From positions 1 to 64,000 of the forward strand of contig JADFIA010000001.1 in the NCBI GenBank assembly GCA_022566895.1: a DNA stretch of 64,000 nucleotides, in the 5' to 3' direction. The DNA is from Pseudomonadota bacterium (GTDB lineage Bacteria > Pseudomonadota > Alphaproteobacteria > Sphingomonadales > SMXR01). A model generated the notes under the pieces. The model worked only from the letters and a program-made list of their open reading frames with translations, did not search any database and was not told the DNA's origin. Shown piece by piece: positions 1 to 64,000 of the stretch. A program made the position numbers and the translations under genes. Each line of letters opens with the position of its first letter. The stretch's first letter is position 1.

Positions 1-1271
1 CACCAGCCATCCGGCGTGCTGACCCGGACTCCGTCAATTTCGTTGATTTCCGCCCCCGCTTTGACCATTTGAGCCTTGACCTCTTCGACAATATCGAATT
101 TTCGCTCTTCGGGAACCTCAAACCTGATTTCAGGAGTATTGAACAAGCGCGGCAATGATGCACAAATCTCGGAAAGGTTCCCTCCTGAATTTGAGATAAC
201 ATTCATCAACCGCAGGGCCACATAGAGCGCGTCGTCAATCCCGTAATAGCGGTGTTTGAAGAAGATATGGCCGCTCATCTCGCCAGCCAGGGGCGCCTTG
301 AGTTCCTTCATTTTGGTCTTGATCAGCGAATGTCCGGTCTTCCACATGACCGGCCGTCCACCGAGCCGGCGAATCTCATCGAATAGGATATCGGAACATT
401 TTACGTCGGCAACGATTGTCGCTCCGGGCTCGGCCGCCAAAACCTCGCGCGATAGGATGGCCAAGAGTTGATCCCCCCATACAACATTTCCGAGATTGTC
501 GATAACCCCGATCCGGTCGCCGTCACCGTCAAAGCCAACGCCCAGATCAAGGCCGTTCTCCAGAACTGCTTTCTTCAATTGTTCCAGGTTTTCTTCGACC
601 GTAGGATCTGGGTGATGAGAGGGAAAGCTGCCATCGACCTTTTCATTAAGGATCAACTGACGGCCCGGCAGGCGATCGACGACGTTTCTTAATATTGCGC
701 CGGTCGCACCGTTGGCCGGATCCCAGGCGACGTTCAGTGGCTTGCCTTCAAAATCTCTCAAAAGCCGTGCCACGTAGGTCTCAACGATATCAACTTCTTC
801 GGCAGCGCCCTGGCCGGTAGAAAAATCTCCCGCTGCGGCGATCTTGCCCAATTCCTGTATTTGCGAGCCGTAGAGGGCGTCCTGGCCCAGCATCATCTTG
901 AAGCCGTTATGGTCCGGCGGGTTGTGCGAGCCGGTCACCATGATGCCGCCGTCGGTCTCATACTCGAACACCGAGTAATACAGCATAGGCGTCGGCCCGA
1001 GGCCGCATCTTAAGACATCGATGCCGGCCGAGGTCAGGCCCTCGACCAGGGCCGCCTCCAATTGCGGCGAGGTCAGACGACCGTCGTAGGCCACCGATAC
1101 GCGGCTGCCGCCATTTCGCCGGAGCATGGTGGCGTAGGCTCGCCCCAGTGCCCGCGCGTCGGCCTGCCCCAGCGTTTCGCCCACGGTGCCACGGATATCG
1201 TATTCCCTTAAAATAGAGGGGTCAAAGTCATGGTTATTTCCGGAAGGATTTCGTGATGCCCCGGCGGTCAT
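1..1271 (-). CDS. Phosphomannomutase/phosphoglucomutase (3' end truncated by window edge)
   Basis: Minus-strand frame reads MTAGASRNPSGNNHDFDPSILREYDIRGTVG..., the N-terminal motif of the alpha-D-phosphohexomutase family; ATGA overlap with the upstream GDP-mannose gene; frame open to the window start. Confidence 0.88.
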   Translation of the reverse strand, partial: MTAGASRNPSGNNHDFDPSILREYDIRGTVGETLGQADARALGRAYATMLRRNGGSRVSVAYDGRLTSPQLEAALVEGLTSAGIDVLRCGLGPTPMLYYSVFEYETDGGIMVTGSHNPPDHNGFKMMLGQDALYGSQIQELGKIAAAGDFSTGQGAAEEVDIVETYVARLLRDFEGKPLNVAWDPANGATGAILRNVVDRLPGRQLILNEKVDGSFPSHHPDPTVEENLEQLKKAVLENGLDLGVGFDGDGDRIGVIDNLGNVVWGDQLLAILSREVLAAEPGATIVADVKCSDILFDEIRRLGGRPVMWKTGHSLIKTKMKELKAPLAGEMSGHIFFKHRYYGIDDALYVALRLMNVISNSGGNLSEICASLPRLFNTPEIRFEVPEERKFDIVEEVKAQMVKAGAEINEIDGVRVSTPDGW

Positions 1272-2701
1272 TCGTCGACCCGCCCAAAATCATCATCAAA
1301 ACGGATGATGTCGTCCTCGCCCAAATAGGTTCCGGACTGGACCTCAATAATATGAAGCGGTTCGCTGCCCGGGTTTTCAAGCCTGTGTTTGGCGCCCAAA
1401 GGAATAAAAGTAGACTCGTTTTCCCTGAGATCGAAGACCTGATCATCCCTCGTCACGCGCGCCACGCCTTTGACAACGATCCAGTGCTCAGCCCTATGGC
1501 GATGCGCCTGGAGCGACAGTTTCTTGCCGGGTTTGACGATCAGGCGCTTGACCTGAAAATTGTCGCCGGCGTCGGTCCCCTCGAAACTGCCCCAGGGCCG
1601 GTGAACCACCGTATGAAAGAGGTGTTCCTGCCGGCCTTCTTGCTTGATTTTCTCGACCAGCTTTTTGATGTTTTGTGAGGCCGCCTTGGGAGCGACAAGG
1701 ACCATGTCCTTGGTCGTAACGACGATCATATCCTCAATGCCGATGGCAGCGATTCCAGGTCCATCGGATCTCAAGATATTGTTGGAGCTGTCCACGGCGA
1801 TAACATCGCCCGAGATTGTATTTCCGGCTTGGTCCTTGGGCCCCATTTCCCAAAGCGCCGCCCAGGACCCGACGTCATTCCAGCCCATAGAAACCGGAAC
1901 AACCACAGCTCGCTCAGTCTTTTCCATAATCGCATAATCGATAGATTCGGATTTGGAAGACAAAAACGCCTCTTTTTGGGGGCGTTCAAAATCGAGATCC
2001 GATTGCCGCTCCTTAATCGCTCGTCTGGCCAATTTCAGTGTGTCGGGATCAAATCTATCGAACTCCTCAAAAAGGCTCACTAACGGCAACATGAAGATAC
2101 CGCTGTTCCAAAGATAATCCCCGGCCTGGAGATAGCTTTCGGCGGTTTTAGCATCCGGTTTCTCGACAAAATTTGCGACTTTGAAAGCGCCTGAAACCCC
2201 AGGCAATTCGTCGCCCCGCTCGATGTATCCAAACCCCGTCTCCGGGCGCTCGGGAACGATGCCGAAAGTAACCAGAGCGCCTTGTTCGGCGGCCCGGGCG
2301 CCAAGCTCGACAGCCGCGTAAAAAGCGTCAAGATCACCGATCATATGATCCGAAGGCATTACCAGGAGAATTGCGTCCGGGTCTTCCTCTGCAATCCGAG
2401 CTGCTGCGAGCGCGATAGCTGGCGCCGTATTTCGTCCTTCGGGTTCCAGTATGATTACGTAGTCATCGATTCCCAGCCGCTGAAAGGTTTCAGCGACCAA
2501 AAACCGGTGATCGTTGTTACCCACTACAACCGGCCTCCCGAGGTCCGGACGTCCGATGAAGCGCCGCAGGGTCTGTTCGAACAGGGATTCTTCTGATTGA
2601 AGGGGCAGAAACTGCTTGGGGTAGGCGGCCCGTGAGGCCGGCCACAATCGGCTGCCGGCACCTCCAGAAAGAATCACTGGCCAGATGAGTTGGCTTGTCA
2701 T
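1268..2701 (-). CDS. manC: Mannose-1-phosphate guanylyltransferase / mannose-6-phosphate isomerase (bifunctional type)
   Basis: MTSQLIWPVILSGGAGSRLWPASRAAYPKQFLPL nucleotidyltransferase motif plus C-terminal cupin (HRPWGSFEGTDAGDNFQVKRLIVKPGKKLSLQAHRHRAEHW). Confidence 0.93.
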   Translation of the reverse strand: MTSQLIWPVILSGGAGSRLWPASRAAYPKQFLPLQSEESLFEQTLRRFIGRPDLGRPVVVGNNDHRFLVAETFQRLGIDDYVIILEPEGRNTAPAIALAAARIAEEDPDAILLVMPSDHMIGDLDAFYAAVELGARAAEQGALVTFGIVPERPETGFGYIERGDELPGVSGAFKVANFVEKPDAKTAESYLQAGDYLWNSGIFMLPLVSLFEEFDRFDPDTLKLARRAIKERQSDLDFERPQKEAFLSSKSESIDYAIMEKTERAVVVPVSMGWNDVGSWAALWEMGPKDQAGNTISGDVIAVDSSNNILRSDGPGIAAIGIEDMIVVTTKDMVLVAPKAASQNIKKLVEKIKQEGRQEHLFHTVVHRPWGSFEGTDAGDNFQVKRLIVKPGKKLSLQAHRHRAEHWIVVKGVARVTRDDQVFDLRENESTFIPLGAKHRLENPGSEPLHIIEVQSGTYLGEDDIIRFDDDFGRVDE

Positions 2702-2890
2702 AGATCGGGCCCCTGAACTGGTCAAAGAAATCCAATGCCAAGTGGTTATATAAGGGTTGAATAGCAACCGCAACACAACCAGAACCGCTCAAATTGGAGA
2801 CCGGGTGCTTTCCCGATAATTCGAGCGCGTGCTCCATCCTTGACCCGGGATAAGAAACCTTGAAGATGAGGCTCGACGGGGGTCAGTCGC

Positions 2891-4618
2891 ATGAACGACA
2901 CACAAATTACCGCACCAGCGCCTGAACGGCAAAATCGTTGGGAGTCGGCGGCTTGGTTTTTCTTGGTAGGAGTGGTTCTTTCGCAACCTCTTTTGCGATT
3001 CGTGCTGAGCGCTTTTTTGGAGCGTGGGGCGGCTTTCGTCGTGGTTCACACAATGCCGTTTGTTCTCCAGCTTGGGTTTTGCGCAGCCTTCCTGGCCGCC
3101 CGCAGACAGAGGACGATCACTGTCCCGTTGCTTTCCAGAAATCTCTGGCTGACGATTGCCTTTTGGCTGCTTGTGGCGGCGCTTTCGATTGTCTTCAGCC
3201 CGCATCCATACATCGCTCTCACGCGGCAATTCGTGTGGATTGAGGCGGGCCTTTTCTTGGTCCTGGCCTATGCCTTTTTCAGAGCATTCCCGGCAAGAAA
3301 GGAAATGATCTTGAAGTTGATCTGGATCGGCGGATTGGCCTATGGCCTGCTTCTCCTGGCCTATATGTACCAGATCGGCATCGGGACCTTTGGCGATGAT
3401 CCGCCACGCGCCCCGCCGGGTTTCGGAAACGTCCGGCATTTTGGATACTATCTCTCGATCGTCATAGTGGCCGGCATGGCTCCGACCTTGCGAAGCGAAT
3501 TCAAGTGGAACAGCGCTGCCGGTTGGGCAGTGTTTGCCGGCCTTGTCTTCATTTGGTCGTTGGCCGCCTGGGCCGGCGGACGAGGGCCCTATTTTGCCTT
3601 GGGTCTGGGATTTTTGGTTCTTGTTCTGATGCGTAGATTGCCAAGGCCGGGACTGCTTGCGGGCTTTGCAATTGTTGCCGCCCTTGGAGGCGGTCTTTTG
3701 TCCCTCCTCTTTCCCCTGCCAACTGAGTCGTACGGTTTCTTGCGCATCTTGGGGCTGGAGGGTCCGGGATTCTTTACCGACCTGAATACCCTTTCTACGA
3801 ATCGAATCCTAATGTGGCAAACGGCGTTCCATGTCATAGATCAGCGACCTTTTTACGGCTTCGGACCTGATCTTTTCCCGTTCGAAATAGGGTCATATTT
3901 TTCTGTTTTTGCGCAACCCCATAATTTCGTCGTTCAGTTCGTTTTAGCTTGGGGATTTGTAGGATCTATCGCCATGCTGGTTATTCTCGCCGTCGCTGTG
4001 CGCGGGGCGATCGGCGCCGGAGCCGAAACTCCAGGGGCCGATACTGTCATATGGAAAACGGCCGGAGCAGGCGTAATCGTCCTCATGCTTTTCGGCCTTG
4101 TCGACGGCACCCTCTATCACCAGGTTCCGCTGTCTATGCTCATCGTCTTCCTGGCGCTCGCCGCGTCTGCAAAGGTCCGGCTTCGAGAGCAGCAGCTTCA
4201 GCGACGCGGCTGGCTGATCGGCGCCTTGGCCGCGGTCGGGTTCGTACTCTTCTTCCATGGCCTTTCTATCTATGCATTCCGAACCTCCGGTACGCCTGAG
4301 CCGAACAGCAACAGAATCCATATTATCCAGACATTTCCGTCGTCAATGTGGGCTTTCGACGGGCCATTGGTTTTGGCGCGCTGGGCGGATCGCTGGCGCG
4401 AAGAAAACGAAGAAGATTCCCTCGACCTCTTACGATGGGCGGCCGGCTATGCGCGGAACGAAGAAATTCGACACCTTCTGCTGGCCCGGGTCGACTATAT
4501 CCGAGGCGATGTGGTAGCAGCCCGGCGGCGCTTGAAGCTGGCCGAGGAGTCGCCGCGGGGCTACGTTTTGGGCCTCATTGAGGAAGTGCAGTCGCGTTAC
4601 GATCCGGAATACGAATAG
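2891..4618 (+). CDS. O-antigen ligase/polymerase-like multi-pass membrane protein (Wzy_C type)
   Basis: 575 aa, many TM segments, large loop with LSTNRILMWQTAFHVIDQRPFYGFGPDLFP...QPHNFVVQFVLAWG typical of the O-antigen ligase family. Confidence 0.8.
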   Translation: MNDTQITAPAPERQNRWESAAWFFLVGVVLSQPLLRFVLSAFLERGAAFVVVHTMPFVLQLGFCAAFLAARRQRTITVPLLSRNLWLTIAFWLLVAALSIVFSPHPYIALTRQFVWIEAGLFLVLAYAFFRAFPARKEMILKLIWIGGLAYGLLLLAYMYQIGIGTFGDDPPRAPPGFGNVRHFGYYLSIVIVAGMAPTLRSEFKWNSAAGWAVFAGLVFIWSLAAWAGGRGPYFALGLGFLVLVLMRRLPRPGLLAGFAIVAALGGGLLSLLFPLPTESYGFLRILGLEGPGFFTDLNTLSTNRILMWQTAFHVIDQRPFYGFGPDLFPFEIGSYFSVFAQPHNFVVQFVLAWGFVGSIAMLVILAVAVRGAIGAGAETPGADTVIWKTAGAGVIVLMLFGLVDGTLYHQVPLSMLIVFLALAASAKVRLREQQLQRRGWLIGALAAVGFVLFFHGLSIYAFRTSGTPEPNSNRIHIIQTFPSSMWAFDGPLVLARWADRWREENEEDSLDLLRWAAGYARNEEIRHLLLARVDYIRGDVVAARRRLKLAEESPRGYVLGLIEEVQSRYDPEYE

Positions 4619-4631
4619 AGGATCGATCCGG

Positions 4632-5894
4632 CTAGGGCTTGGCCAGCGACAGCTGCATGACATCGATGCTGCCGCCGCGCAGGCCGCCCTCGCAATAGGA
4701 CAGGTAATAGACCCAGATCCGCCGGAATATCTCGTCGAACTCTTCGGGAAAGACGTTTCGCGACCAGGCGTCCTCAAACCGCTCGTGCCAAGCAGCCAAT
4801 GTGCGGGCATAGTGCTGGCCATAGGTCTTAAAGCTGTCCCAGCCCAGCCCGGCAGAGGTCACGCGCTCTTTTAATTTGGAAATCGACGGCAGCATTCCAC
4901 CCGGAAAAATATAGGCCTGCACAAAATCGACGTCCTGGCGGTAGGTCTCGAACAAATTCTCGTCGATCGTAATGATTTGCAAAGCCGCTTTTCCGCCCGG
5001 CTTGAGACAGCGATAAATGGTCTCGAAAAAGGCCGGCCAGTATTCCTCACCGACGGCCTCGAACATTTCGATCGAGACAACATGATCGAACTCCGCCTCA
5101 ACCTCTCGGTAATCCTTGAAAAGAATCTCGACTTGATCCGTTAGTTGCGCTCCCTCAATGCGCTGGCGTGCAAACTCGAGTTGTTCCTTGGACAATGTAA
5201 TGCCAGTGACCAGGGCACCGCGTTCTTTGGCAGCAGTCTCGGCAAATCCGCCCCAGCCACAACCGATCTCGAGAATTCGTTCGCCTGGTTTGACATCGAT
5301 CAGATCCAGAAGCTTTCTGTATTTGCTGATTTGGGCGGCCTCCAGCGAGTCGTCTCCTTCCTCAAATATGGCCGAGGAATAGGTCATCGAAGGATCTAAC
5401 CAGTGTTTGTAAAACTGATTACCCAAATCGTAATGAAAGGCAATGTTCTGTTTGCTGCCGCCGCGGGTGTTCGCATGTTGCCGGTGCCGGACCCGATTGA
5501 TCATCCGTATCCACGAGGCGCCCCGCAAACCGTTTCCAATGCCTTCCCGATTTGCAGCCCCAAATTCAAAAAACGTTGGCAGGTCGGGAGTATCCCAGTC
5601 GCCGTCAATATAGGATTTAGCGAACCCGACGCTGCCGCCAAGCATCATTCTGCGAAAAGCGCGCCAGCGATGAATGTGCATAAGGGCGCCGGGCCCTTTC
5701 GCGCCGCTTTCAATTGTACGCGTCTTGCCGTCCGGCAGCTCCAGGCGAAGCCGTCCTTTGTCGATGTGACCTTCAAATACCTGAACGAAACGGTCGAGTC
5801 CGGCCCCCGTGATCAGGCCTGCCAGCCATCCGCCGGACGCAATGCGCCCACCTCCCTTATAGAGATTTCCCGGATCGCTCGTGGGTGCATTCAT
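4632..5894 (-). CDS. cfa: Cyclopropane-fatty-acyl-phospholipid synthase
   Basis: IAFHYDLGNQFYKHWLDPSMTYSSAIFE...ILEIGCGWGGFAE... motifs; internal ATG (MNAPTS) preferred over the longest ORF start. Confidence 0.92.
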   Translation of the reverse strand: MNAPTSDPGNLYKGGGRIASGGWLAGLITGAGLDRFVQVFEGHIDKGRLRLELPDGKTRTIESGAKGPGALMHIHRWRAFRRMMLGGSVGFAKSYIDGDWDTPDLPTFFEFGAANREGIGNGLRGASWIRMINRVRHRQHANTRGGSKQNIAFHYDLGNQFYKHWLDPSMTYSSAIFEEGDDSLEAAQISKYRKLLDLIDVKPGERILEIGCGWGGFAETAAKERGALVTGITLSKEQLEFARQRIEGAQLTDQVEILFKDYREVEAEFDHVVSIEMFEAVGEEYWPAFFETIYRCLKPGGKAALQIITIDENLFETYRQDVDFVQAYIFPGGMLPSISKLKERVTSAGLGWDSFKTYGQHYARTLAAWHERFEDAWSRNVFPEEFDEIFRRIWVYYLSYCEGGLRGGSIDVMQLSLAKP

Positions 5895-6065
5895 AAAGCC
5901 GCCCTTGTTCCCCAAGTGCCAACCGATCAAATCCGATGCGTCGATGGCAAATCTAACTCCTTTCGAAGCAAAGGACCAGCCACCTTTCGCCGCTTGGGCT
6001 TCGCCTTGACCCGGCCATGAAGGCATGTCTTGATGCGCTGGTTCGTATCGGGAAGGGACCTCACA

Positions 6066-6941
6066 TTGTCGCGGATCGCCTACGTTAACGGCCAATATTT
6101 ACCGCATTCTGCCGCCTCGATTCACGTCGAGGACAGAGGTTATCAGTTCTCCGACGCTGTCTATGAAGTCATCATGTTCGTCGCTGGATCGCCGCTCGAT
6201 ATGGAGCCGCACCTTGACCGGCTCGACAATTCGCTCGCTGAGTTGGCGATCATCCAGCCAATGGTTCGCTCAGCCCTTCGTCGGGTAATTATGGAGGTCG
6301 TGAGACGCAACCGGCTTCAAAACGGCATTGTCTATCTTCAGGTTTCCCGGGGCGTGGCCCCGCGCGACCACGCGTTTCCTTCGGTAAACGTCGACCCAGC
6401 TTTGGTGATGACAGCGAAACGTTTGGATTTCGCCAAAATCAGGGACCTTCAGAACCGCGGGGTCGGGGTCAAGACGGTTCCCGAAATTCGCTGGCGCCGC
6501 CCCGATATCAAGTCAGTGTCGCTTTTGGGCAACGTTCTAGCCAAGGAGAGCGCCAAGATCGATGGCGCCTATGAGGCCTGGTTTATTGATCAGGCGGGAT
6601 TAGTCACCGAAGGAACCTCAACCAATGCATGGATCGTAACTTCGGACGACACGCTGATTACCCGTCAGCTGGACCAGGCCATTTTGCCAGGAATTACGCG
6701 CGCAGTCCTTTTCTCGGTGGCTGCGGAGCTGGCGCTTAAGGTCAAGGAACAGGCTTTTTCGATCAAGGATGTTTTGTCTGCCAAGGAGGCCTTTCTGACC
6801 AGCTCGACCAATTTTGTGATGCCCGTAATCAGCATCGACGGGTCGCCGATCGGCCGATGCGAGCCGGGCGATGTCTCGAAGAAGCTGGTTGATGCCTATT
6901 GGCGCTATGTCGAATTGACAACTGCGGATAACGCTCGCTAG
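6066..6941 (+). CDS. D-amino-acid transaminase (class IV PLP aminotransferase)
   Basis: SRIAYVNGQYLPHSAASIHVEDRGYQFSDAVYEV and EGTSTNAWIV motifs; TTG start at 6066 with upstream GGGAAGGGA; longer ORF begins at 6030. Confidence 0.88.
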   Translation: MSRIAYVNGQYLPHSAASIHVEDRGYQFSDAVYEVIMFVAGSPLDMEPHLDRLDNSLAELAIIQPMVRSALRRVIMEVVRRNRLQNGIVYLQVSRGVAPRDHAFPSVNVDPALVMTAKRLDFAKIRDLQNRGVGVKTVPEIRWRRPDIKSVSLLGNVLAKESAKIDGAYEAWFIDQAGLVTEGTSTNAWIVTSDDTLITRQLDQAILPGITRAVLFSVAAELALKVKEQAFSIKDVLSAKEAFLTSSTNFVMPVISIDGSPIGRCEPGDVSKKLVDAYWRYVELTTADNAR

Positions 6942-6951
6942 TCAAGCAATC

Positions 6952-7530
6952 CTATTGGGGCTGTTCTCGGCCGTCTTCGTTATTTTCGTCGAACAGATCG
7001 TCGAAGTTCAATTCAATATCACCATCCCGAAATTCCAGGTACCATCGATTTCCGTCGATCCGATTGACCCGACGAACCGGATGTGGATGCCGTAGCCGTT
7101 GCGCCCGAAGAATGCGGCGGCGTTCCATCACATCGACGCCCTTTAGGGCCTCGATCACTGCACCGTGAATGGGTTCCTGGATACGAACCGAAAGTTCACG
7201 CATTTGCTCGTAAACTTGCCTTAAGGCCTCCTCGTTCAACTCCACTTCACCAAGCAGCCGCACCGCGTCGCGTCTGGTCTGGCGATAATCACTGTAAACC
7301 CGACGCAATTCATGGCGACGTTCGTGCATTGCGTCCTCAATCCGCTCCAGCGCTTCACCCCGCAAGCCATCGGGGACGCTCTGAAGATTAAGTGCCACAA
7401 CCGGTCTGACGAGCTGCGATTGCGGCTTCAGCACACGGGCGACGATGAAGCCACCCAGAAAAAGATTGAGGGCCAAGGAGCCCACCAAAACAACTTTTAC
7501 CCAGCCAGCCTGTTTGGTAAACCAGTCCAT
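6952..7530 (-). CDS. Periplasmic heavy-metal-sensor-like (Spy/CpxP-like) membrane-anchored protein
   Basis: N-terminal TM then Arg/Glu-rich helical region (MHERRHELRRVYSDYRQTRRDAVRLLGEVELNEEALRQVYEQMRELSVRIQEPIHGAVIEALKGVDVMERRRIL); start overlaps the stop of the upstream ORF. Confidence 0.65.
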   Translation of the reverse strand: MDWFTKQAGWVKVVLVGSLALNLFLGGFIVARVLKPQSQLVRPVVALNLQSVPDGLRGEALERIEDAMHERRHELRRVYSDYRQTRRDAVRLLGEVELNEEALRQVYEQMRELSVRIQEPIHGAVIEALKGVDVMERRRILRAQRLRHPHPVRRVNRIDGNRWYLEFRDGDIELNFDDLFDENNEDGREQPQ

Positions 7531-8027
7531 CAGTCCACAAGCTCAATATCCGCCACAATCGACGGGTTTTCGAACAGATAGGCGCTGGCGTCAATCCGCT
7601 CAATCGATTCCGGCCCGGTCGAAAAATTGGAAAATCCAAGCATCAAACCCAAAATGCCGGCCGCGGCAAGTCCGGTCAATTGTACGGCAAAACCGGTTGG
7701 GCGAAACCAGCTTAGAACCGCTGCCTGGCCATGGTCATCTGATCCGGCGCGCCCGCCTCTTGCGGCCCGCCGGGTTTGATGTCCGCTGATCGCCGGAATC
7801 TCAGCAAGCCGCCTTAAATAAGCATCATCGGCTGGCTGCGGGGCCGGCACCCTGTCGAGCATATGATCAAGCGCCCCGCCGGCTTCGAGCAGATTCTTGG
7901 CATCGGCGCTGGTTTCGATCAACGCCGTCGCGGCATCCCGCTCGGCCTCAGGCCAAGCATCAGAGCGCGCACCATAACTGTCCAGAATGGCCCTAAATCG
8001 CTCAATTTTCATGGTGCTGCGGGTCAT
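7530..8027 (-). CDS. Putative anti-sigma-factor-like single-TM protein
   Basis: 165 aa, one TM (FAVQLTGLAAAGILGLMLGF), directly downstream of an ECF sigma gene and overlapping the sensor-like gene. Confidence 0.55.
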   Translation of the reverse strand: MTRSTMKIERFRAILDSYGARSDAWPEAERDAATALIETSADAKNLLEAGGALDHMLDRVPAPQPADDAYLRRLAEIPAISGHQTRRAARGGRAGSDDHGQAAVLSWFRPTGFAVQLTGLAAAGILGLMLGFSNFSTGPESIERIDASAYLFENPSIVADIELVD

Positions 8028-8039
8028 AATTCCATGCCT

Positions 8040-8651
8040 TTAGCTCTTATCCAAATAATTCCGTATTTGATTATTCATCGCTTTCTTCAGCCGCTTTCGC
8101 CCCCTGGTTAGAAGGGATTCCAAAGCTTTGACTCCGAGGCCAAGGATTTCTGCCGCCTCCTTGTTGCTCAGGCCCTCATAATAACACAAAGTAATGGCGT
8201 ATCTCTGCCTTTCCGGCAACTGATCCAACTTTCGTTTGACATAAGATGCGATTTCACCTTCCTCATAAGCGCCTAACGGGTCCTCTCGTTCATCGACACC
8301 GTCGAATCCTTCCGGCAAACTTTCCGGCCGCTTCTTTCGTTTGCGATCGAGGCACTGGTTCAACACCACGCGATAAAACCAGGTCGTAAATTTGGCTGCG
8401 GCCGGATCAAAAGAATTGGCGCGAGACCATAATTTTAAGAACGCTTCCTGTACCGCATCTTCGGCTTCTGCCCTGTCCGCCAACACCCGCTCGGCAAAAG
8501 CAAGATGGCGGTTCGTGTGGCGGGTCACCAGGACTGCATAGGCCGCCTCGTTTCCTTCCGCCACCTGCCTGACCAAGACCCGATCCGATTCAGCAGACAA
8601 GCCGAAACTCGCACGACCGGTTTTCCCCGGCTTCTTCGGTGTGTCGCCCAC
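8040..8651 (-). CDS. RNA polymerase ECF sigma factor (sigma-70 family)
   Basis: Region 2 (AEDAVQEAFLKLWSRANSFDPAAAKFTTWFYRVVLNQCLDRKRK) and region 4 (LPERQRYAITLCYYEGLSNKEAAEILGLGVKALESLLTRGRKRLKK); GTG start chosen, with AAGGAG upstream. Confidence 0.9.
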   Translation of the reverse strand: MGDTPKKPGKTGRASFGLSAESDRVLVRQVAEGNEAAYAVLVTRHTNRHLAFAERVLADRAEAEDAVQEAFLKLWSRANSFDPAAAKFTTWFYRVVLNQCLDRKRKKRPESLPEGFDGVDEREDPLGAYEEGEIASYVKRKLDQLPERQRYAITLCYYEGLSNKEAAEILGLGVKALESLLTRGRKRLKKAMNNQIRNYLDKS

Positions 8652-8805
8652 GGCGATGGCGTCTCCTTGGCCGCTCCGTACGCAAACGGCTGTCAATATT
8701 GATACGCAATACGGGCGCGCAACCCTTCGTTTCGCACAAAGTAACATTTCACGCGGAAAACCGGAGATTCCAACTCTTTCACCCGGCCTGCTGCTCAATA
8801 CTGGA

Positions 8806-9831
8806 TCAGGTTACCGTCCACGTCCGTCCCTGGCGGATGACTGCATCCAAATCGCCGATCCCGTGCTTTTTAATACTGGCATCTATCTGTTTCATGGCTG
8901 CGGCCTCAAAACTCTCGCTTGGAGCGGCATAAATCACTCCCAGAACGACAGGATAAGCAGGCGCTGTCAGAGACACCAACAGCTGAGCCAATATCGGGTT
9001 GGTCTCGTCATGGACAATAATATCCTTCTCGCCGACACCATCCTCGCCGAGGGTGACCACTTCGAGCCGCAGCTTGTCGGCGTTCAGTCTCAAACCCTTT
9101 TTATTCTCGGACCCGAAGAGCAGGGGCTCGCCGTGAACCGCATAGACCCTGGTTTCGGCTGCATTCGCCTTGTCCGCAAAGTCAGAAAAGACACCGTCGT
9201 TGTATACGATACAGTTCTGGAAGATTTCAACGAAGCTCGCACCCTTGTTTCGATGGGCCCGCTTGAACACATCAGGCATGTGCTTTTGGTCGGTGTCGAT
9301 CGTGCGCGCAACGAATTTGGCGCCAGCCCCCAGCGCGAAGGCGCAGGCAGAGACGGGGTTTTCAAACGATCCCTGAGGTGTCGACGGCGATCGCGTACCT
9401 GGCCTTGAAGTCGGCGAGTACTGGCCTTTGGTCAGGCCATAGATTTCGTTGTTAAAGAGCAGGATATTGAGATCTACATTGCGGCGCAGGACGTGAAGCA
9501 GATGGTTGCCACCTATGGAAAGGCCGTCCCCATCTCCGGTGATCACCCAGACATCCAAATCGGGATTGGCGAGTTTGACCCCTGTGGCGATGGCCGGCGC
9601 CCGACCGTGGATCGTATGAAAACCGTAGGTGGCCATATGATAAGGGAAGCGCGACGAACAGCCGATTCCCGAGACAAAAACCGTATTTTCGGGCCGCGCC
9701 CCAATCTCGGGCAAGGTCCGCTGCATGCATTTGAGGATTGCGTAATCACCGCAACCGGGACACCAGCGAACCTCCTGATCGCTTGTAAAATCCTTAGCAG
9801 TCAATTTTCCGGCTGTTGTGATCTCGTTCAT
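8806..9831 (-). CDS. korB: 2-oxoacid:ferredoxin oxidoreductase beta subunit (2-oxoglutarate type)
   Basis: VRWCPGCGDYAILKCMQRTLPEIG...GCSSRFPYHMATYGFHTIHGRAPAIATG...GDGDGLSIGGNH (TPP-binding) motifs. Confidence 0.92.
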   Translation of the reverse strand: MNEITTAGKLTAKDFTSDQEVRWCPGCGDYAILKCMQRTLPEIGARPENTVFVSGIGCSSRFPYHMATYGFHTIHGRAPAIATGVKLANPDLDVWVITGDGDGLSIGGNHLLHVLRRNVDLNILLFNNEIYGLTKGQYSPTSRPGTRSPSTPQGSFENPVSACAFALGAGAKFVARTIDTDQKHMPDVFKRAHRNKGASFVEIFQNCIVYNDGVFSDFADKANAAETRVYAVHGEPLLFGSENKKGLRLNADKLRLEVVTLGEDGVGEKDIIVHDETNPILAQLLVSLTAPAYPVVLGVIYAAPSESFEAAAMKQIDASIKKHGIGDLDAVIRQGRTWTVT

Positions 9832-11729
9832 GATGCAGCCCCTTTCCCGTTCAGTACATTCGCGATTGCACCCTCAATTTCTCTGATCTTGAACGGCTGA
9901 CCCTCCACTTTGTTGAGCGGCACCGCCTCGAGCAAGAAGCGATCGCGGAGCACCGTCATAAGCTGTCCGGTATTCATCTCCGGTACCAATACTTTCTTGT
10001 AGCTCTTCAATAGACCTTCAAGATTGCTCGGGAAAGGATTGAGGTGCCGCAAGTGAATGTGACTTACATCCAGACCCTTGTCCCGGGCCCGATGGACCGC
10101 CTGGTCGATCGGTCCAAATGTTGATCCCCAGCCAACCACCGCCATCTCGCCTCCCTCGGTGCCCTGAAAGACCTCCTGAGGCGGAATGTCCGCTGCTATG
10201 CCGGCAATTTTGGCCATCCGCGTATCGGTCATCTTCTGGTGGTTATCAGCGTCATAGGAAATGTGCCCGGTCTCGTAGCTTTTCTCGAGACCACCGATCC
10301 GATGCTCCAATCCCGGTGTTCCGGGCTTGGCCCAGGGGCGGGAAAGCGTTTCCGGATCGCGTTCGTAGGGATTAAAATGCTCGCCCTCTTCGGGTGGCGT
10401 CTCAACGATCTGAGTTGGAAATTTCTCCAGCGATTCAAGGTCGGGAAGCTTCCACGGCTCAGCCGCGTTAGCCGTATAACCATCCGACAACAGGATCACC
10501 GGCGTCATATACTTTGTCGCTATGCGAACCGCTTCGATAGCGGTTTCAAAACAGTCGCCCGGGGATCGCGTACCGATCACGGGCAACGGCGAGTCCCCGT
10601 TGCGCCCGTAAATGGCCTGATAGAGATCCGACTGCTCGGTCTTGGTCGGAAGACCCGTTGAGGGTCCGCCGCGCTGCGAATTTACGATGATAAGTGGCAG
10701 TTCCGTGGAAATGGCCAGGCCCATGGCCTCGGTCTTTAAGGCGATGCCCGGTCCGGACGACGAGGTCACTCCCAAAGAGCCGGCGAACGAGGCACCGATT
10801 GCCGCACAGATGGCTGAAATTTCATCTTCCGCCTGGAAGGTCACGATACCGAACTGCTTCATAGCCGCCAGCAAATGCAAAAGCGTCGAGGCCGGGGTAA
10901 TCGGATAGGATCCGAACATCAGCTTCAGACCGGCGCATTGGGCTCCGGCCACTAGACCCCAGGCCAGTGATTGGCTGCCGGTCACGGTCCGGTAGGTGCC
11001 CGGTTCGAGGTGAGCCGGACGAATCTCATAGCGCTTCAGATCACTCGACAGTTCTGCCGTTTCACCAAAGGCGTGGCCGGCGTTAAGAGCGGCAATATTG
11101 CTTTTGGCCACCTCCGGCATTTTTCCGAACTTGGTCTTAAGCCATTCGGTGATTGGCTTTCGCTGGCGCCCGAACATCCAAAGCATCAGCCCCAACGTCC
11201 ACATATTCTTGCAGCGAAGGGCGTCCTTGTTTGACAGTCCGAATTGCTTTACCGCCTCCAGCGTGTACGCCGTAATATCAAGGCGCATGACGCGGTAGCC
11301 CGAAAGAGAATCGTCTTCCAAAGGGTTGCTTTCGTAACCCGCTTTTTTCTGATTGCGGGCCGAAAACGAACCGGTATCCACGACTACCAGGCCGCCTTGT
11401 CGAAGATTGTCAATATTGACCTTTAAGGCGGCCGGGTTCATGGCCACCAGCACGTCGGGTTCGTCGCCGGCGGTCAATACACGGTCCGAGCCGAAATTGA
11501 TCTGAAAGGCCGAAACGCCGAAGGTGGTTCCGGCCGGTGCCCTGATTTCGGCGGGAAAATCGGGGAACGTTGACAGATCATGACCTGCCAGTGCGGTCGA
11601 AGCCGTAAACTGTGCCCCGGTTAGCTGCATGCCGTCGCCGCTATCGCCGGCAAACCTGACGACTACAGATTCAAGCTCGTCCAGCTCTGGCAACGACGGG
11701 TTCGTATTATCATCCACGCGTCTGTCCAT
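9828..11729 (-). CDS. korA: 2-oxoacid:ferredoxin oxidoreductase alpha subunit, gamma-alpha fusion (2-oxoglutarate type)
   Basis: N-terminal gamma domain (VVRFAGDSGDGMQLTGAQFTAS) fused to the pyruvate:ferredoxin oxidoreductase alpha domain (FGSYPITPASTLLHLLA). Confidence 0.92.
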   Translation of the reverse strand: MDRRVDDNTNPSLPELDELESVVVRFAGDSGDGMQLTGAQFTASTALAGHDLSTFPDFPAEIRAPAGTTFGVSAFQINFGSDRVLTAGDEPDVLVAMNPAALKVNIDNLRQGGLVVVDTGSFSARNQKKAGYESNPLEDDSLSGYRVMRLDITAYTLEAVKQFGLSNKDALRCKNMWTLGLMLWMFGRQRKPITEWLKTKFGKMPEVAKSNIAALNAGHAFGETAELSSDLKRYEIRPAHLEPGTYRTVTGSQSLAWGLVAGAQCAGLKLMFGSYPITPASTLLHLLAAMKQFGIVTFQAEDEISAICAAIGASFAGSLGVTSSSGPGIALKTEAMGLAISTELPLIIVNSQRGGPSTGLPTKTEQSDLYQAIYGRNGDSPLPVIGTRSPGDCFETAIEAVRIATKYMTPVILLSDGYTANAAEPWKLPDLESLEKFPTQIVETPPEEGEHFNPYERDPETLSRPWAKPGTPGLEHRIGGLEKSYETGHISYDADNHQKMTDTRMAKIAGIAADIPPQEVFQGTEGGEMAVVGWGSTFGPIDQAVHRARDKGLDVSHIHLRHLNPFPSNLEGLLKSYKKVLVPEMNTGQLMTVLRDRFLLEAVPLNKVEGQPFKIREIEGAIANVLNGKGAAS

Positions 11730-11785
11730 ATATCACTCAATATCGGGTTGCCGTATTCTTGGGGCAAGCCCGCTCTGCTCTCTGT

Positions 11786-12133
11786 TCAAAGGATATCCAA
11801 TACCGATTCCGGGGGCCGCCCAACCGCCGCCTGGGCACCATTTATGACAATTGGCCGCTCGATAAGAATGGGATTTTGTGCCATCGCGGCCACCAGCGCG
11901 TCCCGGTCAAGGCCCGGGTCGCCAAGGTTAAGCTCGCTGTATGCAGCCTCGCTTTTGCGTATGACGTCGCGAGGCTTGCGACCCAACAAATTCAGTACAG
12001 AATCGATCACTTCAGCCGAAGGGGGTGTCTCCAGATAAAGGAAAACTTCAGGATCGATTCCCCGCTCAGTGAGAAGGGCCATTGTCTGGCGTGATTTGCT
12101 GCAGCGAGGATTATGCCAGATGGTGACCTGCAT
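11786..12133 (-). CDS. arsC: Arsenate reductase (ArsC/Spx family)
   Basis: MQVTIWHNPRCSKSRQTMALL...RPIVINGAQAAVGRPPESVLDIL. Confidence 0.88.
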   Translation of the reverse strand: MQVTIWHNPRCSKSRQTMALLTERGIDPEVFLYLETPPSAEVIDSVLNLLGRKPRDVIRKSEAAYSELNLGDPGLDRDALVAAMAQNPILIERPIVINGAQAAVGRPPESVLDIL

Positions 12134-12235
12134 TCAAGGTGCCCCTTTTTTGGCATTCGGTTCCGATTGAGGACAGGTTTAGGCCGCATCCGCCGTCATG
12201 ACAACGGTTTTTCACAAAGTTCGGAGTGGAGATTG

Positions 12236-13315
12236 TCAGCCGTTGTGATCGGCTCCTACCGCCTCGGCCACCGACCCAAAGCCATCGGCGCTTAGCAATG
12301 CAGCCAGATCCTCATTAATGCGGCCGACCAATCGCGGGCCTTCAAAAATCAGTGCCGTATAGAGCTGAACCAGCGACGCGCCAGCACGAATTTTTTTGTA
12401 GGCGTCTTTGCCGCTGCTGATGCCGCCGACTCCAATTATCGGTATGCGGCCTTCGGTCAGGCGGTAAAGATCAAATAGAACCTGCGTTGAAAGGTCAAAG
12501 AGCGGTGCCCCACTGAGCCCGCCGGATTCGTTCCGATTGGGGGATTCAAGCCCTTGCGGACGCCAAACGGTGGTATTGGCGACGATTAAACCGTCTATTC
12601 CAACCTCGCTGGCGACCCGGGCGATTTGCTCCCTTTCCTCTTCCTCAAGATCTGGCGCGACCTTGACCAGGATCGGCGGGGGCGGGTCGTCGCGGTTTGA
12701 GCGTCCGCCCGCCAAGGCGCCTTTGGCCAATTCCACAACTTGTATTAATTGCGAGGCTGTTTGAAGGTCTCGTAGACCGGGTGTGTTCGGCGATGAAACG
12801 TTGATGACAAAATAATCCGCCAGATTTGCCAGCCGCCGGATCACGGTCGCGTAGTCCGCAATGGGGTCAGATGAGTCCCGGTTGGCGCCTACATTAACGC
12901 CGATGGGCCCCCGCCGATGTCTATTTAGCGCTTCAAGTCGAACCGCGGCCGCTTCGAGGCCGCGATTATTAAAGCCGAGCCGGTTAATGATCGCTTGGTC
13001 TTCGACGAGACGGAACAATCTGGGTGACGGATTGCCCGGCTGTGGAAGCGGTGTGATCGTGCCAACTTCGGCAAAGCCGAAACCAAGCCGCAAAAGGGCC
13101 CTCGGCACTTCGACGTTCTTGTCGAAGCCGGCCGCTATACCGACTGGATTTGAAAATGGAAGGCCCCAAACTGAGGTCGACAGTATCTCGGGATTGCGAG
13201 ACGCCGGCGCAAAGCGGGACAGCCCCATCTTGAGGGCCCTTATCGTCAGGCTGTGAGAGGCCTCGGGCGCCAGCGCGAAAAGTAACGGCCGCGCGATATT
13301 ATATAATCCTGTCAT
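12236..13315 (-). CDS. pyrD: Dihydroorotate dehydrogenase (quinone)
   Basis: NPVGIAAGFDKNVEVPRALLRLGFGFAEVGTITPLPQPGNPSPRLFRL...VNVSSPNTPGLRDLQ...GVGGISSGKDAYKKIRAGASLVQLYTALI. Confidence 0.95.
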   Translation of the reverse strand: MTGLYNIARPLLFALAPEASHSLTIRALKMGLSRFAPASRNPEILSTSVWGLPFSNPVGIAAGFDKNVEVPRALLRLGFGFAEVGTITPLPQPGNPSPRLFRLVEDQAIINRLGFNNRGLEAAAVRLEALNRHRRGPIGVNVGANRDSSDPIADYATVIRRLANLADYFVINVSSPNTPGLRDLQTASQLIQVVELAKGALAGGRSNRDDPPPPILVKVAPDLEEEEREQIARVASEVGIDGLIVANTTVWRPQGLESPNRNESGGLSGAPLFDLSTQVLFDLYRLTEGRIPIIGVGGISSGKDAYKKIRAGASLVQLYTALIFEGPRLVGRINEDLAALLSADGFGSVAEAVGADHNG

Positions 13316-13432
13316 ACGCAGCGACCGTTCCTCCTGATTGAGCGGACCCTGGCCGGCAAATTAAGGAAGAATGGCCGTCTTGCCAACCAGCTTCATCAGT
13401 CTAGTCACCAATAGGATCAAGAAATGAGGCGG

Positions 13433-13804
13433 TCAGCCCGCTTCGGCGGTTGTCTCAATATCTATGATACGGCAAGGCTCGCCGCTTCTAGCGATCAGGA
13501 TATCCCGGCCAACGCAGAGCTGACCCTTTTGGGCGCGAAAGGCGAAGTGGCCGTGAAACTTCAGCTGTGGACAGCTGTTTTCAAGATGCATGCGAAGACG
13601 CCGACCGTCGCGCATCTTTAATGCCACTACAGTATTGGTGAGCACCGAACTATCCTCGATTTCGCTGACCACGATACACGGTCGCGGTGTCTCGGAAGGA
13701 ACTGTGTCGGTCTGCGGCGTGGCCGTTTTAAAAGTCAGCACAAAACCCACCGCAAGCACCACGTGGAGGAAAGCAAGAACGGAAGTCTTTGAACAGTAAT
13801 GCAT
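13433..13804 (-). CDS. Small exported protein with four Cys, unknown function (DUF6491-like appearance)
   Basis: Signal/TM (VLAFLHVVLAVGFVLTF) followed by a conserved-looking CPQLKFHGHFAF...CVGRDILIARSGEPCRI region. Confidence 0.55.
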   Translation of the reverse strand: MHYCSKTSVLAFLHVVLAVGFVLTFKTATPQTDTVPSETPRPCIVVSEIEDSSVLTNTVVALKMRDGRRLRMHLENSCPQLKFHGHFAFRAQKGQLCVGRDILIARSGEPCRIIDIETTAEAG

Positions 13805-13897
13805 GAGGGAGCCGCCCGTTATTTTGATGGCCGTCAGACTGTCAGAAAGGGGATGAACGGCGCCTGAACGGCACATCGCCGCGGGATCCATGAGGAC

Positions 13898-14239
13898 CTA
13901 TTCGCCGACCGCTGCGGCTTTGTCGGCATCAGAGGCATCAGCCAGACCGAATCGGGTCGCCGATTCTCCCAATGCTTCCCTGATGAATTTTGGGTCAGCC
14001 TCGAAGCGAATACCCAAGAGTTCCTCATCCGCCCAGGCGACGGTTCCGGAGATCTCGCCAATGCGGTCGAGGTGAAGCTTGAATTTGGTGCCCGGCGGCA
14101 GGGGAAGCCCGGCGTTGATCTTTGCACCGCCCAAGGAAATATTCCGAATCTGGCACTCAAAAGTGAACTCGCCAAACTCCAACTTGCCTTTCCAAAGGAC
14201 CGAGCGACGGGGCGAGCTTCGCTTCGTTTTCGACATCAT
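13898..14239 (-). CDS. PilZ-domain protein
   Basis: RRSVLWKGKLEFGEFTFECQIRNISLGGAKINAGLPLPPGTKFKLHL: PilZ RxxxR / (D/N)xSxxG pattern. Confidence 0.75.
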   Translation of the reverse strand: MMSKTKRSSPRRSVLWKGKLEFGEFTFECQIRNISLGGAKINAGLPLPPGTKFKLHLDRIGEISGTVAWADEELLGIRFEADPKFIREALGESATRFGLADASDADKAAAVGE

Positions 14240-14417
14240 ATTGACCTTATTCTACCGACTGAACCTTTTACTAGCATAAAAAATCAGCTACTGCACGGTT
14301 GAAAAGCGAACAACCGGGATCCCGAAAAAGCACTTGGTGCGCGTACCTCGGCCCCCTATCATGCCCAGCGATGGAGAACCCCAAGTTCTTATCCCTTTGA
14401 ACGACCGGAGCAGAATA

Positions 14418-14894
14418 GTGATTTTTAGAAACAGAACGCTTGTCGCCAGTCTACTGCTGTTTGGCCTATTGGCCAGCTTGAGTAACGTTGCGCCAACCAA
14501 CGCACAGGCCAGCGCGGACGAGCTCTATTTGACGGAGAATGCCAAGAAGCCGGGGGTTATAATTCGACCGAGCGGGCTGCAGATTAAAGTGATCAGACGC
14601 GGCAAGGGGAGTTTTCCTAACGAATCCTCGGTGGTGCGGGTTAACTACGAGGGCAGGCTGATTGACGGAACAAAATTTGACAGCTCATATGATCGCGGCG
14701 AGCCGTCGGAATTTGAAGTCATAAGAGTGATCGATGGCTGGCAGGAGGCACTGCTCATGATGCAGATTGGCTCGGAGTGGGAGCTCGTGATTCCATCAAA
14801 GCTTGCCTACCAAGAGATAGGCGCCGGGGATGTTGTCCCGCCGGGCGCGACGCTGATATTTCGCGTCGAGCTATTGGCGATTGTCCGCCAGTAG
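14418..14894 (+). CDS. FKBP-type peptidyl-prolyl cis-trans isomerase, exported
   Basis: Signal peptide, then VRVNYEGRLIDGTKFDSSYDRGEPSEFEVIRVIDGWQEALLMMQIGSEWELVIPSKLAYQ; GTG start at 14418 within the longer ORF 14334-14894. Confidence 0.88.
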   Translation: MIFRNRTLVASLLLFGLLASLSNVAPTNAQASADELYLTENAKKPGVIIRPSGLQIKVIRRGKGSFPNESSVVRVNYEGRLIDGTKFDSSYDRGEPSEFEVIRVIDGWQEALLMMQIGSEWELVIPSKLAYQEIGAGDVVPPGATLIFRVELLAIVRQ

Positions 14895-14932
14895 GCACTG
14901 CAGGGCGTGTTTGAGTGAGCCAGGGATGAGAT

Positions 14933-16027
14933 ATGAATGTCGTAAGTGAGTGGTACCGGAGAACCTTTGCGGACCCTCAGGTCGTGCTATTGGTGCTGAT
15001 TCTGATCGGTGCCCTGCTCCTTGTCAATTTCTTCGGCCAGATGCTCGCCCCGGCGATAGCAGCGGTAGTTATCGCCTTCCTGTTGGATGGCCCGGCCGGG
15101 CGGCTGCGGGAAAAGGGCCTTTCGAACTCACTTGCGGTGAGCATAGTCTTCGTGACTTTCCTGGCTCTTGCGGTGGTGGCATTTTTTGCCATCCTGCCGC
15201 CGATCACCGGTCAATTGGGACAATTCTTTCTGCAGCTGCCAAGCATGATGGCCTCGCTGCAGGAAACTGTTGTGGAGCTCTCGAGATCCAATCCTGAATT
15301 TTTCGACGAGACACAAATCGCAGATTTGATCGCCCGCCTGCAGAGTGAACTGATCGCCTTGGGCCCTGCCAATGTAAAGGCCTTGCTGGGCAATCTCGCT
15401 GGGGCGATCAGTCTGGTCGTTTACACGATCCTGGTTCCGGTGATGGTGTTTTTCTTTCTAAAGGACAAGAAACTGATCATGAGCTGGATTGCCGGATACT
15501 TGCCGAATCACAAACCCCTGGTTGACAAGGTCTGGGCCGAGGTGGTGGCAAAAGCCGGCGACTATGCCCGCGGCAAGGTCTACGAGATTTTCATTGTTGG
15601 GTTCGCGGCCTTTGTCGTTTTTTGGGCGATCGATTTGCGTTTTGCCGCCTTTCTGGCGCTGTTGACCGGTTTGTCGGTCATTATTCCCTATTTTGGCGCG
15701 GCGCTGGTAACACTTCCGGTCGCACTCGTGGCCTTTTTCCAATGGGGGATCGGCAGCGAAATGTTGCTCGCGGTGCTGGTCTATTTGGGGCTGCAGGCGG
15801 TCGACGGGAATATCTTGGCGCCGTTGTTATTCTCCGAAGTCGTCAAATTGCACCCTAACGCCATTATTCTTGCCATTCTAATCTTTGGCGGTCTCTGGGG
15901 CTTTTGGGGTGTCTTTTTTGCCATCCCGCTAGCCACCGTGGCGCACGCGGTCATCAAGGGCTGGTCGGAGCACAGATCCTTGGCCGGCGCGGTATCCCAA
16001 GCGGCCGATGATGAAAAAGGGGCTTGA
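14933..16027 (+). CDS. AI-2E family transporter (PerM-like)
   Basis: Multi-TM; DGNILAPLLFSEVVKLHPNAIILAILIFGGLWGFWGVFFAIPLATVAHAVI typical of the AI-2E/PerM C-terminus. Confidence 0.9.
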   Translation: MNVVSEWYRRTFADPQVVLLVLILIGALLLVNFFGQMLAPAIAAVVIAFLLDGPAGRLREKGLSNSLAVSIVFVTFLALAVVAFFAILPPITGQLGQFFLQLPSMMASLQETVVELSRSNPEFFDETQIADLIARLQSELIALGPANVKALLGNLAGAISLVVYTILVPVMVFFFLKDKKLIMSWIAGYLPNHKPLVDKVWAEVVAKAGDYARGKVYEIFIVGFAAFVVFWAIDLRFAAFLALLTGLSVIIPYFGAALVTLPVALVAFFQWGIGSEMLLAVLVYLGLQAVDGNILAPLLFSEVVKLHPNAIILAILIFGGLWGFWGVFFAIPLATVAHAVIKGWSEHRSLAGAVSQAADDEKGA

Positions 16028-16076
16028 CAAGCGCACGCTTTTATTAGACTATTTGGTTATAAACAGAATTATAACC
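16024..16076 (+). promoter_or_regulatory. Candidate promoter plus operator for the lysis cassette
   Basis: Consensus -35 TTGACA (16024-16029), weak -10 about 17 nt downstream, then a perfect inverted repeat GGTTATAA-ACAGAA-TTATAACC (16055-16076) at the predicted +1. Confidence 0.5.
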
Positions 16077-16133
16077 ACCAATTAGGAAACTTTTGGGCAT
16101 TCGCTTCGGCTTGCTTTCTTTTGGGGAGCTATT

Positions 16134-16607
16134 ATGCACCTCTCACCGCATTTCACACTTTCCGAAATGACCAAATCGCAAATCGCCCTACGTCGCGGCA
16201 TCGGCAATTCACTCGACCCAGGAAATCCAGACGATGCGGAAGTGATCAACAATCTGAGGCTCCTGTGCCTTGAGGTTCTGGAGCCGGTGCGTGAGGCTTT
16301 CGGTATTCCCTTTGCGCCATCGTCCGGTTACCGCTCGCCGGCCCTTAATACGGCGTTGGGCTCCAAGCCCACCTCGCAGCATGTCCTGGGGCAGGCGGTG
16401 GACTTCGAGCTACCGGGAATCCCGAACTTGAAATTGGCACAGTGGGTCCGAGACCATCTTAAATACGACCAGCTCATTCTGGAGTTTCATGAGCCCGGCG
16501 AGCCCGCCAGCGGTTGGGTGCACGTTTCCCTTAAGGAGACGGGCAACCGTCGGCGCGAGCTGACCATCAACCGCAAAGGTGTTTTCCCGGGACTTGGCAA
16601 GGCCTGA
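16134..16607 (+). CDS. Phage-type M15-family peptidase (endolysin-like)
   Basis: MHLSPHFTLSEMTKSQIALRRGI...FAPSSGYRSPALNTALGSKPTSQHVLGQAVDFELPG...WVHVSLKETGNRRRELTI: M15 SxHxxGxAxD zinc-site pattern, phage-like N-terminus. Confidence 0.88.
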   Translation: MHLSPHFTLSEMTKSQIALRRGIGNSLDPGNPDDAEVINNLRLLCLEVLEPVREAFGIPFAPSSGYRSPALNTALGSKPTSQHVLGQAVDFELPGIPNLKLAQWVRDHLKYDQLILEFHEPGEPASGWVHVSLKETGNRRRELTINRKGVFPGLGKA

Positions 16608-16645
16608 AGGGACGGTTTTGAGGCGCCGGCATTTTGACGGCTCAC

Positions 16646-16671
16646 AGCCCGGAGTAGTCCGGGCTTTTTTT
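16646..16671 (+). terminator. Intrinsic terminator 1, inside the lysis cassette
   Basis: AGCCCGGA-GTAG-TCCGGGCT followed by a T tract. Confidence 0.85.
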
Positions 16672-16681
16672 ATGAACCAAC

Positions 16682-16708
16682 GGCCCGGGATTTCCCGGGC
16701 CTTTTTTT
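16682..16708 (+). terminator. Intrinsic terminator 2, tandem to the first
   Basis: GGCCCGGGA-TT-TCCCGGGCC followed by TTTTTTT. Confidence 0.85.
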
Positions 16709-16725
16709 GTGGAAAGGAAGAAGAA

Positions 16726-16926
16726 ATGTTATCCAAACTTTTGGAAGGCGGTCTGTTAAGTGGCCGCAAAACCTACCTGGCGGCGGCTGGCGTCGCAATC
16801 TCGGCGGTGATCGCCTACCTGGTCGGCGACGCCGGCCTGATGGACACCCTGACGACCGTTGGCGAGGCTCTCGGGATCGGGTTCCTGCGGGCCGGGGTGG
16901 CCAAATCCGCAACCCCTCAAACCTGA
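16726..16926 (+). CDS. Small membrane protein, holin-like
   Basis: 66 aa MLSKLLEGGLLSGRKTYLAAAGVAISAVIAYLVGDAGLMDTLTTVGEALGIGFLRAGVAKSATPQT; strong SD GGAAAGGAAG; between endolysin-like and Rz-like genes. Confidence 0.65.
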   Translation: MLSKLLEGGLLSGRKTYLAAAGVAISAVIAYLVGDAGLMDTLTTVGEALGIGFLRAGVAKSATPQT

Positions 16927-17594
16927 TGGGGTTTTTAAAACTCGGTGGCCTCTTGGCCGCCCTGATGCTGATGGCGGCGGTTGGTTTTTTGTGGAAAGCC
17001 AACGAGCGAAAGGCGGCCGAACTTGGCACCCTGCGAGCCAGCCTGGCCGGTGCCGAGGCCACGATTGCCTTTAACGACCGCCTGGCCATTTACAGCCAGA
17101 GGCAAGCGGATGCGCTGGCCGCCCGGGATGCCGCCAACCAGAGAGCCATGGAGGCCCTTACCAATGAACGCAACAGATTGCGGGTCACCGTCGAAAGACG
17201 GGCCCTTGAAGATCCTTATGATTTTGGCGATAGTTTTGAGTTTGAGCTTGCCCGGCTGTTCTGTCTTTTCGAAGCCGGAAGTGATCGCGGTGCCCGCAAA
17301 GCCTGTAATCTTCATTCCCGCGAAGCCTACAAGCCCGAAATCGCCCTTACCCTTACCGTCACGCCCCAACTGGCCGAGCGGTGGGCCGAAGCCTGCGCCG
17401 CCGGAGAAGAACGATCAGAGGACTTCTGCCGTTGGTCGATAACCGGCTTTACAGCGCAAGGCGGGATCACGATCCTCAATCATCTGGAGCGGCTGGCAGC
17501 CTTTGCGCTGGCGCTTGAGGATCGGGCCGGTGTCCTGGAAGCCATGCTTCGCGAGCTGGCGGATCGGCCGCAGGCGGACCAAAAATCCCCTTAA
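16926..17594 (+). CDS. Rz-like i-spanin (N-terminal TM plus coiled-coil periplasmic domain)
   Basis: [97 protein letters not shown] start/stop overlap with the holin-like gene; Rz1-like ORF embedded in it. Confidence 0.68.
17206..17442 (+). CDS. Rz1-like o-spanin lipoprotein nested in the +1 frame of the Rz-like gene
   Basis: From TTG 17206 (or ATG 17218): (M)[77 protein letters not shown]; lipobox-like LPGC, 15 Pro in about 61 mature residues. Confidence 0.68.
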   Translation: MKILMILAIVLSLSLPGCSVFSKPEVIAVPAKPVIFIPAKPTSPKSPLPLPSRPNWPSGGPKPAPPEKNDQRTSAVGR

Positions 17595-18514
17595 GCCTCG
17601 GTCGGCAAGAAGCCTTCGATCGACAGGTAGCGCTCGCCGGAATCATAATTGAAGCCGAGGATGCGCGATCCCTCTGGAAGCTCGGGAATCTTTTTGGCGA
17701 TCGCGGCCAGACAGGCGCCCGAGGAAATTCCGATCAGACAGCCCTCCTCGCGAGCCGCGCGGCGGGCGTACTCCATGGCGTCCTGCTGGTGCACCAGGAT
17801 AACCCCGTCCAAGAGGTCCATAAAAAGGTTGTCCGGAATAAATCCGGCGCCGATCCCCTGGATCATATGCGGGCCGGGCTTGCCGCCGCTGATCACCGGG
17901 GAATGCTCCGGCTCGACCGCAAAAACTTTCAGATCCGGCCATTCTTTTTTCAAAAGCTGGGCGCAGCCGGTGATATGGCCGCCGGTGCCGACGCCGGTGA
18001 TGATACAATCGAGACCCTCGGGAAAATCGGCCAGGATCTCCTGGGCCGTAAAATTCCTGTGCACATCCAGATTGGCCGGATTGTCGAACTGGGAGGGCAT
18101 CCAGGCATTGTCCATGGTTTCAAGGATCTCCTCGGCCTTGGCCACGGCGCCGGGCATGCCCTTTTCCTTGGGGGTGAGGACAAATTCGGCACCATAAGCC
18201 AGCATCAGCCGCCGGCGCTCGATCGACATCGATTCAGGCATGACCAGCAGCAGCCGATACCCTTTCACTGCCGCCACCATGGCCAGGGCAACCCCGGTGT
18301 TGCCGGAAGTGGGCTCGACAATCACGGTGTCTTTGTTAAGGGATCCGTCCGCTTCCGCCGCTTCGATCATCGACAGCCCAATACGGTCCTTGATGCTGCT
18401 GGCGGGATTGACCCGCTCCTGCTTGATCCAGACCTCGTGGGTTGAGGGGAACAGTTTATTCACCCGGATGTGCGGCGTATTGCCGATTGTTTCAAGAATA
18501 TTGTCGGCCCTCAT
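17591..18514 (-). CDS. cysK: Cysteine synthase A
   Basis: [25 protein letters not shown]...[21 protein letters not shown]...GTGGHITG. Confidence 0.95.
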
Positions 18515-18549
18515 AAGCTTTCTCCAATGATCGTTCGTCCAGTTTCGAG

Positions 18550-19392
18550 CTAGATGTTCCAGTTCAGCCCGCTTTCGGATTTGTCCGACGATTTGTACAT
18601 GACCCGTGAGTAGGGCAGGATCGAGTGGGTCAGAAATACATTCCCTCCGATGACCGAATCATGCCCGACCACCGTCGCACCGCCGAGGATGGTTGCATTT
18701 GCATAAATGACAACGCCGTCTTCGATCGTCGGATGCCGTTTGCTGTTCTTGTCCTCGCGGTCAACTTTGAGCGCACCGAGTGTGACGCCCTGATAAAGTT
18801 TGACGTGATCACCGATGATCGCGGTCTCGCCGACCACAACGCCGGTGCCGTGATCGACAAAGAACGACGCACCGATTTCGGCGCCCGGATTGATGTCGAT
18901 GCCGGTTTCCATATGAGCGTATTCCCCGATCAGACGTGGCAAGAGCGGAATGTCCCGGACATAAAAGCGATGTGCAATCCGATAGGCGGCGACTGCAAAA
19001 GTCCCGGGATAAGTAACGATAATCTCGCTTAATGAGTTGGCGGCCGGGTCGCCGGCCATTGCCGCTTCGGCGTCCAGACGGATGGCCTCGGCGATTTCCG
19101 GCAATTCCTGCATAAACGAATCCCCAACCCGCCGGCGCTCATCTTCGTCCCGATCCCAGAGGCGAGCCAGTAGGTCGAGCAGCTTGGCGCGCACCTCGCC
19201 CAACTTGCTCTCGATCCCCTTGGCGTCGCGCTCATCCTCGCCGGCAAACTGCGGCAGAAGCACGGCCAGCACGTTACGCAAAAACCGGCCGGCTTCCGAC
19301 ATCGTAACGCTCGGCGGGTCATCATAGGCGGCGTGCCGCGCCAAAAGCACGGCAGCGATTTTCTGAAGACTGGTCTTGTTCTTAGAGGTCAT
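18550..19392 (-). CDS. cysE: Serine O-acetyltransferase
   Basis: [50 protein letters not shown] hexapeptide repeats. Confidence 0.9.
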
Positions 19393-19550
19393 CGCTTGTT
19401 GCCCCGATCCTCGCAGTCCTGGGACCGCCTGCCCACCGGGCTCTATCTTTTGACAAAGCCATCAAAGGCGCAACCCATTTTCGGTCCGGCCAGCATTTAC
19501 CAGTCCACAGATATCACGCATTGGCCCCGGTTGCAGCTTAACACCCCTTA

Positions 19551-20327
19551 TCAAGACCCGGAAATCGGCCCATCGTCAGTTGACGTGGCAGGCTTTTCCC
19601 TAAGTTCCTCGCCAGCGGCGGCCATCGCCTCTTTGGTCAACTCGAAGCTGCGGCCAACGACTCGGCGCCCCAACTCGGCCTGGAACGCGTCTTTGTCGAG
19701 CCCCTGGGGCATCGGCGGGTGGTATTCGAGAATGATCTTGCCTGGCCGCATCCAAAACTCACGAGCCGACCAGAAATAGCCGGCATTGGTAGCCGAAGTG
19801 ATGACCCTAAAGTCGGTTCCGTCCTGAATATGGAAAGCGCCGCTTCTGAGCTTGATCTGCTGCAGTGACTTCACCCGTGTGCCTTCCGGGTAGACCAGAA
19901 GTGGACGCTTGGACTGCCTCAGGAGTTCTCCTATATCCGGCAGATTCTCATGTGCAGTACCCTTGCCACGGTCAATTTTCAGGATCTCCATTTTGCGGAG
20001 CAGCGTCCCGAAAGCCGGAATATAGAACAGCTCGCGCTTACCAAGCCCAGTCGGATAGGGAATAATGCTGGCCGCAAGAAAAGCATCGATCGTACTTTCG
20101 TGCCGTGGGCAAACAATATAGGGACCCTCAGCCGGCAGGTTTTCGAGACCGCGGACTTCGATATCTATCCGCACGATTTTCTTTAGCAGCCAGCGAACAA
20201 AATCGGTCCAATGGCGTATGCCGTGATAGATAGGGCGGTACGTCTTCGCCGGAACCGCCGCTAGCATGCTGATCACCCAAAGCGGTAGGAGCGTGTAGAA
20301 GGTCAATTTGAAGATAATCGTCCGCAT
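19551..20327 (-). CDS. plsC: 1-acyl-sn-glycerol-3-phosphate acyltransferase
   Basis: YIVCPRHESTIDAFLAA (H-x4-D-like) and LLVYPEGTRVK motifs. Confidence 0.88.
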   Translation of the reverse strand: MRTIIFKLTFYTLLPLWVISMLAAVPAKTYRPIYHGIRHWTDFVRWLLKKIVRIDIEVRGLENLPAEGPYIVCPRHESTIDAFLAASIIPYPTGLGKRELFYIPAFGTLLRKMEILKIDRGKGTAHENLPDIGELLRQSKRPLLVYPEGTRVKSLQQIKLRSGAFHIQDGTDFRVITSATNAGYFWSAREFWMRPGKIILEYHPPMPQGLDKDAFQAELGRRVVGRSFELTKEAMAAAGEELREKPATSTDDGPISGS

Positions 20328-20577
20328 CCGTCCCCCTGGTCTTGCTACATGTGTTGTAGGACTTCCGGCGGGAGGTGATCAAGGGTTTGGCGTTCGGCTC
20401 TTGTTCGAAGAGGCAAAGACGAGTAAACAGACAGCCGCTTCTGAAGCGCCTAATTCGACCAGAGCGAAGCACGCTTATGGTGTCTGACGGTCAGGGCATG
20501 GACAAATCTTTCGAGCAATTCCAAGTCATGCTGGGGCTGCGTGACCAAGGGCCGGTGGCCGCGCACTTTGAGGAACG

Positions 20578-21336
20578 ATGAAGTTCAAGGATCATTTTTC
20601 CGATATCGCCCAAGCTTACGCGCGGGCCCGACCCGCTTATCCCCCAGAGCTGTTCAAATTTCTGGCTGAGGTCGCGCCGGCTCGGAAGCGAGCCTGGGAT
20701 TGCGCTACGGGAAGTGGCCAGGCGGCGATTGGTCTGAGCGAATGGTTCGAAGAGGTCCAGGCAACCGACGCCAGCCCGGATCAGATCGCGCAGTCGATTG
20801 GCAGGGAAAACATAACTTACAGCGTGCAACTTGCGGAAAAGACCGAGTTTGCGGACAAATCCTTCGATCTCGTCAATGTTGCGACGGCGCTCCACTGGTT
20901 TGACCTCGATCGATTTTACGGCGAGGTGTACCGTCTCCTAAAGCCGCAAGGAATTTTGGCCATATACAGCCACAAGCAGTTTCACATCAGGGGGCCGGTT
21001 GGGGAGATAATTCGCCAGCTGATCTTCGAGCCAGTGGAGCCCTTTTGGCCGGCTGAAACGAGGCTGATAAGGGCCGAATACAGATCCATTCCTTTCCCGT
21101 TCGACGAAGTACCGGCGCCACAGCTGCGGATGAATCTCGACTGGGATTTCGACGATCTGAAAACTTATTTGGGAACTTGGTCGGCGGTGCGGAATTTCAT
21201 TCGCGAATTCGGACCGCAGCCGATGCAAAGCGCCTTGGAAGAGGTTGCAAAGGCTTGGGGAACTCGGGAAACGAAAAGGCCGGTGACGATGGATATGGTG
21301 GCGCGTATCGGCCGGCTCCGCGGGAACGCGGTCTAA
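20578..21336 (+). CDS. SAM-dependent class I methyltransferase
   Basis: AWDCATGSGQAAIGLSEWFEEVQATDASPDQI...DLVNVATALHWFDLDRFYGEVYRLLKPQGILAIYS. Confidence 0.85.
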   Translation: MKFKDHFSDIAQAYARARPAYPPELFKFLAEVAPARKRAWDCATGSGQAAIGLSEWFEEVQATDASPDQIAQSIGRENITYSVQLAEKTEFADKSFDLVNVATALHWFDLDRFYGEVYRLLKPQGILAIYSHKQFHIRGPVGEIIRQLIFEPVEPFWPAETRLIRAEYRSIPFPFDEVPAPQLRMNLDWDFDDLKTYLGTWSAVRNFIREFGPQPMQSALEEVAKAWGTRETKRPVTMDMVARIGRLRGNAV

Positions 21337-21372
21337 GGGCGCAGCTTGGGGCGAAGAAGTTCGGGGAAGAAG

Positions 21373-21398
21373 AAAAAGGGGGGCGATGGATGCCCCCC
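21373..21398 (-). terminator. Intrinsic terminator downstream of the cold-shock gene
   Basis: Minus strand GGGGGGCATCCATCGCCCCCC followed by TTTTTC. Confidence 0.75.
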
Positions 21399-21405
21399 AA
21401 ATCCT

Positions 21406-21615
21406 TTAGTCAGCCAAAACCAGGCTGTCAGCCGAGACGCGTCCCTGGCGATCTTCCGCCAGTTCATACGTAATCTTTTGACCATCCTGAAGGGTGTTCA
21501 GGCCGGCCCGTTCGACGGCCGAAATATGCACGAATACATCGTTTTCGCTATCGTCCGGCTTGATAAAGCCATAGCCCTTGCTTGGATTGAACCACTTAAC
21601 AGTTCCTGTAGTCAT
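21406..21615 (-). CDS. Cold shock protein (CspA family)
   Basis: MTTGTVKWFNPSKGYGFIKPDDSENDVFVHISAVERAGLNTLQDGQKITYELAEDRQGRVSADSL. Confidence 0.95.
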   Translation of the reverse strand: MTTGTVKWFNPSKGYGFIKPDDSENDVFVHISAVERAGLNTLQDGQKITYELAEDRQGRVSADSLVLAD

Positions 21616-21905
21616 TCTATTTCCTTTCGCGCGAAGCCAGAAGTGGAGACGGGGTAGCACCGCGCGAAACCAAGTCCAGATCTTCGTAAGCTATTGGCAT
21701 TCAAGAAACGATCACAACCAGCCGCCACATTGATGTACCCGGACGGCCGTGGAGAAACTCATCTGTTTAGGGAAGTCACTCAATATCGATTCGAAAATTG
21801 CCAGTTCGTCCAATTACCTTTCGGTGAAATTGCCTCTATAGCAATGGCGGCGGAGTGTCAACCGGCCACGGCGGCGCTTGGGCCGTGGCGTTGAGCCGCG
21901 TGGAT

Positions 21906-21982
21906 TGGTGCACCCGGCGAGATTCGAACTCACGACCTCTGCCTTCGGAGGGCAGCGCTCTATCCAACTGAGCTACGGGTGC
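21906..21982 (-). tRNA. tRNA-Arg (anticodon CCG), CCA encoded
   Basis: Minus strand GCACCCGTAGCTCAGTTGGATAGAGCGCTGCCCTCCGAAGGCAGAGGTCGTGAGTTCGAATCTCGCCGGGTGCACCA folds as a cloverleaf; anticodon loop CTCCGAA. Confidence 0.96.
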
Positions 21983-22066
21983 ATCGGCGGCGGCCGGCGC
22001 ATCGAGGCGCCCAAGCCGGGCGCACATTAGTCAATAATCCGCAAATTGGCAAACGCGTTTTGGCGC

Positions 22067-23674
22067 TTATTTCCTTGGCTCTGGTTTGAGAACCGTATTT
22101 TCGGCCTTGGGCAGCAGATCGGGGCAATCGAGCGTGTAATGAAGGCCGCGCGATTCCCGCCGCCGGATCGCCGAGCGGACGATTAGGTCGGCTGCAGTCA
22201 ACAGATTCCGCAACTCCAGAAGGTCCTTGGAGACCCGGAAATTTCCATAGTAGTCATGAACTTCGTGCATCAGCATCTCGAGCCGCCGCTTGGCCCGCTC
22301 GAGCCGCTTGTCGGTTCGTACAATCCCCACGTAGTCCCACATAAAGCGCCGCAGCTCAGCCCAGTTATGAGTCACCACAACTTCCTCGTCGGAATCGGTG
22401 ACCCGGCTTTCGTCCCACGGTCGGGCTTGGCCGAGCAGTTGGCGCGCCGGGGCCGACTCAAGAATGTCCTTGGCCGCCGCCTCGGCAAAGACCAGACATT
22501 CAAGCAGCGAATTGGAAGCCATACGATTGGCGCCGTGCAGGCCCGTATGGGCCGCCTCGCCAATCGTATAGAGGCGGGAAAGGTCGGACCGTCCCCTGAG
22601 GTCGGTCATTACGCCGCCGCAGGTGTAATGGGCCGCTGGCACCACCGGAATCGGCTCCCTGGCCAGGTCAAATCCGAAATCGAGGCAACGGGCATAAATA
22701 TTTGGGAAATGCTCTTTGATGAACGCCTCGCCTTTTTTGCTTATGTCGAGATAAACGCACATCAGGCCCCGGCGCTTCATCTGGTTATCGATCGCCCGGG
22801 CAACGATGTCCCGGGGTGCCAGCTCGGCTCGTGGGTCAAATTGGTCCAGAAACCGCTCGCCGTTTCCCAACAGCAGCTCCGCCCCCTCGCCGCGCAGAGC
22901 CTCGGAGATGAGGTAGGACTTCGCTTGGCGATGATACAGGCAGGTCGGGTGGAACTGGTTGAACTCCATATTGGCGACCCGGCAACCGGCCCGCCAGGCC
23001 ATCGCGATGCCGTCTCCGGTCGATCCGTCCGGGTTCGAGCTGTAGAGGTAGACCCGGCTGGCACCGCCGGTTGCCAACACCGTGGCACCGGCCAACATCG
23101 TTGAAATGGCATTTGCCTTAATATCGAGAATATAGGCGCCGTAACAGGCGCCGCTGTCTCGCGTACCCCGCTCCATGTGCCGACCGGTAATCAGATCGAT
23201 GGCCATATGATTCTCAAGGACTGTAATATTAGGATTTTTCCGGGCCTCCGTTTCAAGGGTGTTCTGGATGGCGCTGCCGGTCGCGTCATCAACATGGATG
23301 ACCCGGCGATGGCTATGCCCACCTTCGCGGGTCAGGTGGAAAGGAAAATCTTCGTCGATCGGCGCGTGCGGCGTAAAAGGGACACCAAGCCCAATCAGAT
23401 CCCGGATCGCCCGCGGACCCGCCTCAACGACAAATTGAACGGTCGCCGGATCGCAAAGCCCGGCCCCTGCGTCGAGCGTATCGTTGACGTGGGATTCAAT
23501 AGAATCCCCAGCCTTAAGCACAGCCGCGATCCCCCCTTGCGCCCAAGCCGTCGAACCAGCAGAGAGCTTGGCCTTTGAAATCACCGCGACCTGCATCGAG
23601 CCGGCCAGCTTCAGGGCCAGCGACAGACCGGCAGCGCCGGAGCCGATCACCAGGCAGTCGAATTCTCTAGTCAT
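22067..23674 (-). CDS. nadB: L-aspartate oxidase
   Basis: MTREFDCLVIGSGAAGLSLAL...AWAQGGIAAV...YTCGGVMTDLRGRSDLSRLYTIGEAAHTGLHGANRMASNSLLECLVF. Confidence 0.94.
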   Translation of the reverse strand: MTREFDCLVIGSGAAGLSLALKLAGSMQVAVISKAKLSAGSTAWAQGGIAAVLKAGDSIESHVNDTLDAGAGLCDPATVQFVVEAGPRAIRDLIGLGVPFTPHAPIDEDFPFHLTREGGHSHRRVIHVDDATGSAIQNTLETEARKNPNITVLENHMAIDLITGRHMERGTRDSGACYGAYILDIKANAISTMLAGATVLATGGASRVYLYSSNPDGSTGDGIAMAWRAGCRVANMEFNQFHPTCLYHRQAKSYLISEALRGEGAELLLGNGERFLDQFDPRAELAPRDIVARAIDNQMKRRGLMCVYLDISKKGEAFIKEHFPNIYARCLDFGFDLAREPIPVVPAAHYTCGGVMTDLRGRSDLSRLYTIGEAAHTGLHGANRMASNSLLECLVFAEAAAKDILESAPARQLLGQARPWDESRVTDSDEEVVVTHNWAELRRFMWDYVGIVRTDKRLERAKRRLEMLMHEVHDYYGNFRVSKDLLELRNLLTAADLIVRSAIRRRESRGLHYTLDCPDLLPKAENTVLKPEPRK

Positions 23675-24644
23675 CGACCTGGTCGTCAGAAGGGACCTGA
23701 TCTTCACCCGAACTCGGCCGCGTGAGCTGAAGAAAAACGTCCTCCAGATCGGTCTCGCTGGTCGACAGGTCACGGATTGTTAGCCCAGCCTGGTGGACGC
23801 TTTCGAGAATCTCGCCAACCGTTGTGGTTGACCGGTTGACTTGGATGACCATCCGATCAGGCCGCTCAAGATGCAGATTGTAGCCTTTAAGACCAGCCGG
23901 CACTTCATCTAGCGGCTCCGCCAGGTCAAAAATCATCTCCTTTTCATCGATGCGCGCCAGCAGGACCTCGGTCGGCTCACAGGCCACCAGCTGGCCATGA
24001 TTGATAATCGCGATCGTCTCACAAAGATTTTCAGCCTCCTCCAAATAGTGTGTCGTCAGGACGATTGTGGTGCCCGCGGCATGCAGCTTTCTGATGTTTT
24101 CCCAAAGCTGCTGGCGCAGTTCGACATCCACCCCGGCGGTTGGCTCGTCGAGAATCAGAATCGGCGGCGAGTGAACCATCGCCTTGGCCACAAGCAGGCG
24201 CCGCTTCATGCCGCCGGAAAGGGTCCGCGAATAGGCGTCCGCTTTGTCTTCCAATTGCACCATGCGAAGAATCTCACGGCTTCGCCTTGCACGTTTGGGC
24301 ACCCCGTAAAGACCGGCCTGCATTTCGAGGGTCTCGAATGGTGTGAAAAAGGGGTCGATAAACAGTTCCTGGGGCACTACGCCGATGGAATTGCGAGCAT
24401 TCCGCGGGTACTTATCGAGGTCAAATCCCCAGATCTCGGCGCTGCCCGCCGTCTTTCTGACCAGCCCGGCGAGAATATTGATAAAAGTCGATTTGCCGGC
24501 GCCATTGGGACCCAGAAGTCCGAAAATGGAACCACGTGGGATGGTCAAATCGATACTGTCAAGAGCAAGAACCGGTGCCGTCTTGCCACTACCCCGGTAA
24601 AGCTTTTTAAGCCCTGTGACTTCGATTGCGGCCTCTTGGGTCAC
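23667..24644 (-). CDS. ABC transporter ATP-binding protein (ABC-2/drug-type)
   Basis: Walker A GPNGAGKST, signature LSGGMKRRL, Walker B ILILDEPT. Confidence 0.92.
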   Translation of the reverse strand: MTQEAAIEVTGLKKLYRGSGKTAPVLALDSIDLTIPRGSIFGLLGPNGAGKSTFINILAGLVRKTAGSAEIWGFDLDKYPRNARNSIGVVPQELFIDPFFTPFETLEMQAGLYGVPKRARRSREILRMVQLEDKADAYSRTLSGGMKRRLLVAKAMVHSPPILILDEPTAGVDVELRQQLWENIRKLHAAGTTIVLTTHYLEEAENLCETIAIINHGQLVACEPTEVLLARIDEKEMIFDLAEPLDEVPAGLKGYNLHLERPDRMVIQVNRSTTTVGEILESVHQAGLTIRDLSTSETDLEDVFLQLTRPSSGEDQVPSDDQVDD

Positions 24645-24799
24645 GATTGCATCCCTTTTAGATTCTACTCAGCTATCGCTATCATTCCGCTGGTGTGAAG
24701 GTCAATGTATCGCTCGCCTGATAGAGGGAACTGCAAGTCATTGTCTCCTTGTGTGCGCCTCGCTATAACTTGCAGACTGCTAACCGACTGGGCGAGCGC

Positions 24800-24988
24800 A
24801 TGAATATTGAACCTCCTGAGACCATCATGATCGACACAAAAAAAGTGGCCTGTGACGGCGGTGGCGGGACACTTGGTCACCCGCGCGTTTACTTGAGCCT
24901 CGAGGGGCACGGCCAGGTGGAATGCCCCTATTGCGACCGACTGTACATCTTTGAAGATCCGGCCGGGAATCAGGATCGAACCCCCTGA
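24800..24988 (+). CDS. Zinc-finger (zf-CHCC, NDUFS6-like) small protein
   Basis: VACDGGGGTLGHPRVYLSLEGHGQVECPYCDRLYIF: C-H-C-C pattern. Confidence 0.88.
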   Translation: MNIEPPETIMIDTKKVACDGGGGTLGHPRVYLSLEGHGQVECPYCDRLYIFEDPAGNQDRTP

Positions 24989-25039
24989 AATGAGCTTGGC
25001 GCAAGAGCTCGATTACGGATTCTAGGGCATTTCATACTA

Positions 25040-27823
25040 ATGGCGACAAAAAAGAACCAAGCCCTTGAGCACCTCTATCTGATCGATGGATCCGGCTATA
25101 TTTTCCGCGCCTATCATGCGCTGCCGCCTATGCAGAGATCGGACGGTACGCCGATAAATGCGGTGCTGGGGTTTTCCAACATGCTGCTTAAGCTTCTCGA
25201 GGACTTGCTCGAAGGGGAGAAACCCACCCATCTGGCGGTCATTTTCGACCGCAGCCGAAAAACTTTTCGCAATGAAATTTACAAGGATTATAAGGCCAAT
25301 CGCCCGCCGCCGCCCGACGATCTGATCCCGCAGTTTCCATTGATCCGGGAGGCCACCGAGGCGTTTGGCCTGCCGTCGATCGATATGGAGGGTTATGAGG
25401 CGGACGATTTGATTGCGACTTACGCACGCCTGGCTCGCGAGCGCGGCTGGACCACGACGATCGTGTCCTCGGACAAGGATCTGATGCAGTTGGTCGGTGA
25501 TCAGGTGGATATGTTCGACAGCATGAAGAACAAACGCATCGGGACAGCCGAAGTGATTGAAAAATTCGGCGTCGGACCGGAAAAGGTAATCGAGGTCCAG
25601 GCCCTGGCTGGCGACAGTTCCGATAATGTCCCCGGCGTGCCCGGGATTGGTGTCAAGACGGCCGCCCAGTTGATCAATGAATATGGGGATCTCGAGACAC
25701 TGCTTGAAAGAGCGCGGGAGATCAAACAGCCTAAGCGGCGCGAAAATCTGATCGCGCATGCCGACTTGGCACGGATCAGCCTTGATCTGGTGCGGTTGCG
25801 TGATGACGTGCCGGTTGAACATTCCCTCGACACTTTTGTGCTCAAGCCGGTGCCAACCCAGCAGGCGTTGCGTTTCGCCGATGATATGGAGTTCCGATCC
25901 CTGAAGTCCAAGCTTGCGACAAGGCTGGGTGCGGGCATTGGTGACCGCGAAGCATCACCCGAGGCCAAACCCGAAAAGCGCCTGTACGAAACGGTTACCG
26001 ACCTCGAACGGCTGAAATTCTGGGTTGAGGCGGCGACCAGAGAAGGCGTCGTCGCCGTCGACACAGAGACCACCTGCTTAGACGCCATGCAGGCGGAGTT
26101 GGTCGGCGTTTCCCTTTCCATTACCCCGGGCGCTGCCTGCTACATTCCCTTGCGCCATCGCGCGCCCGGCGGCGAAGGCCTTGATCTGGAGGGCGCCGCT
26201 CCGGATCAAATTCCAGTAGATCAGGCGCTGGCACTCCTGAAGCCGCTACTGGAGAATCCGAGTGTCCTCAAGGTCGGGCAGAACATCAAATATGATTTAT
26301 TGATCTTCAAAGGGGAGGGCATCGAGGTCAGCCCGATCGACGACACGATGGCGATCTCCTATGTGCTCGAGTGCGGCCTGCACGGGCACGGTATGGACGA
26401 GCTGTCGATGCTGCATTTCGGGATCAAACCGATTTCCTTCAAAGAGGTGGCGGGTACTGGCAGGGCGCAGGTGACCTTCGACCGGGTGCCCCTGGCAGCG
26501 GCCAGCGAATATGCGGCCGAGGATGCGGACATAACCCTGCGTATCTACCGGGCCCTAAAGCCACGCTTGGCCACGGAAGGACTTCGCACGGTTTATGAAA
26601 CCCTGGAGCGGCCTCTGATTCCGGTCCTCGCGAACATGGAGGCAACGGGGGTGAAAGTGGACCGCGCCACCCTAGCCCGCCTTTCATTGGAATTTGCCGA
26701 AGGAATGGAAGGCTTTGCGTCCGAAATTCACAAGCTAGCCGGCAAGGGGTTTAATATAGCCTCTCCAAAGCAGCTCGGCGAGATTCTGTTCGACGAGATG
26801 GGGCTCGAGGGTGGCAAGAAGGGTAAGACCGGCGCTTATTCCACTGATGCTTCGGTCCTCGAAAGACTGGCCGCCGAAGGTCATCAATTGCCGGCCAGGG
26901 TCCTCGATTGGCGCCTGTTGGCGAAGCTCAAAAACACCTACACAGATACCCTGCAAAAAGAGATTAACCCGGAGACCGGCCGGGTTCACACGTCCTTCTC
27001 GATCGCCGCAACATCAACCGGGCGGCTCGCATCGAGCAATCCCAACCTCCAGAATATTCCGATCCGGACCGAGGAGGGTCGCAAGATCCGCGAAGCCTTT
27101 GTGGCCGAAAAGGGCAACAAGCTATTGGCTGCAGACTACAGTCAGATCGAGTTGCGCCTTTTGGCCGAGATTGCCGAGATTGATGCACTTCGTGAGGCCT
27201 TCGATCAAGGTCTCGATATTCACGCCATGACCGCATCCGAGGTTTTCGGAGTGCCGATCGAAGGCATGGACCGACAAACAAGACGTCAAGCCAAGGCCAT
27301 AAATTTCGGGATTATTTACGGCATTTCGGCCTTCGGGCTGGCCAATCAGCTCGGCATCACTCGGACCGAGGCGCAAGCTTATATGGATCGTTACTTTGAG
27401 CGCTTCCCGGGTATTCGCGACTATATGGAAAAGACCAGGGAAGAAGCGCGAGCGCAGGGCTATGTGACGACACTCTTTGGTCGGCGCTGCCACGTCCGCG
27501 GCATCAAGGATCGTAATCCATCGATGCGCAAATTTGCCGAACGGGCCGCCATTAACGCACCCTTGCAGGGATCGGCCGCGGATATCATCAGGCGAGCCAT
27601 GATCCGCATGCCCGGCGCATTAGAGGAAGCTGGTTTGGATGATGTCAGGATGCTCCTGCAGGTCCACGACGAGTTGATCTTTGAACTGCCGAAAGGGCAG
27701 GTCGAAGCGGCCTCGCAAGTGATCAAGAAAACCATGGAGACGGCGGCCCATCCGGCGGTCGAGATGTCGGTGCCGATCGTTGTCGATTGCGATTTCGGGG
27801 ATAATTGGAATCAGGCGCACTGA
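25040..27823 (+). CDS. polA: DNA polymerase I
   Basis: 5'-3' exo, 3'-5' exo (VDTETT) and polymerase motifs (DYSQIELRLLAEI, RRQAKAINFGIIYG, QVHDELIFE). Confidence 0.97.
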   Translation: MATKKNQALEHLYLIDGSGYIFRAYHALPPMQRSDGTPINAVLGFSNMLLKLLEDLLEGEKPTHLAVIFDRSRKTFRNEIYKDYKANRPPPPDDLIPQFPLIREATEAFGLPSIDMEGYEADDLIATYARLARERGWTTTIVSSDKDLMQLVGDQVDMFDSMKNKRIGTAEVIEKFGVGPEKVIEVQALAGDSSDNVPGVPGIGVKTAAQLINEYGDLETLLERAREIKQPKRRENLIAHADLARISLDLVRLRDDVPVEHSLDTFVLKPVPTQQALRFADDMEFRSLKSKLATRLGAGIGDREASPEAKPEKRLYETVTDLERLKFWVEAATREGVVAVDTETTCLDAMQAELVGVSLSITPGAACYIPLRHRAPGGEGLDLEGAAPDQIPVDQALALLKPLLENPSVLKVGQNIKYDLLIFKGEGIEVSPIDDTMAISYVLECGLHGHGMDELSMLHFGIKPISFKEVAGTGRAQVTFDRVPLAAASEYAAEDADITLRIYRALKPRLATEGLRTVYETLERPLIPVLANMEATGVKVDRATLARLSLEFAEGMEGFASEIHKLAGKGFNIASPKQLGEILFDEMGLEGGKKGKTGAYSTDASVLERLAAEGHQLPARVLDWRLLAKLKNTYTDTLQKEINPETGRVHTSFSIAATSTGRLASSNPNLQNIPIRTEEGRKIREAFVAEKGNKLLAADYSQIELRLLAEIAEIDALREAFDQGLDIHAMTASEVFGVPIEGMDRQTRRQAKAINFGIIYGISAFGLANQLGITRTEAQAYMDRYFERFPGIRDYMEKTREEARAQGYVTTLFGRRCHVRGIKDRNPSMRKFAERAAINAPLQGSAADIIRRAMIRMPGALEEAGLDDVRMLLQVHDELIFELPKGQVEAASQVIKKTMETAAHPAVEMSVPIVVDCDFGDNWNQAH

Positions 27824-27850
27824 ATAATTCGCGTTATCATTCCCATTGAA

Positions 27851-27874
27851 AAGGGCGGCCCGGAGGCCGCCCTT
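27851..27874. terminator. Stem-loop between the convergent polA and TonB-receptor genes
   Basis: AAGGGCGGCC-CGGA-GGCCGCCCTT perfect 10-bp stem; U tract weak on either strand. Confidence 0.6.
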
Positions 27875-27898
27875 CGCTGATTTTGATCCAACCAACCG

Positions 27899-30577
27899 CT
27901 AGAAACCGGTCGTGAGCCTGAAGTACAAGAGACGACCGCGCGGATCGTGAGTGCGCGACTCGAACCCGCCGTTCGTCGGCACAAAGGGCGGCTTCTTGTC
28001 AAAGGCGTTGATCAGGCCAACCGAAAAGGTTGTGCGCTCACCGCCGTCGAACAGGCCTTCCATATTGAAGTTATATTGAACGTCGACGGTGGTCATGGAC
28101 TTGATCTTGCCGTCTACCTGATCGTTCCGCATGCTGTCGATATAGCGCAGGAAGGCATTGATGCTGTGGCCACCCATTCCCCATGCAAATCCGAGGTTGA
28201 TGCGCCATTCGGGGGTCGGCGAACCGAAGTTCGTAAAGTTCCGCCCCCCGGCCCCTTCGACTTCGCCCACCTGGGGATCGATGATGTCATAATTGATCAC
28301 ATATGATGCCTCGACACTCGGACGGAACTGGCCCCAATCCGTCTCCGCGGTGTAGGAAATCGCAAAATCGAAGCCGTCGGTCTTCACAGACGAGGCGTTG
28401 ACGAAATTCACAAAGACCAACAGGATCGAGCCGCCCGGAGAGCGAACGACCCGGGTCGGATCAGCGCCAAACGCGTCGACCACGGCTTGCGAATTTTCGG
28501 CAATAATGACGTTCTTAAAAGAATAGCGCCAATAATCGATACTGATATCCCACTCGGGTGCCGGCTGCCACGACAGGCCGAAGTTCCAGGTGTTCGACGT
28601 CTCCGGCAGCAGATCGCGCTCGCCGTCTGCGTCAAGCAGGCTTCGCACGGCCGCGAAGAAGGTGCTGCCGCCTTCGGTTACCTGTTCAAGCACCGTGCTG
28701 GTCCCGAACTGCTGGAAGATGCTCGGGGCCCTGAAAGAGGTCGAGAATGCACCCCGGAAGGCGATTTCCGGGCTTGGCCGCACCAGCACCGAGACCTTGG
28801 GATCCCAACTGCTGCCAATCGCGCCGCCATAGTCCTCATAACGTAACGATAGCGACAGATCGATAATATCGCTAACCGGCACCGCGGCCTCCGCGAACAG
28901 CGCCCACGGGCTGCGTGAGGCCGAGAAATCGTTATTACCGATCAGGAAGGCAAACCCGTCGGCGTTGGAGATGGCATCATAGGACCGGCCCCATTTTTCA
29001 TCACGGAACTGGAAGCCGAAAGCGAACCCCAGGGGGCCGGCCGGCATATCATACAAATCACCCGTGACGACACCGTCGAAGACCGTTGTTTCGGACTTGG
29101 TATCGATCACCTGGGTGCCGATAATATAGTCCAGGACCTCCTGCGAGTTCGGAGCCGTGGTGAACGACGTTGCAAAGGGATTGAAGAACGCTGGTGTAGC
29201 CACCGAGCCCGGCACGGTCACCGACTGGCCGGCACAATCGGCCTGTCCCACCAATCCGAAGAGGGCGGCCTGGAACCGGCAGGCGACCGTATCCTCGGTG
29301 GCGATCTGGAAATCATTCTGACCGTGGGTTACGGCCAGCTCCCAGTAAATCCCCGAATCGGTCGAACCGGTAAGCTCGGCCGAAATGCGGTAAGTCTCCG
29401 AAGTCGTAGTGTTCGGCGAGACCTCGCCACCGTTTCCGATGGCGCGGCCGAAAAAGACCACGGCTGGTTCGCCGATCGCCGTGAAAAATGCCGGAAACTC
29501 GGGATGGCTGGCTAGCACGACCGTTTGAGCGAGCTGCAAGTTCGGAAAGGTCGGCGAGTTGCCGCGAATGGTTTCGTTATCCGCATAGCTGGCTTCGATG
29601 CGAAACTGCACGTTGGGCGAAAAGTCATAGCTCGCGGTTGCATATCCCAAATAGCGCTCTTCGTCCGGCACCAGATTAAAGAAATCGCCAAAATCGAAAC
29701 CGCAAAAACCAATTCCTGAAGACGGTGGCGGTGCTGTCGGAGAAGCTTGCAGCGGAAAGCCGCCAAAATCCGCGCAGCCGTTGGGGTCGATTAAGGGAGT
29801 GAAGGCCGGAAATAATGCGCCGCTGGTGGTGAAAAATGCACCCGGATTGCCCAGCGCACTGGTGTCGTTCGCCGGTTCGCTCAGCCGGCGTTCGGCGGTG
29901 GTCAAAGGCGTTCTATTGTAATAGCTAAAAGCTCCCATAAAGTGGAACTGGTCGTTGCCCCAACCGACTTTGGCCTGGAGCAGCGTGTCCGAAGCCTTGC
30001 CCTGGTCGGTGACAAACCGGTAATCACCGGAAATCTGTACACCCTCGAAATTATCGTCGGTGATGAAGTTGACAACCCCCGCCACAGCATCCGATCCGTA
30101 GGTCGGCGAGGCGGCGCTTTTTAATATCTCGATATAAGAGACAGCGATCTCCGGCACCAGCGACGATATGTCGATAAAATTCAGGCCGCCGTTGGTAAGG
30201 GCGCCGGACACGACCGCCCGCCGGCTGTTTAAAAGCACGAGAGTCGACGCCACGCCGAGGCCGCGCAGGTTAAAGTTGGATGTGCCCGTTGTGCCGTTTT
30301 GCGTAAAGGCATCCGGATTATTCTGGGCGCCGTTGTTGATGGTCAGGGTCTGCACGATGTCGGCGAAATTAGCGGCGCCTATGGCCTCCATCATTTCCTT
30401 ACCGATAACGGCAATGGGATTGGGGCTGTCGGCCTGCGATTTGCGGCGGATATAGGTGCCCGTGACCACTATTTCCTCGATCTCCTGGCCTTGGGCCAAA
30501 GCCGGGCTTGGTTCGACGGCAAGCGCGCCATAAAAAACGGCGGCAGCACTAGCAAAAAGAATGAATTTGTGTGACAT
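27899..30577 (-). CDS. TonB-dependent outer-membrane receptor
   Basis: Signal peptide, EEIVVTGTYIRRKSQADSPNPIAVIGKEMMEAIG (plug/TonB box-like), C-terminal beta-barrel ending in F. Confidence 0.93.
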   Translation of the reverse strand: MSHKFILFASAAAVFYGALAVEPSPALAQGQEIEEIVVTGTYIRRKSQADSPNPIAVIGKEMMEAIGAANFADIVQTLTINNGAQNNPDAFTQNGTTGTSNFNLRGLGVASTLVLLNSRRAVVSGALTNGGLNFIDISSLVPEIAVSYIEILKSAASPTYGSDAVAGVVNFITDDNFEGVQISGDYRFVTDQGKASDTLLQAKVGWGNDQFHFMGAFSYYNRTPLTTAERRLSEPANDTSALGNPGAFFTTSGALFPAFTPLIDPNGCADFGGFPLQASPTAPPPSSGIGFCGFDFGDFFNLVPDEERYLGYATASYDFSPNVQFRIEASYADNETIRGNSPTFPNLQLAQTVVLASHPEFPAFFTAIGEPAVVFFGRAIGNGGEVSPNTTTSETYRISAELTGSTDSGIYWELAVTHGQNDFQIATEDTVACRFQAALFGLVGQADCAGQSVTVPGSVATPAFFNPFATSFTTAPNSQEVLDYIIGTQVIDTKSETTVFDGVVTGDLYDMPAGPLGFAFGFQFRDEKWGRSYDAISNADGFAFLIGNNDFSASRSPWALFAEAAVPVSDIIDLSLSLRYEDYGGAIGSSWDPKVSVLVRPSPEIAFRGAFSTSFRAPSIFQQFGTSTVLEQVTEGGSTFFAAVRSLLDADGERDLLPETSNTWNFGLSWQPAPEWDISIDYWRYSFKNVIIAENSQAVVDAFGADPTRVVRSPGGSILLVFVNFVNASSVKTDGFDFAISYTAETDWGQFRPSVEASYVINYDIIDPQVGEVEGAGGRNFTNFGSPTPEWRINLGFAWGMGGHSINAFLRYIDSMRNDQVDGKIKSMTTVDVQYNFNMEGLFDGGERTTFSVGLINAFDKKPPFVPTNGGFESRTHDPRGRLLYFRLTTGF

Positions 30578-30890
30578 ATTTCCTCCCCTATCAGCAGAAC
30601 CGACGCCCGACCACGCCCGCCGACACCCCCTCACGGTGAACGACAATCGAACAAGACAATTAAATTCAACTCATTTTTTGCCGAAAGAATGCTGGCGTCA
30701 AGTAAAGCTTGCAATTTTGTTGCATATTCGGATGAACGGGAAATCACCAAATGGACCGGAAATCTCCAAAAACGGTTTTGTTTTGCATTTAGGTGTGCCA
30801 CTGACGCTAGGTCCCCAAGAGCCCGAATTCGGCTTGAGCAGGGGTCATTCTGCGGGTAATTCTGGCAGCGATGCGCGAGGACAAAAGAGA

Positions 30891-31181
30891 ATGATTGCGT
30901 TTTTTAATCTGATTGACCGCGTTCTTGAGATCTATCAGTTGCTGATCTTCATCTGGGTAATCCTGAGCTGGTTGCGCTCCTTCGGTCACCTGCCTTTGCA
31001 CAATTATTTTCTGGCCCTGATCTGGGACTTTCTTTACCGCATTACAGAGCCGTTTTTATACCGTATCCGGCGGTTTCTGCCGCCGATCGGCGGCCTCGAT
31101 CTCTCGCCGATTGTACTTCTATTGCTGGTCATGTTCCTCCGCGAGTTCCTGAACTACTCCATCCGTCCGATGTTTGTCTGA
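30891..31181 (+). CDS. YggT family membrane protein
   Basis: MIAFFNLIDRVLEIYQLLIFIWVILSWL...ITEPFLYRIRRFLPPIGGLDLSPIVLLLLVMFLREFL. Confidence 0.9.
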   Translation: MIAFFNLIDRVLEIYQLLIFIWVILSWLRSFGHLPLHNYFLALIWDFLYRITEPFLYRIRRFLPPIGGLDLSPIVLLLLVMFLREFLNYSIRPMFV

Positions 31182-31190
31182 GGTGGACCC

Positions 31191-31529
31191 ATTTTTTATC
31201 GTCAAACTCCAAAAGGCCTTTATGTCTATGCGGTCCTGAGGCCGAAGGCATCAGCCGACGAGGTGGTGGGCATTGTGGCCGGGGATCTGAGCATTGAGAA
31301 CCGGCTGGTGGTGCGGGTGAGGGCCCTGCCATATAAGGGACAAGCAAATAGCGCGCTTTGTAAGCTGATCGCCAAGACCTTCGGCGTGCCAAAGGGTAAG
31401 GTTGCAATTGCAAGCGGCCATAAATCGCGCCATAAGACGGTGCTGCTGGCCGGGGATTCAAAGGAATTGGCGGCCCACATGGAGAACAAGCTGCGGGAAC
31501 TGCAGATCGGAGCGGCAAAGGGTGAGTGA
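31191..31529 (+). CDS. DUF167/YggU family protein, probable ATT start
   Basis: In-frame reading (M)[30 protein letters not shown]...[49 protein letters not shown] at 31180-31186; first canonical start (GTG 31263) is inside the conserved domain. Confidence 0.75.
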
Positions 31530-32418
31530 AGCAAGAATAATCGATGGCCGGGCTCTTGCTGCGAAGCTACGCGAGGGCGTCGCGGCGCGGGTCGAGACCC
31601 TAAAGTCCAAGCACGGCCTGACGCCTGGCCTCGCCGTCGTGATTGTCGGCGAGAACCCGGCCAGTCAGATCTACATCCGCAACAAGGCGCGCATGACGAC
31701 CGAGAGCGGGATGAACTCGTTCGAACACCGACTGCTTGCGACCACCACTCAAGACGAACTTCTTGGTCTGGTCGAAAAGCTGAACGACGATTCAGCGGTG
31801 CACGGGATTCTCGTCCAACTGCCATTGCCGGATCAGATCGACGAGGCGGCGGTCATGGAGGCAATCAATCCTGAAAAGGATGTCGACGGGTTTCACCTCG
31901 TCAACGTCGGGCTCTTGGCGACCGGGGGCGATGGGCTGGTGCCCTGTACGCCGCTCGGCTGTCTTTTGATGCTGCGAGCGGAGGTGGACGAGCTCAAAGG
32001 CAAACGCGCGCTGATCGTCGGGCGCTCGAACATTGTCGGCAAGCCGATGGCTCAGCTCTTGCTGCGCGAACACTGCACCGTCACGATTGCTCATTCGCGG
32101 ACCCGGGATCTGGCCGCAGAATGCCGCAACGCGGATATTCTGGTCGCTGCGGTTGGGGTTGCTCACCTGATCAAGGGCGACTGGATCAAGCCCGGTGCCG
32201 TGGTGATCGACGTTGGCCAGAATGTCGTCCCGGCCCCGGGAAAGGGCGATGGCAAAACGCAGCTGATCGGAGATGTGGAATTCGAAGCCGCAATCAAGAC
32301 AGCTGGGGCCATAACCCCGGTGCCGGGTGGCGTCGGCCCGATGACCATTGCTTGCCTATTGAAAAATACCGTCTCCGCCGCCTGCCGTCAGGCCGGAATC
32401 AACGAACACAGCCTATAG
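31522..32418 (+). CDS. folD: Methylenetetrahydrofolate dehydrogenase / methenyltetrahydrofolate cyclohydrolase
   Basis: [23 protein letters not shown]...GILVQLPLP...PCTPLGCL...[17 protein letters not shown]-like; GTG start overlapping the DUF167 gene. Confidence 0.94.
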
Positions 32419-32422
32419 GCAC

Positions 32423-33634
32423 TTATTTTCTGGTGCTCAACAGCTTCAGTCTCAGCGCCATGAGTTCGATAAAGCCGCTCGCATCGCTTTGATCGTAAAC
32501 CTCGTCGTCCTCGAATGTAGCTAAGGCGGATGAATAGAGCGAATTATCAGAGCGCCGCCCGTCGACGATAACATTTCCCTTGTAAAGCTTCAGACGAACG
32601 GTACCCGAAACATTTTTTTGACTTTCATCGATCAGCGACTGGAGCATTTCGCGCTCCGGCGAAAACCAAAGACCATTGTAAATAAGCTCCGCGTAGCGCG
32701 GCATCAGCTCGTCTTTTAAATGCGCCGCTTGGCGATCAAGGGTAATGCTTTCGATGGCCCGGTGGGCATGGTGCAAGACCGTGCCACCGGGGGTCTCGTA
32801 AACGCTTCGGGATTTCATGCCGACCAAACGGTTCTCGACCATATCAGCCCGCCCGATCCCATTCTGGCCAGCCAGTTCGTTCAGCTGTTCAAGCAGATCT
32901 GCGGGTTCCATGCGAATACGGTCGATGGCGACCGGGTCGCCCTTTTCGAAAGCTATTTCCAGTAACAGCGGCGCATCCGGAGCCGCTTCCGGGGCCACGG
33001 TTCTCGAATAGACATATTCGGGTGGGGCGGCGTCGGGGTCTTCGAGCACCTTCCCCTCGGCGCTGGTGTGAAACAGATTGGCGTCGGTGGAAAACGGCGC
33101 CTGGCCTTTTTTGTCCTTAGGGACCGGAATCTTGTGCGCCTCGGCAAACGCCAGCAATTTGGTGCGCGAAGTCAAATCCCACTCGCGCCATGGAGCGATC
33201 ACCCGGATGTCGGGATCGAGGGCCGCATAGGCGAGCTCGAAGCGCACCTGATCGTTGCCCTTGCCGGTTGCTCCATGGGCCACCGCGTCGGCGCCGGTTT
33301 CTCTGGCGATCTCAATCTGACGTTTGGCGATCAGGGGCCTGGCAATCGCCGTGCCCAGCATGTAAGTCCCTTCGTAAAGGGCATTGGCGCGCAGCATCGG
33401 GAAAACATAGTGGCGCACAAACTGGTCCCGAAGATCTTCGATGAGAATCTCTCTAATGCCCAGTTGCTCAGCCCTGCGCCGTGCCTCATCGAGCTCGGCA
33501 CCCTGTCCGAGATCGGCCGCAAAGGCGACAACCTCGCAGCCGTAGGTCACTTCGAGCCATTTCAGAATGACGCTTGTATCGAGCCCGCCGGAATAGGCCA
33601 ACACGACTTTCTTTGGGTTCGTCGAGATGGCCAT
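32423..33634 (-). CDS. argG: Argininosuccinate synthase
   Basis: [27 protein letters not shown]...[47 protein letters not shown]. Confidence 0.96.
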
Positions 33635-33642
33635 GCTTTTTC

Positions 33643-34806
33643 CTAGGCCCCCGGGCTCTGCCGTCTTTGTCGTTTGCTGGCCGATCTCAGCTGGCCGCAA
33701 GCCGCCATGATGTCCTGTCCCCGCGGCGTACGCACGGGGGCAGAGATGCCCGCCTCGAAAATGATCGAACTGAAGCGCTTGATCCGCTCCGGTTCCGAAC
33801 ATTCGTACGCCGCGCCGTCCCAAGGATTGAAGGGAATCAGATTGACCTTGACCGGTAGGTCGTACTCCCTAATCAGACGGACCAATTCTCTGGCATCATC
33901 GTCGCTGTCGTTCACGCCCTTGAGCATGACATATTCGAAGGTAATCCGCCGGGCATTGTGGGCGCCCGGGTAGTCCTGACAGGCCTTCAGCAATTCCTTA
34001 AGCGGGTATTTGCGGTTTAGGGGTACGATCTCGCTTCGCACGGCATCGTTTGTAGCGTGGAGAGATACGGCCAGATTGACGCCAATCTCCTGGCCGGCTC
34101 TTTGCATCATCGGCACGACGCCGGCGGTCGAAAGCGTAATCCGGCGGCGCGACATCTGGATACCCTCCTTATCCATGACGATAAGCAGCGCCTTTTTGAC
34201 ATTCTCGAAATTATAAAGCGGCTCGCCCATGCCCATCATGACAATGTTCGTGACCCTGCGCCCGGCGGTCGACGACGGCACCCATTCACCCAAATCGTCA
34301 CGGGCGACCAGGATTTGGGCGACGATCTCGCCGGCTTCAAGATTCCTGACCAGCCGCTGGGTTCCGGTGTAGCAGAAGCGGCAATTGAGTGTGCAGCCAA
34401 CCTGAGACGAAACGCAAAGCGTGCCGCGGTCCTGATCGGGGATGTAGACCATTTCCGCCTCCTTGCCGTCGGCGAACCTCAAAAGATATTTCCTCGTACC
34501 GTCCTTTGAGATTTGAAGGTTCACCACCTCGGGGCGGGATATACGGAAGCGACGGGCCAGATCTTGGCGTAGATTCTTCGCTACATTGGTCATCGAATCG
34601 AAGGATTGGTGACCGTGATGATAAATCCAGCGCCAAAGCTGCGCCGTCCGCATTTTGGCTTGTCGGTCCGGAACGCCGGCGGCGATAAGGGCCTCGCACA
34701 TCTCATCCCGGGACAGTCCCAGGAGATCGATCGGTGCACTGGTATCGGTGGCCCCGGTATCCGGGTCGGTGCCGACGGGGTCGGCCGTCTTAATATCCAT
34801 GGTCAC
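33643..34806 (-). CDS. rlmN: 23S rRNA (adenine2503-C2)-methyltransferase
   Basis: Radical [31 protein letters not shown]-terminal motif. Confidence 0.95.
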
Positions 34807-34824
34807 GGGATTAGCCTCAGCTCT

Positions 34825-35406
34825 CTATTCGCAGGCTTTAGTCATGGCACTATAGGCGGCTGTAAAGCCCATGAGCGAGAACCTGTACCGAGTGTTTGTG
34901 CCTCGCGCCGAGGTACTGCGAACAACCATCCTATTACCACGTTTCATACTTGCCACGACCTGACGGTCCTCTCGAGGTGTGGGCATCCAGGCACATCCCC
35001 CCACTCTTTTTTCGTCTAATTTGCATTCCTCGGTAAAAAATCTGTGTTGGGTTGATCCGATAGTTACTGTTGTGGTTGATCCGGGCCGAAACCGGTATCC
35101 AACTACGATGTTGACCTCGTCTTGTATTTTCAAGCGCGGCTTGTGGGTTACAGTGACGTAAATGCTGCCGTGGTTAACGTTTTTCGGAGTCATTTCCTTG
35201 GGAATCGAAATGACATAACAAATTGTATTGCCGTCCTCATTGGCGAGGGTGAAGGCATCCCAATCGCGATAGCTGCCGATCAGATCGTGTTTCTCCTGGG
35301 CCAGCGAAGGTTCGGGGGCCGCGAGAAGCACAATCGCTAGCGCTGCCGAAATGAATGGTACTCGGGAGGTCGCTGAGACGATCCGAATAATTCCACCAAT
35401 ACGCAT
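34825..35406 (-). CDS. Invasion-associated locus B (IalB)-like exported protein
   Basis: Signal peptide; GSYRDWDAFTLANEDGNTICYVISIPKEMTPKNVNHGSIYVTVTHKP. Confidence 0.7.
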   Translation of the reverse strand: MRIGGIIRIVSATSRVPFISAALAIVLLAAPEPSLAQEKHDLIGSYRDWDAFTLANEDGNTICYVISIPKEMTPKNVNHGSIYVTVTHKPRLKIQDEVNIVVGYRFRPGSTTTVTIGSTQHRFFTEECKLDEKRVGGCAWMPTPREDRQVVASMKRGNRMVVRSTSARGTNTRYRFSLMGFTAAYSAMTKACE

Positions 35407-35647
35407 TTCAATGTGCTCCAATTCTCTCAAGAAACTGCCGGCAAGCCAGTGAACTCCGACACATAGAGCATTAGGTCCCGACCAATGCAAGTTACATCAC
35501 ATCAGCCCTTCGAGTTTCAACCCCAAGGCCCGACTTTGGCGGGATTTTGATCCATAAAATGGCTAGAAATATGGCGGCCCGTCTCTTGACCCGCCGATCC
35601 GCAGGTCCTACACCCGAAATGAGATTTCGGTTCTTCGGGCGGGGCTA

Positions 35648-36346
35648 ATGAAGAAGGTTTACAAGAACGCCGGTGCGGCTCTCGACGGGCTTTTGTTCGA
35701 CGGCATGACGATCATGGCCGGCGGTTTCGGGCTTTGCGGGATTCCCGAAAACTTAATCACCGCGATCAGAGATGCGGGGGTTGGTAATCTGACCGTCATC
35801 AGCAACAATGCGGGCGTCGACGACTTCGGTCTCGGGCTGCTTCTCGAGACACATCAAATCAAGAAAATGGTCTCGTCCTACGTCGGCGAAAACAAGCTTT
35901 TCGAACAGCAGTTCTTGAGCGGCGAGCTTGAACTGGAGTTCAATCCACAGGGCACGCTGGCCGAGCGAATCCGGGCTGGCGGAGCCGGGATACCGGGATT
36001 TTACACCAAGACCGGTGTCGGGACGGTGATCGCCGAGGGCAAACCCCACAAGCAGTTTGACGGCGAAACCCATATCCTCGAGCGCGGGCTTACGGCTGAT
36101 CTTTCGATCATCAAGGCCTGGAAAGGCGACACAGCGGGAAATCTTATTTACCGCAAGACGGCGCGGAATTTTAATCCGATCATGGCGACCGCCGGCAGGG
36201 CCACCGTGGCCGAAGTCGAGGAGATCGTCGAAGTTGGCGCGCTGGAGGCCGATTTTATTCATACGCCAGGTATTTTTGTACAGCGGATATTCAAAGGTGA
36301 GTTCGAAAAGCGGATCGAACAGCGCACAACTAGAGAGAGGGAATAG
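35648..36346 (+). CDS. 3-oxoacid CoA-transferase subunit A
   Basis: [22 protein letters not shown]...[14 protein letters not shown]. Confidence 0.92.
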
Positions 36347-36349
36347 ATC

Positions 36350-36991
36350 ATGCCTTGGACCCGGCTCCAGATGGCCGAGCGGGCGGCGGCGGAACTGAAA
36401 GACGGTTACTACGTCAACCTTGGCATCGGCATCCCGACGCTGGTCGCCAACTTCATTCCGAGCAATATCGATCTCACCCTGCAAAGCGAAAACGGCATGC
36501 TCGGTATGGGCCCCTTTCCCTATGAGGACGAGGTGGACCCGGATCTTATTAACGCCGGCAAGCAGACGATCACCGAGCTCAAGCGCACCAGCTATTTCTC
36601 GAGCGCTGACAGTTTTGGCATGATCCGCGGCGGCCATATCGATCTCTCGATTCTGGGCGCCATGGAAGTGGCGGAAAACGGCGATTTGGCCAACTGGATG
36701 ATCCCCGGAAAAATGGTCAAGGGCATGGGCGGCGCCATGGATCTGGTGGCCGGTGTCAAGAAGGTTGTCGTGATCATGGACCACAACGCCAAGGACAGCC
36801 GCCCCAAGCTCTTGCACGAGTGCAGTCTGCCGCTGACCGGCGCCGGCGTGGTCGATTTGGTGATTACCGATCTTGGGGTTTTCGTCATCAATGACCGGGG
36901 GCTAAGTCTCGTTGAACTGGCCCCGGACGTTCGCATCGACGAAATAAAGGATCGGACCGAAGCCGATTTCACGGTCGACCTGGCCAGGTGA
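36350..36991 (+). CDS. 3-oxoacid CoA-transferase subunit B
   Basis: DGYYVNLGIGIPTLVANFIP...LQSENGMLGMGPFP (ENG catalytic Glu motif). Confidence 0.93.
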   Translation: MPWTRLQMAERAAAELKDGYYVNLGIGIPTLVANFIPSNIDLTLQSENGMLGMGPFPYEDEVDPDLINAGKQTITELKRTSYFSSADSFGMIRGGHIDLSILGAMEVAENGDLANWMIPGKMVKGMGGAMDLVAGVKKVVVIMDHNAKDSRPKLLHECSLPLTGAGVVDLVITDLGVFVINDRGLSLVELAPDVRIDEIKDRTEADFTVDLAR

Positions 36992-37037
36992 CGATCTTGT
37001 CGCTATCCCGAGCAGACCGCCGTGGACAGGCCCAGCG

Positions 37038-37925
37038 ATGATCGGCCACTTGCCGCCCAGCACGCGGGCCATGATCCATATGGTCTGGTCGGGAATTCTT
37101 TTCGGCACGCTTTGGGCCCTGATTCGCCACACTTCGGAAACGGTTCATCCCTTCATGATCGTTTTTTACCGGACGCTGTTTGCGCTTTTCGCCTTTGCCC
37201 CGGTGTTTTGGCGGGTCGGAATCAGTTTTTTCAAAACCGAACGGATTGGCTTGCATTTCTTGCGTTCATTGTTCGCAATTAGTGGCACGCTCGGCACCTT
37301 TTACGCGATCGCAAACGCCCCGATGGCGGATGTCGTGGCGATCAGCTACGCGGCGCCGATCTTCGCCGTTATCGGGGCGGCACTTTGGCTCGGTGAACGG
37401 ATCAAGATGCGGCGAATGCTGGCCATCCTGATCGCCTTTGCGGGTGCATTTTTGGTTGTCAGACCCGGTTTTGAGGCAGTCACAATGGGCATCTGGGCGG
37501 CCATAATCGGTGCCGTATCGATCGGGGCATCGATGTTGGTAATCAAGTCGCTGACTTCGACCGACGACCCGCAAGCCATCGCCGCCTATTCATTTCTGCT
37601 GATCCTGCCGGTCGTCTTTCTCGTCGCGTTGAGCGTTTGGCAATGGCTGACACTTGAAGAATTAGGGCTGCTCCTGGTGATCGGGATCATGGTGAGATTC
37701 GCCCATACCGCATTGGGCCGCGCCTTTGCGCTCGGCGAAGCCTCGGCGGTCTTGCCGCTCGATTTTGTGCGCCTGATGTTGGCGACGTTATTTGGCGTCT
37801 ACCTATTTGGCGAGCCGGTGGACATTCTGACCTTGGCCGGAGCGCTGCTTATTCTCGGCTCCACGGTCTATACAGCGCACCGCGAAGCCCAGCTTGGGAA
37901 ACAAACCACGAAGCGGGTACCCTAG
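37038..37925 (+). CDS. DMT-superfamily (EamA) transporter
   Basis: About 10 TM segments, two EamA repeats, [21 protein letters not shown]. Confidence 0.88.
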
Positions 37926-38215
37926 GCGCCGGCGAATCGTTCCATGGCCTTGGCAAGCCGTATATCGCGCTCGGTCAAACCGTCCGCATCATGGGTTGAA
38001 AGTGTCACCTCGACCCGGTTGTAGACATTGAACCATTCGGGATGGTGATCCATCTTTTCGGCCACCATAGCGACCCGCGACATAAAGCCGAATGCAGCAT
38101 TGAAATCACCAAACGTGAAGGTCCGCTTAATGGCATCGCGGCCATCCACAAGACCCCAGCCGGGCAGGGCCTCGAGGGCCGCTGCTCTTTCCTCCTCGGT
38201 CAAACGCTCGACCAT
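37922..38215 (-). CDS. phhB: 4a-hydroxytetrahydrobiopterin dehydratase
   Basis: [44 protein letters not shown]. Confidence 0.93.
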
Positions 38216-38234
38216 GATTTCTTCCTTCCTTTCT

Positions 38235-38948
38235 TTAGGCCTCTCCGGCCAACAGCCGCTCCACAAACTCCGGCACGAGTTTGCTTGCCGGTCCCTGGCG
38301 GGCCTCATTGAAAAGGCTGACGCCTTCGGACGGCTCAAGGTTCAGCTCGATACTGCGGGCTCTCCCCATGGCGCTTACCTGAGCCACGAAGCCGGCCGCC
38401 GGATAGACATTACCAGATGTGCCGATCGAGACAAAAAGATCGCACGATCTTAAAGCCTCGTCGATTTCATACATGCAGAATGGCATCTCGCCGAACCAGA
38501 CGATATGCGGGCGCAGCGAAGGTATCACGCCGCAGTCCGGGCATTCCACCGTCTCGTCGATATCCCCGGACCAATCGAAGACCTCGGCGCACGAGCGGCA
38601 GTGCACCTTTAGCAGCTCGCCGTGCATATGGAGAATATTCCTGCTACCGCCGCGCTCGTGCAGATCATCGATATTTTGGGTGATCACCAGCACTTCGCCA
38701 TCGTGCTCCTGTTCGAGGCGCGCCAAGGCCTTATGGGCAGGATTGGGCCGCACTGTGCCGAGATTGGCCCGGCGCATGTTGTAAAAGCGATGCACAAGCT
38801 CGGGATCGCGGCGAAACGCCTCGGGTGTGGCGACATCTTCGAGCCGGTGATTTTCCCACAGACCATCGTCGCCGCGGAAGGTCGAGAGCCCCGACTCGGC
38901 CGAAATTCCGGCCCCTGTCAGCACGACGATATTTTGGTAATTGGTCAT
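38235..38948 (-). CDS. cobB: NAD-dependent protein deacylase (sirtuin, class III-like)
   Basis: [24 protein letters not shown]...[13 protein letters not shown]...[19 protein letters not shown] element typical of class III. Confidence 0.93.
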
Positions 38949-39050
38949 ATTTAATTCTTGCTCTCTGCCTCAAAATACTGGCGGCTTTCCCTTATCTTTG
39001 CAATTCCCTAAAGTGCCAGTCCCGAAATCAGCGCAGGGAGTGAGCTTTAA

Positions 39051-39542
39051 ATGGTCGGAGTCCTGTTTGTTTGCATGGGCAATATTTGCCGCTCGCCACT
39101 CGCCGAAGGGGCTTTTCGTGATCTCGCTCAGGCCGAGGGTCTGTTCGAGCGGGGCCTGTTTTGTGATTCCGCCGGTACCAGCGCCTATCACATCGGTCAG
39201 GCTCCTGATCCCCGGTCGATCGAAGTTGCAGCAAGGCACGGGATTGACATTAGCGACCAAAGGGCTCGCAGCGTAGACAGCGAGGATTTCGACCGCTTTC
39301 AATATATCCTGGCGATGGATCAGTATAATCTCGACAGCCTTTTGGATCGAGCACCGCCCGGCCTCGGGAACAGGGCCCGGCTCTATCTCTCTTACGCCCC
39401 GCATCTCGGCATCGACGAAGTGCCGGATCCCTATTACGGGGGCAACCGGGGGTTCGAATTGTGCCTCGATTTGGTACGCGAAACGTCGAAAGGTCTGTTG
39501 GAACAGATCGTCCGCGAACATTTTTCCGATCAACGGAAATGA
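39051..39542 (+). CDS. Low-molecular-weight protein-tyrosine phosphatase
   Basis: VLFVCMGNICRSPLAEG...DPYYGGNRGFELCLDL. Confidence 0.94.
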   Translation: MVGVLFVCMGNICRSPLAEGAFRDLAQAEGLFERGLFCDSAGTSAYHIGQAPDPRSIEVAARHGIDISDQRARSVDSEDFDRFQYILAMDQYNLDSLLDRAPPGLGNRARLYLSYAPHLGIDEVPDPYYGGNRGFELCLDLVRETSKGLLEQIVREHFSDQRK

Positions 39543-40396
39543 AAAATCTTGATGCCGTTATCGAGGAGTTGATGGGCACGCCGCCTAGCCGCATAAGGCC
39601 CGAATTTACGAGCGACTGGGCCCATGTGGTGCGGGTCGAAATGCCCGACGGATCGGTCCTTGCGGCCAAATATCCAAAGGCCGGGGCCCCTTCGACGACC
39701 AAACTGGAAGCACGAATGCTTGAGTATCTCGGCTCCAAGACCGAGTTGCCAGTACCCGAACTGATGGCCGCGACGCCGGAAATTCTCTTGATGAGTTTTA
39801 TCGAAGGGCGGGGCGGCCTCGATGAGGCGGCACAAAAAGACGCCGCGGTGCATATCGCCAAGCTGCACGAACTTTCATCTGAGTCCTTCGGTTTTCCGTT
39901 CGATACCCTTTATGGTCCGGCCGATCAGCCCAATCCCCGGACGACTTCCTGGGTCGAATTTTTCAGGGATCAGAGGCTCTTGCAGATGGCCCGGGTGACG
40001 GCTGCGGCTGGCCGGATCAGCGGCCGGATGCTGGGGCGGATCGAGGCATTTGCCGGCAAACTGGACGATCTTATCAGCGAACCAGTGGCGCCGTCGCTTT
40101 TGCACGGAGATCTGTGGCAGGGCAATGTCATTGTGAATGAGGGCCGGGTCGCAGCCTTTCTCGACCCGGCGATCTATTTTGGTCATGCCGAAATGGACCT
40201 CGCCTTTTCAACCTTGTTCGGGACCATGACAGAGCCCTTTTTCGAGGTCTACAACTCGTACCGGACCATCGAGCCGGATTTTTTCGAAGTCCGAAAGGAG
40301 ATCTATAATCTTTGGCCGCTTCTGGGGCACGTTCTGTTTTTTGGTGAATCGTATCTTGGACAGGTAGAGGCAGTGCTACGCAGGCACGGCGTTTGA
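39539..40396 (+). CDS. Fructosamine kinase family protein
   Basis: LLHGDLWQGNVIVNEGRVAAFLDPAIYFGHAEMDLAFSTLFG; ATGA overlap with the LMW-PTP gene. Confidence 0.9.
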   Translation: MKNLDAVIEELMGTPPSRIRPEFTSDWAHVVRVEMPDGSVLAAKYPKAGAPSTTKLEARMLEYLGSKTELPVPELMAATPEILLMSFIEGRGGLDEAAQKDAAVHIAKLHELSSESFGFPFDTLYGPADQPNPRTTSWVEFFRDQRLLQMARVTAAAGRISGRMLGRIEAFAGKLDDLISEPVAPSLLHGDLWQGNVIVNEGRVAAFLDPAIYFGHAEMDLAFSTLFGTMTEPFFEVYNSYRTIEPDFFEVRKEIYNLWPLLGHVLFFGESYLGQVEAVLRRHGV

Positions 40397-40933
40397 CCTG
40401 CCGGGATAGCTTGAAACAACAACGTAATGAGATCCCTGATGACCGAGGTGGCTGCGGTACAACGTCATGGCGTTTGCTTCGAAGGCCGGGCTTTTGTAAC
40501 CCGAATGATACTCAAGATACAATCCGACCCGCCTGGCCTTCCCCTTGAAGCGACCAAGCGTGACATGGGGCACGTATTTTCTTGGGTCGGCTTCTAGACC
40601 GCAGCCCTGCAAGACGCGACCAATCTTGGCGTGGAGATGTTGAAGTTGCTCGATGTTCTCTTGACGTACGCCGGTCCACAGCATCCGTGGGCGCCGGCGG
40701 TGACCGAAGATGTCGACGCCCTCAAGTCTGAGCGCGAAAGGCGCGAAGGGCACAGCGGAAAGCGCCAAGCCAACCTCTGCCGCTTGAGGCTCTGGAACCT
40801 CACCAATAAAATTGAGGGTTAAATGCAACTGATCTTCGCGCTGCCATTTCACCCCTTCAAGACCGGCCATGAGTCCCAAAAGCTCCTGTTTCACCGAGTG
40901 CGGCAGGGTCAGGCCGACGAACAGACGCACCAT
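40376..40933 (-). CDS. thpR: RNA 2',3'-cyclic phosphodiesterase (2H family)
   Basis: HLTLNFIG and HVTLGRFK HxTx motifs. Confidence 0.92.
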   Translation of the reverse strand: MVRLFVGLTLPHSVKQELLGLMAGLEGVKWQREDQLHLTLNFIGEVPEPQAAEVGLALSAVPFAPFALRLEGVDIFGHRRRPRMLWTGVRQENIEQLQHLHAKIGRVLQGCGLEADPRKYVPHVTLGRFKGKARRVGLYLEYHSGYKSPAFEANAMTLYRSHLGHQGSHYVVVSSYPGRSNAVPA

Positions 40934-40950
40934 GATTGTTGCCCCTCCGA

Positions 40951-41604
40951 CTATTCGCCGCCCAAAGCTTCGAGAACCAAGGGTCCGATATTCTCAATAA
41001 TCACCCCAATACCCTTCTCGTTCGGATGAATACCGTCGCTAAGATTTAACGCGGGTATCGCCGCCACTCCCTCAAGAAAAAAGGGATAGAAATAAACCCC
41101 ATACTCCTTCGCGAGTTCAGGATACAAACCGTTAAATTCGGCCTCGTATTCGCGACCCATGTTGGGCGGTGCCCGCATACCCGCCAACAGCACCGGGATT
41201 TGCCGCTCTTTGAGAATTTCGATAATTCGGGCAAGGTTGGATCGTGTCAGCGAGGGCTCAAAGCCTCTCAAGGCGTCGTTACCGCCGAACTCAACGATCA
41301 CCAGATCAGGACTACCGCCGGGGTGTTCGCTGATCGACCATTCTACGCGCGCCAGACCGCCAGAAGACGTATCACCGGAGACGGCCGCATTAACCACCTC
41401 AACAGAGGTTCCCTTGGCCGCTAACCAAATTTCAAGCCGGGCCGGGAAGGCGGCGCCAGGCGGCAGATTATAACCGGCCGAGAGGCTGTCCCCCATGACC
41501 ACAATGGTTCGGCTCGCAGGCTCCGTCCCGCCAGCCAAGGCTAAGCCGGTGGCCAGCCACAAAACGGCGATCCACAAATACTTCATCATCCTGATCACGT
41601 CCAA
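40951..41604 (-). CDS. tesA: SGNH arylesterase / TesA-like lysophospholipase
   Basis: IVVMGDSLSAGYNLPPGAAFPARLE...VIVEFGGNDALRG...DGIHPNEKG. Confidence 0.9.
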   Translation of the reverse strand: MDVIRMMKYLWIAVLWLATGLALAGGTEPASRTIVVMGDSLSAGYNLPPGAAFPARLEIWLAAKGTSVEVVNAAVSGDTSSGGLARVEWSISEHPGGSPDLVIVEFGGNDALRGFEPSLTRSNLARIIEILKERQIPVLLAGMRAPPNMGREYEAEFNGLYPELAKEYGVYFYPFFLEGVAAIPALNLSDGIHPNEKGIGVIIENIGPLVLEALGGE

Positions 41605-41781
41605 GTCTTGCCTTCCGAATCCTCAAGAATCAATTGCTATCTCGGTAATTGACCGCAAATCTGCCTCGGTTGGTCGTGTACGGTCTTCCTCTGATGGCAG
41701 CATCCTTGAATCCCCACCGGTTGGTGACATATTGTTCTGAGTGAACAAACAATCAATATTGCGGCAGCTGGATAAGTTATT

Positions 41782-42510
41782 ATGACCTCAAACTCCCCAA
41801 TTATCGAACTGGAGGATCTCCATCTAACGCTCGAAAGCGCGGCCGGCCCGGTTCATATTTTGCGTGGCGTCAACCTGCGCATAGAACCTGGCGAAGCGGT
41901 CGGAATTGTTGGCCCCTCCGGATCAGGAAAATCGACACTGATGGCGATTATGACCGGACTTGAGCAGGCCAGTTCTGGATCGGTGCGGATCGACGGGCTC
42001 GACTATTCTCAGGAGGACGAGGATGGGCTGGCCCGCCACCGGCGCCGACGGATCGGCATTCTTCTCCAGGCCTTTCACCTCATCCCGACCATGACGGCGC
42101 TTGAGAATGTAGCGGTGCCGCTTGAGTTTGCTGGCGATGCGGCGCCGTTTGACAGGGCGCAGGAAGAACTGGAGTCAGTGGGGCTCGATCATCGGGTCGA
42201 ACATTATCCAGCCCAACTTTCAGGCGGTGAACAACAGCGGGTGGCCCTGGCTCGTGCCCTGGCACCAAATCCAAAACTGCTGTTTGCCGACGAGCCGACC
42301 GGCAATTTGGATCAATCCACAGGCGCGCAGATCATTGATCTCATGTTCGATTTGCACGCCCGCCGGCACACGACGCTGGTTCTGATCACCCACGATCCGG
42401 ATCTAGCCTCGCGATGCGATCGGGTCCTGCACATGGCTGACGGGCGCATATATAAAGCCAGCGGCGCTCTGGAACCGGCGGCCGCCGATCGGACGGAGGC
42501 GGCCTTGTGA
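41782..42510 (+). CDS. ABC transporter ATP-binding protein (YbbA-like)
   Basis: [38 protein letters not shown]; divergent from the TesA-like gene, as in the E. coli tesA/ybbA arrangement. Confidence 0.92.
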
Positions 42511-45050
42511 GTGCTAGCCGGGCCTTTTCCAACTTGCCGGTTAGTCTGCGCATTGCGCTGCGAGAGCTTCGGGGCGGCCTCAGTGGATTTCGGATTTTTC
42601 TGGCCTGCTTGATCTTGGGGGTTGCGGCGATCGCCGGCGTTGGCTCGCTGACCAAGGCCATCAATACGGGGCTCGAGGAAGAGGGTCGAATTCTCCTCGG
42701 TGGTGACGTTGGGGTGCGGATTCTGCGGCGCGCCGCGACCGCTGAAGAGCTGGCGTTTTTCGAGCAATCAGGCGAGGTCTCGCAGAGCGTGCGCCTTCGC
42801 GCCATGGGGCGGGCTGAGAAATCCGGCGAGCGGACGCTGGTCGAGGTCAAGGCCGTGGACGGACTTTACCCCCTTTACGGCGGCCTCGAATTGGTCCCGG
42901 CCATCGGGCGCAGTGAGGCCTTCGCAAACAAGAACAGCAGATGGGGAGCAGCGATCCCGGCAAATCTGGCCGACCGGCTTGAAGCCAACATTGGAGACCA
43001 GCTGCGGGTTGGCGATGTGTCGTTTGAAGTGAGAAGCATTCTCGAACGTGAGCCCGACCGCTCGAACGAAGGCATACAATGGGGTCCGACGGTGATGATC
43101 GATCTCGCGGCCCTGCCCCAAACCCATCTGATCCAGCCCGGAAGCATGGTCTTTTATCATTACAAGATACGTCTGGCGGGAGGGGCGGATATCGACAATT
43201 GGCTCAACGATCTAAATGAGGCCTTTCCGGAAGCCAACTGGCGGGTTCGTACCCGCAGGAACAGTGCGCCAGGTGTTCGCAACTTTGTTGACAGAATGGG
43301 TATGTTTCTGGCGCTGGTCGGTCTTTCGGCGCTGGTTGTTGGCGGGGTTGGGGTTGGCAATGCGGTGCGCGCCTATATGGACCAAAAGGTCGAGACCATC
43401 GCCACGTTTAAAATCCTCGGTGGGACTGGCGACATGATCTTCCGGATCTATTTATTGCAGGTCATGATCCTGGCCGTGGTTGGGGTGGTGGCGGGGCTCG
43501 GCGTTGGCGTGTTGGTGCCGCCTCTATTGGCCGGCTTCCTGTCCGAGCAAATCCCGGTGGCACCAAGATTTGAAGTGTTCCCGGAGCCCATCATCACAGC
43601 TGCCGTCTACGGATTTTTAATTACCCTCGCCTTTACCATCTGGCCGCTGGCCAAGGCGCGCGATCTGCCCGCTGCGCAATTGTTTCGGAGCCTCGTGGCG
43701 CCCGTAAGGAGGCTGCCCAGATGGCGCTACATTTTCATGGTCGCACTTTCTGGGCTGATCGTAGCCGGCCTTGCGGTGGGGCTATCCGATCTCAAACAAT
43801 TGGCCATTGGGTTCGTGATCGGTGCAGCGTTAAGTTTCCTGATTCTGCGTCTTGCAGGATGGCTAATCCAGGCCGTCGCGCGCCGTCTGCCACGGCCAAA
43901 AAAAGCGATCTTGAGAATGGCGCTGGCCAATCTTCACCGACCCGGGGCGGCGACCGGACCGGTGGTGCTGTCGATCGGCTTGGGCCTGACCCTGTTCGCA
44001 TCCATCGCGCTTGTTGAAGGGAATCTTTCGCAGCGTATCCAGGACCAGATTCCAGATCAAGCCCCAGCCTTTTTTATGATCGATATTCAAAAAAACCAGG
44101 TCGACAGCTTCAGGGCTATTTCGGCTGGACTTGAAGGACTGAATGAACTCCGGATCGTGCCATCGCTACGGGGCACAATCACCGAGATCGACGGTGTGCC
44201 GTCGGCGGAAGTAAAGGCGGCCCCCGAAGCGCGCTGGGTGATCAGCGGTGATCGCAATCTGACCTATAGCGAAACGATCCCACAAGGCAACAGCATCGTG
44301 GCCGGCGAATGGTGGCCCGCGGACTATTCGGGACCGCCCCTCGTATCCTTCTCGGCCGAGGAGGCGCGCGGGCTTGGAATCGAGGTCGGAGACTCGTTAA
44401 AGGTCAACATACTGGGCCGTGAGATCGAAGCCACGGTCGCCAATCTGCGAGAGTTGGAATGGGGTACGCTCAGTTTCAATTTTGTCGTCGTCTTTGCCCC
44501 GGGCACACTTGAAACCGCGCCCCACACCTATATGGCTTCCATCAAGATCGCGCCGGAAGAAGAACAAGCCGCGCACCGCGCGTTGACCGACGCCTTTCCC
44601 AATGTGACGGCGATCCGCATGAAGGAAATTCTGGATACAGTCAACGACATCCTGTCGCAAATTGCCGTAGCGGTGCGGGCCACAGCGGCGGTCGCCATTC
44701 TGGCCGGAATTTTCGTCCTTGCAGGCGCCTTGGCGGCTGGCCACCGGCACCGCATCTATGACGCCGTGGTGATGAAGGTTTTGGGGGCCGAAAGACGTGA
44801 TATTTTGAAGGCCTTTGTGTATGAATATGTCGGTCTGGGACTGATCACCGGTGTCGTTGCCCTAGGCCTTGGCTCATTTATCGGTCGTTTTGTGGTCACC
44901 AATGTGTTGGAGCTCAAGTTCGTCTTCTTGCCCTTGCCGATGATCTTAACGATTCTCTTGAGTATCGCGGTAACCGTCCTTTTCGGTCTATTGGGCACTT
45001 GGCAGGCGCTTGGCGCCAAGCCGAACCGCATATTAAGGCTCCATGACTGA
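42507..45050 (+). CDS. ABC transporter permease, FtsX-type (YbbP-like)
   Basis: 847 aa, two FtsX-like permease domains, overlaps the ATPase stop codon. Confidence 0.9.
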   Translation: MSASRAFSNLPVSLRIALRELRGGLSGFRIFLACLILGVAAIAGVGSLTKAINTGLEEEGRILLGGDVGVRILRRAATAEELAFFEQSGEVSQSVRLRAMGRAEKSGERTLVEVKAVDGLYPLYGGLELVPAIGRSEAFANKNSRWGAAIPANLADRLEANIGDQLRVGDVSFEVRSILEREPDRSNEGIQWGPTVMIDLAALPQTHLIQPGSMVFYHYKIRLAGGADIDNWLNDLNEAFPEANWRVRTRRNSAPGVRNFVDRMGMFLALVGLSALVVGGVGVGNAVRAYMDQKVETIATFKILGGTGDMIFRIYLLQVMILAVVGVVAGLGVGVLVPPLLAGFLSEQIPVAPRFEVFPEPIITAAVYGFLITLAFTIWPLAKARDLPAAQLFRSLVAPVRRLPRWRYIFMVALSGLIVAGLAVGLSDLKQLAIGFVIGAALSFLILRLAGWLIQAVARRLPRPKKAILRMALANLHRPGAATGPVVLSIGLGLTLFASIALVEGNLSQRIQDQIPDQAPAFFMIDIQKNQVDSFRAISAGLEGLNELRIVPSLRGTITEIDGVPSAEVKAAPEARWVISGDRNLTYSETIPQGNSIVAGEWWPADYSGPPLVSFSAEEARGLGIEVGDSLKVNILGREIEATVANLRELEWGTLSFNFVVVFAPGTLETAPHTYMASIKIAPEEEQAAHRALTDAFPNVTAIRMKEILDTVNDILSQIAVAVRATAAVAILAGIFVLAGALAAGHRHRIYDAVVMKVLGAERRDILKAFVYEYVGLGLITGVVALGLGSFIGRFVVTNVLELKFVFLPLPMILTILLSIAVTVLFGLLGTWQALGAKPNRILRLHD

Positions 45051-45140
45051 TCAAATTCACCAGATTTAGGTTGAACCCAACCGAAATCTCGCCAATATCT
45101 GGTGCAGATATTTACGCAAATATTAAGGGATTGCTTGAAA

Positions 45141-45896
45141 ATGGTTGAGAAACTGGAACCGCACGCCGCTAGACCTCTTGGAGAGACAGGAGTCGTTGCG
45201 CCCGTTGATGAGGGTCTTCGGACCTATATGCTGCGTGTCTATAACTATATGGCATCCGGTGTTTTATTGACCGGCATTATGGCCATGTTGACCTTTGAAT
45301 CGCCGGCCGTCGCATCGCTGCTTTTTCAAATCACCCCCGACGGCCAATACATTACCGGCTATACTGGGCTCGGTTGGGTGGTTGCCTTTTCACCGCTTAT
45401 TTTTGTTTTCGCGATGTCGTTTGGTGCTCATCGGATGCGGGCCAGCACATTGCAAGGTATGTTTTGGGCCTTTGCAGCGGTTATGGGCCTGTCACTGTCC
45501 TCAGTCCTGTTCATATACACCGGCGTCAGCGTCACGCGGATTTTCTTTATCACCGCCGCAGCCTTTGGCACACTGAGCCTTTGGGGTTATACGACCAAGA
45601 AGGATCTGTCGGGATGGGGATCCTTCCTGATCATGGGCGTCTTCGGCATTTTGATTGCCATGGTCGTGAACTGGTTCCTGGCTTCGCCGGCCATCGATTA
45701 CGGCATCTCGATCCTCGGCGTTCTGATCTTCGCAGGATTGACGGCCTACGACACCCAGAAGATCAAACGTATGTATTACGAGGGTGACAGCCACGAAATG
45801 GCTTCTAAAAAGGCGATCATGGGTGCTCTGAGGCTGTATCTTGATTTCATCAATATGTTCCTCTTTATGCTGCGCTTGTTCGGTGGCCGCCGCTAG
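45141..45896 (+). CDS. Bax inhibitor-1/YccA family membrane protein
   Basis: Seven TM; VFGILIAMVVNWFL...GVLIFAGLTAYDTQKIKRMYYEGD. Confidence 0.93.
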   Translation: MVEKLEPHAARPLGETGVVAPVDEGLRTYMLRVYNYMASGVLLTGIMAMLTFESPAVASLLFQITPDGQYITGYTGLGWVVAFSPLIFVFAMSFGAHRMRASTLQGMFWAFAAVMGLSLSSVLFIYTGVSVTRIFFITAAAFGTLSLWGYTTKKDLSGWGSFLIMGVFGILIAMVVNWFLASPAIDYGISILGVLIFAGLTAYDTQKIKRMYYEGDSHEMASKKAIMGALRLYLDFINMFLFMLRLFGGRR

Positions 45897-45920
45897 TACA
45901 GAAAAATATTCAGGCATAAG

Positions 45921-45948
45921 GGCCCGGTCGGTAACGACCGGGCCTTTA
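45921..45948 (+). terminator. Intrinsic terminator after the Bax inhibitor-1 gene
   Basis: GGCCCGGTCG-GTAA-CGACCGGGCC-TTTAATTT. Confidence 0.8.
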
Positions 45949-45959
45949 ATTTCGGGTTT

Positions 45960-46316
45960 CTAGTTTACGACTTTAAGAAGCTTGGCCCTGAATGGCCGCA
46001 GGACCTGCGGCAGGCTATGCCCTCGCTTCATGATCTGGCCGTCGCGGCCAAGGACCAAGAACGCCCCTTGCTGTCTGGCCCGGGTAGGCTCCTTGACGAT
46101 ACGGTAGACCGGCACTTCCGAGGCGCGGCGAAAAACCGCAAAGACGGCCCGGTCGGGCCGCATGGCGATCGCATAATCGCGCCACAGACCGGCCGCCACC
46201 ATGAGGCCATAGATATTCAGAATTTCGGACAGCTCAAAACGGTTGAAACAGACCTGCTCAGGCCAGCTTTTCCGGCGCTTTTGAGGAAATTCAACGATCG
46301 ATCCTAACTTCGTCAT
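45960..46316 (-). CDS. DUF2794 family protein
   Basis: VCFNRFELSEILNIYGLMVAAGLWRDYAIAMRPDRAVFAVFRRASEVPVYRIVK. Confidence 0.85.
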   Translation of the reverse strand: MTKLGSIVEFPQKRRKSWPEQVCFNRFELSEILNIYGLMVAAGLWRDYAIAMRPDRAVFAVFRRASEVPVYRIVKEPTRARQQGAFLVLGRDGQIMKRGHSLPQVLRPFRAKLLKVVN

Positions 46317-46479
46317 GGCGCTTCATACTGACGTAACGAAAAAATCATGGCAAGTGCGAAGGTTTTTCGCCTTGGTTGGCGTATAGTGATTCAAAGGCCG
46401 GCGAGACAACAATTGAAGGCAAGAGTCCGTCGGGGTAATGGGATTGGATGGTGAGAGTTACTCTGGGGAGGTGGAAGAT

Positions 46480-47130
46480 ATGACTGTAATGATAAAACAC
46501 AGAGCTGTTACGGCCTTGGCACTTCTGGCTACGGTTAGCCTGGGTGGCCAGTCGGCCGTGGCCGCAGAAGCCACCGAGGCACGGGATCTGGATACCTTCA
46601 CGCGCATCGTTATCAAAGGTGCGCTCGATATTTCGATCGTTGCCGGCGAAAAGCAACAGTTGGTCGAGATAACAACTGAGAGCCGTTATCTGGCGCGGGT
46701 CGAGACCGAAGTTGATGGTGACACTCTGATCATCTCCCAAAAGGGGAGAAGGTGGCGCGACCTCGATGTCGAGATCGAGATTTCAATGGTCGCATTGAAC
46801 GGATTCGTGATCGACGGTGCCGCGGACGTCGAAATTAGCGGCGTTGATTCCGAAGAATTCGAGCTGATCGTCAACGGAGCCGGAGATATCGATATCGAGG
46901 GCGTTTGCGGCAGCGCGCACTTCGAAATCAATGGCGCCGCGGATTTAGATGCCAGTGAGTTGAAGTGCAAGGCGGTTGAGGTCGAGATTAACGGTGCCGG
47001 TGACGCTGATGTATACGCTTCGGAATCGATAGTCGCTTTCATAAATGGCGTCGGCGATATCGAGGTTTACGGCAACCCGAGTAGCGTCAGACCGCGCATT
47101 CGGGGCTTCGGCAGCTTCGAAATCAAGTAG
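46480..47130 (+). CDS. GIN-domain (DUF2807-like) exported beta-helix protein, paralogue 1
   Basis: Signal peptide; repeated [D/N]GA[A/G]D[I/V] turns; FxxIVIKGALDISIVAGEK...; ends IEVYGNPSSV...GFGSFEIK. Confidence 0.8.
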   Translation: MTVMIKHRAVTALALLATVSLGGQSAVAAEATEARDLDTFTRIVIKGALDISIVAGEKQQLVEITTESRYLARVETEVDGDTLIISQKGRRWRDLDVEIEISMVALNGFVIDGAADVEISGVDSEEFELIVNGAGDIDIEGVCGSAHFEINGAADLDASELKCKAVEVEINGAGDADVYASESIVAFINGVGDIEVYGNPSSVRPRIRGFGSFEIK

Positions 47131-47260
47131 CAGCACACTAAGAAGTTAGGGTCGGGGCCTTAGGCGGAGATCACATTCACCAAGGCCTCAATCTTTTTTG
47201 GCCAGACTTCCGGGGAAGTTTTGGTCAAGACCTGCAGCCAAGAAAAGAGAGGAAATCGAC

Positions 47261-47914
47261 ATGAGATTATGGCGAGGAATTACACGAACCACGGTGGCCG
47301 TTGGATTTTTGATTGCCGGTGCGGCGATGGCTGCGGAGAGTACGCAGACGTTTGACGTCAAAGGCTTTACAGGGATTGAGGTGGACGGCCATGTGGGGCT
47401 CGATGTGAGCGTCGGCGAAAAATTTGCCGTCAAGGTCTCGGGACGCGAGGCCGACATGGAAAGGCTGCGGGTCGAAGTGCGCGATGGCGTTTTGCACATT
47501 TATAAGGAACGCCGCAAGCGCGGTTCACGGCGCCAAGGTTCGAGGGAACTTCATGCGACCATCGCTCTGCCGAAACTCAACAGCGTCGATATCGACGGGA
47601 TGTCGGACGCCAAGATCAAAAATATCGATAGCGATAACTTTTCATTGTCCGTCGATGGTCACGGCGAACTGATCTTGTCCGGGAAATGCGGAACCTCGGT
47701 GATCGATATCGATGGTCACGCTGAAATCGAAGGTCGCGAATTTAGATGCAAGAACGTGAGTCTGAAAGTAAACGGTCATGGCGAAATCGAACTCTACGCC
47801 AGCGAGACCCTAGCGGTTGACATTAGCGGACATGGCGACGTCGAAATTTACGGCAACCCCCGCATTTCAAAATTCCGCCAAAGCGGCATGGGGCAATTCG
47901 AAATCAAGGATTAA
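47261..47914 (+). CDS. GIN-domain (DUF2807-like) exported beta-helix protein, paralogue 2 (His-rich turns)
   Basis: Signal peptide; colinear with paralogue 1 but turns read DGHV, DGMSD, DGHGE, DGHAE, NGHGE, SGHGD. Confidence 0.8.
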   Translation: MRLWRGITRTTVAVGFLIAGAAMAAESTQTFDVKGFTGIEVDGHVGLDVSVGEKFAVKVSGREADMERLRVEVRDGVLHIYKERRKRGSRRQGSRELHATIALPKLNSVDIDGMSDAKIKNIDSDNFSLSVDGHGELILSGKCGTSVIDIDGHAEIEGREFRCKNVSLKVNGHGEIELYASETLAVDISGHGDVEIYGNPRISKFRQSGMGQFEIKD

Positions 47915-47958
47915 ACCCGATCAACTGAATCGAAGTCGGGACCAGCACCTCGGGCGGA

Positions 47959-48621
47959 TCAAATCTTGACTGCGAGCGTCAGACCATCGCCGACCGGGAT
48001 TATGGACACGAAGGCCCGCTCCTCAGCTGCCATTTGTATGTTGAACCGTCGGATGGCCTCGGTATCGTCGTTTTTGACCTCCGGATCGATAACGCTCCCG
48101 CCCCACAAGACATTATCGATCAGGACAAGGCCGCCGGGCCTGAGAAGACCCATCGCCGCATCAAAGTAGGCGGGCATGCCTGTCTTGTCGGCGTCGATAA
48201 ACATCATATCCAATTGGCCCGCCAAATCGGTTTCGGCCAGCGCGCCGAGTGTTTCCTTGGCATCGCCAATCATGAGATCGACCTTATGGTCGACTCCCGC
48301 CTGTTGCCAGTATTTCTCGGCAATCGAGGTCCATTCCTCGCTGATGTCGAGGGCGAAGACCTTGCCGTCATCGGGCAGCGAGAGGGCCGCGGCCAGGGCG
48401 CTATATCCAGTGAAGGTGCCGACCTCCAGATAGGTTCTGGCGCCGGTCGCCCGGATCAGGGTCTGCATGAAGCGGCCCTGAACCCAGCCGATCTGCATTA
48501 CGCTGATCCCGCCAAGTGCTACGGTCTCCCGGCGCAATGCTTGGAGCAGCTCAGGTTCTTGAGGCTGATGGTCTTCCAGATAGTCGGCCAAAGCCCTGGT
48601 CAGATGAATATCGCGACCCAT
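47959..48621 (-). CDS. O-methyltransferase (SAM-dependent, caffeoyl-CoA OMT-like)
   Basis: YLEVGTFTGYSALAAALSLPDDGKVFALDISEEW...DMMFIDADKTGMPAYFDAAMGLLRPGGLVLIDNVLWGG. Confidence 0.93.
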   Translation of the reverse strand: MGRDIHLTRALADYLEDHQPQEPELLQALRRETVALGGISVMQIGWVQGRFMQTLIRATGARTYLEVGTFTGYSALAAALSLPDDGKVFALDISEEWTSIAEKYWQQAGVDHKVDLMIGDAKETLGALAETDLAGQLDMMFIDADKTGMPAYFDAAMGLLRPGGLVLIDNVLWGGSVIDPEVKNDDTEAIRRFNIQMAAEERAFVSIIPVGDGLTLAVKI

Positions 48622-48752
48622 TACGCACCTCCATCCGGCAAATCTAGCCGCCCACGGTGAAAAGTCTATCCTTGTCACAGAATCGCCCAGATTCGGGCTC
48701 ACTTGCGCCCTAAAGTTGACTGAAGGTTTGATGGTTGGCCTCGTCAAGCCCA

Positions 48753-48813
48753 AGCGCCGGGGTGGGAAACTTACCCCCCTTTGATTGCCCCCCTCGATTC
48801 CCACCCCGGCGCT
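48753..48813. repeat. Perfect 15-bp inverted repeat with 31-nt loop (intergenic)
   Basis: AGCGCCGGGGTGGGA (48753-48767) / TCCCACCCCGGCGCT (48799-48813). Confidence 0.9.
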
Positions 48814-48927
48814 GGGTGCTTCCTGAAAAGACAAACTCTTGAATTCGCATTCGTCGGCCCAGAATCATCTGGCAAGGGCGCGACATTTGCGTCACTTTCT
48901 TTTTGAGCAAACAGGGTGATCTTCCAG

Positions 48928-49632
48928 ATGCGATTGTTCGAACTTGCAGCCGAAGACCGGGAAATCAGGTTCAGTCCCTTTGTCTGGCGCACCAAGCTGG
49001 CGCTGGCCCATAAAGAGTTGGACTACGAGGCTGTGCCTGTCGGGTTTCTGGAAAAGGAGGCCTTTGCGTCCTCTGGATCGCGAACCGTGCCGGTGCTTGA
49101 GGATAATGGCCGGTGGATCGCCCAGTCCTGGGACATTGCCTGCTATCTTGAGGATCGATACAACGATCGCCCGAGCTTGTTTGGTTCGGCTGAGGGTCGG
49201 GCCCTGTGCCGCCATTTGGTCAATACGATTGATATCACCCTTCTGCCGCGGGTCTTTTTGCTGATTGTGGCCGATATCCCTAAGATTCTGAGCGACGCTG
49301 ACGCTGCTTATTTTCGCAAAACCCGCGAGGCGCGAATCGGTTCGCCGCTCGACTCAACCATCGAAAGACGGCCGCGCAATATCGAAAGACTGGCCAAGCT
49401 TTTGGTGCCCTTCGAGCGTACATTTTCAGAGCAACCATTTATCTGCGGAGAAAGGCCGGCCTACGGCGACTATGCTCTTTTCGGTCTGTTTCAGTGGGCC
49501 CGCCTGGTAAGCCCGGTCAAGGTCCTGCCCGAACAAACGATGTTGAGAGAATGGTATCAGCGCATGATAGGTCTATACGATGGCCTGGCGGAGCAGGCCA
49601 AAGGGTTCAGGGACATCAAGCCAGGGAAATGA
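48928..49632 (+). CDS. Glutathione S-transferase family protein
   Basis: SPFVWRTKLALAHKELDYEAVPVGFLEKEAFASSGSRTVPVLEDNGRWIAQSWDIACYLEDRY. Confidence 0.88.
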   Translation: MRLFELAAEDREIRFSPFVWRTKLALAHKELDYEAVPVGFLEKEAFASSGSRTVPVLEDNGRWIAQSWDIACYLEDRYNDRPSLFGSAEGRALCRHLVNTIDITLLPRVFLLIVADIPKILSDADAAYFRKTREARIGSPLDSTIERRPRNIERLAKLLVPFERTFSEQPFICGERPAYGDYALFGLFQWARLVSPVKVLPEQTMLREWYQRMIGLYDGLAEQAKGFRDIKPGK

Positions 49633-49709
49633 ATCCTTGAACCGCGGCCAGTGATTTTTTATTTACTTTGACGGCGCGTTGTTATTGCCCTCGGGAAGGA
49701 GTCCGCCAA

Positions 49710-50681
49710 ATGCCGGCCACCCTCGAAGCCAAATCTCTGGTCAAACATTTTGGTGATTTTGTTGCGGTTGAAAATATCTCCTTCAAATTGAAACAAGGGG
49801 AGGTTCTCGGCTTTCTTGGACCCAATGGCGCCGGCAAGACGACGACGATGAAAATGCTGACCGGCTTTCTCGCCCCGACATCGGGCACCGCCTGGGTCAA
49901 CGGGTTCGACATTGGGGAGGCGCCGATCGAGGCCAAACAAAGGATTGGCTATCTTCCCGAAGGGGCACCCATATACGGTGACATGACGCCTTTGGGGTTC
50001 TTGCGCTTTGTCGCCGAGGTCCGCAGGTTCGAAGGGCCGGAAAGGGACGCCGCGGTGGCCAAGGCCGTCGCCACCTTGCATTTGGAGGGCGTTCTCGAGC
50101 AGACGATTGAGACTCTATCGAAAGGCTTTCAGCGCCGGGTCGGATTGGCACAAGCGATTCTTCACGATCCCGAAATTCTGATCCTCGACGAGCCAACCGA
50201 CGGTCTCGATCCAAACCAAAAGCACGAAGTTCGTGATTTGATCCGGAAGATCTCGGCCAACAAAGTCATCGTCATCTCGACCCACATTCTCGAAGAGGTG
50301 GAAGCTGTTTGCACGCGCGCCATGATTATCGATCGGGGCAAGGTGGTGGCAGACGAAACACCGCAGCAGCTCAAGCGGCGCTCGGCTTACCACAATGCGG
50401 TCAAGCTGAGCCTTGAATCGGTCGATCCGCAATCGGTCATACGGGCCTTGGAAGCGGCAAGCGGGGTCCAGCGGGTTGAGGCTCACGACACGGCTGGGCG
50501 CCTGGAGATAACTGCCTTCCCGATGCAGGGTCGGTCAATACTGGATGAGGTGAGAGGGGTCGTCCAGGCGGCGGGTTTGCAAATCCTCGAACTCTCTGTG
50601 GAATCGGGGCGTCTTAAAGACGTATTCCGCGAGCTGACACATTCGGATACCGGAGCGGGCTCGGAAGGTTCGGATCGATGA
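49710..50681 (+). CDS. ABC transporter ATP-binding protein (GldA-like)
   Basis: GPNGAGKTTTMKMLTGFL, LSKGFQRRVGLAQA, LILDEPTDGLDPNQ. Confidence 0.92.
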   Translation: MPATLEAKSLVKHFGDFVAVENISFKLKQGEVLGFLGPNGAGKTTTMKMLTGFLAPTSGTAWVNGFDIGEAPIEAKQRIGYLPEGAPIYGDMTPLGFLRFVAEVRRFEGPERDAAVAKAVATLHLEGVLEQTIETLSKGFQRRVGLAQAILHDPEILILDEPTDGLDPNQKHEVRDLIRKISANKVIVISTHILEEVEAVCTRAMIIDRGKVVADETPQQLKRRSAYHNAVKLSLESVDPQSVIRALEAASGVQRVEAHDTAGRLEITAFPMQGRSILDEVRGVVQAAGLQILELSVESGRLKDVFRELTHSDTGAGSEGSDR

Positions 50682-51415
50682 GTGGGGTCCTAAGTATTTT
50701 CCGGCGCGAGTTCGGGAGTTATTTCGTGACCCCCGTGGCGGTCGTATTTATTGTCATCTTTCTTATGCTGGCCGGCATTTTCACCTTCTATATTGGCCAG
50801 TTCTACGAACGCGAACAGGCTGATTTGCAAAGCTTTTTCGTCTATCACCCCTGGCTCTATTTGTTTCTTGTGCCGGCGATATCGATGCGCCTGTGGGCCG
50901 AGGAACGCAAGACCGGGACGCTCGAGTTAATCCTTACGCTACCCCTGCCGCTGTGGGCCATTGTCGTAGGCAAGTTTCTGGCCGCTTGGGCTTTTACCGG
51001 GGTTGCTTTGGCACTGACCTTTCCGATCTGGATCACCGTTAATTATCTGGGCCAGCCCGATAATGGCGTGATCGTCGCGAGTTATATGGGTAGCTTTTTG
51101 ATGGCCGGAGGCTATCTCGCGGTTGGGGCTGCGATCTCGGCGACGACAAAAAACCAGATCATCGCCTTCGTGGTTACGGCTTCGGTCTGTTTTTTGTTTT
51201 TGGTCGCGGGACTGCCGATCGTGCTTGACTTCTTCGAGGAATGGGCCGGGACGACGATTTTGGAGACGATCGCCGGGTTTAGCTTCCTGTCCCATTTCGA
51301 TTCCGTCCGTGAGGGCCTTATCGATTTTCGCGATCTGGTATTTTTCGCCAGCTTCATCGGTTTCTGGCTGTTCGTGAATCTGATCATCGTCGAATCCAAT
51401 CGGGAGGCGGGCTGA
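50678..51415 (+). CDS. ABC-2 permease (GldF-like)
   Basis: LSIFRREFGSYFVTPVAVVFIVIFLMLAGIFTFYIGQF; AEERKTGTLELILTLPLPLW. Confidence 0.9.
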   Translation: MSGVLSIFRREFGSYFVTPVAVVFIVIFLMLAGIFTFYIGQFYEREQADLQSFFVYHPWLYLFLVPAISMRLWAEERKTGTLELILTLPLPLWAIVVGKFLAAWAFTGVALALTFPIWITVNYLGQPDNGVIVASYMGSFLMAGGYLAVGAAISATTKNQIIAFVVTASVCFLFLVAGLPIVLDFFEEWAGTTILETIAGFSFLSHFDSVREGLIDFRDLVFFASFIGFWLFVNLIIVESNREAG

Positions 51416-51418
51416 GCC

Positions 51419-53299
51419 ATGGGTCCGATGACGCGCAAGGCAGAGCATGGCGTACTGGCCGTTTTGGCCATCGTCCTTTTGTTTGCGATCAACATTATTG
51501 CCGCCGCCCTGTTCTCGAATTTTCGAATTGATCTAACCGAAGAGGGGTTGTTTACGATTTCGGAGGGCACGCGGAATATACTCGAGGATCTTCAGGACCC
51601 GATTGAGATCAAGCTTTATTTCTCGCGAAAGCACGGCACACCTTATGCGTCGTTCCTGCGCTACGGGAAACGCATTCGGGAATTGCTGGAGGAATACGAA
51701 TCCCTAAGCGGGGGCCATCTCAAGCTTACGACCATCGATCCTCAGCCCTTTACGGAGACCGAAGACGAGGCGATGAGGTACGGTCTTAAAGGGCCGGACA
51801 TCGGGGGCGGCACCAGGCTGTTCCTGGGCCTTGTGGCCAGCGACGCGACCGACCGCGAGAGTGTCATTGCCGATTTTCCAGAAGCGAGAGAGCGTTTTCT
51901 CGAATACGACCTCACGAAAACAATCTATAGCCTGAACGTTGCACAGCGACCCAAACTGTCCTTGCTGAGCAGCCTGCCCCTGCAATTCGGTCCCGGCGGC
52001 CCCCTGGCCATGATCCAGGGACGGGGCCAGCCCTATTTTCTCTACCAACAGCTCGACCAGTTCTTTGACCTTCATGATTTGGGCGCTGATTTTACGAAAA
52101 TACCCGAGGACACGGATGTCCTCTTGGTGGCCCACCCACCGGCTCTTTCCGATGGCCAACTTTATCTGATCGATCAGTTCGTGATGGCCGGCGGCCGGGC
52201 CATTTTGCTGGTAGATCCGTTTTCAGAGGCCGCTGTGGTGGCCGTGGCCACGGCGGCGAATATAGGGGCACCGTCGCCGATTCCAGAAGCGTCCGATCTA
52301 TCGAGACTGACCGAGGCCTGGGGCCTTAAGCTTCACCCAGGCAAGGTGGTGGTCGATTTCCGGCTGGCCCAAGAGGTCGACATGGGCGGCGCCGGGCCGC
52401 GCGGCGTGCGTGACTATCTTCCTTGGCTCGCGGTTTCCCGTGAGTTCATCAACCGTGATGATATTGCCACCGGCAGCCTCAACCAGATAAATCTTGCAAG
52501 CAGCGGCGCCTTTGAATTGGTCGCGGGGACCGGCACCGAGGTCACTCCGTTACTGACCTCTAGCACGGACTCGTCTTTGATCAGTTCGTCCGAAGTCCGG
52601 GGAGATCCGGATCCCGATATATTGATGCGTTTGGCCACGATTGACGACCAAGCCTACATATTGTTTGCAAGAATTTCGGGCCCAGCCCGCTCGGCCTTCG
52701 GCGAGACGCCACCGGAGGGCTCTGATGTCGAACGGCATTTGAGCAGTGCCAAGGGCAGCATCAATGTGATTGTGGGCGCCGACGTTGATCTTTTCGATGA
52801 CCGATTTTGGGTAGAGTTCGGAGAGGCCCACGGGCAGAGATACGCCGCGCCCTTTGCAGATAATGGTGCCTTCTTGATAGGCGCAATTGATCATTTTGCC
52901 GGCTCGACCGACCTCATTCAACTGCGCAGCCGCGGCATCTCCCATCGACCCTTTGATCGGGTCGAGGCCTTGAAACGAAAGGCCGAAGCGCGGTTTCTGG
53001 CCGAAGCGCAGGCGCTTCAGAACAAGGTACGAGCGACCGAGGCGCGCCTTGAGCAATTGCAGGGCGCCGGTGCGACGGGCTCCGATATTCTAAACCCTGC
53101 CCAAGAGACCGAGATTCGGGCCTTTCAGGCTGAACTTCTGGAAACCCGCCGAGCTTTGCGGGGGGTCCAGCGGAACCTGCGGTCCGATATCGAACGGCTG
53201 GGAGCCCGGCTGGCGTTCTTGAATATTGCCGGTGTCCCGATCCTCCTCGGGCTGGGGACGCTAGCAAATGCCTGGTGGCGCCGGAGGCGGCGCGGATGA
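51419..53299 (+). CDS. GldG-like ABC-type auxiliary protein
   Basis: IDLTEEGLFTISEGTRNILEDLQDPIEIKLYFSRKHGTPYASFLRYGKRIRELLEEYE; C-terminal TM. Confidence 0.9.
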   Translation: MGPMTRKAEHGVLAVLAIVLLFAINIIAAALFSNFRIDLTEEGLFTISEGTRNILEDLQDPIEIKLYFSRKHGTPYASFLRYGKRIRELLEEYESLSGGHLKLTTIDPQPFTETEDEAMRYGLKGPDIGGGTRLFLGLVASDATDRESVIADFPEARERFLEYDLTKTIYSLNVAQRPKLSLLSSLPLQFGPGGPLAMIQGRGQPYFLYQQLDQFFDLHDLGADFTKIPEDTDVLLVAHPPALSDGQLYLIDQFVMAGGRAILLVDPFSEAAVVAVATAANIGAPSPIPEASDLSRLTEAWGLKLHPGKVVVDFRLAQEVDMGGAGPRGVRDYLPWLAVSREFINRDDIATGSLNQINLASSGAFELVAGTGTEVTPLLTSSTDSSLISSSEVRGDPDPDILMRLATIDDQAYILFARISGPARSAFGETPPEGSDVERHLSSAKGSINVIVGADVDLFDDRFWVEFGEAHGQRYAAPFADNGAFLIGAIDHFAGSTDLIQLRSRGISHRPFDRVEALKRKAEARFLAEAQALQNKVRATEARLEQLQGAGATGSDILNPAQETEIRAFQAELLETRRALRGVQRNLRSDIERLGARLAFLNIAGVPILLGLGTLANAWWRRRRRG

Positions 53300-54378
53300 T
53301 GAAGCCGGACCAGCTTCGCAACCTGGCTATTGTGACCGCTGTGCTGTTGGTTGGCGCGGTCTGGGTCAGTCTGCGGCCAAACGACGGATCGCCCGATCAA
53401 CTGCGGGAATCTTCGCTCTTGCCTGGACTGAGCGGCCGAATCTCCGACTTGGGCCGGGTGGAATTGAAACGAAAGGACGATCGTGTCACGCTCGTCTTGG
53501 AGGAAGCAGTCTGGGTCGTCAAAAGCTTGGGCAATTATCCGGCGGATTCCTCCAAGATCAGAAACCTGGTGCAAGGACTTGTATTGGCCCGGCGGTTGGC
53601 TCCCAAATCGTCGAACAGGAATCTGTTCGACCGCATGGGGCTGGGTGAGGACGCGACAACGGTTGATCTGTTCAGCACCGACGGGGACCCCATCCTGGCA
53701 CTGGATCTTGGCAAGCGCCGCCTGCGGTCGCAGGAAGGGGAGAGCGAAACCTTCGTCTTTATCGAAACCGACGGTCGGGCCTGGACGGCCAAAGGACTGG
53801 CCGAAGCAAGCACCGATCCGCTGGACTGGGTGGAACGAGTTGTGGCCGCGATCAGCGGGGTAAGGATAAGAGAGGTTTCATTGGCGCCTGCGGACGGTGC
53901 AAGCTTTCTCCTCTTGCGGCCCCAACCAAACGCCGAGACATTGAGCGTAATTACTGCGGATGGTGAGATCAATGACGCCGACGAATTTCGGGCCGAGCGC
54001 CTGATGTCCTGGCTCAGCGAGCTGCAACTTGAGAATCTATTGGCAGCTTCCGAGATTCCCGAACAGGCACTCGAGATCGCTGCCGCGAGTTACACGACCT
54101 TTGACGGGCTGGTGATCAAATTGCGCGTGCTCGAGGTTGCGGGCACAAGCTATGTAAGGCTTGCTGCACATTACGATGAGGCTTTGGTGGCGGCAAAGGC
54201 GGGCGAAGCGGTGCCGGCGGGCTCAAGGCCTGCGGATCAGGAGGCTGATGCTCTTAATCATTTGTGGCAGGGATGGGCCTACAAAATCTCTTCGTCACGC
54301 CTTTCGGACCTGCTGGTGAAGTTGCAGATGCTGGCCCCGCAGTCAATATCGGTACCTGATACCGAGGACGGGGAATGA
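53296..54378 (+). CDS. DUF4340 domain protein
   Basis: N-terminal TM, WVVKSLGNYPADSSKIRNLVQGLVLARRL-type DUF4340 sequence; ATGA overlap with the GldG-like gene. Confidence 0.85.
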   Translation: MMKPDQLRNLAIVTAVLLVGAVWVSLRPNDGSPDQLRESSLLPGLSGRISDLGRVELKRKDDRVTLVLEEAVWVVKSLGNYPADSSKIRNLVQGLVLARRLAPKSSNRNLFDRMGLGEDATTVDLFSTDGDPILALDLGKRRLRSQEGESETFVFIETDGRAWTAKGLAEASTDPLDWVERVVAAISGVRIREVSLAPADGASFLLLRPQPNAETLSVITADGEINDADEFRAERLMSWLSELQLENLLAASEIPEQALEIAAASYTTFDGLVIKLRVLEVAGTSYVRLAAHYDEALVAAKAGEAVPAGSRPADQEADALNHLWQGWAYKISSSRLSDLLVKLQMLAPQSISVPDTEDGE

Positions 54379-54390
54379 TATCCCAAAATT

Positions 54391-55113
54391 TTAGATAACT
54401 GGATCCAGCGCCAGTTTAGCGGCGCCCAGGATCGGGCCGTATTCGCCGTCCTGCACAATGATGGCGACGCAATCGGCACCACTTGCAATAATCGGACCGA
54501 GGTCGATCGGTAGGATCACTTTGTTGCCGTCCCACTGGCCCATAATGTCGGACCCGCGAACGACATTGGAATAACGAAGTGATTTGCCACGGTTGTCGCC
54601 ATTTCGAATGTAGACGATCTCTTCACTTTTGTACCAGATCACTCGGACTACGGCTTTCCCCCTGGGGGCCTCGCCCTCGATCAAAACCTCGAGGTGCGTT
54701 CGATCGCCGCTCAAGGATACTCTCGCCAGATCCTGTTCGGCTCGCGCCCTTTCCACCAGCGCCAGAACATCTTTTTTGCGCGAACCGATGACCTGGTGCC
54801 GACCGTTGATGATCATTTGCGGAGTGTAAACGCCTTTTTGGCCGAATTCTCTATTGTAGTATTCTTGGCGAACAGTGTTTTGGGCGGAGCCGAAGGTATC
54901 CTTCCATCCAAGATAGTCCCAGTAATCAACCGCCCAACTGAGCGCCAGGATGCTATCGTCCTCGGCCAGTTCATTGAGCACCACATCGGCCGGCGGGCAG
55001 GCGATGCAGCCCTGGCTAGTGAATAATTCAACGACCACGGGCGGTTCGTCGGCGTGGGCCGGCAAGGCGACCATGCATGCCGCAAATACAGATAATGCAA
55101 TTTTCCGTATCAT
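54391..55113 (-). CDS. DUF1223 thioredoxin-like exported protein
   Basis: VVELFTSQGCIACPPADVVLNELAEDDSILALSWAVDYWDYLGWKDTF. Confidence 0.9.
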   Translation of the reverse strand: MIRKIALSVFAACMVALPAHADEPPVVVELFTSQGCIACPPADVVLNELAEDDSILALSWAVDYWDYLGWKDTFGSAQNTVRQEYYNREFGQKGVYTPQMIINGRHQVIGSRKKDVLALVERARAEQDLARVSLSGDRTHLEVLIEGEAPRGKAVVRVIWYKSEEIVYIRNGDNRGKSLRYSNVVRGSDIMGQWDGNKVILPIDLGPIIASGADCVAIIVQDGEYGPILGAAKLALDPVI

Positions 55114-55226
55114 GATGCCTATAATTTTAGGACCATGTGCCCGCCATAACCAATCAACTCGTCTCAAATCCCGATCAACTCCGGTTGAACGCCTCGTCAT
55201 TGGGGGCCGTGGCCAACACTGCCGGA

Positions 55227-57917
55227 CTAACCGTCAGCGGCAAGCCTTCGCAAGACATACTGCAGAATGCCGCCATGGCGGAAATATTCAACTTCGTTTG
55301 ACGTATCGATCCGGCACAATAAATCGATCCTCTGTTGTCGGCCGTCCGAAGTATGAATCGTGCAGGTCACGTCCTGGCCGGGCTCAATATTGCCCGCGAT
55401 GCCAGCGAGGTCGATTACCTCGCTGCCGTCGAGCCCCAATCCCTGCCAGTCGGCACCATCCTTGAACTGCAAAGGCAGCACACCCATGCCAATGAGGTTC
55501 GAGCGGTGAATGCGCTCGAACGACCCGGCGATCACAGCTTTGACGCCGAGCAGCAAGGTACCCTTGGCTGCCCAGTCGCGCGACGATCCGGTGCCATATT
55601 CCTTGCCGGCCAAAACAACCAGGTCCACCCCTTCGTCCCTATACTTCATGGCGGCGTCATAGATCGTCATCTGCTCGCCGTCCGGCATATGCCGGGTCCA
55701 GCCTCCTTCGGTGCCGGGGGCCATGAAATTGCGTAAGCGCAGGTTGGCGAAGGTCCCGCGCATCATCACTTGATGATTGCCGCGCCTCGAGCCGTAGGAA
55801 TTAAAATCCCGACGCTCGACTCCCTGGGAGATCAAATATTGACCCGCTGCGGTGTCCGCCTTTATCGCACCGGCCGGCGAGATGTGGTCGGTCGTGATCG
55901 AATCCCCGAGCAAGGCCAATATGCGGCAGCCCTTGATATCGCACAGATCGCCGACTTCCATGGTCATCGATTCAAAGTAGGGTGGATGCCGAATATAGGT
56001 GCTGGTCTCGCTCCAGCTGTAAGTTAGACCCTGCCCGGCGCCGATAGCCTTCCAAACCTCGTCGCCGCTAAAGACATCAGCGTAGCGCTCCGTGAACATC
56101 TGCGAGGACACTGAGTTGTGGATGGCCTGTGAGACCTCGGCGTTCGACGGCCAAATATCCTTCAGGAACACCGGATTGTCTTGGCTGTCATGGCCCAGAG
56201 GATCGCGGACCAAATCGATATTCATACTGCCGGCAAGCGCGTAGGCGACTACGAGGGGCGGCGATGCGAGATAATTAGCCTTGACGTCGAGGCTGATTCT
56301 CCCCTCGAAATTGCGGTTGCCGGAGAGAACGCTGCAACAAACCAGATCGTTGTCATTGACGGTCTTGGAGATCGCTGGTGCCAGAGGCCCCGAATTCCCG
56401 ATGCAGGTAGTGCAGCCGTAGCCAACAAGATTAAAACCCAGCGCATCGAGATCATCCTGCAGGCCGGCCCGCTCGAGATAGTCGGTGACCACCTTGGATC
56501 CCGGGGCAAGCGAGGTCTTGACCCAGGGCTGAACTTCAAGGCCCTTGGCAAGTGCATTGCGGGCCAATAGCCCGGCGGCCAGCATGACGCTCGGGTTTGA
56601 AGTGTTTGTGCAGCTTGTGATCGCCGCAATGACGACATGACCGTGGGCAAGCTCGTAGGCCTCGCCATCCACTTCAAAAGCACCCGAATCACCCGGATTC
56701 TTACCAAAATCCGTTTCAAGCGAGTCGGCAAAACTTTGAGCGGCCGACGAGAGCAGGACGGTATCCTGGGGCCGCTTAGGGCCGGCGAGACTCGGCTCGA
56801 CGGTTGAAATATCAAGCTCCAATTGATCGCTGAATAGGGGCTCGGACGAATCCGCATGGCGCCACAGGCCCTGTTTCTTGGCGTAGGCCTCGACAAGCTC
56901 CACCGTCGCCTCGTCGCGGCCGGTGAACCGTAAATAGTCGATTGTCGCGCGGTCGATCGGGAAAAATCCGCAGGTGGCTCCATATTCAGGCGCCATATTG
57001 GCGATCGTTGCTTGATCGGCCAGCGACAATTCGTCGACGCCGGATCCAAAAAACTCGACAAACTTTCCGACGACGCCCCGCTTGCGCAACAAATGTGTAA
57101 CCGTCAAGACCAGATCGGTGGCCGTGGTGCCTTCGCGCAAAGCTCCAGTCAGCTTGAAGCCAACGACATCGGGAATCAGCATTGAGATCGGCTGTCCTAG
57201 CATTGCCGCCTCCGCTTCGATGCCGCCGACGCCCCATCCCAGAACACCGAGACCGTTGATCATTGTTGTGTGGCTGTCGGTGCCGACAAGTGTGTCCGGA
57301 TAAGCGTAGGTCTTGCCATTCGATTCCGAAGTCCAGACGGCCTTGGCCAGATACTCGAGATTGACCTGGTGGCAAATGCCGGTGCCGGGGGGCACGACAC
57401 GAAAGTCGTCGAAGGCCTGTTGGCCCCAGCGCAAAAATTCGTAACGCTCGCGGTTGCGCTCCATTTCGAACTGGACATTTTGCCGGAACGAATCAGCAGT
57501 GCCGAACTTGTCGACCATAACCGAATGATCGATCACCAGATCGACCGGGCTTAGCGGGTTGATCCTTGCCGGATCGCCGCCAAGGCTGGCCATGGCGTCG
57601 CGCATCGCGGCCAGGTCAACAACCGCCGGCACGCCTGTGAAATCCTGCATCAAGACCCGAGCCGGCCGGTATCCAATCTCATGGTCCGAGTGTTGCGTGT
57701 CTTGCCAATCGACGATCGCTTGGGCATCGGCGATGGTGACGCTGTCTCCATCTTCATGCCGCAACATATTCTCAAGCAAAACCTTAAGCGAACTGGGAAG
57801 TCGTGAGATGTCACCCAACTGCTCCGCGGCCGCTTTCAGGCTGAAATAACTATAGACCTTGCCGCCGACTTCCATCGTCCGTTCGGTGTTCAGGGAATCT
57901 TGGCTGATGCTGGCCAC
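55227..57917 (-). CDS. acnA: Aconitate hydratase
   Basis: [11 protein letters not shown]...[36 protein letters not shown]...[24 protein letters not shown] start. Confidence 0.96.
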
Positions 57918-58082
57918 GGACGCTCCTTCCGGGTTCGACCTCTTATGGCCCTTTTCGACCTCCCATCTCAAGCGAAAAGACCGCTGCCGGAAATCACAAT
58001 ATCGCCGCAATGGTGGCCAAATTCCCCCCCATTTTACTGTTTGAGTGAGTCTTAAGGAAGGGCGATCGGTAGGAGATGTCAA

Positions 58083-60332
58083 ATGTCGTTCTTCCGCAAC
58101 CTTGAACCCCGCAGCCGTCGGATCGTTTTCCTTGCCACGCTCGCATATCTAGCCAGCGTCGTTTTGCTTCTGGTTCTCGCCCGCACCGCGCAGGCTACCC
58201 CCTCAACGTCTCAGACCGCTGGCGCCGTGCGCTCGGAGATTATCATGATCGGTGGCAAAGAGGGTCAGCTGTTCCGAGCGCCTCTGCAATCGACCGAGGT
58301 CGAAATTTTTGTTAGTGGCATGTTGGCCAGAATCCGGGTCCGGCAGACCTATTACAATCCGCTTGATGAGTGGATGGAGGGCGTCTACGTCTATCCGTTG
58401 CCTGAAAAGGCGGCGGTCGACCGGCTGACCATGATCATTGGTGAGCGCAAGGTCCAGGGGGTGATCAAGGAAAAGGAAGCGGCCAGAAGAGCCTACGAAA
58501 GAGCCAAACAGAGCGGCCGGCGCGCCAGCCTGGTATCCCAGGAACGGCCGAATATTTTCACGACCGAAGTGGCAAACATCGGCCCCAAAGACAAGATCGT
58601 TATCGAGATCGAATATCATGAGGTCTTGAAGTTTGATGGTGCATCCTTCGCGTTGCGCTTTCCAATGGTCGTGCGCCCAAGGTTCAACCCCGGTGCGCCG
58701 ATCATAAACCGGTCCCCGTCAGGCACCGGTTGGTCGCCCGATACCACTCAGGTTCCCGACGCCAGCCGTATCACGCCGCCGATCCTCGATCCCGAGCTGG
58801 GACTGATTAATCCGGTTCGCATCAGCGTTTTCCTCGACGCCGGGTTTCCGCTCTCGGAGGTGATCTCGAGCTATCATCCGATTGTTGTGATCAGAGAAGG
58901 CAACGGCAGAGCCGAAATACGACTTAAAGAGGGCGAAGTTCCGGCCGACCGGGATTTTGTGCTGCGTTGGGCCCCGAAGCCCGGCAAGGCGCCCTTCGCC
59001 GGCGCTTTTAGCCAGATAATTGATGACCAAGCCTACCATTTGATCATGATCGTGCCACCAACCAGCATCTCGACGCAGGAAGTCAAAGCCCATATTCCAC
59101 GCGAGCTTGTCTATATTATCGACGTCTCGGGCTCGATGGCTGGCGATGCGATTCGCGAAGCCAGAGCAGCACTTGAATATTCCCTCGATCGGCTGCGGCC
59201 CGGTGATCGCTTTAATATTATCGCCTTTTCAAGCAATGCGCGGGCGCTTTGGGCTGATGCGCGGGCATTCGATGGCAACAGCCTCGCCGAAGCCAAGGGG
59301 TTCATCCAGGCGCTCGAAGCTAACGGCGGCACCAATATGGCCTCGGCGCTTGAGATTGCGCTCAATGGCCGGACCGGTCTAGAGCACCTCAGACAGATCA
59401 TTTTCATCACTGACGGCGCGGTTGGAAACGAAGAGGCATTGTTTCAGATGATCCACCGGGGTCTTGGAGACAGCCGCCTGTTTACGGTTGGCATCAGCGC
59501 TGCCCCGAACAGCTTCTTCATGTCCGAGGCGGCCGAGATCGGCCGTGGCACCTATACATTCATCGGCGCCATGGACGAGGTCGAAGAGCATATGGATGCC
59601 CTGTTCCAGCAGATCGCCTCACCGCTTTTGACCGATATTGAAGTGATCTGGCCGCAGGGCATTGAAGCGGTCGCCTATCCGGACCCGATCCCCGATCTTT
59701 ATGCCGGTGATCCGGTCATTTTTGCAGCCCGCACTCCGGTTGGCGCCATAGGTAAGATCGAATTGAAGGGCCGGACAGCCGGCGCCCCTTGGTCGGCAAC
59801 GGTGACGATTGAGGCTGCCGACCGGGCCGGAGTTGCGAGCCTTTGGGGACGCGCCAAAATCCTCGAGCTGACCCGGGCTGCACGCCGCAATTACACTTAT
59901 GGCGGCTCAGAATTCAAAGCCGCGGTGGTCACGGTTGCCTTGAAGCACCAGCTGGTCAGCCAGTATACGAGCCTGGTGGCAATCGATACCGAAGTGGTGC
60001 GGCCGCCGTCCGAAAAGCTGATTAAGGGCCCGGTACCGACGAATCTGCCATCCGATATGGACCCGGCTTTCCTCAAGGGCCAAATGCCGGATGCCAGCAG
60101 TCTCTTCGACCGGACCCTGATGTCAGCGCCGGTGCTGCAAAAGGAAGCGGCCCTGAGCAGGGCAGCGCGCCTCCGGGCGGCGGTCGGTCGGGCGATTCCA
60201 CAGTTGGCCCTGCCCAGCACGGCGACGGCGTCTGAACTGAAAGTGCGAATCGGTCTGTTGATCATTCTCTTCTCGATGGCGCTGATCATCTGGCTGACCT
60301 GGCGCGGCCAGCGCCGGCGCCGGCGCATATGA
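58083..60332 (+). CDS. VIT + VWA domain protein, proteobacterial sortase target
   Basis: VIT domain ([42 protein letters not shown]), VWA MIDAS (IDVSGSMAG), C-terminal LPSTA-TM-RRRRR sorting signal. Confidence 0.92.
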
Positions 60333-60952
60333 AGCAACAGCCAAATACGAGCCGGGGGCGCAAATTGCGTCCCCGGTATCTCCTAATCTTGCCGGCCTTG
60401 GTTGGTTTCTGGCTTCTCGGCGACGGTCTCTATATCCAGACCAAAGCGGTTGCCGCGCAGGTCCTGTTGGAGAGGGCGTGGGAGCGTAGTATGCGGACTG
60501 GCGAGCCCGCGAAGGCCTGGTCGTGGGCCGATACCTGGCCGGTCGCCCGCCTTAGGGTCGAGCATTTGGGCATCGATTTTGTGGTTCTTGAGGGGGTCAG
60601 TGGCGAGGCGCTGGCCTTTGGTCCGGGGCGGATGGCGGGTCTGGGTCCCGAATATGGCTCGAGCACGACCTTGATCGCTGGCCACAAAGACACCCATTTC
60701 CGATTTCTGCCCAAACTGCGGATCGGCGACGAGATCACCCTCGAGACCCTTCGCGGGCGGAACGAACGCTATCGGGTAATCGGGCAGGAAATCATCGACT
60801 ATAGGGCTGCGAATCTGGAAGATGACCCCCTCCACCCGAAGCTCATTCTGGTCACCTGTTATCCCTTCGAAGCCTTAACGGTAAACGGTCCTTTGCGTTA
60901 CGTGGTCATCGCCGAAAAACTCTTCGATCCCGGGTCAGACGCCGAAAGTTAA
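60329..60952 (+). CDS. Class GN (marine proteobacterial) sortase
   Basis: N-terminal TM, TTLIAGHKDTHFRFL (His), LILVTCYPFEA (TLxTC-like Cys), GPLRYVV (Arg); ATGA overlap with the target gene. Confidence 0.93.
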   Translation: MKQQPNTSRGRKLRPRYLLILPALVGFWLLGDGLYIQTKAVAAQVLLERAWERSMRTGEPAKAWSWADTWPVARLRVEHLGIDFVVLEGVSGEALAFGPGRMAGLGPEYGSSTTLIAGHKDTHFRFLPKLRIGDEITLETLRGRNERYRVIGQEIIDYRAANLEDDPLHPKLILVTCYPFEALTVNGPLRYVVIAEKLFDPGSDAES

Positions 60953-60990
60953 TTCTACCGCTTCAAGTGCGAATTGGTTAGGGTGCCGCG

Positions 60991-61632
60991 ATGCCTGGGG
61001 ACGACGAGCATAAGACGGCGCTTGAAGCCAGAAAACTGACCTGTGTGCGCGGCGGCCGCAGCCTTTTTTCATCGCTTTCCTTTAAGGTCGAGCGCGGTCA
61101 TGCCCTGATCCTGCGCGGCCCAAACGGCAGCGGCAAAACGAGCCTTTTGAGAATCATCGCGGGTTTCCTGACTCCCGACGAGGGCCATTTTTGCTGGGGC
61201 GGTGTCGAAGGAAAGGCAGCAGTCAGCGCATTGCAGGAGAATATCCATCTGATCGGGCATCTCACGGCTTTGAAGCCGATCCTGAGCGTTGCAGAAAATG
61301 TCGCCCTTTGGGCCGCACTGCACGGCGGCAACGGCCAGACCACCGAAGCACTCCATGCCATGGGCCTTGTCGAGTTGGCAGAGCTGCCGGTGCAGTTTCT
61401 CTCAGAAGGCCAAAAGCGCCGCACTGCCCTGGCCCGGTTAATGGCTTTTCAAAAACCGATCTGGTTGCTGGACGAACCCTTGGCGGGACTGGACGCGGCG
61501 TCGGCAGACCGGCTCATGGAGGCGATCACCGGCCACCTTTCAAATGGTGGAATTGCGGTCATCGCAACCCATCAGCTGTTGCAAATGGACGCCGCGCTGC
61601 AGAGCGAGCTTCGGATTGGAGGCCGGCCATGA
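60991..61632 (+). CDS. ccmA: Heme exporter ATP-binding protein CcmA
   Basis: GPNGSGKTSLLRIIAGFLTPDEG, LSEGQKRRTALARL, first gene of a ccmABCDEF run. Confidence 0.93.
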   Translation: MPGDDEHKTALEARKLTCVRGGRSLFSSLSFKVERGHALILRGPNGSGKTSLLRIIAGFLTPDEGHFCWGGVEGKAAVSALQENIHLIGHLTALKPILSVAENVALWAALHGGNGQTTEALHAMGLVELAELPVQFLSEGQKRRTALARLMAFQKPIWLLDEPLAGLDAASADRLMEAITGHLSNGGIAVIATHQLLQMDAALQSELRIGGRP

Positions 61633-62297
61633 GACGGACCGTCGGGATACTGCTTCGACACGAGCTCCATTTGGCCTGGCGTCAGGGCAGCTCGTCCGGC
61701 ATGGCGGTGGCCTTTTTCGTGATTGCTGTGGTGCTATTCCCGCTCGGCGTCGGGCCGGAGTTAAACATCTTGTCGCGGGTCAGTGCCGGAGTGATATGGG
61801 TGGCAGTTCTTTTATCGGCGCTGTTGTCACTCGACCGCTTGTTCCAAGCCGATTTTGAGGACGGCAGCCTGGACCAGTTGGGGCTCATACCCCTGCCTCT
61901 CGAACTTATTGTCGCGGTCAAAGCAGCAGCGCACTGGATCGCGACCTGCCTGCCGATTATTGTCGCGTCTCCAGTCCTGGCGATCCTGATGAACATGGGC
62001 GGTGAGGGCTTCGGCGTCATGCTGTTTTCGCTGTTGATCGGCACGCCTGCTCTGAGTTTTATCGGAGCGATAGGCGCGGCGCTTACCGTAGCCATGCGGC
62101 GCGGTGGTGTTCTGGTGTCGATCCTGGTCCTGCCCTTGTTTATCCCGACCTTGATCTTCGGCGTCTCGGCAATCGATGCTGTGCTTACCCAGACGGTGGC
62201 CGGGCCCAATCTGCTGTTGTTGGGGGCGGTGACGGCATTGGCGATGGCATTGGCGCCTTTTGCTGCCGCCAGCGCCTTGCGTCTGGCGATGGGGTAA
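61629..62297 (+). CDS. ccmB: Heme exporter protein CcmB
   Basis: LLRHELHLAWRQGSSSGMAVAFFVIAVVLFPLGVGPE...LFQADFEDGSLDQL. Confidence 0.94.
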   Translation: MRRTVGILLRHELHLAWRQGSSSGMAVAFFVIAVVLFPLGVGPELNILSRVSAGVIWVAVLLSALLSLDRLFQADFEDGSLDQLGLIPLPLELIVAVKAAAHWIATCLPIIVASPVLAILMNMGGEGFGVMLFSLLIGTPALSFIGAIGAALTVAMRRGGVLVSILVLPLFIPTLIFGVSAIDAVLTQTVAGPNLLLLGAVTALAMALAPFAAASALRLAMG

Positions 62298-62356
62298 CGG
62301 GAAATTCATTGTAATTTCATGAACGGAAGCTTGCGGCGGGCAAAAGCCGGGATTAG

Positions 62357-63088
62357 ATGATTGCTATGCACAGGTTCGCGAATCCGAGACGATTTCGAAA
62401 GCTGGCCGACGCCATCTTGCCTTGGAGCATGGGGATTATGGCCGCCGCTTTTGCGGTCGGCATATATATGGCGCTGATCACCTCCCCGGCTGACTTCAAG
62501 CAGGGCGAATCGGTCCGCATCATGTATATCCATGTGCCCAGTGCTTGGATGGCGCTGCTGACCTACACGATCATTGCCGTTGCGAGCGGCGTATCGATCA
62601 TTTGGCGGCATCCATTAGCCGACCTTGCGGCCAAGTCTGCGGCACCTGTTGGCCTGGCGTTTACCGGGCTGGCGCTGATTACCGGATCCCTCTGGGGCAA
62701 ACCGATGTGGGGCGACTGGTGGGTTTGGGACGCCCGGTTGACCTCGGTCTTGGTGCTGTTCTTTCTTTATCTCGGTTATATAGCAATCTGGCAGGCCATC
62801 GAGGACCAGAACCAGGCCTCAAGGGCCGCGGCGATTCTGGCTTTAGTCGGGTTCGTCAACGTTCCTATCATTAAGTTTTCGGTCGAATGGTGGAGCACGC
62901 TACATCAGCCGGCGAGTGTGATTCGCTTGGATGGGCCAACCATCGACGGATCGATGTTGGTGCCGCTTCTGGTGATGGTGCTGGCCTTTAAGGCCTATTT
63001 CATTACCGTTCTGTTATGGCGCATGAAAGCCGAACTGGTGGCGCGTAAGCTGCAGGTTTTGCGACTAAAGAAGGCGCAGGGGGCCTGA
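62357..63088 (+). CDS. ccmC: Heme exporter protein CcmC
   Basis: IMYIHVPSAWMALLTYTII...GSLWGKPMWGDWWVWDARLTSVLVLFFLYLGYIA (WWD-like motif). Confidence 0.95.
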   Translation: MIAMHRFANPRRFRKLADAILPWSMGIMAAAFAVGIYMALITSPADFKQGESVRIMYIHVPSAWMALLTYTIIAVASGVSIIWRHPLADLAAKSAAPVGLAFTGLALITGSLWGKPMWGDWWVWDARLTSVLVLFFLYLGYIAIWQAIEDQNQASRAAAILALVGFVNVPIIKFSVEWWSTLHQPASVIRLDGPTIDGSMLVPLLVMVLAFKAYFITVLLWRMKAELVARKLQVLRLKKAQGA

Positions 63089-63098
63089 GGAAGAGATT

Positions 63099-63287
63099 GT
63101 GGTCGAATTTTTTAACATGGACGGATATGGGGTCTTCATCTGGCCCAGCTATGTTATTGTGTTTGTGGTCTTGATTGGGCTCGGCATTCAAAGCCGGAAA
63201 TGGTTGGCAAATCTGGAAAAGGCGGTGCAGGACTTGCAGCCTGAGGGCGATGCAGAGTCCGAAGGGCCTCAGATTGGCGAACCATGA
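63099..63287 (+). CDS. ccmD: Heme exporter protein CcmD
   Basis: 62 aa, single TM, between ccmC and ccmE. Confidence 0.82.
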   Translation: MVEFFNMDGYGVFIWPSYVIVFVVLIGLGIQSRKWLANLEKAVQDLQPEGDAESEGPQIGEP

Positions 63288-63775
63288 GCAAAGGTTCCTT
63301 GAATCCAATGCGGCGACGCAAGCGCCAACGCATCATTGTGGTCCTTACGGCGATGGGCCTTTTGGGGATCGCCGTCGGGCTGATCCTGGTGGCGCTTCAG
63401 GAGAATATTGTCTTCTTTATCGCACCCTCTGAAATCGCCGAGCGCCAGATCGAATCTGGTCAGAGATTTCGCCTGGGGGGTCTGGTGGAGGCCGGTAGCT
63501 TGGAGCAACAACCCAACGATCCCACGATTCACTTCCGGATTACCGACCTCGAAGCCTCCGTACCGGTCCAATATCGAGGATTGTTGCCGGATCTGTTCCG
63601 GGAAGGGGAAGGCGTTGTCGCAGAGGGCCGACTGACTGCCGAGGGAATTTTTGAGGCGGATTCTATTTTGGCCAAACACGACGAGAATTACATGCCCAAG
63701 GAAGTTATCGAAAGCCTCAAAAAATCGGGCCGCTGGCAGCCGCAGGAGGAGCGGCCCAAGGACGAAGACTCTTGA
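63284..63775 (+). CDS. ccmE: Cytochrome c-type biogenesis protein CcmE
   Basis: RRKRQRIIVVLTAMGLLGIAVGLIL...RLGGLVEAGSLEQ...ILAKHDENYMPKEV (heme-binding His). Confidence 0.94.
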   Translation: MSKGSLNPMRRRKRQRIIVVLTAMGLLGIAVGLILVALQENIVFFIAPSEIAERQIESGQRFRLGGLVEAGSLEQQPNDPTIHFRITDLEASVPVQYRGLLPDLFREGEGVVAEGRLTAEGIFEADSILAKHDENYMPKEVIESLKKSGRWQPQEERPKDEDS

Positions 63776-64000
63776 TCGCCGAAGTTGGACATTTTGCGCT
63801 GTTTTTGGCCCTTGCCATGGCCTTCATTGGGGCCGTATTTCCATCGATTGGGTTGGCCAGACGAGATGGATTTTTAAGCCATTTGGCCGGCCCGGCGGTG
63901 CTGGCGCAGTTTGTCTTCGTGCTCATCGCCTTCTTGGCCCTTCTCTATGGCTATGTTGTCTCCGATTTCTCGATCCTGGCGGTCGCCAACAATTCTCACA
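63772..64000 (+). CDS. ccmF: Cytochrome c-type biogenesis protein CcmF (truncated by window end)
   Basis: TTG start overlapping the ccmE stop; IAEVGHFALFLALAMAFIGAVFPSIGLA...VSDFSILAVANNSH. Confidence 0.9.
   Translation, partial: MIAEVGHFALFLALAMAFIGAVFPSIGLARRDGFLSHLAGPAVLAQFVFVLIAFLALLYGYVVSDFSILAVANNSH

Follow-up and report, generated by a model that had tools for sequence, protein, structure and literature searches.

Phage lambda keeps its lysis genes S-R-Rz/Rz1 under Q antitermination, with Rz1 embedded in the +1 frame of Rz, and the terminator tR' precedes the whole lysis cassette. The alpBCDE lysis genes on the chromosome of Pseudomonas aeruginosa are preceded by an intrinsic terminator that polymerase can pass with the help of AlpA (PMC7969949). 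The structure of AlpA has been described (PMC9371919), and the protein shares no sequence homology with other antiterminators (PMC7969949). Type 10 secretion systems, which act by lysis, are sets of holin, endolysin, and spanin genes found outside phages; examples are ChiWXYZ of Serratia and HolA-PepB-Rz-Rz1 of Yersinia (PMC10847048).

The locus described here lies in a window of 64,000 nucleotides, the whole stretch of DNA that was analysed, from an alphaproteobacterium of the order Sphingomonadales. It contains the following features.

14933..16027, plus strand: AI-2E family transporter, the conserved left border of the slot (PF01594, 1.2e-63; syntenic)
16024..16029, plus strand: candidate -35 element (TTGACA) of a separate M15 promoter, overlapping the AI-2E transporter stop
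16134..16607, plus strand: M15_3 peptidase, endolysin-like, 157 aa, signal peptide not evident (PF08291, E=3.4e-16; phrog_894 endolysin, 2.4e-38)
16646..16671, plus strand: predicted intrinsic terminator 1 (hairpin 16646-16665, then T run 16665-16671)
16682..16708, plus strand: predicted intrinsic terminator 2 (hairpin 16682-16701, then T run 16702-16708)
16713..16721, plus strand: Shine-Dalgarno region AAAGGAAGA ahead of the holin-like ORF, from the sequence; predicted to pair in part with the first U tract when the RNA reads through
16726..16926, plus strand: holin-like ORF, 66 aa, with a single clear TM segment at about residues 16-36
16926..17594, plus strand: i-spanin (Rz)-like protein, 222 aa, N-terminal TM segment followed by an Ala/Glu-rich helix (weak PHROGs match and architecture)
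17206..17442, plus strand: o-spanin (Rz1)-like lipoprotein, embedded in Rz in the +1 frame (LPGC lipobox, 21% proline)
17591..18514, minus strand: cysK-like PLP enzyme, the conserved right border (PF00291, 1.1e-68; syntenic)

The AlpA-controlled alpBCDE genes of P. aeruginosa are the best precedent for this locus. Both are host-chromosomal arrangements in which a strong intrinsic terminator, which polymerase would need to pass, directly precedes a run of actual or predicted lysis genes. However, the alpBCDE terminator is part of the 5' leader and lies 54 nt downstream of the TSS, and its antiterminator is known, whereas here the pair of terminators comes after a complete endolysin gene. Like the type 10 cassettes, the locus would combine a holin, a peptidoglycan peptidase, Rz, and Rz1 (here predicted) among essential genes with no phage around, but the peptidase comes first, followed by holin-Rz/Rz1, and the terminators split the cluster. 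The parts of this putative domesticated cassette are recognized in different ways: M15 by family match, Rz/Rz1 by architecture and a weak match, and the holin by position. The locus shares with lambda a predicted +1-frame Rz1 in Rz and, as we propose, terminator passage as a control step. In lambda, however, tR' stands before the entire cassette, whereas the window terminators are inside the cluster. The GTA_holin_3TM (PF11351)/M15 cassette of the order has the same slot and the same M15, but the window has a small holin-like ORF and spanins and no PF11351 match.

The gene calls of the earlier note, which was made from the sequence alone, proved mostly right. The assignment of 16134..16607 as a predicted M15 endolysin is firm, and the gene is intact, with the HxxxxxxD...H residues kept. 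The 66-aa ORF has no match in Pfam, PHROGs, or NCBIfam, and its putative holin label rests on size, one TM segment, and position. For the spanin, sequence gives weak evidence, but the architecture supports the call well. The Rz-like ORF matches the PHROGs Rz-like spanin at E=0.025-0.036 and has a homologue in a prophage of another genome, G099 (E=3.5e-8), where Rz1 is embedded in Rz in the same +1 frame. Its start overlaps the holin-like stop (TGATG), and its codon use is host-like in its own frame (0.735 versus 0.575 and 0.547 in the other frames). The Rz1-like ORF could start at TTG 17206 (78 aa) or ATG 17218 (74 aa); the TTG start gives it a typical signal peptide. The overlapping Rz and Rz1 frames are both intact, as is the lipobox, and stops and starts are coupled. 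The holin-like ORF has on either side an exact copy of a 14-nt direct repeat, TTTTTTGTGGAAAG, at 16703-16716 and 16985-16998. Recombination between the two would delete this ORF.

The earlier note placed these genes in a lysis cassette with a control reminiscent of phage late genes. The genes are in a chromosomal slot and do not form a phage lysis operon. The window neighbours read as housekeeping genes, namely, pyrD, FKBP, AI-2E, cysK, cysE, plsC, and nadB (of which AI-2E and cysK alone were run against Pfam). No phage genes for structure, replication, or integration adjoin the cluster, and no HK97 capsid gene was found in the assembly. A prophage lysis cassette was therefore rejected. An RcGTA lysis module was rejected as well, because there is no PF11351 match in the window genome (G000) and the RcGTA markers PF13547 and PF09343 are absent from the 8 family genomes.

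The contents of the slot, which is bounded by an AI-2E transporter and cysK/cysE, vary between genera of one family (L003-L006, L043, L044, and window positions 14933-17594). The order is AI-2E/M15/3TM holin/cysK in G004, AI-2E/M15/cysK in G006 and G007, with M15 alone, and AI-2E/3TM holin/cysK in G002 and G003, with the 3TM holin alone. G001 has AI-2E/M15/3TM, and cysK was not seen adjoining; its M15/3TM overlap was taken from ORF coordinates, with an early TAA in the M15 frame. That frame begins ATG TAA, so its start is either broken or elsewhere. Sister genera have separately lost M15 or the 3TM holin. Across the order, M15 is followed by the 3TM holin in 18 of 25 loci, mostly overlapping it or a few bases apart, and an orphan M15-3TM holin cassette is common. 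The locus is a chromosomal lysis-gene slot in flux and not a prophage.

Two strong G+C stem-loops with T tracts had been proposed between the endolysin-like gene and the holin/spanin genes, and folding, shuffling, and a terminator scan all confirmed them. Hairpin 1 is AGCCCGGA-GTAG-TCCGGGCT, with 8 pairs, 6 of them G-C (-15.2 kcal/mol), and hairpin 2 is GGCCCGGG-ATTT-CCCGGGCC, with 8 G-C pairs (-18.2 kcal/mol). The T runs are 7 nt each (U7 in the RNA). The positions stand as first given, and so does the run of seven after hairpin 1, although one of its T's is the last base of the stem. The loop of hairpin 2, first read as a 2-nt TT, was set at 4 nt (ATTT), because a 2-nt hairpin loop is impossible. 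Both hairpins have the G+C-rich stem of at least 5 to 8 pairs, short loop, and immediate U tract by which a terminator is recognized. Both look like canonical intrinsic terminators and are predicted to terminate transcription in vivo.

The 96-nt hairpin region folds 3.6 sd below its shuffles, and 0 of 200 shuffles were as stable. A strict scan of both strands of one 121.7-kb contig (121,693 bp) found 6 terminators; hairpins 1 and 2 are the sole tandem pair on the contig and have the cleanest T tracts of the 6. A Markov simulation of the contig, in six one-strand runs, produced 10 single terminators and 0 tandem pairs. In the 2.15-Mb assembly, the pattern CCCGG..CCGGG..T5 has 4 matches, two of them at 16646-16708. 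The tandem hairpins are well beyond chance. The exact hairpins were absent from the viral contigs searched. With so few strict intrinsic terminators on the contig (6 per 121.7 kb, both strands), the host may rely mainly on Rho.

The M15 gene may have its own promoter, with the candidate -35 element at 16024..16029. The motif GCTTGAC occurs upstream of M15 at the same place in G004 and G001; no good -10 element was found at 17 nt from the candidate -35. A palindrome, GGTTATAA-ACAGAA-TTATAACC, lies at 16055-16077, upstream of M15, and is a possible operator. Related TAACC/GGTTA inverted motifs are found upstream of M15 in G006/G007 and G001.

The holin, Rz, and Rz1 genes appear to be without a recognizable promoter of their own. 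No promoter-like site scoring 8/12 or more is located entirely within 16465-16725, as judged by the E. coli consensus, from which alphaproteobacterial promoters can depart. The last T tract ends at 16708 and the holin-like ATG is at 16726, which leaves the 17 nt reported earlier, and the tract nearly touches the Shine-Dalgarno sequence. The view that there is almost no room for a separate holin promoter was borne out. Such a promoter might instead lie inside M15 or be non-sigma-70, in which case the terminators would separate two units or shield cysK from convergent transcription. The minus-strand cysK stop overlaps the Rz stop with no terminator between the two, and plus-strand transcription would otherwise enter cysK without meeting another strong terminator. 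A weak 9/12 promoter-like site is also present inside M15, at 16434-16464. However, this site is at background density, any site upstream of 16646 would still precede both terminators, and one downstream would have to fit into 17 nt. We consider a dedicated promoter unlikely.

The strong terminators, the lack of a promoter-like site, and the closeness of the T tract to the Shine-Dalgarno sequence therefore make read-through the natural reading for holin and Rz. We suggest, with a probability of about 45%, that the M15 endolysin gene of the slot is inherited and that a prophage-type module was acquired behind the terminators, where a small holin-like ORF, Rz, and embedded Rz1 took the place of the 3TM holin. 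The transcript from the M15 promoter would end at the two tandem terminators. Holin, Rz, and Rz1 would be made only by polymerase that passes both, at a very low default level, and the cytoplasmic endolysin would do no harm before the membrane protein is present. Unpaired probabilities for the read-through RNA predict that the first U tract pairs with GUGGAAAG immediately upstream of the Shine-Dalgarno core; this pairing might damp holin translation further.

The history of the module bears on this proposal. In two prophages of the order, M15 is followed by a small TM protein, Rz, and Rz1, the same arrangement as in the window, and the window module resembles these cassettes. Neither cassette (L042 6762-8141 and L017 1480-2879) showed a terminator-like hairpin in the stretch from M15 to the small TM gene. 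The window M15 clusters with the slot copies and apart from the prophage copy, a grouping that has weak support (83/79). Most simply, a prophage-type module would have taken over from the 3TM holin in the window lineage, a direction that we infer. Neither tblastn nor a credible DNA match revealed phage or plasmid relatives of the holin and Rz, and scans of IMG/VR and GTDB by peptide pattern found none. Among 367 genomes of the class, there were no Rz relatives except the window's own. Two weak holin matches in the order were dropped, since they are located in unrelated long ORFs. Six phages with an M15 relative were compared for gene order only. A mobile insertion with flanking repeats was rejected, because no target-site-like repeat is present at the module ends.

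The earlier note had named absence of the hairpins from close relatives as a finding that would tell against its reading. Taken literally, that is what we found: the hairpins are absent from all family genomes with the slot and from 25 of 25 order loci. No relative has a terminator in the M15-3TM gap, and two weak matches lie inside the 3TM gene. Yet the small-holin/Rz/Rz1 module is absent from these hairpin-free slots too; among family slots, the terminators, small holin-like ORF, Rz, and embedded Rz1 occur in the window genome only. Because the relatives' slots lack the downstream module, the absence of the hairpins shows lineage specificity and does not refute gating. The terminators thus appear to be lineage specific and would have come with or after the replacement of the 3TM holin.

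The terminators and the module are confined to one genome, in a slot that is in flux, with separate losses of M15 or the 3TM holin in sister genera; this also fits a silent acquired remnant. In that case, the module landed behind the endolysin terminators or brought phage terminators with it, is unexpressed and unselected, and there is no lock; the terminators merely end the M15 transcription unit. The NusG search found no dedicated antiterminator and no promoter was found, which agrees with silence. However, neither the Rz/Rz1 frames nor the lipobox is disrupted, starts are coupled to stops, and codon use in Rz is host-like. On balance, we regard a remnant as somewhat unlikely. In comparisons between genera, M15 shows purifying selection (dN/dS about 0.06 for G000-G006, with dS saturated), and within the genus that lost the holin its dN/dS is about 0.3-0.4, versus 0.03-0.07 for flanking genes. 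This looser selection fits a loss of the locus function in some lineages. For holin, Rz, and Rz1, a default-off arrangement or silence is most likely, and a "lock" in the sense of regulated read-through, as opposed to a silent acquired module, is plausible.

Read-through or antitermination had been proposed for holin/spanin expression. The terminators and the lack of a consensus promoter in 16465-16725 argue for read-through; the lysis function of the cluster is putative. The antiterminator part did not find support. The earlier note called for a search for Q-like or NusG-like antiterminators encoded elsewhere; the NusG type was sought, and the assembly (86% complete) has a single NusG. An RNA-family element at the locus was rejected, as no Rfam leader element matched in the window. 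A true antitermination lock would need a stress-made factor, promoter-loaded or NusG-like, that modifies polymerase at the M15 promoter and carries it past both terminators, as AlpA does at alpBCDE. The architecture matches that precedent of self-lysis genes behind a strong chromosomal intrinsic terminator (PMC7969949). The single NusG and the absence of an HK97-type prophage and of an Rfam leader speak against it, but as weak negative evidence, because AlpA itself is without sequence homology to other antiterminators (PMC7969949). We judge such a lock to be very unlikely. Equally improbable is a host-controlled lysis switch in which production and storage of the endolysin come first and a putative antiterminator then adds holin and spanins, so that termination, and not a holin clock, would set the timing.

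Phage lysis genes have repeatedly been adopted by bacteria, and their safekeeping is understood in few cases. Terminator-gated lysis genes are already a known principle; what differs here is that the terminators are inside the cassette, with an evident module replacement behind them. The locus is a slot where sister genera gain, lose, and swap lysis genes, and its newest module sits behind two predicted terminators. Here, the idea that termination acts as a safety catch can be tested in a simple setting.
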